Assembly: GCF_020782115.1 (NCBI RefSeq)
Contig: NZ_JAJGMW010000030.1
Span: forward strand, 1-49,387
Length of the DNA: 49,387 nt
Origin: Leeuwenhoekiella parthenopeia
Lineage (GTDB): Bacteria; Bacteroidota; Bacteroidia; Flavobacteriales; Flavobacteriaceae
Direction of reading: 5' to 3'
Within the stretch, counting starts at the first letter, position 1, and the number at the start of each line of letters is the position of its first letter. The notes below the pieces were generated by a model that was not told the DNA's origin, ran no database searches, and saw only the letters and a program-made list of their open reading frames with translations. A program made the position numbers and the translations under genes. Positions 1 to 49,387 of this stretch are shown in pieces.

Positions 1-63
1 CTCTTTGAGAGCTTCTAAAACCACTTTGGTCTTGAACTTGGGTGTGAATTTTCTTCGTGTCAT
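1..63 (-). CDS. IS3-family transposase OrfA (partial, N-terminal 21 residues)
   Basis: Reading the minus strand from position 63 gives MTRRKFTPKFKTKVVLEALK followed by E, then the window ends. This is the typical start of the OrfA (IS3/IS150 type, Tnp_1 helix-turn-helix) protein, which recognises the IS ends and is usually joined to the DDE catalytic OrfB by programmed frameshifting. Only the N-terminus is present here, so function of the copy cannot be judged. Confidence 0.75.
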   Translation of the reverse strand, partial: MTRRKFTPKFKTKVVLEALKE

Positions 64-127
64 AAAACAGTAAATTTAAAGTTATTTTGGAACTTAAATT
101 ACTGTCCTAATTTTTGGGGGATGCTCA
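1..127 (-). mobile_element. IS3-family insertion sequence, 5' end only
   Basis: On the minus strand the stretch carries the start of an IS3-type transposase gene behind a terminus that reads TGAGCATCCCCCAAAAATTA. This resembles IS3/IS150-group ends, which start with TG and contain a C-run followed by A-run and GGACA (seen here just inside as AGGACAGT). The element continues beyond the left edge of the window, so its other end and any target duplication cannot be seen. The exact boundary near 127 is inferred from the terminal TG. Confidence 0.7.
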
Positions 128-383
128 TTATGAAGGCAACGAGGTTATTGCCAGTGTAACAACTCAATCTTCAGAGTTTTCCCAACTCACTTACGCCCTC
201 CCCATTCATTATTTTCTGGATCAAAAGCGCTCGGCAACCAATGGTGACAATTGGTATTTAACACTTACCGGTACAGAACAGTCCCAATCGGTAAACCGGT
301 ATGGCCTGTTTGGTCAGGACTCTTCAAATGATAACCTAAGATTACAAATTCAACTTATTTATGCAGTATATGACCAAGACTAA
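128..383 (+). pseudogene. C-terminal remnant of a surface protein (DUF4270-like), cut by IS3
   Basis: An open frame enters directly from the IS end and encodes about 85 residues ending in LQIQLIYAVYDQD. There is no start codon outside the IS sequence. The pattern of the tail (a hydrophobic helix-like segment, a long GDNWYLTL strand, NRYGLFGQ, then a closing beta strand LRLQIQLIY) resembles the C-terminus of DUF4270 lipoproteins of Bacteroidota, but this assignment is tentative. The frame overlaps the start of the next gene by about 23 bp, which suggests the intact ancestor was co-transcribed with the outer-membrane gene. I infer that the IS insertion removed the N-terminal part including the signal peptide. 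Confidence 0.5.
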
Positions 384-1599
384 AGCACTATTGTACGGTT
401 TATTTTTACTCACAGTAGTCAGGCTAAGCGCACAGAGCAACGCCTTGTCAGACTCTCCTTATTCGGTATTTGGAATAGGTATTCCCAATGCATTTAGTAC
501 CGGTAAAACCAATGCATTGGGAGGAGCGGGCATCGCTCTAAAGTCAGATAATTCACTTAATGCACTCAATCCGGCATCTTTGGGAGCAATGCCTGTCAAA
601 CATTTTTTCTTTGATATTGGCTATACTTCACAGTACACGAGTTTGAGTCAGGGCTCCCGCAATGGAACCCAAAGCATTTCGAGCTTTTCAAATCTGGCGA
701 TGGCATTTCCGGTAACCAAAGAATCTGCTGTGAGTCTGATCCTGGCTCCGTACAGTAAAGTGGCCTATAATCTTAGCGGTGTTACCACTAGTATCGAGGG
801 GTCTACATCCTTTTATACCTCAGATGTGGAAGCAAACGGCGGCGTTAACAGTCTCGATTTAAATTACGGCTATAGTTTTTGGGATAAACTGCGCCTTGGA
901 GTTACAGGGACCTATTATTTCGGTAAAACAGAACAGACTACCTATAACGATATTTTGGGTTACTCATTAGACATACAGGAAGAAAGCCGCTATACGGGCT
1001 ATCGCCTGGGTGCTGGTCTGCAGTTTGATTTAAATCAAAATATCTCCCTTGGTTCTACTCTAAAACTACCTGCTACGCTCGAAACAAACCAAAAAAGTAT
1101 TATATCTCAGGATTATGATGATGATATAACCGAGGAAACCAGTCTTGATAATTTTGATTTGCCTCTGGAAATAGGCTTTGGTCTCGAGTTTAAATTCGGT
1201 GAAAACTATGCATTCTATACCGATTACATCCGCAAGTCCTGGTCAAATACCCAACAGGCCGATGCCCTGGATTATTATAAGGATCAGGAAGAATTTAAAG
1301 CAGGTATTACCTTTACACCACATCCGGGAGGACTTTATTACTGGCAAAATATTGAATACCGCGCCGGAATAAATTACGATACCGGCTACCTAACTATTGC
1401 AGGAAAAGATATTGATCAATATTCCCTAAGTCTGGGGCTGGGTTTACCCGTAAGCCGTAGCGGTTCAAAACTGAATTTAATGTACTCTTATGGTCAAAAC
1501 GGAACACGTTCTAACAATCTCGTATTTGAAAAAATACACAGCCTTTCTATTAATTTCAGTTTAGACGGGATTTGGTTTGTAAAGTCTAAGTACAATTAA
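361..1599 (+). CDS. Outer-membrane beta-barrel protein (FadL/porin-like, unknown substrate)
   Basis: A 412-residue protein with an N-terminal signal peptide (LLYGLFLLTVVRLSAQ) and many alternating aromatic strands ending in a typical barrel terminus (SLSINFSLDGIWF). The segment after the signal peptide (SPYSVFGIGIPN, then TNALGGAGIALKSDNSLNALNPASLG) is the pattern of Bacteroidota outer-membrane proteins related to the FadL/OmpP1 transport family. A second ATG at 370 gives a cleaner lysine-led signal peptide (MTKTKALLYG) and may be the true start. The upstream gene is disrupted by an IS element, so its original promoter may be lost. Substrate is unknown. Confidence 0.7.
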   Translation: MQYMTKTKALLYGLFLLTVVRLSAQSNALSDSPYSVFGIGIPNAFSTGKTNALGGAGIALKSDNSLNALNPASLGAMPVKHFFFDIGYTSQYTSLSQGSRNGTQSISSFSNLAMAFPVTKESAVSLILAPYSKVAYNLSGVTTSIEGSTSFYTSDVEANGGVNSLDLNYGYSFWDKLRLGVTGTYYFGKTEQTTYNDILGYSLDIQEESRYTGYRLGAGLQFDLNQNISLGSTLKLPATLETNQKSIISQDYDDDITEETSLDNFDLPLEIGFGLEFKFGENYAFYTDYIRKSWSNTQQADALDYYKDQEEFKAGITFTPHPGGLYYWQNIEYRAGINYDTGYLTIAGKDIDQYSLSLGLGLPVSRSGSKLNLMYSYGQNGTRSNNLVFEKIHSLSINFSLDGIWFVKSKYN

Positions 1600-1854
1600 C
1601 AGGTTAAAAAACAGCTTTTTGATTTATAATAAAATGACAGCAAGAGCTCAGCAGATAGGAAAAGAAAATCAGGAAAGGAAATTTGCTGAGCAACTGGTGA
1701 ACTAGATACCCAACAATTCAGCTTTTCATTTAAGATTGCCAGGTCTTCTTACACCTAAAAGGCTTATTTGATGAACACTTTTCTGTTTTTCAACTTTTAA
1801 TCGAATTGCAGAAGTCTCTTTAACTATTTCCGGTATAATTTAAAAAAACAAAAA
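1600..1854. other. Intergenic region without a convincing gene
   Basis: AT-rich spacer between the barrel gene and the tRNA. It holds one short open frame on the plus strand (about 1634-1705, starting MTARAQQIGKENQERKFAEQ and stopping soon after). That frame is charged and could be a peptide or the relic of a longer gene; I see no further support for it. Confidence 0.4.
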
Positions 1855-1890
1855 AACCTTCAAGTTTAAAACTTGAAGGTTTTCGTTTTT
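1855..1890 (-). terminator. Hairpin terminator downstream of tRNA-Arg (bidirectional form)
   Basis: Arms AACCTTCAAGTTT (1855-1867) and AAACTTGAAGGTT (1869-1881) form a 13-bp stem. On the minus strand it is followed by a run of T, matching the end of the tRNA transcript; on the plus strand TTTTCGTTTTT follows, so it may also end transcription from the barrel gene. Confidence 0.75.
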
Positions 1891-1895
1891 ACAAG

Positions 1896-1969
1896 TGATC
1901 GCGAAGGGATTCGAACCCCTGACCGTCTGCTTAGAAGGCAGATGCTCTATCCAACTGAGCTACGCGACC
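1896..1969 (-). tRNA. tRNA-Arg (anticodon UCU)
   Basis: The minus strand folds as a full cloverleaf. The acceptor stem is GGTCGCG/CGCGATC with one G-T pair, the D-arm contains GCTCAGTTGGATAGAGC, the anticodon stem TCTGC/GCAGA encloses the loop CTTCTAA, and the T-arm contains GGGGTTCGAATCCC. The anticodon TCT reads AGA codons. The discriminator base is A and the 3' CCA is not encoded, as is common in Bacteroidota. Confidence 0.97.
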
Positions 1970-2090
1970 TGTTTTGCGGGTGCAAATATAACGCTTTAGC
2001 CAAAAAGTGAAAGCTATACACCTTAAAAAATGCGCTTTTCATACAAATTAATTGTAATTCTCTGAAATCTAATAATTTACCAAAAATGAA

Positions 2091-2114
2091 AAACCCGCGC
2101 TTGCGCAACGGGCC
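2091..2114 (-). terminator. Hairpin terminator of the small secreted-protein gene
   Basis: On the minus strand GGCCCGTTGCGCAAGCGCGGG is followed by TTTTTC. The G/C stem with a T-run lies about 190 bases past the stop of the gene at 2307-2576, so that gene would have a long 3' untranslated region. Confidence 0.6.
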
Positions 2115-2142
2115 TTTCTCCCAACTTAAACTTTTAACCAAC

Positions 2143-2262
2143 TACGATTTGGGGAAATCGGGTTTTTAATTAGTAGCCAGACTATGATTTGGGGCTTAAA
2201 TCTGCTAATTAAAAAGGTTTAGGGGTATTTTGTTGTAAAGGTATAATCAATATGATTTGGGG
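2143..2262. repeat. Three copies of TAYGATTTGGGG in a 3' untranslated region
   Basis: The 12-base motif occurs at 2143-2154 (TACGATTTGGGG), 2183-2194 and 2251-2262 (both TATGATTTGGGG). The first copy forms the small hairpin CGATTTggggAAATCG. The second sits in the loop of a 9-bp stem made by AATTAGTAG (from about 2168) and CTGCTAATT (to about 2212). The third overlaps AATCA-ATA-TGATT. On the minus-strand transcript the motif reads CCCCAAATCRTA. Function is unknown. Confidence 0.6.
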
Positions 2263-2306
2263 TTTTAAAGTTTAAAGTTTGGGCTTTATTAATGGGGTTA
2301 GAGGCA

Positions 2307-2576
2307 CTAAACGGTCTTAACAGGACTCTTAATTTTAGCTAATTCAAGAGGGATATGTCTATAGATGGTTTCTCCCTTATACTCGCTCTTTTCTAAATCG
2401 TGAAGACGAAGTACGGCTTCCGGTAATTCAACGACAACCTGAGGGGTTTCAATTGGTTTTAGGGTAGAAATTGTTTTGGGAGCAGGTTTCTTCTGGTTTT
2501 CAGAAACCGGATTGGTTTCGGCCTGCATTAAGCACGTCACGAAGAGAGCGCCTAAAAGTGTAATTGATTTTTTCAT
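2307..2576 (-). CDS. Small secreted protein of unknown function
   Basis: An 89-residue protein with a clear signal peptide (MKKSITLLGALFVTCLMQAE, probable cleavage after the MQA triplet). The mature part is proline- and lysine-rich at first (NQKKPAPKTISTLKPIETP) and ends in a short charged segment (LHDLEKSEYKGETIYRHIP). The cysteine in the signal peptide is not in a good lipobox. I do not recognise a family. A promoter candidate lies just upstream (2606-2637), and the transcript appears to end about 190 bases past the stop, spanning the repeated TAYGATTTGGGG motifs. Confidence 0.65.
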   Translation of the reverse strand: MKKSITLLGALFVTCLMQAETNPVSENQKKPAPKTISTLKPIETPQVVVELPEAVLRLHDLEKSEYKGETIYRHIPLELAKIKSPVKTV

Positions 2577-2605
2577 GAACTTGGGGTTGATTTTGTATTA
2601 AGACG

Positions 2606-2637
2606 TAAATATAGATACTTTCATCTATTAAAAACAA
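2606..2637 (-). promoter_or_regulatory. Bacteroidota-type promoter for the small secreted protein
   Basis: On the minus strand TTG (2635-2637) is followed after 21 bases by TATATTTA (2606-2613), one base off the TAnnTTTG -7 consensus of Bacteroidota. The start codon at 2576 lies about 30 bases downstream. Confidence 0.5.
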
Positions 2638-2934
2638 AAATAATCGTTGAAAAACATATGATTTTTAAATTTTAACATTTCCAACTTCTATCACAAGATA
2701 AAAAGTACTTTTTTTCCTACAAATCAAGGTTTTCGAAGCTTATCTTCAACACCATCTTCATAGAGATCCGCCAATCAAAACGATTTAAATTGTAGGTTTT
2801 ATATTACAATATGCTAGAATTCGCAACTCCAAATTGCGCAATGCTTCATCTCCACTTCCGCCTGCAATTCTTTCTAACTTTTCTCACAATTCTTAATCAT
2901 ATACTTACTTTTACAACACCAATCTAAAACAGTA
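2638..2934. other. AT-rich intergenic region between divergent genes
   Basis: About 300 bases between the small secreted-protein gene (minus) and the first channel gene (plus). The only promoter-like element I see for the plus strand is TACTTTTA near 2906, a weak -7 match without a clear TTG partner. No repeat or RNA is evident. Confidence 0.35.
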
Positions 2935-4221
2935 ATGAATCTGGACATTGACCGCTATTTAAGACACTTTACCAGGTATTTAAAAGAATTGGGCGTTTCC
3001 GGGATTTATGCCGAAATGCTATCGGTTTTTTTAAATGGTTTTATTTTTCTGGTTCTGCTGGCCATTCTTGACCGTTTGCTGAAACGCATTATTATTGAAG
3101 CGTTCAAGATTTTTAGCAATAAAACCAAAACCTCATTTGACGATTTTCTGGTACTTACCAATTTTCCGCGCTACATCGCGCACATAATTCCACTGGTTTT
3201 ATTCAACTGGTTTTTCACCCAATTGCTTGACGATTATGAAACCACGCTCTACTGGTTAAACAAACTCCTCAAGATCTATGTCATTCTGCTGGTGGTAAAA
3301 ATCATACGCAGTATTCTGCGCACCACGCGCGATTACTTTCAGACCAAAGAGCAATACCACGATAAGCCACTGCAAAGCTACCTTCAGGTTACCATGCTTT
3401 TTTTATGGGCCCTGGGTATTTTCTTCTTCATTCTGGAGCTTTTTGATCAAAAACCCATTGATTTCATTGTACAGTTGGGAGCCGCTTCGGCAATAATTCT
3501 GCTCATTTTTAAAGACACCATTTTGGGGTTTGTAGCTTCGATACAGGTTTCTATAAACGATATTGTACGCATTGGCGACTGGATTACCTTCAGTAAATAT
3601 GGTGCAGACGGTAATGTGACCGAAATAAACCTGGCTACGGTTAAGGTTCAAAACTGGGACAACACCTACACCACTATCCCCACTTACAGCCTTATTTCAG
3701 ACTCTTTTCAAAACTGGAGGGGAATGCAGGAAAGTGATGGCCGACGCATCAAACGTGCCGTTTACATCAAGCAAAATACGGTGCGCTTCCTTACCGATGA
3801 TGATCTGAAACGTCTGAAGCGCATTCAACTGGTCGCTCCCTATATAGATCATATGCAAAAAGAAGTCCTGCGCACAAACCGCAAACTCGAGGTTGATGAC
3901 AGCCTGCCCATTAATGGTCTTAATCAAACCAATCTGGGTGTTTTTAGAAAGTATATTGACGCATATTTGTATGAAAATCCTGCGATTAACAAAGACCTCT
4001 TCCTCATGGTTCGTCATTTACCGCCTACGGCTCAGGGGATTCCTCTGGAGATATTTTGTTTTAGTAAAGACAAGCGTTGGGAGCATTATGAGCACATTCA
4101 GGCTGATATTTTTGATCATGTAATCGCCGCAGTATCGTATTTTGATCTTGAGATTTTTGAAGAACCCTCTTCTAAAGATATTACCAACTTCTTAACGCAA
4201 AGGCAAATAAAAAACGATTAG
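2935..4221 (+). CDS. ybdG: Mechanosensitive channel of the MscS superfamily, YbdG/MscM type
   Basis: A 428-residue inner-membrane channel that would open under membrane tension to release solutes during hypo-osmotic shock. About five hydrophobic helices occupy residues 25-200, with the pore-lining helix at about 180-203 (LGAASAIILLIFKDTILGFV). The MscS beta domain follows (IGDWITFSKYGADGNVTEIN). What marks the YbdG branch is the C-terminal half: WRGMQESDGRRIKRAVYI at 261-278, then LMVRHLPPTAQGIPLEIFCF and an IQADIFDHVIA helix. Length fits YbdG (about 415 residues). It leads a same-strand group with an EEP-family protein and a second, shorter MscS channel. Confidence 0.88.
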   Translation: MNLDIDRYLRHFTRYLKELGVSGIYAEMLSVFLNGFIFLVLLAILDRLLKRIIIEAFKIFSNKTKTSFDDFLVLTNFPRYIAHIIPLVLFNWFFTQLLDDYETTLYWLNKLLKIYVILLVVKIIRSILRTTRDYFQTKEQYHDKPLQSYLQVTMLFLWALGIFFFILELFDQKPIDFIVQLGAASAIILLIFKDTILGFVASIQVSINDIVRIGDWITFSKYGADGNVTEINLATVKVQNWDNTYTTIPTYSLISDSFQNWRGMQESDGRRIKRAVYIKQNTVRFLTDDDLKRLKRIQLVAPYIDHMQKEVLRTNRKLEVDDSLPINGLNQTNLGVFRKYIDAYLYENPAINKDLFLMVRHLPPTAQGIPLEIFCFSKDKRWEHYEHIQADIFDHVIAAVSYFDLEIFEEPSSKDITNFLTQRQIKND

Positions 4222-4295
4222 GTTGCCGTTAAAATCATTTTTAGATTTTTTAAAAGTGATTAGCATCCTTGACGAAAGGATCAAACAACCAACCT

Positions 4296-5384
4296 ATGAC
4301 CTTTAAAACATTCCTCCAAATCCTTGGCGGTACTGCTATAGTACTTACGCTTTTACCGTTTATAGCTGCCGATTACTGGTGGATTCGTGTTTTTGATTTC
4401 CCACATCTTCAGCTTACGGTATTTACCGCTATAGCCACTCTGGCGTATTTTATGCGCTTTGACATCAAATGGTTCAAAGATTATGTATTTATGACCGTGA
4501 TGATCGCCTGTCTGGTTTTTCAGGTTCTAAAAATTTATCCGTACACCGGTGTTGCTCCTTACGAGGTTCTTGATGCTGAAATTGAAAAACCTGAAGCCCA
4601 GTTGTCTATTTTGGTTGCCAATGTGCTCCAGAAAAATAAAAAATACGACAGCCTGTTACAGGAAGTCAAAGCTAAAAATCCGGATATCCTGGTACTCCTG
4701 GAAGCAGATACTAAATGGCTTAATGCTGTTAACGCTTCTTTAAAAAGCGAATATCCTTATTATGAGGGTGCACCGCTTAGCAATACCTACGGAATGCTCC
4801 TGTATTCTAAACTGCCTCTGCAAAATGCACACGTACATTATCTGGTAGACGATAGCATTCCTTCTATTGATACACGTGTCACGCTAAAATCGGGTGATAC
4901 GGTACAGATATTTGCCATACACCCCACGCCGCCCATGCCACAGCATAACCCACGGTCTACAGACCGGGATGCAGAGATGATGAAAACCGCTTTTAAAAGC
5001 AGGGAGTCTTCCCTACCCGTTTTGGTACTTGGGGATTTTAATGATGTTGCCTGGTCTGAGTCTACTCAATTGTTCAAAGAGGTAAGCGAGTTGCTCGACC
5101 CGAGATTAGGCCGTGGTCTCTACAATACATTTAATGCTAAAAATTGGTTTATGCGCTGGCCACTCGATCATATTTTTGTCTCAGAACACTTTAGAGTTGT
5201 TGAATTAGATCGCGGAGCCAAAATAGGTTCAGATCACTTTCCGGCTTACATAAAATTGAATCTGGAGCCCGGGAACAAGGCCGAACAAACTCCGACTCTA
5301 CCTAATGAAAACCAGCTAAACCGGGCCTACGATATTATTAAAAAAGAAGCCACTCAAAAAGATACCCGTAAAGAAACCAACTAA
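4296..5384 (+). CDS. Membrane-anchored endonuclease/exonuclease/phosphatase (EEP) family protein
   Basis: Three hydrophobic segments at the N-terminus (about residues 5-85) are followed by an EEP domain, a fold of metal-dependent phosphodiesterases acting on nucleic acids, phospholipids or inositol phosphates. Visible motifs are LVANVLQKNKKYDSLLQEVK, DILVLLEADT (metal-binding Glu), LGDFND (Asp/Asn), PLDHIFVS and GSDHFP (catalytic Asp-His). The start at 4296 (MTFKTFLQIL) is preferred over an upstream TTG at 4269 because it begins the first membrane helix region directly. A charged tail of about 35 residues follows the domain. It lies between two MscS channel genes, 12 bases before the second. 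The substrate cannot be told from sequence. Confidence 0.8.
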   Translation: MTFKTFLQILGGTAIVLTLLPFIAADYWWIRVFDFPHLQLTVFTAIATLAYFMRFDIKWFKDYVFMTVMIACLVFQVLKIYPYTGVAPYEVLDAEIEKPEAQLSILVANVLQKNKKYDSLLQEVKAKNPDILVLLEADTKWLNAVNASLKSEYPYYEGAPLSNTYGMLLYSKLPLQNAHVHYLVDDSIPSIDTRVTLKSGDTVQIFAIHPTPPMPQHNPRSTDRDAEMMKTAFKSRESSLPVLVLGDFNDVAWSESTQLFKEVSELLDPRLGRGLYNTFNAKNWFMRWPLDHIFVSEHFRVVELDRGAKIGSDHFPAYIKLNLEPGNKAEQTPTLPNENQLNRAYDIIKKEATQKDTRKETN

Positions 5385-5396
5385 AATCCCTCAGTT

Positions 5397-6323
5397 ATGG
5401 AAGAAACCGCTACGCTATCAGAATCCTTTCAAAATTTTTACAACAGCTTTATCGATCAGTTACCGGGAATAGGTCTGGGTGTGCTCATCATTATTCTGGG
5501 AACCCTTATCGGCGCCTGGGTGGGTAATTTTGCCCGTCAACGCATCTCGCAGCGCACGCAAGACCCACTTATGAGCCGGTTTTTGGGTAAAGCCATTCGC
5601 ATTACTTTCTTTATAATTGCAGTAATGCTGGCACTTAGAGCTGCCGGCCTGGGTGCAATTGCTACCGGTATTCTTACTGCTGCGGGTGCCAGTGCAGTGG
5701 TTTTGGGCTTTGCTTTTAAAGATATAGGCGAAAACTTTATCGCCGGAATTATATTAGCCTTCAACAGACCCTTTAACGTAAACGATACGGTTGAGATTGG
5801 GGATAACTTCGGAAAGGTAAAAGCCTTAGAATTTCGCTATACCAAGCTTAAAATCTTTGACGGAAAAGATGTGTATATCCCAAATAGTGATGTGCTCACA
5901 ACCCCTGTTACCAACTATACCGAAGACGGATTCTTCCGTTGGAATTTTACCATTGGTATTGCCTATGAAGACAATATTGACGGGGCTAAAAAGGTTGTAA
6001 TGGAAGCCTTGCGCCAAGAACCAAATGTTATTGAGGATGAAGAGCACGAGAATTTTGTGATTGAAGATGAGCTCGCAACCAGCACCGTAAATCTGAAAGT
6101 GTTCTTTTGGGTAGATACCAAAGACTTCCGCAGAATGGCGCTTATCACCAAAGGTAGCGTCGTACGCAAGGTCAAAGAAGCCTTAGAAGATAACGGTTTC
6201 TATATGCCGGCAGATATTCAGGAAATCAAGTTGTATGGTGCTGCCAAAGACAGCCCGCTGCGTTTTGAGCAAACAACACAAAGCATCGATAACACTTCAA
6301 ATGCTGATTCTAAAAAATCTTAA
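5397..6323 (+). CDS. mscS: Small-conductance mechanosensitive channel, MscS family
   Basis: A 308-residue channel of classic MscS size. One or two helices (about 22-45 and 65-82) precede the Gly/Ala-rich pore helix at 84-110 (GLGAIATGILTAAGASAVVL). The beta domain follows (FNVNDTVEIGDNFGKVKALE) with the PNSDV signature at 162-166, then a mixed alpha-beta C-terminal domain. It releases solutes on osmotic downshock. It follows the EEP gene by 12 bases and ends convergently with the gluconate permease gene, the two stop codons overlapping. Confidence 0.92.
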   Translation: MEETATLSESFQNFYNSFIDQLPGIGLGVLIIILGTLIGAWVGNFARQRISQRTQDPLMSRFLGKAIRITFFIIAVMLALRAAGLGAIATGILTAAGASAVVLGFAFKDIGENFIAGIILAFNRPFNVNDTVEIGDNFGKVKALEFRYTKLKIFDGKDVYIPNSDVLTTPVTNYTEDGFFRWNFTIGIAYEDNIDGAKKVVMEALRQEPNVIEDEEHENFVIEDELATSTVNLKVFFWVDTKDFRRMALITKGSVVRKVKEALEDNGFYMPADIQEIKLYGAAKDSPLRFEQTTQSIDNTSNADSKKS

Positions 6324-7666
6324 ACCAGAAACCACAAAATAAACGAAACCACAAGACCTACCACCGCAATGAGTGTGGTAAGAACAGACCAGGTTTTAAA
6401 GGTTTGCTTTTCGCTTAAACCCAGATATTGTTTTACAAGCCAGAAGCCGCTGTCATTTACGTGGGAGAAAATTGAAGCCCCCGCTGCAATGGCTACCACC
6501 AGAATGGCCAGCTGCATCTCGCTGTAACTACCGGTTTCTAAAAGTGGAGCGGTGATTCCGGCAGCGGTGATCATCGCTACTGTAGATGAACCCTGCATAA
6601 TCCGAACAACGGCAGCGACCAGAAACCCAAACACCACAGGCGGAAAATAAGCATTAGTCAACGACTCGGCGATCATCGTTCCGGCACCGGTATCGATCAA
6701 TATTTGTTTAAATGCCCCTCCTGCTCCGGTAAGCAAAATGATCACTCCGGCAGGATACAGGGCTTTTGTAGAAACCTGAAGCAATTTTTCACCGGAAACC
6801 TTTCGGCGAATGCCTAAAAAATACCACGCGATCAGGTTGGCCAAAATCAATGCCGTAAACGGGTGCCCAAGCAACTGGGCTGTATAGATCACTCCATCAG
6901 GAATTGACCAGTCTGCGGCCAGTGGACTCGTAAGCACCGTATTGCAAACAATAAGGGCAATTGGTAAAAAGATAATGGCCAGAATGCCCGAAGCCGAAGG
7001 CAGATTTTCGGGCAGATTTGTGCTCTCCTGAGATTCGAAGGGCGCATCGATGTGAATTCGTGCCGAAATAAAACGGGCAAAAAACGGTCCGGCAACAGCC
7101 GCTGCGGGAATGCCCGTTATAAAACCAAAAACGATCACCCAGCCCAGATTAGCCTGCAAAATATCTGCAACAGCAATAGGTCCCGGTGTGGGCGGAATAA
7201 AAGCGTGAGTCACAGCCAGACCGGCCAGTAAAGGCAAAGCGTAAAGCAATAAGGATTTTTTAGTATCGCGCTGTAATGCATAAATCAGCGGGATTAAAAT
7301 GATGAACGCCACGTCAAAAAACACCGGGATCGCGATAAAAAACCCGGCGAGCATAATAGACCAGGGCGCTCTTTTAATGCCAAATTTTGATAAGAGAAAA
7401 TTAGCCAGTTGCTGAGCCCCTCCTGAATGTTCCAGTACCGCGCCAAATAAGGAGCCCAAACCTACAACAGTGGCAACAAAACCCAGCGTACCTCCTACAC
7501 CGGTGGTGATTGCATTTAAAATCGCCTGTGGCTGCATTCCGCTTAAAACGCCCACTGCAATGCAGACAATCAAAAGAGCTAAAAATGCCTGAAGTTTTAA
7601 TCGTAAAATGAGAAAAAGAAGCAGACCAATACCGGCAAAAACTGCAAACAGCAACTGATAATCCAT
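6320..7666 (-). CDS. gntT: Gluconate:H+ symporter, GntP family
   Basis: A 448-residue, about 12-helix inner-membrane permease of the GntP family, the usual size for this group. Recognisable segments include FVATVVGLGSLFGAVLEHSG, PVFFDVAFIILIPL, HAFIPPTPGPIAVADIL and ITAAGITAPLLETG, the last part of the family's conserved C-terminal half. It imports gluconate or a related sugar acid with protons. The gluconokinase gene lies 9 bases upstream on the same strand, so the pair forms a short operon for gluconate use. No GntR- or LacI-type regulator is next to it. Confidence 0.92.
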   Translation of the reverse strand: MDYQLLFAVFAGIGLLLFLILRLKLQAFLALLIVCIAVGVLSGMQPQAILNAITTGVGGTLGFVATVVGLGSLFGAVLEHSGGAQQLANFLLSKFGIKRAPWSIMLAGFFIAIPVFFDVAFIILIPLIYALQRDTKKSLLLYALPLLAGLAVTHAFIPPTPGPIAVADILQANLGWVIVFGFITGIPAAAVAGPFFARFISARIHIDAPFESQESTNLPENLPSASGILAIIFLPIALIVCNTVLTSPLAADWSIPDGVIYTAQLLGHPFTALILANLIAWYFLGIRRKVSGEKLLQVSTKALYPAGVIILLTGAGGAFKQILIDTGAGTMIAESLTNAYFPPVVFGFLVAAVVRIMQGSSTVAMITAAGITAPLLETGSYSEMQLAILVVAIAAGASIFSHVNDSGFWLVKQYLGLSEKQTFKTWSVLTTLIAVVGLVVSFILWFLV

Positions 7667-7675
7667 AAACTGCCC

Positions 7676-8158
7676 TTAAAGTTTTTTTACAATCTCATCA
7701 ACGATAGCTTCCGGGCTGGGCTCAATATACACGTGAATGCCGTAGTCAGGTTCTTCAAGCGTGTCCAGTTGTGATTGCAGCAATTCCGAATTGAAAAAAT
7801 GCCCTTTACGATTGTCTAAACGGGATTTTAATAAATCAAAGGAACCTTCTAAAAAAACCCATTGTGGCGTCACCTTTTGAGAAAGTAACTTGCGATAAGA
7901 CTCCTTAAGCGCCGAACAGGCCAGTACTGCACCAGAGTTTTTACTCCACGCTTCCATCTCCTGAGCCAGGGTTTCAAGCCATGGTTTTCGGTCTGCATCG
8001 TTGAGGGGATTGCCTCCAGCCATCTTATCTACATTAGCCTGCGGATGGTAATCATCAGCGTCTTTAAAGGGAATATCAAGCCGTTCTGCTAATAATTTAC
8101 CAATAGTGCTTTTTCCGCTTCCGGACACACCGAAAACTACTATTACTTTTTCTTTCAT
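7676..8158 (-). CDS. gntK: Gluconokinase
   Basis: A 160-residue P-loop kinase that phosphorylates gluconate to 6-phosphogluconate using ATP. The Walker A motif GVSGSGKST is at residues 10-18, followed by the substrate-side motif FKDADDYHPQANVDKMAGG and by the family's LNDADRKPWLETL and ACSALKESYRKLL. Length and motifs fit the thermoresistant GntK/IdnK family. It is followed 9 bases later by the gluconate permease, supporting the role. Confidence 0.95.
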   Translation of the reverse strand: MKEKVIVVFGVSGSGKSTIGKLLAERLDIPFKDADDYHPQANVDKMAGGNPLNDADRKPWLETLAQEMEAWSKNSGAVLACSALKESYRKLLSQKVTPQWVFLEGSFDLLKSRLDNRKGHFFNSELLQSQLDTLEEPDYGIHVYIEPSPEAIVDEIVKKL

Positions 8159-8170
8159 TTATTTTTTATT

Positions 8171-9064
8171 TCATAGGTCCAGAGTAGGCGCATCCGTATC
8201 TTTTCCGGGTATTTTTAAATCAAAGCCAAAACGGCTGTTCATCTGCTTTATAAAATGAGTTGCCAGCAGGGGTGATTCTTTCTCCACATTTTGATGGATG
8301 AAAAAATCGATCTGGCGCAGTCCCTGTTCCATCCAGGTATCCAGACGCTCTACCCAGGCATCCAGACGGTCATAATCACTGAGATGATTAGCCCCTACAA
8401 AACGGATAAAGGCTTCGTCACTGGTCATACGCATATGCATGATGTCCCGTCTTCCGGCCGTATCTACCAGCACATTACTGATGTTGTGCTCTTCCAGCAA
8501 ATAATACAGTTTATTGGAAACTTCAGGAGTATTGAACCAGTCGGTATGTCTAAACTCAATTGCGAGTGGGACTTCACGAGGCCAGGCGTCTACAAAATTG
8601 ACCACGCGATCCCAGTCTTTGGGAGCAAAGTTGTTATGCATCTGTAGAAATACAGTCCCCAGATTTTCTTTAAGTAACAGCGTATGGTCTAAATATTCAG
8701 GAAGTAACTTTTCGGCATCAATCAGGCGTTTCAGGTGACTGATGGTCTGCGTGATTTTCGGAAAAAACTTAAACCCTTCCGGCACTTTTTCCTGCCATTT
8801 CTCAAACTGATCTTTCGGGAACAGCCGGTAAAAGGTAGCATTCAATTCTATGGAATTAAACTGGCGGGAATAATAACCCAATTCATCTTTAGTCCCTCGC
8901 GGATAAAAATTCTTTAAATCCTGCTTATTCCATTTGGCACAACCCACATACAGTTGCGGTTTTTGACTATTCGCCTTGCTGTTTAAAATCACCTGCGTAT
9001 CGGGGTGATCTGGAGGAAGCGTAAAATCTATCGCTTCCGGGTTATCTACTTTACCAAATTTCAT
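8171..9064 (-). CDS. DUF72 domain protein (YecE-like)
   Basis: A 297-residue protein of the DUF72/YecE family, a TIM-barrel-like group of unknown biochemical role. Typical segments are LYVGCAKWNKQDLKNFYP, FNSIELNATFYRLFPKDQFEKW, FKFFPKITQTISHLKRL, LAIEFRHTDWF and FIRFVGANHL. No signal peptide is visible, so it should be cytoplasmic. The gene sits 12 bases upstream of gluconokinase on the same strand and may share its transcript, but a link to gluconate metabolism is only inferred from position. Confidence 0.85.
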   Translation of the reverse strand: MKFGKVDNPEAIDFTLPPDHPDTQVILNSKANSQKPQLYVGCAKWNKQDLKNFYPRGTKDELGYYSRQFNSIELNATFYRLFPKDQFEKWQEKVPEGFKFFPKITQTISHLKRLIDAEKLLPEYLDHTLLLKENLGTVFLQMHNNFAPKDWDRVVNFVDAWPREVPLAIEFRHTDWFNTPEVSNKLYYLLEEHNISNVLVDTAGRRDIMHMRMTSDEAFIRFVGANHLSDYDRLDAWVERLDTWMEQGLRQIDFFIHQNVEKESPLLATHFIKQMNSRFGFDLKIPGKDTDAPTLDL

Positions 9065-9264
9065 TTATTCGTTTTTAGAAATCCACCTATTTAGCTTGCT
9101 TTTATCCTAATGCCGGGTCCTGTCTATTTAATGCCCATTTTGGAATCCCCTTAAAAGTTGGGTCTTTAAAGATATAAATCCCAAACAGAAACAAAGGGTT
9201 CACATCAGTAGGTTTTTGGAAAATCCTTTACTTTTAATTTTTATGACTAGATTGTGTAACACAT

Positions 9265-9279
9265 TGGCACAATTGATGT
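9265..9279 (+). promoter_or_regulatory. Sigma54-like -24/-12 promoter (moderate match)
   Basis: TTGGCACaattgATGT reads as a -24 element TGGCAC with the -12 element in ATGT. The GG and GT dinucleotides are 12 bases apart, as in RpoN promoters, although the -12 box departs from TTGC. The gene start at 9311 is about 30 bases downstream. No activator site was recognised. Confidence 0.4.
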
Positions 9280-9310
9280 CTTACTCGCAAAGAATCTAAA
9301 ACAGAAATTT

Positions 9311-10027
9311 ATGAAACTCGTTAAAACCTTATTTATTCTTGCTTTTGTGGCGATAGCCATGCCCCTTTCTGCACAAACGGCAGATGAAATCATTAGCACC
9401 TACATCGAAAATACCGGCGGTGATGCCTGGAATGATGTACAGGCTACTAAAATGAGTGCTACGGTTAATCAGGGCGGAATGTCGATCCCGGTGACTGTAT
9501 ACAATACTAAAGACGGAAAACAAGCGGTGGTTATTGAGTTTAACGGTCAAAAAATCACCCAAATGGCTTTTGACGGCGAGACGTTATGGACTACCAATTT
9601 TATGTCTATGAAGCCCGAAAAAGCTTCTGAAGAGATGAGCAATAATATGAAGCTCAACAATAACGACTTCCCTTCTCCACTATTACATTACAAAGAAAAC
9701 GGATATGAGGTTGAATATATAGGTACCGAAACCAAAGACGGTGCAGAAACCTATAAACTTAAAGTTGTGCAGGAGCCGGTAATGATGAATGGTGTTGAAA
9801 CGCCAAGCATCAGCTACTACTATTTTGATATGGACTCGTATGTGCCTATCGCGATCGAAACAACCCAAATGGGACAGCCTATCAACATCACCATGAGTGA
9901 TTATCAGGAAGTGGAAGGTCTATACTTTCCGTTTGCGATGAGCCAGGCCGGTCAGCCTTTTCAAATGAGCGAGATCGTTGTGAATCCTGAGATCGACGAA
10001 ACCATTTTTGACTTCCCTGTAGAGTAA
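9311..10027 (+). CDS. Secreted LolA-like protein (outer-membrane lipoprotein-sorting family)
   Basis: A 238-residue protein with a signal peptide (MKLVKTLFILAFVAIAMPLS, cleavage after SAQ). The mature part starts with a helix of the type TADEIISTYIENTGG, then a long run of beta strands (AVVIEFNGQKITQMAFDGET, YKLKVVQ, YYYFDMDSYVPIAIETT), which is the pattern of the LolA/LolB-like half-barrel fold common in Bacteroidota periplasmic proteins. LolA proteins bind lipid tails; here the substrate is unknown. The gene stands alone between a sigma54-like promoter and a strong terminator. Confidence 0.7.
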   Translation: MKLVKTLFILAFVAIAMPLSAQTADEIISTYIENTGGDAWNDVQATKMSATVNQGGMSIPVTVYNTKDGKQAVVIEFNGQKITQMAFDGETLWTTNFMSMKPEKASEEMSNNMKLNNNDFPSPLLHYKENGYEVEYIGTETKDGAETYKLKVVQEPVMMNGVETPSISYYYFDMDSYVPIAIETTQMGQPINITMSDYQEVEGLYFPFAMSQAGQPFQMSEIVVNPEIDETIFDFPVE

Positions 10028-10082
10028 ACTCCAGAACTTAAAATCCTTAAAAAGGAATCTAAGAGCTTAATTAAAATCCTAA

Positions 10083-10116
10083 AAGGTGCCTTTACAATGT
10101 TTTGGCACCTTTTTTA
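10083..10116 (+). terminator. Hairpin terminator after the LolA-like gene
   Basis: AGGTGCC and GGCACCT form a 7-bp stem around a short loop, followed by TTTTTT. It lies about 60 bases past the stop codon at 10027 and overlaps the earliest possible start of the next reading frame. Confidence 0.85.
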
Positions 10117-10194
10117 GTTAAAAATCTTACTTCCTATATCGAATTAAACCGTGCTTACCGGATGCAAGTCCGCCAGTGCATAATACAAACGAAA

Positions 10195-13100
10195 ATGAAA
10201 AAAATACTACTCAGTCTAACCGGTGCCCTGATGACGCTTGCGTCTGTAGAGGCTCAGGAAGACATCACACTTACGGGTAAGCAACTCTTTGGCGATCTTA
10301 AAGCCCGTCAGATTGGTCCGGCTTTGATGAGCGGCCGCTTTATAGACCTGGAAGCCCATCCTACCAACAATCGTATTTTATACGCAGGTGCTGCCGGTGG
10401 CGGCGTCTGGAAAACCGAAAACGGTGGAGCAAGCTTTGAACCGGTTTTTGACGAACACGCGCAATCTATTGGTGCCATTGAAATTGATCCCACAGACCCC
10501 GATAAAACCGTTTGGGTAGGCACCGGGGAAGTATGGACCCGCAACTCGGTAAGCCTTGGCGACGGACTCTATAAATCTACCGATGGTGGCGCTACCTGGA
10601 AGAATGTAGGTTTTGAAAACTCAGAGCGCATCAGCGCTATCGTGATCAACCCCGAAAATAATCAGGAAATGTACGTCGCTGTTTTAGGCGCGCTGTGGAG
10701 CGACAGTGAAGAACGCGGCATTTATAAAAGTACCGATGGCGGGGCTTCCTGGGAAAAAGTGCTGTACACCGATACTGCAACCGGAGCGGCAGATTTGATT
10801 ATGGATCCTGAAAACTCAAATGTGCTCTATGCTTCGATGTGGAAATTCCGCAGAACGCCCTGGGACTTTGATTCGGGTGGAGCAACAAGCGGAATTTTTA
10901 AAAGCACCGATGCCGGAAAAACCTGGAATAAAATTCAAAACGGCATTCCTGAAGGAGATCTGGGCCGTATTGCAATTGCCCTCGCGCCTTCAGATCCTAC
11001 TATTTTATACGCTGCCGTAGAAACAGCCAGTGAAAAAAAAAACGGACTCTACAAGTCTACCGATGCCGGTGCAAGCTGGGAACATTTAAATAACGACTTC
11101 GGTCTTACGGTGCGTCCTTTTTACTTCGCACGCCTGGTGGTTGATCCTAAAAATCCAGATATCGTGGTCAAAGGTGGTTTAAGCGGTTCGTTATCACGCG
11201 ACGGCGGAAAGACCTTTACCGATTTGGGCTACCAGCACTCAGACATTCACGATATTGTTTTTGACCTGAAAGACAGTGACCGTATGTTTACCGCAACAGA
11301 CGGCGGGGTTTACCGCAGCTGGGATGGCGGGGCAACCTTCGAAATGGTTGAAGATTTACCGGTTTCGCAGTTTTATCAGGTTTCAGTTGACGATGCTACG
11401 CCCTATAATATTTATGGTGGTTTGCAGGATAACGGTTCGTGGTACGGCCCTTCAGCCTCTCCCGGAGGCATTGAAGCCCGCGACTGGGATCGTATTGGTG
11501 AAGGAGATGGTTTCCGTGTATTGAAACACCCTACCAAGCCCTATATCTATTCGGAAATGCAGGGCGCACAAGTGGTATGGCGTTACAATCCCGAGCGTAA
11601 CCAAACCAAAAATGTAGCTCCCCAGCCTGAAGGCGATGAAAAATTGCGTTTTAACTGGAATGCGCCAATGGCCCTGTCAGCTCACGCGCCAGATCGTTTT
11701 TACATGGGAAGTCAATATCTGCACAAAAGTGAGGATATGGGCGATACCTGGGTTAAAATCTCGCCGGACCTGACCACAAACGATCCTAAAAAGCAGGAAC
11801 TGGAATCAGGCGGATTGTCACTTGACAAATCGGGTGCTGAGACACACACGACCATTTTTACCATTGTTGAATCTCCACTGGATGAAAACATCATCTGGGT
11901 AGGAACCGATGATGGTAACGTACAACTAACTCAAAACGGTGGTAAAACCTGGACTAATCTGGTCGAAAACATTCCAAATTTACCGGCAAATACCTGGGTG
12001 TATCATATTGAAGCCAGCGTTCACAACAAGGGCACGGCGTATGCGGTTTTTGACGGTCACGCTACCGGCGATATGAATACCTATGTGTATAAAACCACCG
12101 ATTTCGGTAAAACCTGGAATTCTTTGGTAACGGATGAAATAAAAGGTTTCGCCCGAAACATTCAGGAAGATTATGAAAGCGAAGACCTTTTGTTCTTGGG
12201 AACTGAATTTGGTCTTTTTATTACCGTTGATGGCGGTAAGCACTGGTCGCATTTCACCAACAACCTTCCGCCGGTTGCGGTGCATTATATTGAATTGCAA
12301 AAGCAAACTTCCGATTTAGTCTTGGGAACCCACGGTCGGGGTGTGATCATCATCGATGACATTTCGCCTTTACGACAAATCAATCAGGATGTTTTAGCGG
12401 AAGAACTGCACTTTTTTGAAACTCCTGCCGGAATTATTGATGAAAGCTCGGGCTTTGGCAGCACCAGTACCGAAACCCAGTTTGTGGGTCCAAACCCGAG
12501 CAAGCAGGCTAAGATTATGTATTACCTCAAAAAGCGTCACACTTTTGGTAAAATGACGATGGAAATCAGAGATATGGAAGGCAATCTTATAGCAGAGCCT
12601 GCTCCCGGAAAATCTAAAGGTCTGAATATTGTGCTTTGGGATCAGCTGAAAAAGGCACCTAAAGTTGCGGTGGGTAAAATACCTTCGTTTGTAGCGGCTC
12701 CTAATGCTGAAGCAGGCACTTACAAAGTCATTATCACAAAAGGTAAAGACACCTACGAACACAGCATTAGGGTTGAAAATGATCCCAATACCACACTGAG
12801 TGAAGCAGACCGCAAGGCACAGCGTGAGTTAACCCAGCGTCTGTTTAATGATGTGGAGGATCTCGCCTATCTGGGATACCGCATCGATCATTGGGTTGAA
12901 CAACTAGAGGGCGTGGAATCCAAGAAAGCGACTAAGGCCCTTGAGGAACTCACCGCTTTGAAGAAAACTCTGGTGATCACCACCGGTGACCGCTATGTAC
13001 AGGAAGCCGAACCCGAACTGCGTGAAAAGTTGAGCGAACTCTACAACAACGTGGCTGGTGCTTTTGAAAAACCGGCTCCGGTATTTTACCGCAATGCAGA

Positions 13101-13245
13101 AACCTACGAGGCGCAAATTAAAAATGCGTGGGAAACCTATTCTAAAATTGAAAAGAAATACCTCGAGACTGTCAATGCCGAAATCCAAAAAGCAGAAAAA
13201 GAACCGGTGACTTTTAAAACTAAAGAAGATTTTCTGGCAGAATAG
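10195..13245 (+). CDS. Secreted BNR/Asp-box repeat protein (sortilin/VPS10-like, 'glycosyl hydrolase' family)
   Basis: A 1016-residue exported protein. The ATG at 10195 begins a signal peptide (MKKILLSLTGALMTLASVEA); the longer frame from 10102 would start inside a terminator and is rejected. At least ten Asp-box repeats are visible, such as GVWKTENGGASFEP, LYKSTDGGATWKNV, IFKSTDAGKTWNKI, VYRSWDGGATFEMV and LFITVDGGKHWSHF, predicting one or two beta-propellers. A C-terminal region of about 250 residues holds an Ig-like strand segment (GTYKVIITKGKDTYEHSIRV) and a helical tail. Such proteins are abundant in Bacteroidota and are often annotated as sialidase-like or glycosyl hydrolase, but enzymatic activity is unproven. 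It is monocistronic, with a strong terminator. Confidence 0.85.
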   Translation: MKKILLSLTGALMTLASVEAQEDITLTGKQLFGDLKARQIGPALMSGRFIDLEAHPTNNRILYAGAAGGGVWKTENGGASFEPVFDEHAQSIGAIEIDPTDPDKTVWVGTGEVWTRNSVSLGDGLYKSTDGGATWKNVGFENSERISAIVINPENNQEMYVAVLGALWSDSEERGIYKSTDGGASWEKVLYTDTATGAADLIMDPENSNVLYASMWKFRRTPWDFDSGGATSGIFKSTDAGKTWNKIQNGIPEGDLGRIAIALAPSDPTILYAAVETASEKKNGLYKSTDAGASWEHLNNDFGLTVRPFYFARLVVDPKNPDIVVKGGLSGSLSRDGGKTFTDLGYQHSDIHDIVFDLKDSDRMFTATDGGVYRSWDGGATFEMVEDLPVSQFYQVSVDDATPYNIYGGLQDNGSWYGPSASPGGIEARDWDRIGEGDGFRVLKHPTKPYIYSEMQGAQVVWRYNPERNQTKNVAPQPEGDEKLRFNWNAPMALSAHAPDRFYMGSQYLHKSEDMGDTWVKISPDLTTNDPKKQELESGGLSLDKSGAETHTTIFTIVESPLDENIIWVGTDDGNVQLTQNGGKTWTNLVENIPNLPANTWVYHIEASVHNKGTAYAVFDGHATGDMNTYVYKTTDFGKTWNSLVTDEIKGFARNIQEDYESEDLLFLGTEFGLFITVDGGKHWSHFTNNLPPVAVHYIELQKQTSDLVLGTHGRGVIIIDDISPLRQINQDVLAEELHFFETPAGIIDESSGFGSTSTETQFVGPNPSKQAKIMYYLKKRHTFGKMTMEIRDMEGNLIAEPAPGKSKGLNIVLWDQLKKAPKVAVGKIPSFVAAPNAEAGTYKVIITKGKDTYEHSIRVENDPNTTLSEADRKAQRELTQRLFNDVEDLAYLGYRIDHWVEQLEGVESKKATKALEELTALKKTLVITTGDRYVQEAEPELREKLSELYNNVAGAFEKPAPVFYRNAETYEAQIKNAWETYSKIEKKYLETVNAEIQKAEKEPVTFKTKEDFLAE

Positions 13246-13264
13246 TTTTTTCCGGAATTAAGGC

Positions 13265-13300
13265 AAGCCCCGTAAAACCTCGTTTTTACGGGGCTTTTTT
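13265..13300 (+). terminator. Strong hairpin terminator after the BNR protein gene
   Basis: AAGCCCCGTAAAA and TTTTTACGGGGCTT form a long stem around a short loop, followed by a T-run. It starts about 20 bases past the stop codon. Confidence 0.92.
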
Positions 13301-13750
13301 GTAGTACAGCCAATCGTTTACTAAACGCTTTTTGTTAGATAGGTAAAACCAGTAAATCCTACTGTTTTCAATCAAATTTGAATGAAAGGACTATTTTATT
13401 CTTTAATCTTCTTTTTCTTCAGCGTAGCAAGAAGTCTCCGTTAAAAATTTTCGAAGCCTTGCAGAAAATTTAGGTGGCTTCTTGTGGTTTTGACTGATAA
13501 GTCAAAAACGCCTAAGAAAAAGTGTCCTTTCTTTTGGTTCGTTTTCTTTAGACAAGCAAAGAAAATGAACAAACATCATATTAAACCTATGCCTATACTA
13601 CCAACAAGGCTTGAAACTGAAAACTCAAAATTATATTCTAAGAAAAACGTTCTTTATGAAACAGACCTAATTTGGTACGATATTGACTTCCAACTATTGG
13701 TTTTTTGGCGTTTTGCGTTTCGTTTTGTAAATTTTAAAAGTTAAGAAAAT
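13301..13750. other. Intergenic region, probably a dispersed non-coding element
   Basis: It contains a hairpin TTTTGAC-tgataa-GTCAAAA (about 13488-13508) and a segment near 13521-13570 that reads as CPFFWFVFFRQAKKMN in one frame. I recall this segment recurring between genes in other flavobacteria, which suggests a dispersed sequence rather than a gene. The 86-codon frame here (13484-13744) ends in aromatic, low-quality sequence and is not called. Confidence 0.4.
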
Positions 13751-13981
13751 ATGATTATGAATGAGCAACGCAAAAGAAACACCCGCAAACGAATAGCAAA
13801 ACAACTACTGGGCGTCAGTATCGCCTGGATCACCGGTGTCGCTTTGGTAGGCTTTGCACTTACTCAGGTAAAGCCGGTAGAACTAATTGAATTGAAATTT
13901 ATTCCGGTATATGCGGTGGCCTTACTTTCAGCTGTTGGCCTTGGCTGGTATTACTACACCTACCAGCAATTACGGGGATAG
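13751..13981 (+). CDS. Small two-helix membrane protein of unknown function
   Basis: A 76-residue protein with a very basic N-terminus (NEQRKRNTRKRIAKQ) and two hydrophobic helices (about residues 23-41 and 50-68), ending YYYTYQQLRG. The positive N-terminal region suggests it faces the cytoplasm. A second ATG at 13757 could be the start. I do not recognise a family. It stands alone, followed by a copy of the TTCGCGAAAGC palindrome a few bases after its stop. Confidence 0.55.
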   Translation: MIMNEQRKRNTRKRIAKQLLGVSIAWITGVALVGFALTQVKPVELIELKFIPVYAVALLSAVGLGWYYYTYQQLRG

Positions 13982-13983
13982 AT

Positions 13984-14002
13984 TTTTCGCGTTCGCGAAA
14001 GC
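13984..14002. repeat. Copy of the iterated palindrome TTCGCGAAAGC (variant)
   Basis: Reads TTTTCGCGTTCGCGAAAGC directly after a stop codon. It shares GTTCGCGAAAGC with the perfect 16-bp palindrome CGCTTTCGCGAAAGCG found at 15951. Confidence 0.65.
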
Positions 14003-14192
14003 AATAACAACCTAATTTTACTCACTACCCCGCTATTTAAGGCTATTGGCTCAAATCCGAACGATGTCAGCTAGTATGTAAAATCGATTAAAAGCAATAA
14101 CTCAATAATCAATAACTACATTGATCATGCTGAAAACCTCGCCTTAAAGTCATCGATTTTAAACCGATTGAAAAAATCAAGTTTTAGAAAAT

Positions 14193-14834
14193 TTAGTTTT
14201 TATCCTCCAACAAAGGTACAAATCGAAACTCTCCGTATTCCTTTTTCTCAAATTCCGTTTCTGATTTTCGGATGATACGTATCATGGTCTGCACCTCGTC
14301 TCCTACCGGAATGACCAGCTTCCCTCCTATTTTCAATTGTGCTAAAAGCGGTTTTGGAATATAAGGAGCTCCTGCGGTTACAATGATTCCGTCAAAAGGG
14401 GCAAACTCGGGCATACCTAAATAGCCGTCACCAAAACTCAGGCGTTTGGGTCGATATCCCAATTTGGTCAGGAAATTTTTAGTTTTCTTAAACAGTTCCT
14501 GCTGGCGTTCTATACTGTACACCTTAGCTCCCACTTCACAAAGCACGGCGGTTTGATACCCGCTTCCCGTGCCTATTTCCAGAATTTTATCTCCTTTTTT
14601 GATTTCAAGTAATTCGGTTTGAAATCCTACGGTATACGGCTGCGAAATGGTCTGATCTGCGGCAATAGGAAATGCCTTGTCCTGATAGGCGTGATCTTCA
14701 AAACTGCTGTCCATAAAAAAGTGACGCGGAATTTTGCGTATAGCCTCAAGTACCCGCGGATCTTTGACCCCTTTTTTTTCTACAATCTGAGCCAGTAAAC
14801 GGCGCTTTCCCTGGTGACGTGTAGTATCATTCAT
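14193..14834 (-). CDS. pcm: Protein-L-isoaspartate O-methyltransferase
   Basis: A 213-residue SAM-dependent methyltransferase that repairs damaged proteins by methylating L-isoaspartyl residues. The family segment AADQTISQPYTVGFQTELLE spans residues 58-77, and the SAM-binding motif EIGTGSGYQTAVL is at 86-98. Later motifs include GDGYLGMPEFAPFDGIIVTA and KPLLAQLKIGGKLVIPVG. Length is typical. The gene diverges from the Gfo/Idh/MocA oxidoreductase gene. Confidence 0.95.
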   Translation of the reverse strand: MNDTTRHQGKRRLLAQIVEKKGVKDPRVLEAIRKIPRHFFMDSSFEDHAYQDKAFPIAADQTISQPYTVGFQTELLEIKKGDKILEIGTGSGYQTAVLCEVGAKVYSIERQQELFKKTKNFLTKLGYRPKRLSFGDGYLGMPEFAPFDGIIVTAGAPYIPKPLLAQLKIGGKLVIPVGDEVQTMIRIIRKSETEFEKKEYGEFRFVPLLEDKN

Positions 14835-14979
14835 ACCGCTAAAATAAGCAAAGCAGCCCCACTCCTGCCAGTCTTTAAACTATAATTTTTCAACAGTAAG
14901 AGCTGTTTCAGATAAATTAGATGTTCCAAATGAATCACTTTAAACTTAATGCCACTGCTGCTTAGCAGTTTCCTCTATA

Positions 14980-15093
14980 TTGTCGGTCAGAAAACCTATT
15001 TTTGTATGCATCATCAGCTTTTGATGAAATTAAAGAAACACCGTTTCCCTTGCGGAAACTTCACGCTCACCAGTTGAGTTAAATAAAGAATTT
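14980..15093 (+). promoter_or_regulatory. Promoter and 5' leader hairpins of the oxidoreductase gene
   Basis: A perfect -7 box TATTTTTG (TAnnTTTG type) is at 14997-15004, with TTG at 14980-14982; the 14-base spacing is short. The leader then holds two small hairpins, TCATCA/TGATGA (15011-15027) and GTTTCC/GGAAAC (15043-15059), before the ATG at 15094. Confidence 0.5.
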
Positions 15094-16059
15094 ATGCTTA
15101 AAGCCGGCGTTCTGGGTGCAGGTCACCTGGGTAAAATACACCTGAAATTATTACAACAATCTGAATATTATGAACTCGTAGGATTTTACGACGAGTCTGA
15201 ATCTGTAGCCGCAGCTGTGGCAGAAGAATTTGGTTACAAGCGTTTTCCCACGATGCAGTCACTCATAGAAGCCTGTGATATGATCGATGTGGTGACGCCA
15301 ACCACGCATCACTTTGATTGCGCAGAGCAGGTAATCAAAGCCGGTAAACATTTGTTTATTGAAAAACCCATTACCCAAACCGTTGAGCAGGCTGTTGCGA
15401 TACGCGAACTCGCCAAAAAACACGATGTACGCGGGCAGGTAGGTCACGTAGAGCGTTTCAATCCGGCGTTTACTGCCGTTAACGACCTTATTGACAATCC
15501 TATGTTTATCGAAGCGCATCGCCTGGCAGAATTTAACCCCCGTGGTACCGATGTGCCTGTGGTTCTTGATTTGATGATACACGATATTGATGCGATTCTT
15601 AGCGTTGTGCAAAGCGAGGTTAAAAGCATCTCGGCTTCGGGCGTTGCCGTTATTAGTGACACCCCAGACATCGCCAACGCGCGTATCGAGTTTGCAAACG
15701 GCTGCGTGGCTAACCTGACGGCCAGCAGAATCTCGATGAAAAAAATGCGCAAAGCCCGGTTCTTTCAGCGTGATGCATACATTTCAGTAGATTTTCTGGA
15801 GAAAAAATGTGAGGTGGTGCGTATGAAGGACGCTCCTGAAAATGCGGATGATTTTGCGATGATTCTTCAAAATGCAGAAGGAGTTAAAAAACAAATTTAT
15901 TTTGATAACCCTGAGGTAGAGCCGAATAACGCGATTCTCGATGAACTTAACGCTTTCGCGAAAGCGATACAACAAGATGAGACGCCTGTCGTTAGTCTGG
16001 CACAGGGAACCGAAGCCTTGCGGGTCGCGATGAAAATCATTGCAGATCTCGAAAAATAA
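15094..16059 (+). CDS. Gfo/Idh/MocA-family NAD(P)-dependent oxidoreductase
   Basis: A 321-residue dehydrogenase with an N-terminal Rossmann fold (GVLGAGHLGKIHL, residues 5-17) and the catalytic EKP motif at 90-92 (GKHLFIEKPIT). The C-terminal domain carries FNPRGTDVPVVLDLMIHDID, with conserved His and Asp. The family oxidises or reduces sugars, inositol or related compounds; the substrate is not evident here. It precedes gldF by 15 bases and is likely co-transcribed with it. A perfect CGCTTTCGCGAAAGCG palindrome lies inside the coding sequence (encoding AFAKA). Confidence 0.88.
   Translation: MLKAGVLGAGHLGKIHLKLLQQSEYYELVGFYDESESVAAAVAEEFGYKRFPTMQSLIEACDMIDVVTPTTHHFDCAEQVIKAGKHLFIEKPITQTVEQAVAIRELAKKHDVRGQVGHVERFNPAFTAVNDLIDNPMFIEAHRLAEFNPRGTDVPVVLDLMIHDIDAILSVVQSEVKSISASGVAVISDTPDIANARIEFANGCVANLTASRISMKKMRKARFFQRDAYISVDFLEKKCEVVRMKDAPENADDFAMILQNAEGVKKQIYFDNPEVEPNNAILDELNAFAKAIQQDETPVVSLAQGTEALRVAMKIIADLEK
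15951..15966. repeat. Perfect 16-bp palindrome CGCTTTCGCGAAAGCG
   Basis: It lies inside the oxidoreductase gene. Related copies are at 18120-18133 (TTTCGCGAAAGCGC), 45801-45814 (TTTTCGCGAAAGCG), 13984-14002 and, degenerate, near 26815-26832. Confidence 0.85.
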
Positions 16060-16074
16060 TCTGGTACAGCGTTT

Positions 16075-16794
16075 ATGTTTAGCATTTTAAAAAAAGAATT
16101 TCATTCCTTTTTTGCTTCGCCGGTAGGCTATCTTGTGATCGGGCTGTTTTTAGTGCTCAACGGCTTATTTTTATGGGTGTTCGACTCCGGTTTCAACATC
16201 TTTGATTACGGTTTTGCAGACCTTACGCCCTTTTTTCAACTCACACCGTGGATTTTTATTTTCCTGATTCCGGCGGTGACCATGCGCAGTTTTAGTGACG
16301 AACTCAGGTTGGGAACTCTTGAGCTTTTATTGGCTCGGCCCATCAGTCCGCTACAGCTTATTTTAGGTAAATTTCTGGGCGCGCTGACGCTGATTATTTT
16401 AGCACTGATCCCTACTCTGGTTTATGTGTATGCTATCGACCAACTGGGTAATCCGCCTGGCAATTTTGACTCGGGAATTTTAATAGGTTCGTATCTGGGC
16501 CTTTTGTTTCTGGCGGCGTCCTATACCGCGATAGGCATTTTCGCATCTATGCTTTCTGAAAATCAGATAGTGGCCTTTTTGATCGCAGTTTTCCTGTGCT
16601 TCCTGTTTTACTTTGGTTTTGATGCGCTTTCCGGCTTTTTAAATGCTGAAACTATGAGCAACTTCAGTCTTAAAACCCATTTTGAAAGTATAAGCCGGGG
16701 CGTCATAGATAGTCGTGACCTTGTTTATTTTCTGGTGCTTAGCGCTGTTTTTATAGGTTTAACCTATTTGAAACTTCAATCTAAAAACAACTAA
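16075..16794 (+). CDS. gldF: Gliding-motility ABC transporter permease GldF
   Basis: A 239-residue membrane protein with about six helices, related to ABC-2 permeases. Diagnostic segments are FHSFFASPVGYLVIGLFLVL, DLTPFFQLTPWIFIFLIPAV, TMRSFSDELRLGTLELLLAR and PISPLQLILGKFLGAL. GldF works with GldG and the ATPase GldA in flavobacterial gliding; GldA is not in this window. The stop codon is immediately followed by the gldG start, so the two are one operon. Confidence 0.95.
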   Translation: MFSILKKEFHSFFASPVGYLVIGLFLVLNGLFLWVFDSGFNIFDYGFADLTPFFQLTPWIFIFLIPAVTMRSFSDELRLGTLELLLARPISPLQLILGKFLGALTLIILALIPTLVYVYAIDQLGNPPGNFDSGILIGSYLGLLFLAASYTAIGIFASMLSENQIVAFLIAVFLCFLFYFGFDALSGFLNAETMSNFSLKTHFESISRGVIDSRDLVYFLVLSAVFIGLTYLKLQSKNN

Positions 16795-18471
16795 ATGAAA
16801 ATCAAATTTCAGATTCTGATTTTTAGCGGAGCTCTTGCAGCCCTCTGGTTTTTAGCTCAGCAGTTTTACTTTAGGCTAGATCTTACCGCTGATGGCCGGT
16901 ATACCCTTTCGGAAACCTCAGAGACCATTATCTCTAAAGCCAACGAACCTTTGATTGTTGATGTTTTTCTGGAAGGTAATGTCCCCGATGCCTTTAAAAA
17001 GCTACAACTCGAAACCCGTCAATTGCTTGAGGAATATGCATCAGAAAACCCCAACATCAAGTTTGCCTTCATAAACCCGGTACCAGAGGGAGCACCTGTA
17101 GAACAGATCGCTCAGGATTTCAATAACCGCGGAATGCGGCCTCAACAGGTTCAACTTCGCGATAATGGCAAAACGAGCCAGGAATTTGTTTTCCCCTGGG
17201 CAATGGCTTCATACAAAGGTAAAACGGTTCCTGTTCCGCTTTTAAAGAAAACTCTGGGTGCAGATCCCGAAACATTCATAAGCAGGTCTGTACAAAATTT
17301 AGAATATGCCTTTAGTGATGCCTTTTTTAAACTTTTAAATCCTAAAAGCAAGCGCATAGCGGTGCTGAAAGGTAATGGCGAATTGCAGGACCGGTATATT
17401 GCCGATTTGTTTAGAACGCTGCGCGAAAGTTATTTTATCGCGCCTTTTCCGCTTGACTCCGTAAATCTAAAGGCCGATACGGTAATGGCTGCCCTTCAGA
17501 AATTTGATTTGGTTGTCGTTGCAAAAGCTACCCGTGCCTTTACCGATGTCGAAAAATATGCGCTGGATCAGTACATCATAAACGGTGGAAAGTCATTGTT
17601 TTTAATCGATCAGGTGGCGATGGAGACCGATAGTCTTTACAAACGCAACGGAATGGCCCTCGCAACCGCCCGGGATTTAAATCTGAACGACTTCTTTTTC
17701 AATTATGGCTTGCGTATAAATCCGGTTCTGGTAGAAGATCTGTATGCAGCTCCTTTGGTTCTGGCCAGCGGAGAAGGCAGCGAGTCGCAATACACGCAAT
17801 TGCCCTGGTTTTATTATCCTCTGGTTACGCCGGAAGAAAATCACCCAATCAATACCAATATTGACAATCCGGTGGTTTTTGAATACGTCAATCAAATTGA
17901 TTTACTGAATAACGGACTAAAGCAGACCGTTTTGCTGAAAAGCTCCCAACTTTCAAAAATTAACGGAGTACCCTTTCCTATAACTCTGGAATCAATCACA
18001 ACAGAACCATCTCCTGAACGCTATGCCGCCGGGCCTCAAAATCTTGCTGTTTTGGTGGAAGGACAGTTTACCTCTGCCTTTAAAAACCGAATTCTTCCGG
18101 TTGAAAACAGCAGCATTCCTTTTCGCGAAAGCGCAACAAAACCAAATGCGATGCTGGTCATAGCAGACGGTGATGTCATTAAAAATGATCTGGATCAAAA
18201 CGGAAGACCTCTTGAACTGGGCTTCGATAAATTTACCTTTAAAGAGTACGGCAATAAAGAATTTTTACTGAATGCCGTGAATTATCTTTTGGACGATTCA
18301 GGTCTTATTAACATACGCAGCAAGACAATCGTCCTGCCCGCGCTTGATTCTTTAAAAACTTCAAATGAACGCTTCACGTGGCAAGCCTTGACATTAGGGC
18401 TTCCGCTGGCTATTCTCATGATTTTTGGTCTCCTCTACACCTACCTGCGCCGTCGTAAATACAAGGGCTAA
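16795..18471 (+). CDS. gldG: Gliding-motility ABC transporter substrate-binding component GldG
   Basis: A 558-residue protein with one N-terminal helix (ILIFSGALAALWFLAQQFYF), a large periplasmic part that begins LDLTADGRYTLSETSETII, and one C-terminal helix (LTLGLPLAILMIFGLLYTYL) followed by basic residues. This is the architecture of GldG. The start abuts the gldF stop without a gap. A TTTTCGCGAAAGCG repeat lies inside the gene (about 18119-18132). It is followed by a separate promoter for dnaN. Confidence 0.95.
   Translation: MKIKFQILIFSGALAALWFLAQQFYFRLDLTADGRYTLSETSETIISKANEPLIVDVFLEGNVPDAFKKLQLETRQLLEEYASENPNIKFAFINPVPEGAPVEQIAQDFNNRGMRPQQVQLRDNGKTSQEFVFPWAMASYKGKTVPVPLLKKTLGADPETFISRSVQNLEYAFSDAFFKLLNPKSKRIAVLKGNGELQDRYIADLFRTLRESYFIAPFPLDSVNLKADTVMAALQKFDLVVVAKATRAFTDVEKYALDQYIINGGKSLFLIDQVAMETDSLYKRNGMALATARDLNLNDFFFNYGLRINPVLVEDLYAAPLVLASGEGSESQYTQLPWFYYPLVTPEENHPINTNIDNPVVFEYVNQIDLLNNGLKQTVLLKSSQLSKINGVPFPITLESITTEPSPERYAAGPQNLAVLVEGQFTSAFKNRILPVENSSIPFRESATKPNAMLVIADGDVIKNDLDQNGRPLELGFDKFTFKEYGNKEFLLNAVNYLLDDSGLINIRSKTIVLPALDSLKTSNERFTWQALTLGLPLAILMIFGLLYTYLRRRKYKG
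18120..18133. repeat. Copy of the iterated palindrome inside gldG
   Basis: TTTTCGCGAAAGCGC, encoding FRESA in the gldG frame. It shares the 13-base core TTTCGCGAAAGCG with the copy at 15951-15966. Confidence 0.75.
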
Positions 18472-18483
18472 GTGTTAATAAGT

Positions 18484-18518
18484 TTGTTTCGGCAAAAAAT
18501 ACGATTAAGATATCTTTG
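18484..18518 (+). promoter_or_regulatory. Bacteroidota-type promoter for dnaN
   Basis: TTG (18484-18486) and TATCTTTG (18511-18518, a perfect TAnnTTTG box) are separated by 24 bases, at the upper end of the usual spacing. The start codon at 18701 lies about 180 bases downstream, giving a long leader. No gene is called in that leader. Confidence 0.55.
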
Positions 18519-18700
18519 TTTAGCTGAAAAATCAGCCATAAAACCTAAACAAACAGCCTTAAATGCTCGTGTTGACACCAATGTAACATCAGCTGAGGCT
18601 AAGTTTACAAAACGCCAGAAAAGGCATTTAAAGCATAATAACCAATACCGGCTTTTACAGTTAATTACTGATTTTGTAGAGTTGGTAAAATTCTAAATAA

Positions 18701-19819
18701 ATGAAATTTATTGTATCAAGTTCTTACCTGCTTAAACAGCTACAGGTTTTAGGAGGGGTCATCAATAACAGTAACACACTACCCATTCTTGACAATTTTT
18801 TATTTGAGCTCGACGAAAACGTTCTCAAAGTTTCTGCTTCTGATCTGGAGACTACCATGATTGCAAATCTTGAAGTAGAGTCTGAAGATAGCGGTAGTAT
18901 TGCCGTACCTGCACGTCTGCTTCTTGATACCTTAAAAACATTTCCTGAGCAACCGCTTACGTTTGTTGCCGGAGATACCAATACGATTGAGATCAGCTCA
19001 AATCACGGTAAATATGCTCTGGCTTATGCCAGCGGTGAAGAATTCCCCAATGCTGTAGAACTGGATGATCCCAGTAAAGTAACGATTCCTGCTGCGGTTT
19101 TAGCTACTGCGGTGAGCAATACGATTTTCGCAACCGGTAATGACGATTTAAGACCGGTAATGAGTGGGGTTTTCTTTCAGTTTAGTACCGAAGGATTGAC
19201 CTTTGTGGCGACTGATGCCCACAAATTGGTTAAATACCAAAGATCTGACGTACAGGCGTCACAAACCGCAGAGTTTATTATGCCTAAAAAGCCTCTTAAT
19301 CTCCTAAAAGGAATTCTGGCTGCCAGTGATGATGATATTACGGTTGAATACAACGATTCTAACGCAAAGTTCAGCTTTGACAACGTAGAATTGCTTTGTC
19401 GTCTTATCGACGGAAAATACCCCAATTACGAAGCGGTAATCCCGAAAGAGAATCCAAACAAACTGACTATAGATCGCAACCAGTTTTTAAACTCAGTGCG
19501 CAGGGTTTCTATTTTCTCAAACAAAACTACTCATCAGATCCGCCTGAAAATCGCAGGTGCTGAGCTTAATATTTCTGCTGAAGATATCGACTACAGCAAT
19601 AAAGCCGAAGAACGTCTTACCTGTGATTATCAGGGAGACGATATGCAAATAGGCTTTAACAGCCGCTTTTTGGTAGAAATGCTGAATAATCTAAACGCCA
19701 ACGACGTTTCCCTCGAAATGTCACTTCCTAACCGCGCCGGCATTCTTACTCCGGTTGATGGTCTTGATGAAGGCGAAGCAGTTACTATGCTGGTTATGCC
19801 GGTAATGCTTAATAATTAA
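18701..19819 (+). CDS. dnaN: DNA polymerase III beta subunit (sliding clamp)
   Basis: A 372-residue protein that forms the dimeric ring holding DNA polymerase III on the template. The N-terminus (MKFIVSSSYLLKQLQVLGGV, then NTLPILDNFLFEL) and the C-terminal tail (EAVTMLVMPVMLNN) are standard for bacterial beta clamps, and three repeated clamp domains of about 120 residues fit the length. It is not next to dnaA; gliding genes lie upstream instead. Two terminators follow. Confidence 0.97.
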   Translation: MKFIVSSSYLLKQLQVLGGVINNSNTLPILDNFLFELDENVLKVSASDLETTMIANLEVESEDSGSIAVPARLLLDTLKTFPEQPLTFVAGDTNTIEISSNHGKYALAYASGEEFPNAVELDDPSKVTIPAAVLATAVSNTIFATGNDDLRPVMSGVFFQFSTEGLTFVATDAHKLVKYQRSDVQASQTAEFIMPKKPLNLLKGILAASDDDITVEYNDSNAKFSFDNVELLCRLIDGKYPNYEAVIPKENPNKLTIDRNQFLNSVRRVSIFSNKTTHQIRLKIAGAELNISAEDIDYSNKAEERLTCDYQGDDMQIGFNSRFLVEMLNNLNANDVSLEMSLPNRAGILTPVDGLDEGEAVTMLVMPVMLNN

Positions 19820-19854
19820 AATAAGAGTAAGTAGGTACCTTTTATTATTTTCCG

Positions 19855-19890
19855 AAAACGTCTTTTTGAGCCTTCAGAAAGGCGTTTTTA
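19855..19890 (+). terminator. Terminator after dnaN
   Basis: AAAACGTCTTTTTGAG and CAGAAAGGCGTTTTT form an imperfect stem ending in a T-run, about 35 bases past the dnaN stop. Confidence 0.65.
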
Positions 19891-19896
19891 TTTATC

Positions 19897-19933
19897 AAAA
19901 AAAGGATTCCGCCGTGTGGCGGAATCCTTTTTT
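19897..19933. terminator. Bidirectional terminator between dnaN and the lipoprotein gene
   Basis: AAAGGATTCCGCC and GGCGGAATCCTTT form a perfect stem around gtgt, with an A-run before and a T-run after. It serves both convergent transcripts. Confidence 0.92.
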
Positions 19934-19952
19934 ACTGTTTCGATTTTTGATT

Positions 19953-20390
19953 TTAATTAAAAGCGTACTCTAAACCGGGACCGTCACAGGCGCTCCAGCT
20001 TCCGGTTAATTCGTTAGAACTGGTGTATCTCAGAAGCTCGATATTATCACCGGTACAATTGCCGTAAGCTTCGTTTTTAGTATCGTGTGTAAACCGCAGA
20101 TGTTTATCACTGTTGATCATCACGATTTCAAAAGTTCCGGTAGAGCGATACTCTTTATCATCGCGCTGTTGAACCTTTTCAAATTTCATGTCGTTTTTCA
20201 ACAGAAAATATTCCTGCCATTCCATCTCCTCGCCGGTAGTTTCAGAACCTCGCATCTGGCCGCTCATCGCTACGAGCTCCAATTTTACAGGTTCTGACTG
20301 GGCTTGTAAATCTGAAGATTTTTCTTCTTCATCACTACAGGAGAACAACGTGATGAATACAAATAAAATAATGGGACTTAGTCTTTTCAT
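19953..20390 (-). CDS. Putative lipoprotein of unknown function
   Basis: A 145-residue protein with a lipoprotein signal peptide: MKRLSPIILFVFITLFSCSD, with lipobox LFSC. After an acidic linker (DEEEKSSD) comes a small beta-rich domain (KLELVAMSGQMRG, EYFLLKNDMKFEKV, GTFEIVMI, HLRFTHD) ending GSWSACDGPGLEYAFN; two cysteines (NCTGD and SACDG) could form a disulfide. I do not recognise a named family. It stands alone between terminators. Confidence 0.65.
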   Translation of the reverse strand: MKRLSPIILFVFITLFSCSDEEEKSSDLQAQSEPVKLELVAMSGQMRGSETTGEEMEWQEYFLLKNDMKFEKVQQRDDKEYRSTGTFEIVMINSDKHLRFTHDTKNEAYGNCTGDNIELLRYTSSNELTGSWSACDGPGLEYAFN

Positions 20391-20451
20391 AGGTTTAATC
20401 GATTCTTTTGTCTTTTTAGATTCAATAACCGTGCGAAGGTTGCGTTAGAAA

Positions 20452-20486
20452 CAAAAAAAAAGACCGAAATAGATTCGGTCTTTTTA
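20452..20486 (-). terminator. Terminator after gltD
   Basis: AAAAGACCGAA and TTCGGTCTTTT form an 11-bp stem around a short loop, with A- and T-runs on either side. It lies about 20 bases past the gltD stop on the minus strand. Confidence 0.88.
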
Positions 20487-20505
20487 TCTGAATTTGTTTA
20501 AGTAT

Positions 20506-21972
20506 CTAAACGCGAGGCAAATCGCCATCTCCTTTGAGCGGAAGATCTGATTTCCCCATCAGGTATTTATCTACGTAATGAGCTGCCTGGCGGCCTTCGG
20601 AAATAGCCCATACGATTAAGGATTGTCCTCTGCGGGTATCTCCTGCGGCAAAAACGCCGGGTACATTAGTCATATAATCTTCAGGAGACGCTTCAATATT
20701 TGTACGCGCATCCATCTTAATACCCAACTGTTCGGCGATAGTAGGCTCGCTTCCGGTAAAACCAAGAGCTAAGAGAACCATATCTGCCTTCCATTCTTTT
20801 TCTGTTCCGGGAACTTCAGAAAGATTAGGGCGTTCTCCGGGTTTGTGTGTCCATTCTACTTCGGTAGTGACCAGACCGGTAAGGTTACCGTTTTCGTCCC
20901 CAACAAATTTTTTAGTAGAAATAGAGAAAAAGCGCTCTGCACCTTCCTTGTGCGACGAACTGGTACGCAGACGCATAGGCCAATACGGCCAGGGCTGATT
21001 TTCAGGTCGATCTGGCGTTCCTTTACTCATAATCTCAAAGTTCTTAACGCTGGTCGCCCCGTGTCTGATAGAAGTACCTATACAGTCGCTTCCGGTGTCT
21101 CCACCACCAATAACAATAACATCTTTTCCGGTGGCTTTGATTTCTTCACCTTCCCATTGCAAACCATCAACACGACGGTTGTTTTGAGGAAGAAAATCCA
21201 TCGCCTGGTAAATTCCTTTTAGATCAGAACCCGGAATAGGCAAATTACGTCTTACGGTTGCTCCTGTTGAAAGCACAACGGCATCGTACTCCAACTTTAA
21301 CTGGTCTGCAGTTACGTCTTTACCAACGTGTACACCGCATTTAAAGCTTATGCCTTCTTCTTCTAAAACAGCAAGGCGACGATCGATGACGTGCTTTTCC
21401 ATTTTAAAATCAGGTATTCCATAGCGTAATAATCCACCTGCTTTCTCATCGCGCTCATAGACGGTTACCAAATGACCGGCACGGTTAAGCTGCTGAGCAG
21501 CAGCAAGACCTGCAGGTCCTGAACCGATAACAGCGACTTTTTTACCGGTGCGCTTTTGTGGAGGATTTGCTTTAATCCAGCCGTTTTTAAAAGCCTCTTC
21601 AGCAATATTTTTTTCAATATTCTCAATACTTACAGGGTCTTCATTAATACCCAGTACGCAGGCTTCTTCACAAGGTGCAGGACACAATCTTCCCGTAAAT
21701 TCCGGAAAGTTGTTAGTCCCGTGTAAAATTTGTGAAGCTTCTTCCCAACGCTCGCGATAAACCGCGTCATTAAAATCGGGAATGAGGTTACCAAGCGGGC
21801 AACCACTGTGGCAAAATGGAATTCCACAGTCCATACAACGTGCTCCCTGTTTTTTTAATTCCGATTTATCGAGCGGGATGGTAAATTCTTCGTATTTCTG
21901 AATCCGTTCCTCAACAGGTTTGTACGGTTCATTTTTTCTTTCGTATTCTAAAAATCCGGTTGTCTTTCCCAT
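20506..21972 (-). CDS. gltD: Glutamate synthase small subunit (NADPH-GOGAT beta)
   Basis: A 488-residue flavoprotein that passes electrons from NADPH through FAD and iron-sulfur clusters to the large subunit. Cluster cysteines are at 46, 49, 54 and 58 ([14 protein letters not shown]) and at 97, 101 and 105 (CPAPCEEAC). The FAD motif [15 protein letters not shown] and the NADPH motif [13 protein letters not shown] are intact. It lies 7 bases downstream of gltB on the same strand, and a terminator follows. Confidence 0.97.
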
Positions 21973-21979
21973 GATTCTA

Positions 21980-24900
21980 TTATTCCGTTAAATCTGTTAA
22001 TTTTTCTTCTTCTTCCAGTCGTATTAAAGCTCTGCGGTATTCTTCAGGCAGTACCTTAACAAACTTGGGCAGGTAGGTATTCCAATCTTCAAGAATACGC
22101 TGCGCTAGCGAACTTTGGGTGTAGTTGTAATGGTTTGTGATGAGTTCACGAAGCTGATTGATATCGTCTTCTTCGGTCACCGGATCCAGGTTTAAATCTT
22201 CAGCATTACACTTCGATTTAAAGGTTCCGTCCATATCCAGAACATAACCAATACCGCCACTCATACCGGCACCAAAGTTACGTCCAGTTTTACCCAGAAT
22301 TACGGCAACACCTCCGGTCATATACTCACAACCGTGATCACCTATTCCTTCTACCACGGCAACAGCACCACTGTTACGTACGCAGAAACGCTCCCCGGCT
22401 ACACCGTTAAAATAGGCTTCTCCACTGGTCGCACCATAAAGTGCCACGTTACCAATAATGATGTTTTCATTAGCCACAAAGGTTGCTTCTTCAGGAACCT
22501 TAACAATCAGGCGGGCTCCGGAAAGACCTTTACCTACATAATCGTTAGCATTACCATCTACTTTAAGAGTTAAACCACGTGTGGCAAAAGCTCCAAAACT
22601 CTGACCGGCAGAACCTCTAAAGTTTACCTTGAGGGTGTTATCGGGTAATCCCTGTTCACCGTAGATTTTTGAGATTTCGTTACTCAAAATAGCTCCTACA
22701 GCACGATCCAGGTTTGTGATATCTAAATCTAAAGTGGTTTTTTCCTTACGGAATAAAGCCGTGTGCGCCAGTTCTATAATTTCAAAATCGATGGATTTCT
22801 CCAGATGATGATTTTGGGTTTCGGTATTGTAAATTTTAACTCCTTCAGGCACCTGAATGTGATGCAGAATAGGTGATAAATCAACACCTGCTGCCTTAAA
22901 GTGCTCGATTGCTTTATTTCGATCTAATTTATGCGCCTGACCTACCATTTCATCAACGGTACGGAAACCAAGCTGAGCCATAATTTCACGCAATTCTTCA
23001 GCGATGAAATACATAAAGTTTACCACATGTTCCGGCTGACCCTTGAATTTCTTGCGCAATTCAGGATTTTGAGTGGCAATACCTACCGGGCAGGTGTTTA
23101 GGTGACACACGCGCATCATGATACAGCCCGAAGCTACCAATGGTGCGGTTGCAAAACCAAATTCTTCTGCTCCCAATAAACAAGCTACTGCCACGTCACG
23201 ACCTGTTTTAAGCTGGCCGTCGCACTCCAGACGAATGCGGCTACGCAGATCATTAAGTACCAAAGTCTGTTGCGCCTCGGCAATACCCAATTCCCAGGGT
23301 AAACCGGCGTGACGCAATGAAGTTAGCGGCGAAGCTCCTGTACCACCGTCGTATCCCGAAATCAGGATTACATCGGCCATTGCTTTAGCAACACCGGCAG
23401 CAACTGTACCTACACCAACTTCTGAAACCAGTTTCACGTTAATACGTGCTTCGCGGTTTGCAGACTTCAGGTCATAGATTAGCTGAGCTAAATCTTCAAT
23501 TGAATAAATATCGTGGTGTGGTGGTGGTGAGATCAACCCTACGTATGGTGTACTCTTACGGGTCTTGGCAATAAATTTATTAACCTTTTCACCCGGTAAC
23601 TGACCACCTTCTCCAGGTTTTGCACCCTGAGCCATTTTAATCTGAATCTCAGAAGCACTAGTCAAATAGTTACTGGTTACTCCAAATCGACCGGAAGCTA
23701 CCTGCTTGATGGCCGAGTTTTTCCAGTCACCGTTTGGACTCTTATAAAAACGCTCTGCATCTTCACCTCCTTCTCCACTGTTACTCTTACCGCCAATACG
23801 GTTCATCGCAACAGCCAGGTTTTCGTGTGCTTCCTTACTGATAGAACCGTAAGACATCGCTCCGGTTTTGAAACGTTTTACGATTTCAGTCCAGGGCTCT
23901 ACTTCTTCAATTGGAATAGGATCGTAATTTGAAAATTCAAAGAGTCCACGAATAGTCATCAATTGCTTAGACTGCTCATTTACGAGTTTTGAATATTCCT
24001 TATAGGTTTTTGGATCGTTTTGACGTACAGCTTCCTGTAGTTTTGCTATGGTTAACGGATTAAACATATGTTTTTCTCCGTTACGACGCCAGCGGTAGTC
24101 ACCCCCAATTTCCATTTCCAGATTTCCGGAAATATCCTGTCTTTTAAACGTGCGGTTGTGGCGCTTGGCTATCTCCTGCTCTACTTCATAAAGGCCTATA
24201 CCTTCAATACGGCTGGGCGTATTTGGGAAGTATTTGTTAATCAACGAAGAATTTAAACCAAGAGCTTCAAATAAACGTGATCCACGATACGAGTTAAGGG
24301 TAGAAATACCAATCTTGTTCATAACCTTGATCACTCCTTTACCTACGGCCTTGTTGTAGTTTTCAACAGCCTGCTGGAATTCGATATTTTCAAGGTTTCC
24401 GTCTGCGATTTCCTCTCTGATGATTTCATTTACCATATACGGGTTGATCGCACTGGCTCCGTAACCAAACAGCAAAGCGAAATGGTGAACTTCACGAGGC
24501 TCAGCAGACTCGATAATTATACTCATCTTAGAACGCTGCCCGCTGCGGAAAAGTCCGCTGTTCATATACGAGGTTCCCAATAGTGCGGGTATAGGTGCCA
24601 TCTTCTCATCAACACCACGGTCTGAAAGAATCAGGATCGTATGCCCCTCATCAATAGCCTGTGAAGCCTGAGCAACCATATCGTTTAAGGCATCTTCAAG
24701 TCCGTTTAAACCGCGATTTGCTTCATAAAGCATCGGGATGGTACGCACTTTAAAGTGCGGATGATCAAAATTTTTGATCTTATCTAAATCTTCTTTAGAA
24801 ATTACCGGATTTTGGATTCGGATTTTTTTACAATACTCAGGAACAATCTCCATAAGGTTTGTATCAGGACCCAAAGTGAGGCTCAAATCGGTAATTAATT

Positions 24901-26488
24901 CTTCGCGGATACCATCGAGAGGTGGGTTTGTCACCTGAGCAAACAACTGTTTGAAATAGTTGTACAGCAACTGAGGACGGTCTGAAAGTACAGCCAATGG
25001 CGTGTCTGACCCCATCGAGCCAATAGGCTCTTTACCTTTGTTTGCCATAGGCAAGATAATGGTACGTATATCTTCCTGAGTATAACCAAAGGCATTCTTG
25101 CGTAAGTCGAATATAGTATCCTCTTTTTCGATTTCCACATCACGGTATGGAATGTCTCTAAGATGTACTCTGTGTTCATCAAGCCATTTACCGTAGGTGT
25201 TTTGAGTTACGATGCGCTCCTTGATCTCTTCATCATTTACAATACGTCCCGCTTTCATGTCTACTAAAAACATCTTACCGGGCTCCAGTCTTCCGTGAAA
25301 CTCTACATTTTCGGGCTCTATTTCGAGAACTCCGGTTTCTGAAGACATAATCACGTAACCGGTTTTGGTAACCGTATAGCGTGAAGGACGCAATCCGTTT
25401 CGGTCTAAAACCGCACCGATATAATCACCATCTGTAAAAGGAATAGACGCCGGGCCATCCCAGGGTTCCATAATACAGCTGTTAAATTCATAGAAAGCTT
25501 TTTTAGCCTCGCTCATCTCTTTATGCTTTTCCCAGGCTTCCGGAACCAGCATCATCATAATCTCGGGTAATGAACGTCCAGACATCAGCAACAGCTCTAC
25601 CACCATATCCATAGAAGCAGAATCTGATTTGCCCGGGAGAATTATTGGGAATAAATCCTGAATCTCTTCACCAAACCATTTGGATTGAAGCAATTCTTCA
25701 CGGCTGCGCATACGCGAAACATTACCGCGCAGGGTGTTGATCTCCCCGTTATGACACATATATCTAAACGGCTGAGCCAAGTCCCAGGTTGGGAAGGTAT
25801 TGGTCGAAAAACGCTGGTGAACCAATGCCAGGCGTGTCGTAAGCTTAGGATCTAAAAGATCGGTATAGTAATACTTAATATCTTCAGGCATCAGAAGCCC
25901 TTTAAATATCAAGGTCTTATTAGACAAACTTGGAAGGTAAAAATAGGAACGCTCCGATAGTTTACTCTTTAATATGGTATGCTCGGTAATTTTACGGGCG
26001 GTATAGAGTTTAATCATAAACTCCTGCTCTTCCATTTTGGCATCTGGCTTACCTATAAAGATTTGCTCTATGTGCGGTTCTACGCTTGCAGCAATACTGC
26101 CCAGGTAACCGGCATCAACCGGAACTTTCCTCCAGCCTAGCAAAACAAGACCTTTAGCCTTTAGTTGCTCTTCAAATATTTTTTTACAATAGGCTCTTTG
26201 ATTTTCTTTTTTAGGCAAAAACACATTACCTACAGCATACTCCCGTGCCTCAGGGAGTTCAAAATCACATTTGTCTTTAAAAAAATCGTAAGGTATATCT
26301 ATAAGAATACCCGCACCATCTCCTGTTTTCCCATCACTACTTACTGCACCACGGTGTTCCAGTTTTTCGAGAATTTCAAGAGCCTTATGAATGATATCAT
26401 TAGACTGCTTTCCTTCAAGACTACAAATGAACCCGGCACCGCAATTTTCGTGCTCCCATTCTGGTGAATATAAACCCTGTTTTTCCAT
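21980..26488 (-). CDS. gltB: Glutamate synthase large subunit (GOGAT alpha)
   Basis: A 1502-residue enzyme that transfers the amide nitrogen of glutamine to 2-oxoglutarate, giving two glutamates. I place the start at 26488 (MEKQGLYSPEWEHENCGAGF) rather than the longer frame at 26542. It gives a 15-residue propeptide before Cys16, the N-terminal nucleophile of the class II glutaminase domain. The central and FMN-binding domains follow (GGKSNSGEGGEDAERF), then the 3Fe-4S cysteines in GCIMMRVCHLNTCPVG near residues 1120-1132, and the C-terminal glycine-rich beta-helix (GDHGCEYMTGGVAVILG). It heads the gltB-gltD operon and diverges from porin-PII-amt. Confidence 0.97.
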   Translation of the reverse strand: MEKQGLYSPEWEHENCGAGFICSLEGKQSNDIIHKALEILEKLEHRGAVSSDGKTGDGAGILIDIPYDFFKDKCDFELPEAREYAVGNVFLPKKENQRAYCKKIFEEQLKAKGLVLLGWRKVPVDAGYLGSIAASVEPHIEQIFIGKPDAKMEEQEFMIKLYTARKITEHTILKSKLSERSYFYLPSLSNKTLIFKGLLMPEDIKYYYTDLLDPKLTTRLALVHQRFSTNTFPTWDLAQPFRYMCHNGEINTLRGNVSRMRSREELLQSKWFGEEIQDLFPIILPGKSDSASMDMVVELLLMSGRSLPEIMMMLVPEAWEKHKEMSEAKKAFYEFNSCIMEPWDGPASIPFTDGDYIGAVLDRNGLRPSRYTVTKTGYVIMSSETGVLEIEPENVEFHGRLEPGKMFLVDMKAGRIVNDEEIKERIVTQNTYGKWLDEHRVHLRDIPYRDVEIEKEDTIFDLRKNAFGYTQEDIRTIILPMANKGKEPIGSMGSDTPLAVLSDRPQLLYNYFKQLFAQVTNPPLDGIREELITDLSLTLGPDTNLMEIVPEYCKKIRIQNPVISKEDLDKIKNFDHPHFKVRTIPMLYEANRGLNGLEDALNDMVAQASQAIDEGHTILILSDRGVDEKMAPIPALLGTSYMNSGLFRSGQRSKMSIIIESAEPREVHHFALLFGYGASAINPYMVNEIIREEIADGNLENIEFQQAVENYNKAVGKGVIKVMNKIGISTLNSYRGSRLFEALGLNSSLINKYFPNTPSRIEGIGLYEVEQEIAKRHNRTFKRQDISGNLEMEIGGDYRWRRNGEKHMFNPLTIAKLQEAVRQNDPKTYKEYSKLVNEQSKQLMTIRGLFEFSNYDPIPIEEVEPWTEIVKRFKTGAMSYGSISKEAHENLAVAMNRIGGKSNSGEGGEDAERFYKSPNGDWKNSAIKQVASGRFGVTSNYLTSASEIQIKMAQGAKPGEGGQLPGEKVNKFIAKTRKSTPYVGLISPPPHHDIYSIEDLAQLIYDLKSANREARINVKLVSEVGVGTVAAGVAKAMADVILISGYDGGTGASPLTSLRHAGLPWELGIAEAQQTLVLNDLRSRIRLECDGQLKTGRDVAVACLLGAEEFGFATAPLVASGCIMMRVCHLNTCPVGIATQNPELRKKFKGQPEHVVNFMYFIAEELREIMAQLGFRTVDEMVGQAHKLDRNKAIEHFKAAGVDLSPILHHIQVPEGVKIYNTETQNHHLEKSIDFEIIELAHTALFRKEKTTLDLDITNLDRAVGAILSNEISKIYGEQGLPDNTLKVNFRGSAGQSFGAFATRGLTLKVDGNANDYVGKGLSGARLIVKVPEEATFVANENIIIGNVALYGATSGEAYFNGVAGERFCVRNSGAVAVVEGIGDHGCEYMTGGVAVILGKTGRNFGAGMSGGIGYVLDMDGTFKSKCNAEDLNLDPVTEEDDINQLRELITNHYNYTQSSLAQRILEDWNTYLPKFVKVLPEEYRRALIRLEEEEKLTDLTE

Positions 26489-26836
26489 AAAATTTAAGCT
26501 CTTTTTTAACGTAAGAATGATAAAGCTATTCAATAAACTCAAATGCCAATAATTTTCAAGAATAAGATTTTTATTATTTCATTTTTAGCAAAATATTGAC
26601 TTCAAATTATAAAGAACTCAAAATAAATGGGTCCTTTTTATTGAATATGAAACGCATTTTTGGTAAAAAATGGCGTTTTCAGTAAAAAGCAGAAATTATC
26701 TTTTTCTTAAGCCAATGTTAAGATTCGACGTTTTTGGTGCTTTTTTATCCTAAAAATTACTAAAAATCAATCAAAATGGCACATTATCCATAATGGAAAT
26801 GGCAATTTTGAGTTTTCGCAATCGCTTTCGTATAAC

Positions 26837-26860
26837 ATACCCTAAAAAAATAGGGGGTAT
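26837..26860 (+). promoter_or_regulatory. Inverted repeat ATACCC-N12-GGGTAT upstream of porin-PII-amt
   Basis: ATACCC (26837-26842) and GGGTAT (26855-26860) flank an A-rich centre; TATATTTA overlapping its right end (26858-26865) is one base off a -7 box. An operator or a promoter-overlapping hairpin are both possible. Confidence 0.45.
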
Positions 26861-26890
26861 ATTTAAATAAATAGCAAAAATTAAAGGGTG

Positions 26891-26911
26891 ACCCCCAAAA
26901 TATTTGGGGGT
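26891..26911 (+). promoter_or_regulatory. Perfect inverted repeat ACCCCCAAA-ata-TTTGGGGGT before the porin start
   Basis: Two 9-base arms around a 3-base centre, ending 50 bases before the chosen ATG at 26962. In RNA it would be a stable hairpin in the leader; in DNA it could bind a dimeric regulator. Confidence 0.55.
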
Positions 26912-26961
26912 AACTTCAAATAATGTCTAGTTTAGCAACTCACCAATTAATCAATTTTAAA

Positions 26962-28095
26962 ATGAGAAAATTACTAGTACCCTTTATGCTATGTTTAAGC
27001 TTAACTGCTTTTGCTCAAGAAGAAGAAACTTCATGGACTGATGGTTTTACTTTATCGGGATCTGTTGATGCCTATTTTAGACAAAACATTACTGCTCCCA
27101 ATAAATTTATTGATGTTGATGGAGATGGAGAACTTGACACATATCCAGCACCCGGATCTTCATTTGCCAACCAACCCGGCTTTGCATTAGGTATGGCTAA
27201 CCTGGTTCTTTCTTATGAAAAAGGAAGCGTAGGTGCTGTAGCCGATCTTGTTTACGGTCCACGTGGTACAGATGCTGTTTTTGGTTCAACCACTGCAAGT
27301 TCAAGTATTGTTAACCAATTATATGTGTATTGGAATGCAAGCGAAAAGGTAAAATTCACCTTTGGTAACTGGAATACCTTTTTAGGATACGAGGTTATCT
27401 CTCCTGCTTCAAATTTCAACTACTCTACATCGTATATGTTCTCTTACGGACCGTTCTCTCACAGTGGTCTTAAAGCAGACTTTACAATTGATGAGAGCTG
27501 GAGTGCAATGCTTGCCGTTATGAACTCTACAGACTTTACAGATTTCAACCCATTTGGCAGCTATACCTTTGGAGGTCAGTTAGGCTATTCTACAGATTCT
27601 GGTAGCACCTTCCTAAATGTACTTTACGGAGATCAGGGTGGTAACTATACCGATGAAGGTGGATCAGATGGATACGGATCTACATTCCAGGTTGATTTAA
27701 CTACCGGATATGACGTTTCTGATTCATTTTACTTAGGACTTAATGCCACTTATAATACCACAGCTGCAGGAGATTTCGCTGAAGAAACAGGATTCTACGG
27801 CGTAGCGCTTTACGCTCAGGCTGCACTTAGCGATTCATTTTCTATAGGATTACGTCCTGAATATTTCAGCGAATTTGGAGACTTTGGAGCTATTGGAGGT
27901 ACAGATGCTAATGGCGATGCAAATGTATTTGCTGTGACATTATCAGGTAACGCAAAAGTTGGTCCTTTAACATTTATTCCCGAATTTAGATTAGATTCTG
28001 CTAGCGAGGATGTATTCCTGGATGATTTTGATGGGACACCATCATACTCAGGAAGTCTGGGATCATTCCTTCTTGCGGCCGTATATTCATTTTAA
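26962..28095 (+). CDS. Outer-membrane beta-barrel porin linked to ammonium uptake
   Basis: A 377-residue protein from the ATG at 26962 (MRKLLVPFMLCLSLTAFAQE, a clean signal peptide); an earlier ATG at 26923 would add 13 residues in front of it. The mature part begins FTLSGSVDAYFRQN, with alternating aromatic and Gly/Ser-rich strands and a C-terminal barrel strand (LGSFLLAAVYSF). This matches the Bacteroidota 'putative beta-barrel porin-2' type. It is followed 18 bases later by the PII gene and then by amt, so I infer that it forms an outer-membrane pore for a nitrogen compound. The operon stands opposite gltBD. Confidence 0.75.
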   Translation: MRKLLVPFMLCLSLTAFAQEEETSWTDGFTLSGSVDAYFRQNITAPNKFIDVDGDGELDTYPAPGSSFANQPGFALGMANLVLSYEKGSVGAVADLVYGPRGTDAVFGSTTASSSIVNQLYVYWNASEKVKFTFGNWNTFLGYEVISPASNFNYSTSYMFSYGPFSHSGLKADFTIDESWSAMLAVMNSTDFTDFNPFGSYTFGGQLGYSTDSGSTFLNVLYGDQGGNYTDEGGSDGYGSTFQVDLTTGYDVSDSFYLGLNATYNTTAAGDFAEETGFYGVALYAQAALSDSFSIGLRPEYFSEFGDFGAIGGTDANGDANVFAVTLSGNAKVGPLTFIPEFRLDSASEDVFLDDFDGTPSYSGSLGSFLLAAVYSF

Positions 28096-28113
28096 TCTAA
28101 AATCACATTTACA

Positions 28114-28452
28114 ATGAAAAAAATTGAAGCAATTATTAGAAAATCTAAGTTCTCAGCTGTTAAAAAAGCTTTGCACGAAAAAGGAGTAAACTTCTTTTCT
28201 TACTGGGATGTTACCGGTTTAGGAAACGAAAAACACGGTCACGTTTACCGCGGGGTTTCTTACAGCACCAGCGACATTCAGCGCAGATATCTTTCTATAG
28301 TAGTTAACGACGACTTTGAGCAGGCGACCATAAGCGCAATACTTGAAGCAGGAGCTACCGGTGAAGTGGGTGATGGTAAAATCTTTGTCTCTCACGTAGA
28401 GGAAGCTTACCGAATCAGAACCGGAAAGAAAGGTGGAGACACTTTAAACTAA
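28114..28452 (+). CDS. glnK: Nitrogen regulatory protein P-II (GlnB/GlnK family)
   Basis: A 112-residue PII protein that senses 2-oxoglutarate and ATP/ADP and controls partners such as Amt. Conserved parts are MKKIEAIIRKSKFSAVKKAL, the T-loop GHVYRGVSYSTSD with Tyr50 matching the uridylylated Tyr51 of E. coli, and TGEVGDGKIFVSHVEEAYRI near the end, with IRTG. The T-loop lacks the usual QKG start (NEKHGH instead), and the region after it (IQRRYLSIVVNDD) is family-variant. Its place between a porin and amt points to the GlnK role of gating the ammonium channel. Confidence 0.93.
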   Translation: MKKIEAIIRKSKFSAVKKALHEKGVNFFSYWDVTGLGNEKHGHVYRGVSYSTSDIQRRYLSIVVNDDFEQATISAILEAGATGEVGDGKIFVSHVEEAYRIRTGKKGGDTLN

Positions 28453-28481
28453 AAATTAACCTAATCAAAATTTTATAATAT

Positions 28482-29720
28482 ATGGAAGCAGGATTATTTA
28501 CAGCAAACAACGTATGGATGATGATCTGTACCGGGCTGGTGTTTTTTATGCACCTGGGTTTCTCCTTTCTTGAGATCGGACTTACCCGTGAGAAAAACAC
28601 AATCAATATTTTATTTAAAAACGTTTTTATCATTTGTGTAGGCCTTTTGGTTTACTATATAGGTGGGTTTAACCTTATGTACCCTGGCTTTGCCGAAGAT
28701 TCTTCAGGTATTTTCAGCTTTGCAGGTTTTGGTATCGCTCCTCCTGAAAACGGAATGACTCCCGAATATGCAGACGGTGGTTATACCTGGTGGACCGATT
28801 TCCTTTTCCAGGGAATGTTTGCCGCTACAGCAGCTACTATTGTATCTGGAGCAGTTGCCGAGCGTATTAAACTGGGAAGCTTTATGATTTTTACCGTGAT
28901 CTATGTAGGTCTGGTTTATCCAATCGTAGGTTCCTGGAAATGGGGTGGCGGGTTCTTAGATGCTATGGGCTTCTATGACTTTGCAGGTTCTACCCTGGTT
29001 CACTCTGTAGGCGGATGGGCCGCACTTATCGCGATCTACCTTCTTGGAGCTCGTATTGGTAAATTTGATGAAAACGGAAAGCCCAAAGCAATCCCGGGTC
29101 ACAACATCCCGTTTGCTGCTGCTGGTGTACTTATCCTTTGGTTAGGCTGGTTTGGCTTTAACGGAGGTTCTGTACTTTCAGCTGATCCTGAATTGACTTC
29201 TTTAACCCTGGTTACAACATCTTTAGCTGCAGCTGCAGGTGGTGTTAGTGCGTTTATCGTTTCTACACTTATGTATAAAAACTACGATCTTACTATGTTC
29301 TTAAACGGAATTTTGGGTGGACTTGTAGGTATTACTGCAGGTGCAGATCAAATGTCACCTAATGATGCCGTTCTTATTGGTGTTATCGCTGGTGCAATCA
29401 TCGTTTTTGGTGTTGCTTTGGTTGATAAACTTAAACTGGATGATCCTGTAGGTGCTGTTGCAGTACACTTAATCTGTGGTATTTGGGGTACACTTGCCGT
29501 AGGTATTTTTGGTGCAATGGCTGGTATGGAGCAATTCCTTACGCAGTTAACCGGTGTTGGTATCGTAGGCGCTTTTTGCTGTGTAACTGCCTTTATTATC
29601 TTGTTTACCCTTAAAGCAACAATAGGTCTTCGTGTTTCTGAAAAAGAAGAACTTGAAGGTCTTGATGAGCACGAGCATGGTATGAGTGCATACCCGGACT
29701 TTGGTCTAAACGAGCACTAA
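28482..29720 (+). CDS. amt: Ammonium transporter (Amt family)
   Basis: A 412-residue protein with about 11 membrane helices. Amt hallmarks are visible: FQGMFAATAATIVSGAVAER, WGGGFLDAMGFYDFAGSTLV followed by HSVGGWAALIA (first pore His), and HLICGIWGTLAVGIFG (second pore His). It takes up ammonium. It is the last gene of the porin-PII-amt operon, 29 bases behind the PII gene. A terminator follows at 29746. Confidence 0.97.
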   Translation: MEAGLFTANNVWMMICTGLVFFMHLGFSFLEIGLTREKNTINILFKNVFIICVGLLVYYIGGFNLMYPGFAEDSSGIFSFAGFGIAPPENGMTPEYADGGYTWWTDFLFQGMFAATAATIVSGAVAERIKLGSFMIFTVIYVGLVYPIVGSWKWGGGFLDAMGFYDFAGSTLVHSVGGWAALIAIYLLGARIGKFDENGKPKAIPGHNIPFAAAGVLILWLGWFGFNGGSVLSADPELTSLTLVTTSLAAAAGGVSAFIVSTLMYKNYDLTMFLNGILGGLVGITAGADQMSPNDAVLIGVIAGAIIVFGVALVDKLKLDDPVGAVAVHLICGIWGTLAVGIFGAMAGMEQFLTQLTGVGIVGAFCCVTAFIILFTLKATIGLRVSEKEELEGLDEHEHGMSAYPDFGLNEH

Positions 29721-29745
29721 TTTGTCGATTTAATTATATATTGTT

Positions 29746-29772
29746 AAAACCGCGCTTCTGGCGCGGTTTTTT
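29746..29772 (+). terminator. Terminator after amt
   Basis: AAAACCGCG and CGCGGTTTT form a stem around a 9-base loop region, followed by a T-run, 25 bases past the amt stop. Confidence 0.92.
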
Positions 29773-29787
29773 CATTTCTGGCAATAG

Positions 29788-30132
29788 CTATTTTAAAAAC
29801 TGAATGGTTCCCGGATAATAAGTAGGTTCTCCATTAGCCGCTTTAATCGCATTTATGATAGGAAGTACCAGTGCGATAATAGCGATTACTATTATTCCGA
29901 ACACTCCCAGACCACATAATAAAATCGCAGGAATACATATTATAGAGTATAGAAATAAACTGATTTGAAAATTCAGGATTTGTTTTCCCGACTCGTCCAT
30001 TCCTAAAACTTTGTCTTTTTGGGTTAACCAAATAACTAAAGGCACTATTAGCCCACCAAAACCCGTTATTAAGTCTAAAAGTTGACTTAGGTGAGTTATA
30101 ACAATTAAATTTCGGTCTTCTCTCATCATCAT
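29788..30132 (-). CDS. DUF4870 domain membrane protein
   Basis: A 114-residue protein with three hydrophobic helices. The pattern HLSQLLDLITGFGGLIVPLV, then KDKVLGMDESGKQILNFQIS and VLPIINAIKAANGEPTYYP, is that of DUF4870, a small membrane family of unknown function. Several Met codons begin the frame (MMMREDR); the first is used here. It faces the amt terminator and diverges from the Arg/Ser-rich protein gene. Confidence 0.85.
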   Translation of the reverse strand: MMMREDRNLIVITHLSQLLDLITGFGGLIVPLVIWLTQKDKVLGMDESGKQILNFQISLFLYSIICIPAILLCGLGVFGIIVIAIIALVLPIINAIKAANGEPTYYPGTIQFLK

Positions 30133-30220
30133 AATTGGTTGATTTTTTTGATTGATTACGCTTATTGGTAGCTTTTTTTGATCAATTGTTACAAACGGGT
30201 AAAGGCCGATTTAAAATTTA

Positions 30221-30236
30221 TGGCACGCTCCTTGTA
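30221..30236 (+). promoter_or_regulatory. Sigma54-like promoter (TGGCACG-N4-TTGTA)
   Basis: TGGCACGctccTTGTA matches the RpoN -24/-12 consensus TGGCACG-N4-TTGCA except for one base in the -12 box. The gene start at 30298 is about 60 bases downstream. RpoN is common in flavobacteria; no activator site was found. Confidence 0.5.
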
Positions 30237-30297
30237 ATATACTAAGTGTACCATCCAAAAAGTTAAAAAGAGTACAAACAATCTAAATCCTTTAATT

Positions 30298-31620
30298 ATG
30301 AAAAATCTTATCTTTTTATTCGTTGGTCTGCTTACAGGCCTTGCTCCGATGAAAGCGGAGACTCTGGATGGCGTATATAGAAACTATTACGACGGCAGCC
30401 GCTATATCTTTGTTGAGGGTGGTGTAGAATTTTCGGTATACCCCGACGGTGAGTTTGATTTTGTATTACCACAGGTCGCTCAAAATTATGTAAACGTCAA
30501 TGTAAACGCCGGCCCTGTCAATATAAGTTATAACTCAGGATACAACTACGACCCCTTTGTGCAGTATGATGATTTTGGAGCCGTAATTCAGGTAGAAAAT
30601 GTTCCTGTTTATTATGATAACTGGGGACGTATAATTCAGGCCGGTAGTGTTTATATAAACTATAATAACAACCGAATCGTTAATGTTGGTGGGTTACATG
30701 TTTTTTATAATGGTCCGCGATTCTCTCACGTGACCGGTTTTATCAACATCTATAATAGAAATTATGTGTACCATCCCTATCATAATTTCTTTTACAGACC
30801 TTATTTCGACAGATGTTTGGTTTATAACAGACCGTACAGAAGATACTATTCACCCGTACGTTATGATTATGCTTACCACCGTAGTCATTATGAATTAGGC
30901 TATCGCAACGGATACCGCAATGCATACCATGATTTTAAACGTCCCAGTGGTCGTGTGGCGCACAACAATGCGCGAAGAGGTAGTTATTATGATGCACGTC
31001 AGCGCGTAAGTGCAGACCGCGATTACAGCAGATCTTCTTCATCTAGAAATTCAGCATACAGCAGAAGTTCTAATGATCGAAATGTAAGAAGCGTTTCAAA
31101 CGGAAGATCTTCAAATGATCGAAATGTTATTAATTCGAGATCAAGCTCTGGTCGTTCAGACAATGCAATTATTAACTCGCGATCATCTGACCGTAATGTT
31201 GTAAGCCGAAGCAGCCAGGCCCGAAGCTATGAGAATAATGCCCGTAACGTGCAAAGCAGGTCTCAAAATACAGATGCCAGACAGCGTAACGCAACACCAC
31301 AGCGCCAGATGACTCAAAGTCGTAGTGCTAATCGTGAAATACAGACTAGAAGCTCTGCTCCTAACCGCAACACACAGGTACGAAACACTGCACCGCAACG
31401 TTCAGTTGCTCAGCGCAGCAGTTCAAACCAAAATGTACAAACCAGGAGTGCAGCTCCGCAGCGTCAGGTGAGTCAAAGAAACACCACACCGCAGCGCAGT
31501 GTACAACAACGTTCACAAAGCTCACGCAGCAGCAACGCTGCACGAAGCTCAAACTCTGGCAGAACCCGCAGTTCTGATGCAGGCCGATCTGGAGGAAACT
31601 CCGAAAAAGGCAGAGGATAA
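30298..31620 (+). CDS. Secreted protein with a basic Arg/Ser/Asn/Gln-rich C-terminal half
   Basis: A 440-residue protein with a signal peptide (MKNLIFLFVGLLTGLAPMKA). Residues 21-160 hold beta-strand-like repeats with many Tyr and Asn (YVNVNVNAGPVNISYNSGYN, VPVYYDNWGRII, VYINYNNNRIVNVGGLHVFY). A Tyr/Arg/His-rich stretch follows (RPYFDRCLVYNRPYRRYYSP). From about 215 to the end the sequence is low-complexity with R, S, N and Q, built of imperfect repeats such as SRSSNDRNV and APQRSVAQRSS. The tail is strongly positive, suggesting binding to a polyanion such as extracellular DNA or polysaccharide; this is inference. No family recognised. The gene stands alone behind a sigma54-like promoter. Confidence 0.7.
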   Translation: MKNLIFLFVGLLTGLAPMKAETLDGVYRNYYDGSRYIFVEGGVEFSVYPDGEFDFVLPQVAQNYVNVNVNAGPVNISYNSGYNYDPFVQYDDFGAVIQVENVPVYYDNWGRIIQAGSVYINYNNNRIVNVGGLHVFYNGPRFSHVTGFINIYNRNYVYHPYHNFFYRPYFDRCLVYNRPYRRYYSPVRYDYAYHRSHYELGYRNGYRNAYHDFKRPSGRVAHNNARRGSYYDARQRVSADRDYSRSSSSRNSAYSRSSNDRNVRSVSNGRSSNDRNVINSRSSSGRSDNAIINSRSSDRNVVSRSSQARSYENNARNVQSRSQNTDARQRNATPQRQMTQSRSANREIQTRSSAPNRNTQVRNTAPQRSVAQRSSSNQNVQTRSAAPQRQVSQRNTTPQRSVQQRSQSSRSSNAARSSNSGRTRSSDAGRSGGNSEKGRG

Positions 31621-31673
31621 AATAAGATCCACAAGTTGGATTAAGATTGATTTTTTGGTTGGTTAGTTTGGAA

Positions 31674-31708
31674 GGTCCCGTTTCTGATTTATTCAGAGCG
31701 GGATTTTC
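31674..31708. terminator. Bidirectional hairpin between convergent genes
   Basis: TCCCG-TTTCTGA and TCAGAG-CGGGA form a bulged stem between the Arg/Ser-rich protein gene and the flippase gene. It overlaps the last codons of the flippase, and a T-rich stretch follows on the plus strand. Confidence 0.55.
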
Positions 31709-33158
31709 TTTTGAATACTACCCGATCAACCCAGCCCGTTACTTCCGGAGACATTTTAAACAGGTAAATCGCGGCGCCATAAATAAGCGCTAAAAGAGCT
31801 GATTTTAAAGCAATCGAGAGAATGGGATTGATCGAAAAATCCCAAAAGTAAAAACCACAGCCCAAAACCAAAAGTAAAACCCCTACTCCTAATGACTCCC
31901 GGGTAAAAGGCTGCATCTTGAATTTGGAATACACCACAACAATCTTTGCAATCACATATCCTACCGAAGCTATAAAGGTCGCAATCGCAGCTCCATTAAC
32001 GCCTAAAGTGGGTATGAAAATCAAATTAAGAATTACTGCTATAACAACCAGAATTATCCCCAAAACCAACACCAGCCTATAGTAATCTGAATTGTAAAGA
32101 ATCGCATTGTTGTTACCCAGTATATTATCGGCCAGTTTTGCAAGAGAAATGAGCAAAACCACATACAATCCCTTACTGTAAGAAGAATCCAGAACTAAAT
32201 ACAGACTTTTGATATTGCAGATGATTAATAAAAATATAAGACCTGAAATCACAAAAAGAGTGAGTGAACTTTTCTTGTATAGATCTTTAAGTTCTAAGAA
32301 CCGCCGGTCATTTAAATAGGTCGCTGTAAGTGGATAAAGAATTTGATGCATCGCCCGCGCAGGGACAGCAATCACCGCAGCGATGTAAATCGCAACCGCG
32401 TAATAGGCTACATTTTCTATTGGAATCAGAATATTCAACATAAACATATCGATGTCCAGAATCATCACCGCTACAGATCCTGCAAGAATAATGAGTACAG
32501 CATACTTGAGAATTACAGTAAACTCTTCAGGAATAGCAATCTTAAATCGGGGCATTCTTAAATGAAAGGCATAGCTGAGCATGATAATCATTCGTAATAG
32601 ATAAACCAGTGTAACCCCATATAAAAACTGCGGAATGGTCAATAAATCAACAGCAAAAAGAATTAATAGGACCATCACCCCAAAGCGGTGAAATACTTCG
32701 TTCATCACGGTTCCAAAAACACTTTGCAACTGGGTTTTGGCCCAGGCATAACCAATCTCAAAATAAGCCATTGCGATTGCAATGATTGCTATTAAATATA
32801 CATAGGGCCGAACGATCTCATTTTCTGAAGCTAAAAAATCACTTATCGTATCGTAGAATAAACTAAAGGCAAATAGTAGAGGAAGAATCACCAGCAAGGG
32901 CAAAATCAGCATAAAACTCAAAAAAACATCCTGCTGTCTTCCCGAATATTTAGAGTAAAATTTGATGAGGGTGTTTTGAACACCTACCGAAGCAAATGGC
33001 ATTACCAGTGTGGCAGTACTCAATAAAAACCCAACAAGACCGTAATACTCATCTTCAAAATATTTTACGTACAGCACCAGCGTATTGATCGCTCCAATAC
33101 CAAAACCCAGATAAGTTGTAATGAGGTTCTTAACCGATTGTGACGCAACAATTCCCAT
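31689..33158 (-). CDS. Polysaccharide flippase (Wzx/MVF-type lipid-linked oligosaccharide exporter)
   Basis: A 489-residue membrane protein with about 14 hydrophobic helices. The N-terminus SQSVKNLITTYLGFGIGAIN followed by VGLLSTATLVMPFASVGVQN-type segments is characteristic of the polysaccharide biosynthesis/MATE-like export superfamily. It would flip lipid-linked sugars across the inner membrane. It starts 2 bases downstream of the glycosyltransferase gene in the same direction, supporting an envelope polysaccharide role. Which glycan it handles is unknown. Confidence 0.85.
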   Translation of the reverse strand: MGIVASQSVKNLITTYLGFGIGAINTLVLYVKYFEDEYYGLVGFLLSTATLVMPFASVGVQNTLIKFYSKYSGRQQDVFLSFMLILPLLVILPLLFAFSLFYDTISDFLASENEIVRPYVYLIAIIAIAMAYFEIGYAWAKTQLQSVFGTVMNEVFHRFGVMVLLILFAVDLLTIPQFLYGVTLVYLLRMIIMLSYAFHLRMPRFKIAIPEEFTVILKYAVLIILAGSVAVMILDIDMFMLNILIPIENVAYYAVAIYIAAVIAVPARAMHQILYPLTATYLNDRRFLELKDLYKKSSLTLFVISGLIFLLIICNIKSLYLVLDSSYSKGLYVVLLISLAKLADNILGNNNAILYNSDYYRLVLVLGIILVVIAVILNLIFIPTLGVNGAAIATFIASVGYVIAKIVVVYSKFKMQPFTRESLGVGVLLLVLGCGFYFWDFSINPILSIALKSALLALIYGAAIYLFKMSPEVTGWVDRVVFKRKSRSE

Positions 33159-33160
33159 AC

Positions 33161-34444
33161 TTATAAACGGTGTAAAATAGCTGCAAGTTCTGCCGTTAAT
33201 TGCTTGCGTGTAAATGCTTTTAAATCTGCATCAGGATTTGCTAAACCCTCTTCTTTGTATGCCCTATACCACGCCATTAAAGTCTGCTTAAGTTGTGCCT
33301 TTTGAGCATATTCAAAATACGATCCGGCACCGGTGTCCTTCAGTAGCTTTCTAACGTCTGATTCCGACGGCCCAATGGCCAAAACTGGTCTTCGGGCCGC
33401 AAGATACTCAAATAATTTCCCGGGAATAATCAATTGGGTCTCTGCGGAATCTATTTCGATCAAGACCAAAATCTGGCTGCGGCGTTGCATCTGCAAAGCC
33501 TCCTGATGAGAAATATAGCCGTGTAACTTCAGGTTTTCTTCTAAGCCTTCCGCCTTAACCGATTCTACAACCGAAGCACTGATTTTCCCGGCCAGATTGA
33601 TTCTCAAATCGGTTCCAAATTCCGGTAATGCTGTTTTAAGTTCCCGCAGGACTTCCCACAAAACCTTTGGATTTCGTTCTTCAAGCAGCGATCCTATATG
33701 CGAAAGGCTGAATGATTTATCGAGATGGACTTGAGGCATTTGCTCCTCATCAAATCCGTTTGTAATGCAGCTCACCGGTTTTGAAGTTTGGGCTTCAAAT
33801 AATTTTTGGGTGGCATAACTGGTGACCAAAAGATGATCTGCACCGGTAAGTACTTTTGATTCAAGCTCGCTGTGTTTCTTTTGAGAAGCACGGGTAAGCT
33901 TCAGTTTTTTCTGATAGCCGATCTGCGTCCAGGGATCCCTAAAATCGGCCAGCCAGGGCAAACCGGTTTTTGACTTCAGCCGAAGGCCTACAAGATGTAA
34001 ACTGTGCGGAGGTCCGGTAGTTATAAGGCAATCAACCGGATTATTTTTAAGATACTGCTCCAGAAAACGTACCGAAGGCTTAATCCAAAACTTACGCGCA
34101 TCCGGGATAAACAGGTTACCCCGTACAAAAAGCATCAGCTTCTGAAGTGCAGACTGTTTTTCTTCAGCCCTGATAATCCCGGAACTCAATTGCTCTGTGC
34201 TTTTCTTAGAAAATGCCGAAGCTAAAGCATAGGGTTCAAAAATAGGCTGCTTAATGACTTCGATTCCTTCCGGTATTTCCGCCAGCAGGCTTTCATCCTG
34301 TATTGGATAATGCGGATTTTGAGGCACGTAAACTACAGGCTCGATCTCAAAATCCCGCAGGTATTTTACAAATTTTAGCCAGCGCTGCACCCCCGGTCCA
34401 CCTGCGGGAGGCCAATAATAACAGATGATCAGCGCCTTTTTCAA
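33161..34444 (-). CDS. Glycosyltransferase, family 4-like
   Basis: A 427-residue GT-B fold transferase. The N-terminus (ALIICYYWPPAGGPGVQRWL) contains the Gly-rich loop common to GT4 enzymes. The middle contains DCLITTGPPHSLHLVGL and LPWLADFRDPW, the latter typical of this subgroup. The C-terminal domain carries LHGYISHQEALQMQRRSQIL and IIPGKLFEYLAARRPVLAIG, where the E-x7-E-like region (Glu in KLFEYLA) binds the nucleotide sugar. Likely adds a sugar in surface polysaccharide assembly. It lies between the YfhO-like gene and the flippase gene on the same strand. Confidence 0.88.
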   Translation of the reverse strand: MKKALIICYYWPPAGGPGVQRWLKFVKYLRDFEIEPVVYVPQNPHYPIQDESLLAEIPEGIEVIKQPIFEPYALASAFSKKSTEQLSSGIIRAEEKQSALQKLMLFVRGNLFIPDARKFWIKPSVRFLEQYLKNNPVDCLITTGPPHSLHLVGLRLKSKTGLPWLADFRDPWTQIGYQKKLKLTRASQKKHSELESKVLTGADHLLVTSYATQKLFEAQTSKPVSCITNGFDEEQMPQVHLDKSFSLSHIGSLLEERNPKVLWEVLRELKTALPEFGTDLRINLAGKISASVVESVKAEGLEENLKLHGYISHQEALQMQRRSQILVLIEIDSAETQLIIPGKLFEYLAARRPVLAIGPSESDVRKLLKDTGAGSYFEYAQKAQLKQTLMAWYRAYKEEGLANPDADLKAFTRKQLTAELAAILHRL

Positions 34445-34472
34445 TGCAATGCGTGTGTCGTTTAATTCGCCT

Positions 34473-36911
34473 TTATGCTTCGGTCTCCCGGGACCTTTTA
34501 ATGCTGAAAGCCAGGGCTCCTAACAGTAAGACTACCAAAATAACATTGCTGGCCAGACTTATGGTACTACCGGTCCTGACTACCTGGGGTTCAAACTTAA
34601 ACTCAATCACGTGCTTGCCTTCCGGTACTTTCATACCGCGCAGGATGTAATCTACTTTAAAATGCACGGTAGGCTTTCCATCCAGATAGGCTTGCCAGCC
34701 GTTAGGGTAATATACCTCACTAAATACAGCCAGCTTATCGCCCGAAGCCTGTGATTGATACTTCAAATAATCGCCGCGATGTTCTACCAATTTTATAGAT
34801 TCAGTAGAATCTTGTGGAAAAACATTGCGCTCTAATAAACCGGCAAATTCCTGCTGTATCACTGCAGTCTGACGTACATTAATGCTGTCTAAAGCCAATA
34901 TTTCGGCATCTGCATCAGGTACAACCTTTACATTTTGCACAAACCAGGCATTACCGGCAGCCTGTGGATTGATCTGCACCTGCTCCTGTCCTTCTTCGTT
35001 TTGCGTAATGATGTATTTGGTATTCAATAAATTAAGCGGAACCAGATTACCCTCGTACAAATAAAATTCGATCAAATCCTGTAAACGAGCAGGTTTAGCC
35101 CCGTGATAGCCGCCAATCGAATTGTGAAAATAACTGGTACGCGCCCCATTGAGTCCTACACTTTGCTCATACACGCGATAGCGCGTAGTATCTTTTAAAA
35201 TCTCCTGATCTGCCGGTGTAGCCTGAAACGGCTGCTCCACCAGACGGGCACTCATAAAGTTTTCCGTGTTTACATAACGACGATCTACGTTTACCAGATC
35301 GAAAACAATCAATACCGCAATGGCAATAATCGCCTGAGTTTCCTTCAGTTTATCCTTCAGATAAAACCAAATCAAACCGGCGGCAATCAAGACCAAAACC
35401 AATGTCTTAATGGTATCACTTACCAGTAAAGCCTTTCGGTCTTCTTTAACCGCGGTAATGAATTCCATTCCAAAATTCTGAATGTAATAGGCGTCATTTC
35501 CACCGGCGAAAGAGAAGAGTTTGTCATTAAAAAGCAGAATGATGAGTGCGAGTCCGCCAGTAATCCCGGTAGTCCATTTTAAAGCATTCAGCTTCCGGTC
35601 AAGAGGTTCGGTCTTTTGCAGAACTTTATAAAGTCCGAAAATAGCCAAAACAGGCACGCACAATTCGGCAATCACCTGAATCGAAGTTACCGCCCTGAAT
35701 TTGTTGTAAAGCGGGAAATAATCAATCCACAAATCGGTGAACCAGGCCAGATTTCCGCCATAGCTCAACAATAAAGCCAATACCGTGCCCCCCGTAAGCC
35801 ACCATTTGATACGGCCACGAACCAGAAATAAACCTAAAACGAATAGGAAAACCACAACAGCACCCAGATAGGCTGGTCCTGAAACCCCGGGCTGACTACC
35901 CCAGTAATACAGACCAAACTGCCCAAAAATAGATTCTACCTGAGCGGGAGGCACTCCCTGGCGCATTAAAAATTCGGTAAAGGCGCTGTCTTTATCGTAA
36001 GGCTCAGAATTTGAACCCCCATACAAACCGGCAATAAAAAGGTTTAGGGTTTCAGATATGCCGTAGCTGTATTGGTTGATGTAGGCTTTATCGAGACCCG
36101 CCACGGCTTCTTTTGGAGTCCCGTCGGGATTAATTGTGAGTTCACTGGTTCCGCGGGTACTAAAACTGCTATACTCAGAAGTAGCCATCAGACTCGCAGC
36201 ATTAGATCCTATTGCCAGGCCTACGGCTAAAACCAAAATGCCCACACTTTTAAAAAAGTGGGGCAGTTCTTTTTTACGAATAGCATCTATAAAATATGCG
36301 ATACCTAATACAATGACGAGCAGCATCAGATAATAGGTCATCTGCACGTGGTTTGCCACAATCTCGAGCGCCATAGCCACTGCGGTGAGCAAAAACCCCC
36401 AGATGTATTTTTTTCGGAAGGTGAGTAGAATTCCGCTTAAAACCAGCGGCATATAGGCAATGGCGTGCGCCTTGGCATTATGCCCCACCCCCAAAATAAT
36501 GATGAGATAACTGCTAAACCCAAAAGCTAACGCACCGAGGCCGGCATAACGCCAGTCGAGTTTTAAAACGAGTAATAGAATATAGAAACCTATAAAATAG
36601 AGAAAGAGATAATCTGCAGGTCGGGGTAGAAAGCGTATTCCCAGATCGAGACTTTTAATCCAGTTGTGTGGATATTTAGCTCCCAGTTGATAGGTGGGCA
36701 TTCCCCCGAAAGCAGCATCGGTCCAGTACAACTCCTCCCCGTTTTGCTCCCGGTGATCCATCAATTCTTTAGCCATACCGCGGTATTGCTGTATATCGCT
36801 CTGATACATTTTCTTCCCGGAAAGAACCGGACTGAAATACAAAAGTGCAGTAACTATAAAAACCAAAACCACAGCGAGGTGTGGTAGTATTTTTTTAAAC
36901 GAAAAAGTCAT
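34473..36911 (-). CDS. YfhO-family large membrane protein (GT-C-like)
   Basis: An 812-residue protein with about 13 hydrophobic helices in the first 540 residues, then a soluble C-terminal domain and a final helix (ISLASNVILVVLLLGALAFS). The segment LGALAFGFSSYLIIILGVGHNAKAHAIAYM and the extracytoplasmic end (FSEVYYPNGWQAYLDGKPT, MKVPEGKHVIEFKFEPQVV) are typical of YfhO/bacterial membrane protein DUF6541-like glycosylation enzymes. Bacillus YfhO is implicated in glycosylating lipoteichoic acid; here a lipid-linked sugar transferase role is inferred. It is the largest gene of the envelope glycan cluster and is 28 bases upstream of the glycosyltransferase gene. Confidence 0.82.
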   Translation of the reverse strand: MTFSFKKILPHLAVVLVFIVTALLYFSPVLSGKKMYQSDIQQYRGMAKELMDHREQNGEELYWTDAAFGGMPTYQLGAKYPHNWIKSLDLGIRFLPRPADYLFLYFIGFYILLLVLKLDWRYAGLGALAFGFSSYLIIILGVGHNAKAHAIAYMPLVLSGILLTFRKKYIWGFLLTAVAMALEIVANHVQMTYYLMLLVIVLGIAYFIDAIRKKELPHFFKSVGILVLAVGLAIGSNAASLMATSEYSSFSTRGTSELTINPDGTPKEAVAGLDKAYINQYSYGISETLNLFIAGLYGGSNSEPYDKDSAFTEFLMRQGVPPAQVESIFGQFGLYYWGSQPGVSGPAYLGAVVVFLFVLGLFLVRGRIKWWLTGGTVLALLLSYGGNLAWFTDLWIDYFPLYNKFRAVTSIQVIAELCVPVLAIFGLYKVLQKTEPLDRKLNALKWTTGITGGLALIILLFNDKLFSFAGGNDAYYIQNFGMEFITAVKEDRKALLVSDTIKTLVLVLIAAGLIWFYLKDKLKETQAIIAIAVLIVFDLVNVDRRYVNTENFMSARLVEQPFQATPADQEILKDTTRYRVYEQSVGLNGARTSYFHNSIGGYHGAKPARLQDLIEFYLYEGNLVPLNLLNTKYIITQNEEGQEQVQINPQAAGNAWFVQNVKVVPDADAEILALDSINVRQTAVIQQEFAGLLERNVFPQDSTESIKLVEHRGDYLKYQSQASGDKLAVFSEVYYPNGWQAYLDGKPTVHFKVDYILRGMKVPEGKHVIEFKFEPQVVRTGSTISLASNVILVVLLLGALAFSIKRSRETEA

Positions 36912-36940
36912 ATTGAAGTGCTAAAACTAAAGGGTGGAAA

Positions 36941-37201
36941 TTAGTCAATTTCTTCGTAATCGATATATTCCCCCACGTTTTTATTTGTGTGGGTGTCTTG
37001 TCTGGGCACCTTATCGATCACGGTTTCTCCTTCACGCTGAGGCGGATTTTGACGTCCCTGAAAACCTCCTGCCATTTTTTGAAAACGCTCTCCGGCTTTT
37101 TTAGCTATGTACCGCATTATATAGGGCGCTGCAAGGCGCATTATAATGCGAAGAGCAAAAAAGATAAGCAGTATGATGAGAATGGTTTGTAAAAATTTCA
37201 T
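36941..37201 (-). CDS. DUF4834 family small membrane protein
   Basis: An 86-residue protein with one N-terminal hydrophobic helix (FLQTILIILLIFFALRIIMR), then YIMRYIAKKAGERFQKMAGG and a charged, Gln/Arg-rich tail ending GEYIDYEEID. This is the pattern of DUF4834, a Bacteroidota-specific family of unknown function. It starts the minus-strand group with YfhO, glycosyltransferase and flippase genes and lies 29 bases upstream of YfhO. Confidence 0.85.
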   Translation of the reverse strand: MKFLQTILIILLIFFALRIIMRLAAPYIMRYIAKKAGERFQKMAGGFQGRQNPPQREGETVIDKVPRQDTHTNKNVGEYIDYEEID

Positions 37202-37401
37202 CCTTAGGAATTTTAAAATAGCTAACCAAAGTTGTGCGGAAGTTATTGCCTAATCAGGCCTTAAGTTTCATTACATGAGGTGTAAAAGTAACTATTAGGC
37301 TTTTGTTTAGGCTTAAAAAAAGACTAAAAATGGATGGCAAACAGAGACTACAGGCTTTAGGCTATCTGTAATTTTTACAGTATGTTTGTGAGATTAGCAC
37401 C

Positions 37402-37409
37402 TATTTTTG
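37402..37409 (+). promoter_or_regulatory. Candidate -7 box TATTTTTG
   Basis: A perfect TAnnTTTG match 25 bases upstream of the ATG at 37435. The nearest TTG (37386-37388) is only 13 bases away, so the -33 part is doubtful. Confidence 0.35.
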
Positions 37410-37434
37410 TCAAATTCTTAAATATACCTCTCTA

Positions 37435-38325
37435 ATGAAGGTGAAATATAGTTATGTGACGGGTGTGCTGTTGTTTTTTGCGGCCTTAACGGCGCAGGCG
37501 CAGTATACCGAAACCCTTAACTCCAACCGTCCCGGCCAGTCACAAGGCGCATTTGCTGTGGGAACAGGAGTCTTTCAGGCTGAAGTGGGTGCAACTTTAG
37601 GCCGGGAAGCCCACAACCTGCTTTTTACCGAAACAGAAAACTGGGGAACCGAATTTCAACTGCGTTACGGGGCCATACGCGAGCAGCTTGAATTTAATTT
37701 TTCGGGCAGCTTTTTGTATGAAAACATCACGCCCACTGCCGGAAATGCAGAACCGTATAGCCACAGCGGTTTTCCCATTATCAATGCGGGCGTTAAATAC
37801 CTGCTTTACGACCCCTATAAAAACTACACCGAAAAAATAAACGTATACAGCTACCACGCCAATCGCGCTTTTAAATGGCGTACGCTTATTCCGGCAGTAT
37901 CAATTTTCTCTGGAGCCAATTACGTTTATCGAAACAACAACCCCTTTTTGCCCGAAAGTCAGGCCGGTTTTTCACCTAAAGTTATGGCAATTACCCAGCA
38001 CAACTGGGGCCGTTGGGTATGGGTGAATAACTTCATCTACGATCAGTTTTTAACGGACTACCCCACCAAAGCCTGGATCACCACTATGACGCATTCATTT
38101 AACCCTAAAATCGCAGCTTTTGCTGAAGTACAGGTTATTATAAGTGACATTTATGCTGATGACCTGTTTCGTTTTGGCGGTGCTTATCTAATCACTAAAG
38201 ATTTACAGGTTGATGTAAATGCCCTTATAAACTTTAAGGAAACCCCGCGACGCAGGCAATTGGGTCTGGGCCTGTCGTATCGCCTGGATTTTCATCGAAA
38301 TGATGAACTGCTTCCCAAAAACTAA
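37435..38325 (+). CDS. Outer-membrane transporter-like protein (phenol-degradation MetA family)
   Basis: A 296-residue protein with a signal peptide (YSYVTGVLLFFAALTAQAQ). The mature N-terminus (YTETLNSNRPGQSQGAFAVG) followed by GVFQAEVGATLGR and TEFQLRYGAIREQLEFNFS is the pattern of the 'putative MetA-pathway of phenol degradation' barrel family, which appears widely in Bacteroidota. It ends in a barrel strand (RQLGLGLSYRLDFHRND). The family name is historical; a transport role is likely but the substrate is unknown. The GNAT gene follows 35 bases later. Confidence 0.72.
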   Translation: MKVKYSYVTGVLLFFAALTAQAQYTETLNSNRPGQSQGAFAVGTGVFQAEVGATLGREAHNLLFTETENWGTEFQLRYGAIREQLEFNFSGSFLYENITPTAGNAEPYSHSGFPIINAGVKYLLYDPYKNYTEKINVYSYHANRAFKWRTLIPAVSIFSGANYVYRNNNPFLPESQAGFSPKVMAITQHNWGRWVWVNNFIYDQFLTDYPTKAWITTMTHSFNPKIAAFAEVQVIISDIYADDLFRFGGAYLITKDLQVDVNALINFKETPRRRQLGLGLSYRLDFHRNDELLPKN

Positions 38326-38360
38326 AATTACCCATACTTTTACACCCTAGAGTATACAAG

Positions 38361-39479
38361 ATGATTACAATTAAAGAAATGAAAACGAAAAAGGAATTGC
38401 GAGAATTCGTCAAATTCCCGTTTTCTATTTATAAAAAGGAAAGCAACTGGGTTCCGCCGTTAATCAACGATGAGCTGGAAAGTATGGACCCCGATAAAAA
38501 TCCCGTATTTAAGAATGCGGAAGCCCGATTTTTTCTGGCTTTAAAGAATGGAAAACCGGTAGGGCGCATTGCGGCTATCATCAATCATATTGAAATTAAC
38601 GAGCAGGGAAAACCCAAAATGCGTTTTGGCTGGTATGATGCCATTGACGATCTTGAGGTAACCAAAGCGCTGATTGCTAAGATTGAAGAAATAGGTCGTG
38701 CAAATAACCTCAAGTGGATCGAAGGTCCTGTAGGTTTTAGCAATATGGAAAAAGCCGGGATGCTCATTGAAGGTTTTGACTACCTCAATACGATGATTAC
38801 CTGGTACAATTACCCGTATTATAAGGACCATTTTGAAAAACTCAACTTTGAGAAAGCTTCAGAATGGGTAGAATATGAAATTCAGATTCCCGAAAAGTCT
38901 CCTGAGAAAGTAGAGAAATTTGCGCGTATAATCGTAGAGCGCTACAAGCTGAAACTCATACATTTCAACAACAGCAAAGAGATTTTACCTTATGTAGATG
39001 ATATGTTTGGGCTGCTTAATAAAACCTATAATGAGCTCAGCACCTTTGTTCCTATTCAGCAATACCAGATTGACCATTACAAGGATAAGTACATTAAATA
39101 CATCAATCCGCATTACATTAAATGTATTGAAGATGCCGCAGGAAAACTGATCGCTTTTGCTATTACAATGCCTTCCTTTAGCAAAGCCCTTAAAAAGGCA
39201 AACGGCAGCCTGTGGCCTTTTGGATTTATTCATCTTTTAAAAGCCCGCAAAAAAAACGATACTGCGGCTTTTTACCTTATTGGCATAGATCCCGAATATC
39301 AGGGTAAAGGAGTTACTGCCGCAATTTTTCAGGCGATGCAGGATTTGTTTTCAGCCAACGGAATCACGCAGGTAGAAACCAATCCCGAACTGGAAGAAAA
39401 CAAAGCCATTCAACAGCTTTGGAAAAAATACGACCACAAACTGCATAAACGAAGAAGGACCTATAAACGTGATTTATAG
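38361..39479 (+). CDS. GNAT-like N-acetyltransferase protein
   Basis: A 372-residue protein. The N-terminal motif MKTKKELREFVKFPFSIYKK followed by NWVPPLINDE and ARFFLALKNGKPVGRIAAII is that of the Bacteroidota YghO-like acetyltransferase family. The acetyl-CoA loop is visible near the C-terminus (LIGIDPEYQGKGVTAAIFQA), and a WIEGPVGFSNMEKAGMLIEG segment sits in the middle. Substrate unknown. It may be co-transcribed with the barrel gene before it. It converges with the SIMPL gene, the gap holding a small hairpin TTTGGCTTAGGCCAAA. Confidence 0.82.
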   Translation: MITIKEMKTKKELREFVKFPFSIYKKESNWVPPLINDELESMDPDKNPVFKNAEARFFLALKNGKPVGRIAAIINHIEINEQGKPKMRFGWYDAIDDLEVTKALIAKIEEIGRANNLKWIEGPVGFSNMEKAGMLIEGFDYLNTMITWYNYPYYKDHFEKLNFEKASEWVEYEIQIPEKSPEKVEKFARIIVERYKLKLIHFNNSKEILPYVDDMFGLLNKTYNELSTFVPIQQYQIDHYKDKYIKYINPHYIKCIEDAAGKLIAFAITMPSFSKALKKANGSLWPFGFIHLLKARKKNDTAAFYLIGIDPEYQGKGVTAAIFQAMQDLFSANGITQVETNPELEENKAIQQLWKKYDHKLHKRRRTYKRDL

Positions 39480-39521
39480 GTCCCTCGGGATATTTTTTGG
39501 CTTAGGCCAAATGCAATTTAT

Positions 39522-40208
39522 TTAGTCTAAAAGTTCAAAACTTACCTGGATTGAAGAGGTTACAGTAATCTCACCCGGAGCGATGGTATTGCGACCACCA
39601 TCCATATCCATAGATTCAGCAACAGCCATTTTAAACATAGGCTGTGGTTGTGGACTGCTGGTTCCCTGTTCTGCGATTAGTAAGGCTTTACCAATATTTT
39701 GTCCTAAAACTGCCGCATAAGCTTCAGCCTTTTCCTTAGCATCTAAAACCGCTTTTTTACGGGCTTCAGCTTCGTATTCTTCCATTTTTGAGGACGAAAA
39801 ACTCACCCCATTAATGGAGTTGATCCCTGAACTTACCAGGCCGGACATTAATTTATCGTATTTAGATAAGTCTTTCAGTTCTACCGAAATAGTCTGACTT
39901 GCATTGTAGCTATAGGTTTTGGTATTGTAATCGTAATTTTTATTCAGATTGACATATTCTGTCTGAACCTGATTTTGAGGGATACCCATTTTTAATAGGT
40001 AATCGAGCACTTTATCAACGGCCGCATCGTTTTCCGTCTTAACCGCTTTAGGGTCTTTACCTTCGTTTTGAACTCCCATGCGAATGGTTACTTCATCAGG
40101 TACGGCAATTACTTTGCCCTCACCCGTAACACTAACGGTAGGTTGAATTTGCTGAGCGCTTACTGCGGTGGTCATAGCTGTTAATGCTAAAATTAGAATC
40201 GTTTTCAT
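39522..40208 (-). CDS. SIMPL (DUF541) domain secreted protein
   Basis: A 228-residue exported protein. A short signal peptide (MKTILILALTAMTTAVSAQQ) is followed by the SIMPL domain start PTVSVTGEGKVIAVPDEVTI, with MGVQNEGKDPKAVKTENDAA, then a SVELKDLSKYDKLMSGLVSS segment and EAEARKKAVLDAKEKAEAYA, the helix typical of the family, ending ITVTSSIQVSFELLD. SIMPL proteins are periplasmic or secreted and of unclear role; E. coli YggE is linked to oxidative stress. The gene stands alone. Confidence 0.9.
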   Translation of the reverse strand: MKTILILALTAMTTAVSAQQIQPTVSVTGEGKVIAVPDEVTIRMGVQNEGKDPKAVKTENDAAVDKVLDYLLKMGIPQNQVQTEYVNLNKNYDYNTKTYSYNASQTISVELKDLSKYDKLMSGLVSSGINSINGVSFSSSKMEEYEAEARKKAVLDAKEKAEAYAAVLGQNIGKALLIAEQGTSSPQPQPMFKMAVAESMDMDGGRNTIAPGEITVTSSIQVSFELLD

Positions 40209-40312
40209 GCTTTTAAATTTTTGTTTTTAGTTTTAAGCAATTCCAAATTCCTTGTTAGAATTTTAAAATTGCCGGTTGTTTGACATCAAAGGTAAAAGCA
40301 AGAGCTATGCCA

Positions 40313-40963
40313 CTAAATCTTTCCGGTCTTGTTTAACACAAATAAAACAATGATGGGAATCGCTAACAATCCCACCATCAACGTGTTAATCTGTAGCAGT
40401 ATGGGCGCCATTAACAAAGTAATAACATATCCGCCTACTGCGCCGCCAAAATGGGCGTCGTGGCCAATATTGTCATTATTGGCGCGCATTCCGTAAATGG
40501 AATACAGCAAATAGCCAATACCAAATATATAGGCCGGTATCGGGATGGGAATAAAGAACATATACAGACTCATATCGGGCTGCAGTAAAATCGCCGAATA
40601 TAAGATCCCTGAGACCGCCCCACTCGCTCCTACTGCCGAATAATGGTATTCATCTTTATGGAAATAATAGGATAGTAAATTACCCAAGATCAGGCTGCCA
40701 AGGTAGATTATCGCAAATTCCCAATTGCCCAGTAAATTCACCACAAGAGGCGCAAAAAAATACAGGGTTAGCATATTGAAAAACAAATGCGCCGTACTTA
40801 CGTGCAAAAATCCGGAAGAAAGAATGCGTATCTGCTCCCCGCGACGCACTGCGCCGGTATTGAATTTGTATTTTTCGAAAAATGAATAATCGTTAAAGCC
40901 TTTCATTGAGATAAGTACATTAATACCAATCACGATTAAGGTTACCAGGTTTAAATCCCCCAT
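40313..40963 (-). CDS. Rhomboid family intramembrane serine protease
   Basis: A 216-residue membrane protein with about six helices. The catalytic dyad is visible as Ser114 in VGASGAVSGIL and His171 in DAHFGGAVGGY. The N-terminal HLFFNMLTLYFFAP (residues 60-72) matches the conserved HxxxN region of rhomboids. It cleaves substrates inside the membrane. The gene diverges from the acyltransferase gene, with facing -7 boxes in a perfect palindrome at 40984-41001. Confidence 0.93.
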   Translation of the reverse strand: MGDLNLVTLIVIGINVLISMKGFNDYSFFEKYKFNTGAVRRGEQIRILSSGFLHVSTAHLFFNMLTLYFFAPLVVNLLGNWEFAIIYLGSLILGNLLSYYFHKDEYHYSAVGASGAVSGILYSAILLQPDMSLYMFFIPIPIPAYIFGIGYLLYSIYGMRANNDNIGHDAHFGGAVGGYVITLLMAPILLQINTLMVGLLAIPIIVLFVLNKTGKI

Positions 40964-40983
40964 AAATGCTCGAGTTTAAGCTT

Positions 40984-41001
40984 CAAATATACCTATATTT
41001 G
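40984..41001. promoter_or_regulatory. Divergent promoter: palindromic pair of TATATTTG -7 boxes
   Basis: CAAATATACCTATATTTG is a perfect 18-bp palindrome holding TATATTTG (TAnnTTTG type) on each strand. The minus box serves the rhomboid gene (start 40963), the plus box the acyltransferase gene (start 41097). I see no clear TTG -33 element on either side. Confidence 0.55.
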
Positions 41002-41096
41002 CGCACTAAAAGTGAGCAGAACAGCAGCGATTTCCTGTGGGTTTATAGAACTTCCAAATACGTTTCTGCTGTCTTTCTCTTTAAAATGATCTGCTG

Positions 41097-41966
41097 ATGC
41101 AAGGACTTGTGTTTTGGTTGGTTTATCCGCTCTTATGGTGCATCTCTAAGCTCCCCTGGAGGCTGTTTTATCTGGTCTCAGACGGAGTATTTGCGTTGGT
41201 GTATTATATAGTGGGCTATCGCCGAAAAACAGTAAGTTTCAATCTCAAAACAGCTTTTCCTGAAAAATCGGAAGCCGAATTAAAACAGATTGAAAAAGAA
41301 TTTTACAAGCATATGTGTGATATGTTTCTGGAGATGATCAAGTCAATCTCCATTTCTGCGGAAGAATTAAAGAAACGCTTTGTTATTGAAGATCTCGACA
41401 TCATCTACAAGCTGGAAGCCGAAAAGCGCAGTTCGCTTATTATGATGGGACATTATGCCAGTTATGAATGGCTTACGGCCCTGCAGTTCTACTTTGATTA
41501 CACCGGTTACGGTATTTATAAACGCATCAAGAACAAGCGATTTGACAATCTCATACGGGAGATCCGTCAAAAATGGAACTCCGAACTCATCAATAACAAG
41601 GAGGCTACTTTTATCATTCGCAAAAAGCAACGTAAAGGCGAGATGGCTACCTATGCGTTTATTGCAGACCAGTCCCCAAAATCCCGTAAAAACCAATATT
41701 GCACCGATTTTCTGGGGCAGAATGTACCCTTTTTTACGGGTGTTGAACGTTTAGCCAAATCTGAAAATATGCCTGTGTTGTATCTAGCTGTAGACAAAGT
41801 AAAGCGTGGTTATTACAAAGCCAGCTTTAAAGTCATCACCGAAGACCCCACGTCCCTACCCGATTATCATATTACTGATATTTTTATCAAAAACCTGGAA
41901 ACACAAATCCGCCATGCACCGCAATACTACCTTTGGACGCACAAGCGGTTTAAGCACAAGCTTTAA
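41097..41966 (+). CDS. Lysophospholipid/lipid A-type acyltransferase (LpxL/HtrB family)
   Basis: A 289-residue enzyme with an N-terminal helix (VFWLVYPLLWCISKLPWRLF). The catalytic motif H-x4-E is at His119-Glu124 (MMGHYASYEWL), followed by FDYTGYGIYKRIKNKRFDNL and TYAFIADQSPKSRKNQYCTD, the FLG-like glycine-loop region of this family (DFLGQNVPFFTGVERLAKSE). It would add a secondary acyl chain to lipid A or another lipid in the inner membrane. Bacteroidota homologues are often called LpxL-like. The gene is followed immediately by a large repeat array. Confidence 0.87.
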   Translation: MQGLVFWLVYPLLWCISKLPWRLFYLVSDGVFALVYYIVGYRRKTVSFNLKTAFPEKSEAELKQIEKEFYKHMCDMFLEMIKSISISAEELKKRFVIEDLDIIYKLEAEKRSSLIMMGHYASYEWLTALQFYFDYTGYGIYKRIKNKRFDNLIREIRQKWNSELINNKEATFIIRKKQRKGEMATYAFIADQSPKSRKNQYCTDFLGQNVPFFTGVERLAKSENMPVLYLAVDKVKRGYYKASFKVITEDPTSLPDYHITDIFIKNLETQIRHAPQYYLWTHKRFKHKL

Positions 41967-43060
41967 GAATTCAAAATTCAAGGTTGGAGATTCAAAATTT
42001 TTGATTTGGAGATACTGATGCGATTTCTCCCTTAAGGTCGAAAGGACAAACCAATTGCAAATTCCCGATTTCGTATTTCTAATTTCTAATTTAAAAAACA
42101 CTCTGGCTTCGATACAAATTTTGCTCCGCCAGGCTTCGCAAAATCCACTCAGCCGCCGCTGAAAAATTCAAGATTCAAGGTTTGAAATTCAAGATTTTGG
42201 ATTTTATTTTTCAAAAGATCGAATTGAACGCAAATGTCACCTCGACGACAGGAGAGGTCTCATCCTACTTAGTTTTCTATTATTTAATAAACAATCTCTC
42301 GTTAATGGCTGATGCGATTTCTCCCTAAAGGTCGAAATGACAAACCAATTGTAAATAATACCAAAATCAAAAGTCTCCCTTCGAAGGGAGATTTAGAGGG
42401 ATGTTTTTTCGTATTTAAAAACGCTCTGGCTTCGATACAAATTTTGCTCCGCAAGGCTTCGCAAAATCCACTCAGCCGCCGCTAGAAGAATTCAAGATTT
42501 AAGGTTGAAAATTCAAAGTTTTGGATTTTAAAAAAACGTAATGACCGCAAATGTCACCTCGACGATAGGAGAGGTCGCATCCTACTTAGTTTTCTATTAT
42601 TTAATAAACAATCTCTCGTTAATGGCTGATGTGATTTCTCCCTTAAGGTCGAAATGACAAACCAATTCAAAATCATACCAAAATCAAAAGTCTCCCTTTG
42701 AAGGGAGATTTAGAGGGATGTTTTTTCGTATTTCTAATTTCGTATTTAAAAAGGCTTTGGCTTCGATACAAATTTTGCTCCGCCAGGCTTCGCAAAATCC
42801 ACTCAGCCGCCGCTAGAAGAATTCAATATTTAAGGTTGAAAATTCAAAGTTTTGAATTTTAAAAAAACGTAATGACCGCAAATGTCACCTCGACGATAGG
42901 AGAGGTCACATCCTACTTAGTTTTCTATTATTTAATAAACAATCTCTCGTTAATGACTGATGTGATTTCTCCCAAAGGTCGAAATGAAAAACCAATTGCA
43001 AATTCCCGATTTTGTATTTCGTATTTCTAATTTCATATTTCAAAAAACTGCCTACTGCAA
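41967..43060. repeat. Tandem array of long composite repeats (about 3 units of 323-331 bp plus a partial)
   Basis: Each unit contains: (a) a conserved block starting CTCTGGCTTCGATACAAA (at 42101, 42424 and, slightly changed, 42755), which runs into ACTCAGCCGCCGC; (b) a left arm GTCACCTCGACGATAGG (from 42236, 42553, 42884); (c) an inner block CTTAGTTTTCTATTATTTAA; (d) a right arm GATGTGATTTCTCCCTTAAG (42311, 42628, 42959, and alone at 42017), which is inverted relative to (b); and, in the first two full units, (e) TCTCCCTTCGAAGGGAGA, a palindrome. Arms (b) and (d) pair imperfectly over about 29 bases. Units differ by point changes and small indels, so they are not recent copies. Confidence 0.88.
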
Positions 43061-43074
43061 CTGAAAGCTGTCAA

Positions 43075-44463
43075 CTAAATCCCCGCTATCTGCTTAATTT
43101 CAGCGATCATATCATCGGCGATTTTATCTGCTTCGGTTTGTGACATAGCTTCGGTGTAAATACGAATGATGGGTTCGGTGTTTGATTTTCTAAGGTGTAC
43201 CCAGTGCTTTTCAAAATCGATTTTAACGCCGTCAATAGTATTAATTTCTTCGGTTTTGTGATTTTCGGCAACTGCTTTTAAAATTCCGTCTACATCCAAA
43301 CCGGGCGTAAGTTCAATTTTCTTTTTACTCATAAAATATGCGGGATAGCTCGCGCGTAACTCGCTTACTTTTAGTTTTCGCTTTGCGAGATGCGTCAAAA
43401 ACAGGGCTACACCAACCAGAGCATCCCGACCGTAATGCGACTCGGGGTAAATGATACCACCGTTGCCCTCACCACCGATTACGGCACCCACTTCTTTCAT
43501 TTTGGCAACCACATTCACCTCACCCACAGCAGCCGCGTGATACGTGCCGCCGTGCTTTAAAGTGACATCACGCAGAGCCCGCGACGAACTCAAATTAGAA
43601 ACGGTTGCACCGGGGTTTTCACCCAAAACATAATCGGCACAGGCTACAAGTGTGTATTCTTCTCCAAACATTTCACCGGTCTCGTCAATAAATGCCAGCC
43701 GGTCTACGTCAGGGTCAACCACGATTCCCAAATCGGCGTTTTCTTCTTTTACCAAAGCGCAGATATCGCCCAAATGCTCTTTCAAAGGTTCGGGATTGTG
43801 AGGAAACCTTCCGTTAGGCTCGCAATACAATTTTACGGTATGCACCCCCAGACGGTTGAGCAACATCGGGATCGCGATCCCTCCGGTTGAATTTACACCG
43901 TCTACCACAATCTTAAATCCGGCCGCTTTGATCGCGTCTTCATCCACGAGTTCAAGATCTAAAACCTCGTCGATGTGAATATCGATATAGGCGTCGTTTT
44001 TATGTATTTCGCCCAAATCATCCACGGCTGCAAAATTCAGTTCTGCTGATTCTGCGAGTTCGAGGATTTTCGCTCCGGCTTCGGCATTGAGGAATTCCCC
44101 GTTTTTATCCAGCAATTTCAGGGCATTCCATTGCTTGGGATTGTGCGATGCGGTAAGAATTATTCCGCCATCAGCGTGCTCCAGTTTTACTGCAAGCTCT
44201 ACCGTAGGCGTGGTCGATAAATCCAGATCAATCACGTGAATTCCCATTCCCACCAGGGTTTGCATTACGAGTTGCTGTAGCATTTCGCCGCTAAGGCGGG
44301 CATCACGACCTACCACGACGCGGTATTCGTCTTTAGTTCGCTGCTGTTTGATAAAACTTCCGTAAGCCGAAGCAAATTTTACAGCATCAATTGGGGTCAG
44401 GTTATCACCGGGATTACCGCCTATGGTTCCGCGTATTCCGGATATCGATTTGATTAGGGTCAT
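43075..44463 (-). CDS. glmM: Phosphoglucosamine mutase
   Basis: A 462-residue enzyme of the alpha-D-phosphohexomutase family, converting glucosamine-6-P to glucosamine-1-P for peptidoglycan and lipopolysaccharide precursors. The phosphoserine loop TASHNP puts the active Ser at 106. The metal loop DPDVDRL is at 250-256 (Asp250, 252, 254), the sugar-binding loop is GEGNGG, and the phosphate-binding loop RKSNTEPIIRIYTEA is near the C-terminus. A phosphomannomutase role is possible in the family, but the start MTLIKSISGIRGTIGG fits the Bacteroidota GlmM annotation. It diverges from acpH. Confidence 0.87.
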   Translation of the reverse strand: MTLIKSISGIRGTIGGNPGDNLTPIDAVKFASAYGSFIKQQRTKDEYRVVVGRDARLSGEMLQQLVMQTLVGMGIHVIDLDLSTTPTVELAVKLEHADGGIILTASHNPKQWNALKLLDKNGEFLNAEAGAKILELAESAELNFAAVDDLGEIHKNDAYIDIHIDEVLDLELVDEDAIKAAGFKIVVDGVNSTGGIAIPMLLNRLGVHTVKLYCEPNGRFPHNPEPLKEHLGDICALVKEENADLGIVVDPDVDRLAFIDETGEMFGEEYTLVACADYVLGENPGATVSNLSSSRALRDVTLKHGGTYHAAAVGEVNVVAKMKEVGAVIGGEGNGGIIYPESHYGRDALVGVALFLTHLAKRKLKVSELRASYPAYFMSKKKIELTPGLDVDGILKAVAENHKTEEINTIDGVKIDFEKHWVHLRKSNTEPIIRIYTEAMSQTEADKIADDMIAEIKQIAGI

Positions 44464-44521
44464 TTATCTATTGTTATTTTTAGTGCTATACTTATTGGTT
44501 TTCAAAAAAACCGGCTATTCG

Positions 44522-44529
44522 CAAATATA
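44522..44529 (-). promoter_or_regulatory. Candidate -7 box TATATTTG for glmM
   Basis: A perfect TAnnTTTG match on the minus strand about 60 bases before the glmM start at 44463. The -33 TTG is not clear. Confidence 0.4.
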
Positions 44530-44575
44530 GCCAAACACCAGGCGTTCCTAAACCGATTATTTGTATTTTAAACCG

Positions 44576-45196
44576 ATGAATTTTTTGGCACACATTTATC
44601 TTTCGGGTGATGACGAACTGGTCACGCTGGGCAATTTTATGGCAGACGGCATAAAAGGCAAGCAGTATAAAAAGTTTAGTCCACGGCTTAAAAAGGGCAT
44701 TTTGCTGCACCGCAGTATAGATACTTTCACAGACGCCCATCCCACGGTGCGCCAAAGCACCCGCCGCCTGCACGCTAAGTACAGCCACTACAGCGGGGTG
44801 ATTGTAGATATTCTCTACGATCATTTTTTAGCCAAAAACTGGCAGCAATATTCAAAAGTTCCTTTAGAGCAATTTGTAAGCGATTTCTACGACAGTCTTG
44901 ACCGGCATTACGATGTGTTGACCAACCCGATACAGCATATGATTCCGCATATGATCGCAGACAACTGGTTGCTGAGTTATGCCAAAATAAGCGGTATCGC
45001 CACGGTTTTGCACAATATGAACCGCCGTACCCGCAACCGAAGCGGCATGGATCGTGCCGTTGAAGATTTACAGGAACATTATACCGATTTTGAACACGAA
45101 TTCACCTGCTTTTTTGAAGAACTCCGCGCCTTTTCTGCGGAACGCTTAGAAGAACTAAATACTGAATTTCCCGATACCAATACTACCGAACTATGA
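44576..45196 (+). CDS. acpH: Acyl carrier protein phosphodiesterase
   Basis: A 206-residue protein beginning MNFLAHIYLSGDDELVTLGN; the ATG at 44576 is preferred over an upstream TTG. Motifs of the family are FMADGIKGKQYKKFSPRLKK, GILLHRSIDTFTDAHPTVRQ (conserved His and Asp) and VDILYDHFLAKNW. AcpH removes the 4'-phosphopantetheine group from ACP. It overlaps the start of the gamma-glutamyltransferase gene by 4 bases (ATGA), so the two are translationally coupled. Confidence 0.92.
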   Translation: MNFLAHIYLSGDDELVTLGNFMADGIKGKQYKKFSPRLKKGILLHRSIDTFTDAHPTVRQSTRRLHAKYSHYSGVIVDILYDHFLAKNWQQYSKVPLEQFVSDFYDSLDRHYDVLTNPIQHMIPHMIADNWLLSYAKISGIATVLHNMNRRTRNRSGMDRAVEDLQEHYTDFEHEFTCFFEELRAFSAERLEELNTEFPDTNTTEL

Positions 45197-46929
45197 ATTT
45201 TAAACTACTGAAACCTTTAGGATTTATACTGACTTTTATTCTGGTTTTAAATTCCTGCAAAACGGAACAAAAACAGCCACGCAGCATTCAACGCGGAGAA
45301 CTTGCAGACAGCATTATGGTGGTTTCGGCCCGTGAAGAAGCTTCGCGTATAGGCGCCGAAATCCTGAAAAAAGGCGGTAATGCTTTTGATGCGCTCATAG
45401 GCGTAGATATGGCGCTTAATGTTGCCTATCCCTTTGCCGGAAGCCTAGGCGGCGGTGGTTTTATGGTGTACCGCAAAGCCGACGGCGAGATTGGCAGCAT
45501 CGACTACCGCGAAAAAGCCCCTATGGCTGCCACGCACGATATGTATCTGGATGAAAACGGCGATGCCATCGCCTCTTTGAGCCGTGAAGGAGCGCTGGCT
45601 GTGGGCGTTCCGGGAACCATTGCCGGGATGTTTGCCATTCACGAAAAGCTGGGTTCTATGCCGATGGCCGAGATCCTTGAACCCGTTATTGCTCTGGCCG
45701 AAAAAGGCTATGTAATAACCGAAAATCAATGGAACCGCTATCGCAATTATGCTGCGGTTTTTGACAGTATTAACGGGATGGAAACCCTCTATTCGGTAGG
45801 TTTTCGCGAAAGCGACAGCCTTAAAATCAAAGCGGGTGACACCATTAAAAACCCCGTACTGGCCGCTACGCTGAGACGCATTGCGCAAAACGGAAAAAGC
45901 GAATTCTACGAAGGAGAGACCGCTCAGAAGTTGGTCAACTTTATGCAAAAGCATGGCGGACTCATCACGCTCGAAGATCTCAAAAATTACGAAGCGGTCT
46001 GGCGGGAACCCATCGTTTCCAGCTATAAAAACCTGAAGATCATCGGGATGCCGCCACCTTCAAGCGGCGGCGTTTGTCTGGCACAGATTTTTAAAATGAT
46101 TGAACCCTACCAACTGAGTACCTATGGCCACAATTCGCTCAAAAGCATTCAGGTGATTACCGAAGCCGAACGTCGCGCTTATGCCGACCGCAGCTTTTTT
46201 CTGGGCGATCCTGACTTTAACGATATTCCTATCGAAACGCTCATCAGCACCGAATATGCAACAGAACGTATGGAGAATTTCAGCTTTGAGCAGGCAACGC
46301 CTTCTTCTGAGGTTGAGCATGGCGTAATCCCCGGCTATGAGTCTATGGAAACCACCCATTTCTCGATTGTTGATCAATATGGTAATGCGGTTGCCCTTAC
46401 CACTACCCTCAACGGCGCCTACGGTTCTAAGCTGTATGCAGACGAACTCGGCTTTTTCCTGAACAACGAGATGGATGATTTTAGCGTAAAACCCGGAGTT
46501 CCTAATATGTTTGGCCTTATTGGCGCGGCGGCAAATAAAATCGAACCTCAAAAACGCATGCTGAGCTCGATGACGCCTACCATTGTAGAAAAAGACGGTA
46601 AACTTTGGATGACGGTGGGTACCCCGGGCGGTTCAACTATAATAACTTCGGTGTTGCAAACGATTCTGAATGTAGCCGATTTTGAAATGGGTATGCAGGA
46701 AGCGGTAGATGCACCCCGATTCCATCATCAGTGGTTGCCCGACGTGGTTACCTTTGAACCCGATGCCTTTGGTAAACCGCTTTTAGATAGCCTGGCGGCG
46801 AAAGGATACCAAATTCGTCAGGAAAACAGCGTTATTCTAGGAAAGGTAGACGGTGTACTCGTATTACCTGACGGCACTTTGGAGGGCGGCGCAGACCGTC
46901 GCGGAGATGATACTGCTGTAGGTTATTGA
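45193..46929 (+). CDS. ggt: Gamma-glutamyltransferase (lipoprotein form)
   Basis: A 578-residue enzyme that splits gamma-glutamyl compounds such as glutathione, made as a precursor that cleaves itself into two subunits. The N-terminus (FILTFILVLNSCKT) is a lipoprotein signal with lipobox LNSC, so it should sit on a membrane in the periplasm. The large-subunit start holds GGNAFDALIGVDMALNVAYP and GGGGFMVYR. The catalytic nucleophile is the Thr at about 387 in METTHFSIVDQYGNAVALTT, and GTPGGSTIITSVLQT follows. Translation is coupled to acpH by an ATGA overlap. A TTTTCGCGAAAGCG repeat lies in the gene, and a TTATCG/CGATAA operator-like site begins right after the stop. Confidence 0.95.
   Translation: MNFKLLKPLGFILTFILVLNSCKTEQKQPRSIQRGELADSIMVVSAREEASRIGAEILKKGGNAFDALIGVDMALNVAYPFAGSLGGGGFMVYRKADGEIGSIDYREKAPMAATHDMYLDENGDAIASLSREGALAVGVPGTIAGMFAIHEKLGSMPMAEILEPVIALAEKGYVITENQWNRYRNYAAVFDSINGMETLYSVGFRESDSLKIKAGDTIKNPVLAATLRRIAQNGKSEFYEGETAQKLVNFMQKHGGLITLEDLKNYEAVWREPIVSSYKNLKIIGMPPPSSGGVCLAQIFKMIEPYQLSTYGHNSLKSIQVITEAERRAYADRSFFLGDPDFNDIPIETLISTEYATERMENFSFEQATPSSEVEHGVIPGYESMETTHFSIVDQYGNAVALTTTLNGAYGSKLYADELGFFLNNEMDDFSVKPGVPNMFGLIGAAANKIEPQKRMLSSMTPTIVEKDGKLWMTVGTPGGSTIITSVLQTILNVADFEMGMQEAVDAPRFHHQWLPDVVTFEPDAFGKPLLDSLAAKGYQIRQENSVILGKVDGVLVLPDGTLEGGADRRGDDTAVGY
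45801..45814. repeat. Copy of the iterated palindrome inside ggt
   Basis: TTTTCGCGAAAGCG, encoding FRES in the ggt frame, related to the perfect palindrome at 15951. Confidence 0.75.
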
Positions 46930-46932
46930 TTT

Positions 46933-46954
46933 TTATCGCTTCTGAACACGATAA
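46933..46954. promoter_or_regulatory. Operator-like site A: TTATCG-N10-CGATAA
   Basis: A perfect inverted repeat (TTATCG at 46933-46938, CGATAA at 46949-46954) four bases after the ggt stop. A half-site CGATAA follows at 46977-46982. Confidence 0.6.
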
Positions 46955-46984
46955 TTTAATTTATTGCCTTTAGATGCGATAATG

Positions 46985-47250
46985 TCATTGTGTTATTTGT
47001 TAATGGTTAAGCGTTAATGGATTGTTTTAAAAAATTCTGCATTCTGAATTGATTATTGAGTAGTTTCTTATTTCTTGTTTTAAATAATTCTGCATTCCTA
47101 ATTCTGAATTGATCATTGAGTTATTCAGTTATTTAAAAAAACAGAAAACCGAAAATTGTGAACTGTGATTGTAAACTGAAAACTGCCCACTGAGACTGAG
47201 ACTGAGAACTGAAAACTGCCCACTGAGACTGAAAACTGAGAACTAGAAAA
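46985..47250. repeat. Decayed simple repeats between ggt and satD
   Basis: No gene. Two families of short direct repeats: AATTCTGCATTC followed by CTGAATTGAT (about 47031 and 47085), and GAAAACTGCCCACTGAGACT (about 47178 and 47211). A related ACTGCCTACTGCAACTG stretch occurs at about 43047, beside the large repeat array. These look like decayed or slipped filler sequence. Confidence 0.6.
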
Positions 47251-47258
47251 AATTGCAA

Positions 47259-47280
47259 TTATCGCATTATAATACGATAT
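47259..47280. promoter_or_regulatory. Operator-like site B: TTATCG-N10-CGATAT
   Basis: Same layout as site A, 38 bases upstream of the satD start. Its start is 28 bases before site C. Confidence 0.65.
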
Positions 47281-47286
47281 TTACCA

Positions 47287-47308
47287 TTATCGTCTCTAAA
47301 TACGATAC
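47287..47308. promoter_or_regulatory. Operator-like site C: TTATCG-N10-CGATAC
   Basis: Third site of identical layout, ending 9 bases before the satD ATG at 47318. The inner arms extend to TATCGT/ACGATA. Binding here would block transcription start or translation start. Confidence 0.65.
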
Positions 47309-47317
47309 CGAACATTT

Positions 47318-47911
47318 ATGACCGCTATATTAACCGCAGATATCATCAATTCGCGAACGCAGCAAAACTGGCTTCCGGTATTGAAAGCCGTGCTTAACCG
47401 CCTGGGTGACGAACCTAAAGACTGGGAGATTTACCGGGGCGACAGCTTTCAGCTTGAGGTAAAACCTACAGAAGCCTTGTATTCCGCCTTACTAATCAAA
47501 AGTGCTGTTAAAAGTCTGGATGGTGTAGATGTGCGCATCGCCATAGGTCTGGGAGAGAAGACTCACGACGCGGCTAAAATCACAGAAGCTAACGGAAGCG
47601 CTTTTGTAAACAGCGGCACCTGTTTTGACCGACTTAAAAAACAAACCCTCGCCCTGCAAAGCGACAATGCTGATTTTGACACGCAATTCAACCTCATTCT
47701 CGAGTTGGCCTGCCTGACGATGGACAACTGGACGCCGGTGAGCGCGCAGGTGTTTCACCAAAAGCTGCTGCACCCGCAGCTCAATCAAACCGAACTGAGC
47801 GAGATGCTGGGCAAATCGCAAAGCACCATTAGCGCTACCCTGCACCGCGCGGGGTATGACGAACTCACCAAAATGCTTCAGTACTACAGCCAAACCTTAA
47901 ACAATCACTAA
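47318..47911 (+). CDS. satD: SatD-family DNA-binding regulator
   Basis: A 197-residue protein of the SatD family. The N-terminus MTAILTADIINSRTQQNWLP and the following WEIYRGDSFQLEV, DVRIAIGLGE and ANGSAFVNSGTCFDRLKK are the family pattern. Asp8 (ADIINS) and Asp42 (RGDSF) resemble the metal-binding residues of nucleotide-cyclase-type folds; this comparison is my inference. The C-terminal region (about 155-178, NQTELSEMLGKSQSTISATL) is a helix-turn-helix. Three sites of TTATCG-N10-CGATAn lie upstream, so it probably controls its own transcription. The DUF3307 gene begins at the base after its stop codon. Confidence 0.82.
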   Translation: MTAILTADIINSRTQQNWLPVLKAVLNRLGDEPKDWEIYRGDSFQLEVKPTEALYSALLIKSAVKSLDGVDVRIAIGLGEKTHDAAKITEANGSAFVNSGTCFDRLKKQTLALQSDNADFDTQFNLILELACLTMDNWTPVSAQVFHQKLLHPQLNQTELSEMLGKSQSTISATLHRAGYDELTKMLQYYSQTLNNH

Positions 47912-48652
47912 ATGCTCGCACTCGCTCTAAAATTGCTGCTCGCTCACATTCTGGGAGACTTTGTACTGCAGCCCACCCGTTGGGTAAAAGACAAGCGCAA
48001 AAAGGGATTTCGCTCGCCGTATCTGTTGGCGCACATCGGCGTACATCTGCTGGCTTTGCTGGTGCTTTTGCAGTTTGACAGCCGCTATTTTTTAGGCATC
48101 GCCTTTATAGGTATAACCCACTACGCTATAGACCTGCTTAAGATCATATACACGACCAAAAAGAACAGTACCCCATTGTTCATTGCAGATCAGATCGCGC
48201 ATCTGCTGGTGCTTAATCTGGTGCTGTATTACTACACGCCTTATACGATAGACTTTGATGCGCTGTACCAGCCTCTAGTTTTACTGGTGCTCACCCTATT
48301 GTTTTTTGTAACCTATGTCGCCGGGATTTTAATGCGCCTTATTTTACAACCCTGGCAGGAAGCCATCGAACCTTCTAAAAAAGAGAAACTCAAAGTCAAA
48401 AACACCTCTCTGGCCGGTGCCGGAAAAATCATCGGGATGCTTGAGCGCCTGTTTGTTTTCGCTTTTATCCTCCTCAACGCCTGGTCTGCCATTGGCTTTT
48501 TGATCACGGCCAAGTCGGTTTTTCGTTTTGGGGATCTTACCGAAGGAAAAAACCGCCAGCTTACCGAATATGTATTGATAGGAACCCTCCTCAGCTTTGG
48601 CCTGGCCATAGGTGCCGGACTGCTTTTTAATTACCTGCTCCCGTATTTATAG
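47912..48652 (+). CDS. DUF3307 membrane protein
   Basis: A 246-residue protein with about six hydrophobic helices. The start LALKLLLAHILGDFVLQPTR followed by WVKDKRKKGFRSPYLLAHIG, and the HYAIDLLKI segment, mark DUF3307. A second hydrophobic half contains LVLTLLFFVTYVAGILMRLI and ends with LLSFGLAIGAGLLFNYLLPY. Function unknown. It follows satD without a gap, so the two share a transcript and the SatD-type regulator likely controls it. Conserved His and Asp residues in the first helices (AHILGDF, HYAIDLL) could bind metal. Confidence 0.85.
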   Translation: MLALALKLLLAHILGDFVLQPTRWVKDKRKKGFRSPYLLAHIGVHLLALLVLLQFDSRYFLGIAFIGITHYAIDLLKIIYTTKKNSTPLFIADQIAHLLVLNLVLYYYTPYTIDFDALYQPLVLLVLTLLFFVTYVAGILMRLILQPWQEAIEPSKKEKLKVKNTSLAGAGKIIGMLERLFVFAFILLNAWSAIGFLITAKSVFRFGDLTEGKNRQLTEYVLIGTLLSFGLAIGAGLLFNYLLPYL

Positions 48653-48808
48653 AAAATCTGGAATTCCGGAAAAAATTTATAAACTGAACAGGTATATTTA
48701 CGGGAAAGCAGGCTTCTATCGTTTGTTTACGAAAGGATTGTGAAGGGATAAAAAAGAGAGGTCACAACTCGTTGTTTTATATAGTTATAGCACATTCAAG
48801 AAAACAAA

Positions 48809-49216
48809 ATGAAATATACTTATCAACTTTTAATTTTAATAATATTTTATTCTTGCGACCCAGCGGTTGGAAACAAATTCGTAATACAAAATAATACGGA
48901 ATCAAGACTAAAAGTTGAATCCATATTAAATTTTGGTTACAGAAATTATAATGAAAAAGACTCTATTCATACTGTAATTTTAAATCCAAACACGCAATCC
49001 CAAATTATTGAATATTACGAAATTGGAACTGCTCGTGATAAAGGGAATGCATTCTTGGAGGGGCTTGACACAATTGTTATAACAAGTGAATATGGTACTT
49101 TGATAAAGAATATTGACGACCGAAAAAATTGGGAATTTAAAGTACTGAAAAGTGGGCTCTTTGCAACGCATGAAGTGGAATATAAACTGATATTAACAGA
49201 TAGGGATCTTGAATAA
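48809..49216 (+). CDS. Putative lipoprotein, AT-rich accessory gene
   Basis: A 135-residue protein with a lipoprotein signal (MKYTYQLLILIIFYSCDPAV, lipobox FYSC, a weak form). The rest is a beta-rich domain with strands such as KFVIQNNTESRLKVESI, HTVILNPNTQSQIIEYYEIG and EYGTLIKNI. I do not recognise a family. Its base composition is clearly more AT-rich than its neighbours. It lies just upstream of an IS256-family element, so it is likely acquired cargo or a remnant of an accessory region. Confidence 0.6.
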   Translation: MKYTYQLLILIIFYSCDPAVGNKFVIQNNTESRLKVESILNFGYRNYNEKDSIHTVILNPNTQSQIIEYYEIGTARDKGNAFLEGLDTIVITSEYGTLIKNIDDRKNWEFKVLKSGLFATHEVEYKLILTDRDLE

Positions 49217-49277
49217 GAAACGTACTACAATACCGATAACTGCTGCACAAGCCTAAAAATGAGGGTGTAAATTAAAC

Positions 49278-49319
49278 TCTGTCTGAAATAGATTTAAACA
49301 TTAATTTTATTCAGACAGA
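49278..49319 (+). promoter_or_regulatory. Inverted repeat TCTGTCTGA/TCAGACAGA ahead of the transposase start
   Basis: Arms at 49278-49286 and 49311-49319 form a 9-bp stem around a 24-base loop, ending 3 bases before the ATG. In a read-through transcript it would fold over the start region; such hairpins limit translation of some transposases. Confidence 0.55.
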
Positions 49320-49322
49320 ACC

Positions 49323-49387
49323 ATGAGAAAAGAGGAACAGACAGAATTTGAAAAGAAGGTGCTTGACCAGTTCATGTCGGGCAAGAA
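49323..49387 (+). CDS. IS256-family transposase (partial, N-terminal 21 residues)
   Basis: The frame starts MRKEEQTEFEKKVLDQFMSG and then K, and is cut by the window edge. The start (a charged helix leading into a SGK-type segment before GA-FAPLLK in the family) is typical of IS256/Mutator-type transposases, which use a DDE catalytic domain. The catalytic residues lie outside this window. Confidence 0.75.
   Translation, partial: MRKEEQTEFEKKVLDQFMSGK

Follow-up and report, generated by a model that had tools for sequence, protein, structure and literature searches.

Tandem palindromes upstream of satD in Flavobacteriaceae as probable operators of an autoregulatory SatD protein

The tandem palindromes that precede satD in Leeuwenhoekiella parthenopeia are in all probability operators for SatD itself, which would act as a local autorepressor of the satD–DUF3307 pair, equipped with a cyclase/GGDEF-like sensor domain and bound to an operator that drifts fast between genomes; we put the probability of this reading at roughly 0.85. 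A regular array is present upstream of satD across the family, and the inner triplet of its arms covaries with the recognition helix of SatD.

The window, by which we mean the whole 49,387-nucleotide stretch analysed, contains two pairs of putative operator units, one directly 3' of ggt and the other directly 5' of satD (47318..47911, + strand). The first pair is made up of unit A (46933..46954, TTATCG-N10-CGATAA), which starts 4 bases past the last base of the ggt stop with 3 bases between, and unit A2 (46961..46982, TTATTG-N10-CGATAA, one mismatch). The second comprises unit B (47259..47280, TTATCG-N10-CGATAT), starting 59 bp 5' of the satD ATG, and unit C (47287..47308, TTATCG-N10-CGATAC). 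No strand is assigned to these units, and the phase within both pairs is 28 bp (46933/46961 and 47259/47287). Unit A and the TTATTG of A2 also occur in the two sister loci L002 and L003, in which B and C are likewise conserved. A preliminary description of this DNA had placed A, B and C correctly, including their TTATCG/CGATA arms, the 10-base gap, the 28-bp offset between the starts of B and C and the position of A 4 bases past the ggt stop. Its count of three sites was too low, as A2, 28 bp from A and with one mismatch, had been missed; the half-site it reported at 46977 does exist, but is the right arm of this complete fourth site (46961-46982). When up to one mismatch is allowed, the window yields 10 strand-matches against 0.72 expected from shuffles, the four palindromic sites being counted twice.

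The two pairs are separated by an AT-rich spacer (46983..47258, no strand assigned) that varies in length among the sisters and holds decayed repeats of the ACTGAGACTGAGAACTGAAAACTGCCC type, apparently inserted between the halves of the operator array. In both sisters the A/A2 pair again stands right after ggt. The earlier proposal of a DNA loop from site A, in which A/A2 would be looped to B/C, is in keeping with the conservation of both pairs in the two sister genomes. However, the distance between the pairs is not constant (298 bp in the window, 219 and 94 bp in its two closest sisters), and in L004, from the same genus, the 28-bp repeats lie together in a single ggt–satD gap of approximately 110 bp. 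We therefore consider the loop unlikely, and dropped it as a feature of fixed length. Inserted sequence has probably split an originally contiguous array of the window into two pairs. At its end (49280-49387), the contig stops within a new open frame (MRKEEQTEFEKK...), which is preceded by an inverted-repeat-like stretch, GTCTGAAATAG...ATTCAGACAGA, possibly the end of an insertion sequence.

SatD homologues were found in 50 of 99 relatives and in 238 of the 397 genomes of the family. For the loci of the first search, satD was found again by tblastn in 49/50, with DUF3307 downstream on the same strand in 49/49; the long frame that follows satD overlaps it in 71/74 named loci, usually by 4 or 7 bases. 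A total of 269 loci was gathered, from which 30 that derived from a motif search were set aside. satD was found in the remaining 239, and 210 of these had distinct proteins and sufficient upstream DNA. These 210 loci were chosen on SatD similarity, not on the repeats, and include Algoriphagus, Lacihabitans, Rhodonellum, Parapedobacter and Bacteroidales MAGs. A scan of the satD upstreams of relatives found the literal TTATCG-N10-CGATA in 38/210 only (within 330 bp upstream of satD), although the array layout proved to be general. Taken by itself, this low count would have argued against operators, absence of the motif in relatives having been the refuting condition first proposed. The literal motif is a misleading test because relatives keep the layout and change the arm letters, and it was replaced by a test of layout.

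Within the 180 bp preceding satD, base identity at a lag of 28 is 0.469 compared with 0.317 for dinucleotide shuffles (z ~109; 210 upstreams), with further peaks at lags 56 and 84. The same measure gives 26.3% within the coding region. A search for tandem palindromes with free gap and period found a best period of 28 in 184/210 upstreams and of 29 in 15/210, against 11/210 and 13/210 respectively once shuffled (199/210 versus 24/210 for the two periods together). In the period-28 loci the gap is even in at least 182/184 and equals 8 in 111; the unit is therefore a palindrome with six-base arms and eight bases between. In the period-29 loci the inner gap is still 8 in 9/15, with the spacer grown to 9, and this constancy suggests that the convergent palindrome is the site of a dimer. 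Each unit would thus be a palindrome of 20 bp, TATNNN-N8-NNNATA, to which a SatD dimer presumably binds, and with units every 28 bp the half-sites would alternate in direction at 14-bp steps. Neighbouring units within an array share arm letters. Arrays contain 3 units in 132 loci, 4 in 45, 2 in 26, 5 in 5 and 6 in 2 (n = 210), a loose count that tolerates up to 5/14 arm mismatches. For 25 more distant SatD loci, a lag of 29 stands out (z 14.6 against mononucleotide shuffles), with 28 or 29 as the highest-scoring lag in 19 of them. In distant Bacteroidota satD genes (L270-L299) the array period is mostly 29 and the arms differ markedly, for example AACC...GGTT types.

The frequency of single sites in the 4.4-Mb genome is not far above chance: with up to one mismatch, 71 forward and 80 reverse matches compare with 58 and 47 for the reversed pattern. 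Exact single sites outside the satD locus occur at 10 places, all within open frames of 215-897 codons; these were taken as chance, and a wider regulon built on them was rejected. By contrast, a pair of units phased by 28 bp, scanned with up to 3 mismatches over its 20 defined bases, is present at two places only in this genome, both at the satD locus, while a control pattern scanned alongside gave no match in the same 4.4 Mb. Three further genomes, G031 (TATCAC), G040 (TATTCC) and G007 (TATCTG), have their matching tandem pattern only upstream of satD, such that the array is confined to satD in all four genomes scanned. The decayed repeats of the spacer 46983-47258 and the near-chance frequency of single sites might have pointed to chance or mobile-element repeats devoid of a regulatory role; this is refuted, to near certainty, by a tandem pattern unique in the genome and a layout conserved over the sampled loci while the letters change. 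SatD would accordingly be viewed as a single-target regulator, whose operator and helix could drift together between genomes; a regulator of this kind can change its site freely, which would account for the fast drift of the operator.

Occupation of the DNA between the −33 and −7 elements is typical of a repressor operator. In flavobacteria the −7 consensus for sigma-A is TAnnTTTG, as given in the portion of PMC9723704 covered, and this sequence was found in 133/210 satD upstreams as compared with a mean of 35 in mononucleotide shuffles; 77/210 have no exact copy. In the period-28 loci, 137 of 176 TAnnTTTG matches fall at one unit phase, where the last TA of the unit is followed by the TTTG of the spacer, a phase lock that is partly a consequence of the constancy of TA in the arm. 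In 68 of the 133, TAnnTTTG is preceded by a TTG 20 bp upstream, and there the TTTG of the preceding spacer falls in the repeat. Many arrays contain a −33/−7 promoter. In the window, a possible −7 element, GATATTTA (47276..47283, + strand), reaches into the B–C spacer and is a weak candidate (6/8 to TAnnTTTG), its counterpart in sister L003 being GATATTTG (7/8). Where a unit fills the DNA between −33 and −7, this argues for repression, and because units lie between and over these elements in many relatives, we infer that SatD binds the array and represses the satD–DUF3307 operon.

Alternatively, SatD could bind the array and activate its own promoter, or switch roles, with units upstream of −33 recruiting RNA polymerase and the downstream unit having a tuning function. 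Arrays of 2-6 units indeed reach well upstream of the promoter, and A/A2 is far upstream of B/C yet conserved in both sisters. This is set against the finding that the consensus −7 box, where found, is mostly inside the array, with a palindrome between −33 and −7, and we regard activation as a minority prospect, clearly less probable than repression. A role at the RNA level has also been considered, as the self-complementary arms could form weak hairpins and serve as an attenuator or RNA thermometer in a 5' leader. It is extremely improbable. Where a −7 box is found, the array mostly overlaps or precedes it and would be largely untranscribed from there; arm letters are shared between neighbouring units, and these letters track the recognition helix, which RNA pairing does not require.

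A pair of TAT-type units was found in 207/210 loci, and the 197 above the score limit form the covariation set; the 13/210 left out are loci with no clear TAT-type pair, including L004, whose arms are too AT-rich. The outer TAT hardly varies, its three bases being kept in 195, 197 and 196 of the 197 loci respectively, in part because the caller required them. The inner triplet varies by genome, with 26 kinds over the 197 loci, 11 of them seen once: TAG 41, CTG 30, TCC 24, CGT 18, CGG 16, AAG 14, CAC 9, ATG 7 and others. A quick tree built from SatD residues 1-140 requires 55 changes at the first two variable bases, a figure inflated by tree error. Shuffle-corrected mutual information with the triplet is highest, among 197 columns, for residues 173 (1.50 bits), 167 (0.94) and 170 (0.84), followed by 156 and 174. 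When divided by column entropy, the order becomes 173, 161, 170, 54, 167, 169, in which 173 is still first but columns 161 and 54 are among the first four. Residues 167-174 lie in or beside the predicted recognition helix (168-178).

The associations resemble a residue-to-base code. E173 occurs with C at base 4 (61/64), Q173 with A at base 5 (59/59) and K173 with C at base 6 (29/34), while T, N, S or M at 173 is accompanied by CAC or CAT in 13/17. Given E173, N170 goes with CTG (26/33) and T170 with CG (19/22). The window SatD combines T170 and A173 with the operator triplet CGT; outside its own group of three members, S170/A173 is found with CG in 6/6, and N170/A173 with ATG, ATA or TCG.

In the case of satD, regulator gene and promoter are inherited together, which gives many SatD columns some correlation with the operator. 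The array could therefore be read by a different DNA-binding protein, with the link to the SatD helix reflecting shared ancestry only. We compared 97 disjoint sister pairs matched on the N-terminal domain, 38 with an operator switch and 59 with the same operator (58 after one was dropped). Column 173 differs in 21/38 switch pairs against 4/58 same pairs (p 1.7e-7), column 170 in 19/38 against 3/58 (p 4.3e-7) and column 174 in 11/38 against 0/58 (p 1.4e-5). Ranked by enrichment for change in switch pairs, columns 173, 170, 174, 169 and 167 come first (p 1.7e-7 to 9.5e-4), and the best column outside the helix is 155 (p 1.4e-3); these p values are uncorrected for 197 columns, and only 173, 170 and 174 pass Bonferroni. 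A change in one or more of these five helix columns is seen in 29/38 switch pairs against 13/59 same pairs. Mean identity is 0.70 for switch pairs and 0.78 for same pairs, a difference that should act on all columns alike. The pair L204/L093, with N-terminal domains 81% identical, illustrates the trend, its change from ATG to TCC being accompanied by N170D and E173K. In 9/38 switch pairs none of the five helix columns has changed; these nine include three TAG/AAG pairs and the closest switch pair, L118/L116 (CGG versus CTG, N-terminal domains 96% identical).

The triplet was also predicted from nearest neighbours. With no neighbours barred, six helix residues predict 120/197 triplets correctly, compared with 101/197 for the N-terminal domain. 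When neighbours of at least 0.7 identity are barred the figures are 102 and 53 (n = 197), and with the barrier at 0.6 they are 82 and 42 (n = 197). When N-terminal identity of 0.5 or above is barred, the helix drops to 26/197 and the N-terminal domain to 9; at this barrier the helix fraction of 0.131 exceeds the mean of 200 random six-column sets (0.058, maximum 0.174), although at least one set does better. Contrasts on well-supported (treekit starred) branches number only 2 to 5, which leaves significance out of reach, and are mostly in the predicted direction. The scarcity of strict tree-based contrasts and the nine switch pairs lacking a change in the five columns leave some room for a different reader of the array. 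Against this, the helix columns are conspicuous among the 197, with L204/L093 as an example from the close pairs, and the four genomes scanned contain the array pattern at satD alone; we judge another regulator very unlikely. The comparisons strongly support that operator letters track the residues of the SatD recognition helix. The original suggestion of an autoregulatory operator set read by the C-terminal helix-turn-helix of SatD is strongly supported by this covariation, together with the conserved layout.

A C-terminal helix-turn-helix had likewise been proposed from the sequence, and is borne out by a confident model of SatD (mean pLDDT 96.3), with helices at 157-164 and 168-178 and a recognition helix that starts QSTISATLHRA. 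Weak matches to several helix-turn-helix families were found, and columns 167, 169, 170, 173 and 174 are the candidate specificity positions. Residues 21-178 match Pfam PF16264 with 25.6 bits (E 1.1e-5), which is under the curated cut-off of 29 bits. Among the aligned relatives 28/34 match PF16264 at E <=0.1 (best 2.9e-13), and a profile of the window's relatives matches 27/30 distant PF16264 loci. A PF16264 member over the cut-off is present in 59/296 genomes of the phylum, some of them from the window's family.

The N-terminal domain of SatD (approximately residues 1-115, encoded by 47318-47662) appears to have a palm-like fold resembling that of cyclases, GGDEF proteins and mCpol, with two conserved aspartates. 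The top PDB match of the model in Foldseek is the adenylyl cyclase MA1120 (4wp9; E 1.1e-3, prob 1.0), and the matches run from class III adenylyl cyclases through GGDEF, cUMP synthase and GTP cyclohydrolase III to mCpol, with 7r65 and 9pd0 also among the top ones; prob is mostly near 1, but TM is ~0.4 and none passes E 0.001. There is no Pfam cyclase model among the SatD matches. D8, located in strand 1, is found in 196/197 SatD sequences (one gap) and D42, in the turn between strands 2 and 3, in 197/197, at positions where palm/cyclase folds carry their metal-binding aspartates; two further alignments also show both residues as invariant. SatD may thus resemble class III cyclases, GGDEF proteins, cUMP synthase and mCpol in its fold and in D8 and D42. 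The likely position of the class III catalytic asparagine, by contrast, seems not to be conserved: column 98, assigned to it by motif and not by superposition, is N in 84/197 and otherwise F, R, Y, H, L or Q. The N-terminal domain is probably a nucleotide-binding sensor as opposed to an active cyclase, and could sense a nucleotide that releases SatD from DNA.

The DUF3307 gene (47912..48652, + strand) abuts satD and encodes a predicted membrane protein; its membrane location and its co-transcription with satD are presumed. The model of this protein is confident and all-helical (mean pLDDT 92), with no useful PDB match (best E 1.5). A role in anti-phage defence, with a CBASS- or Pycsar-like cyclase and a membrane effector, was considered and dropped, as PADLOC models matched neither SatD nor the DUF3307 protein at E <=1. 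SatD has no match in phage records at E <=0.01, while distant homologues are found in 10 plasmid records. Three of these records were inspected. Tandem palindromes with other arms and a period of 28-29 apparently lie upstream of the homologues on a 3.8-kb Klebsiella pneumoniae plasmid (L302) and a Pseudoalteromonas megaplasmid (L300), with lag 29 top in the former and lag 28 tied top in the latter, both judged by eye with no shuffle control. No tandem palindromes were seen by eye upstream of the Segatella plasmid homologue.

The name SatD stands for secretion and acid tolerance D of Streptococcus mutans. In the literature covered, satD carries this acid-tolerance label and is described for Streptococcus pyogenes as accessory yet essential (PMC11323703, in part), SatD appears in an annotation paper on F. 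nucleatum (PMC10326533, in part), and DUF3307 appears in one phage paper (PMC8504454). No operator or DNA-binding role for SatD is mentioned in the parts of PMC11323703 and PMC10326533 covered, nor among the matches listed, in a body of literature that scarcely extends to subscription journals. The window SatD shares homology with the SatD family (PF16264), to which the present analysis adds the array and the proposed operator role.

Were this role to hold, the SatD family would gain a function as a local DNA-binding autoregulator, beyond its acid-tolerance label, and the uncharacterised membrane protein DUF3307 would be tied to a promoter whose signal becomes screenable. The 197 natural operator/regulator pairs, with 26 inner triplets, provide a residue-to-base code that can be tested, as well as a useful example of a regulator and its sites altering in concert while function is retained. 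A broader and more tentative proposal, which we hold to be possible but less likely than its negation, is that SatD proteins are nucleotide-sensing palm-fold autorepressors throughout the phylum and beyond, that they form a polymer, not isolated dimers, along the alternating half-sites at 14-bp steps, and that DUF3307 is the effector of a nucleotide-linked stress response. On this proposal, operator specificity would turn over unusually fast because each SatD has a single target promoter, and a natural, near-complete recognition code would result.

Local autorepressors such as lambda cI/Cro and those of the TetR/LacI type have palindromic operators for a helix-turn-helix dimer over their own promoter, and the operators proposed for SatD similarly overlap the promoter of the regulator. 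In contrast to these systems, the SatD arrays are regular, with a 28- or 29-bp period and 2-6 units, their half-sites alternate at 14-bp steps, and the −33/−7 elements lie within the repeat in many genomes. SatD furthermore presents a large natural series of operator specificities. A related approach, Prot-DNA-Korr, was applied to MerR, where contact residues are identified from the mutual information that columns of the regulator share with positions in the operator, as described in the part of PMC5045206 covered. In that case both the regulators and the regulation were already known, whereas SatD comes to this comparison with no such role in the literature covered.
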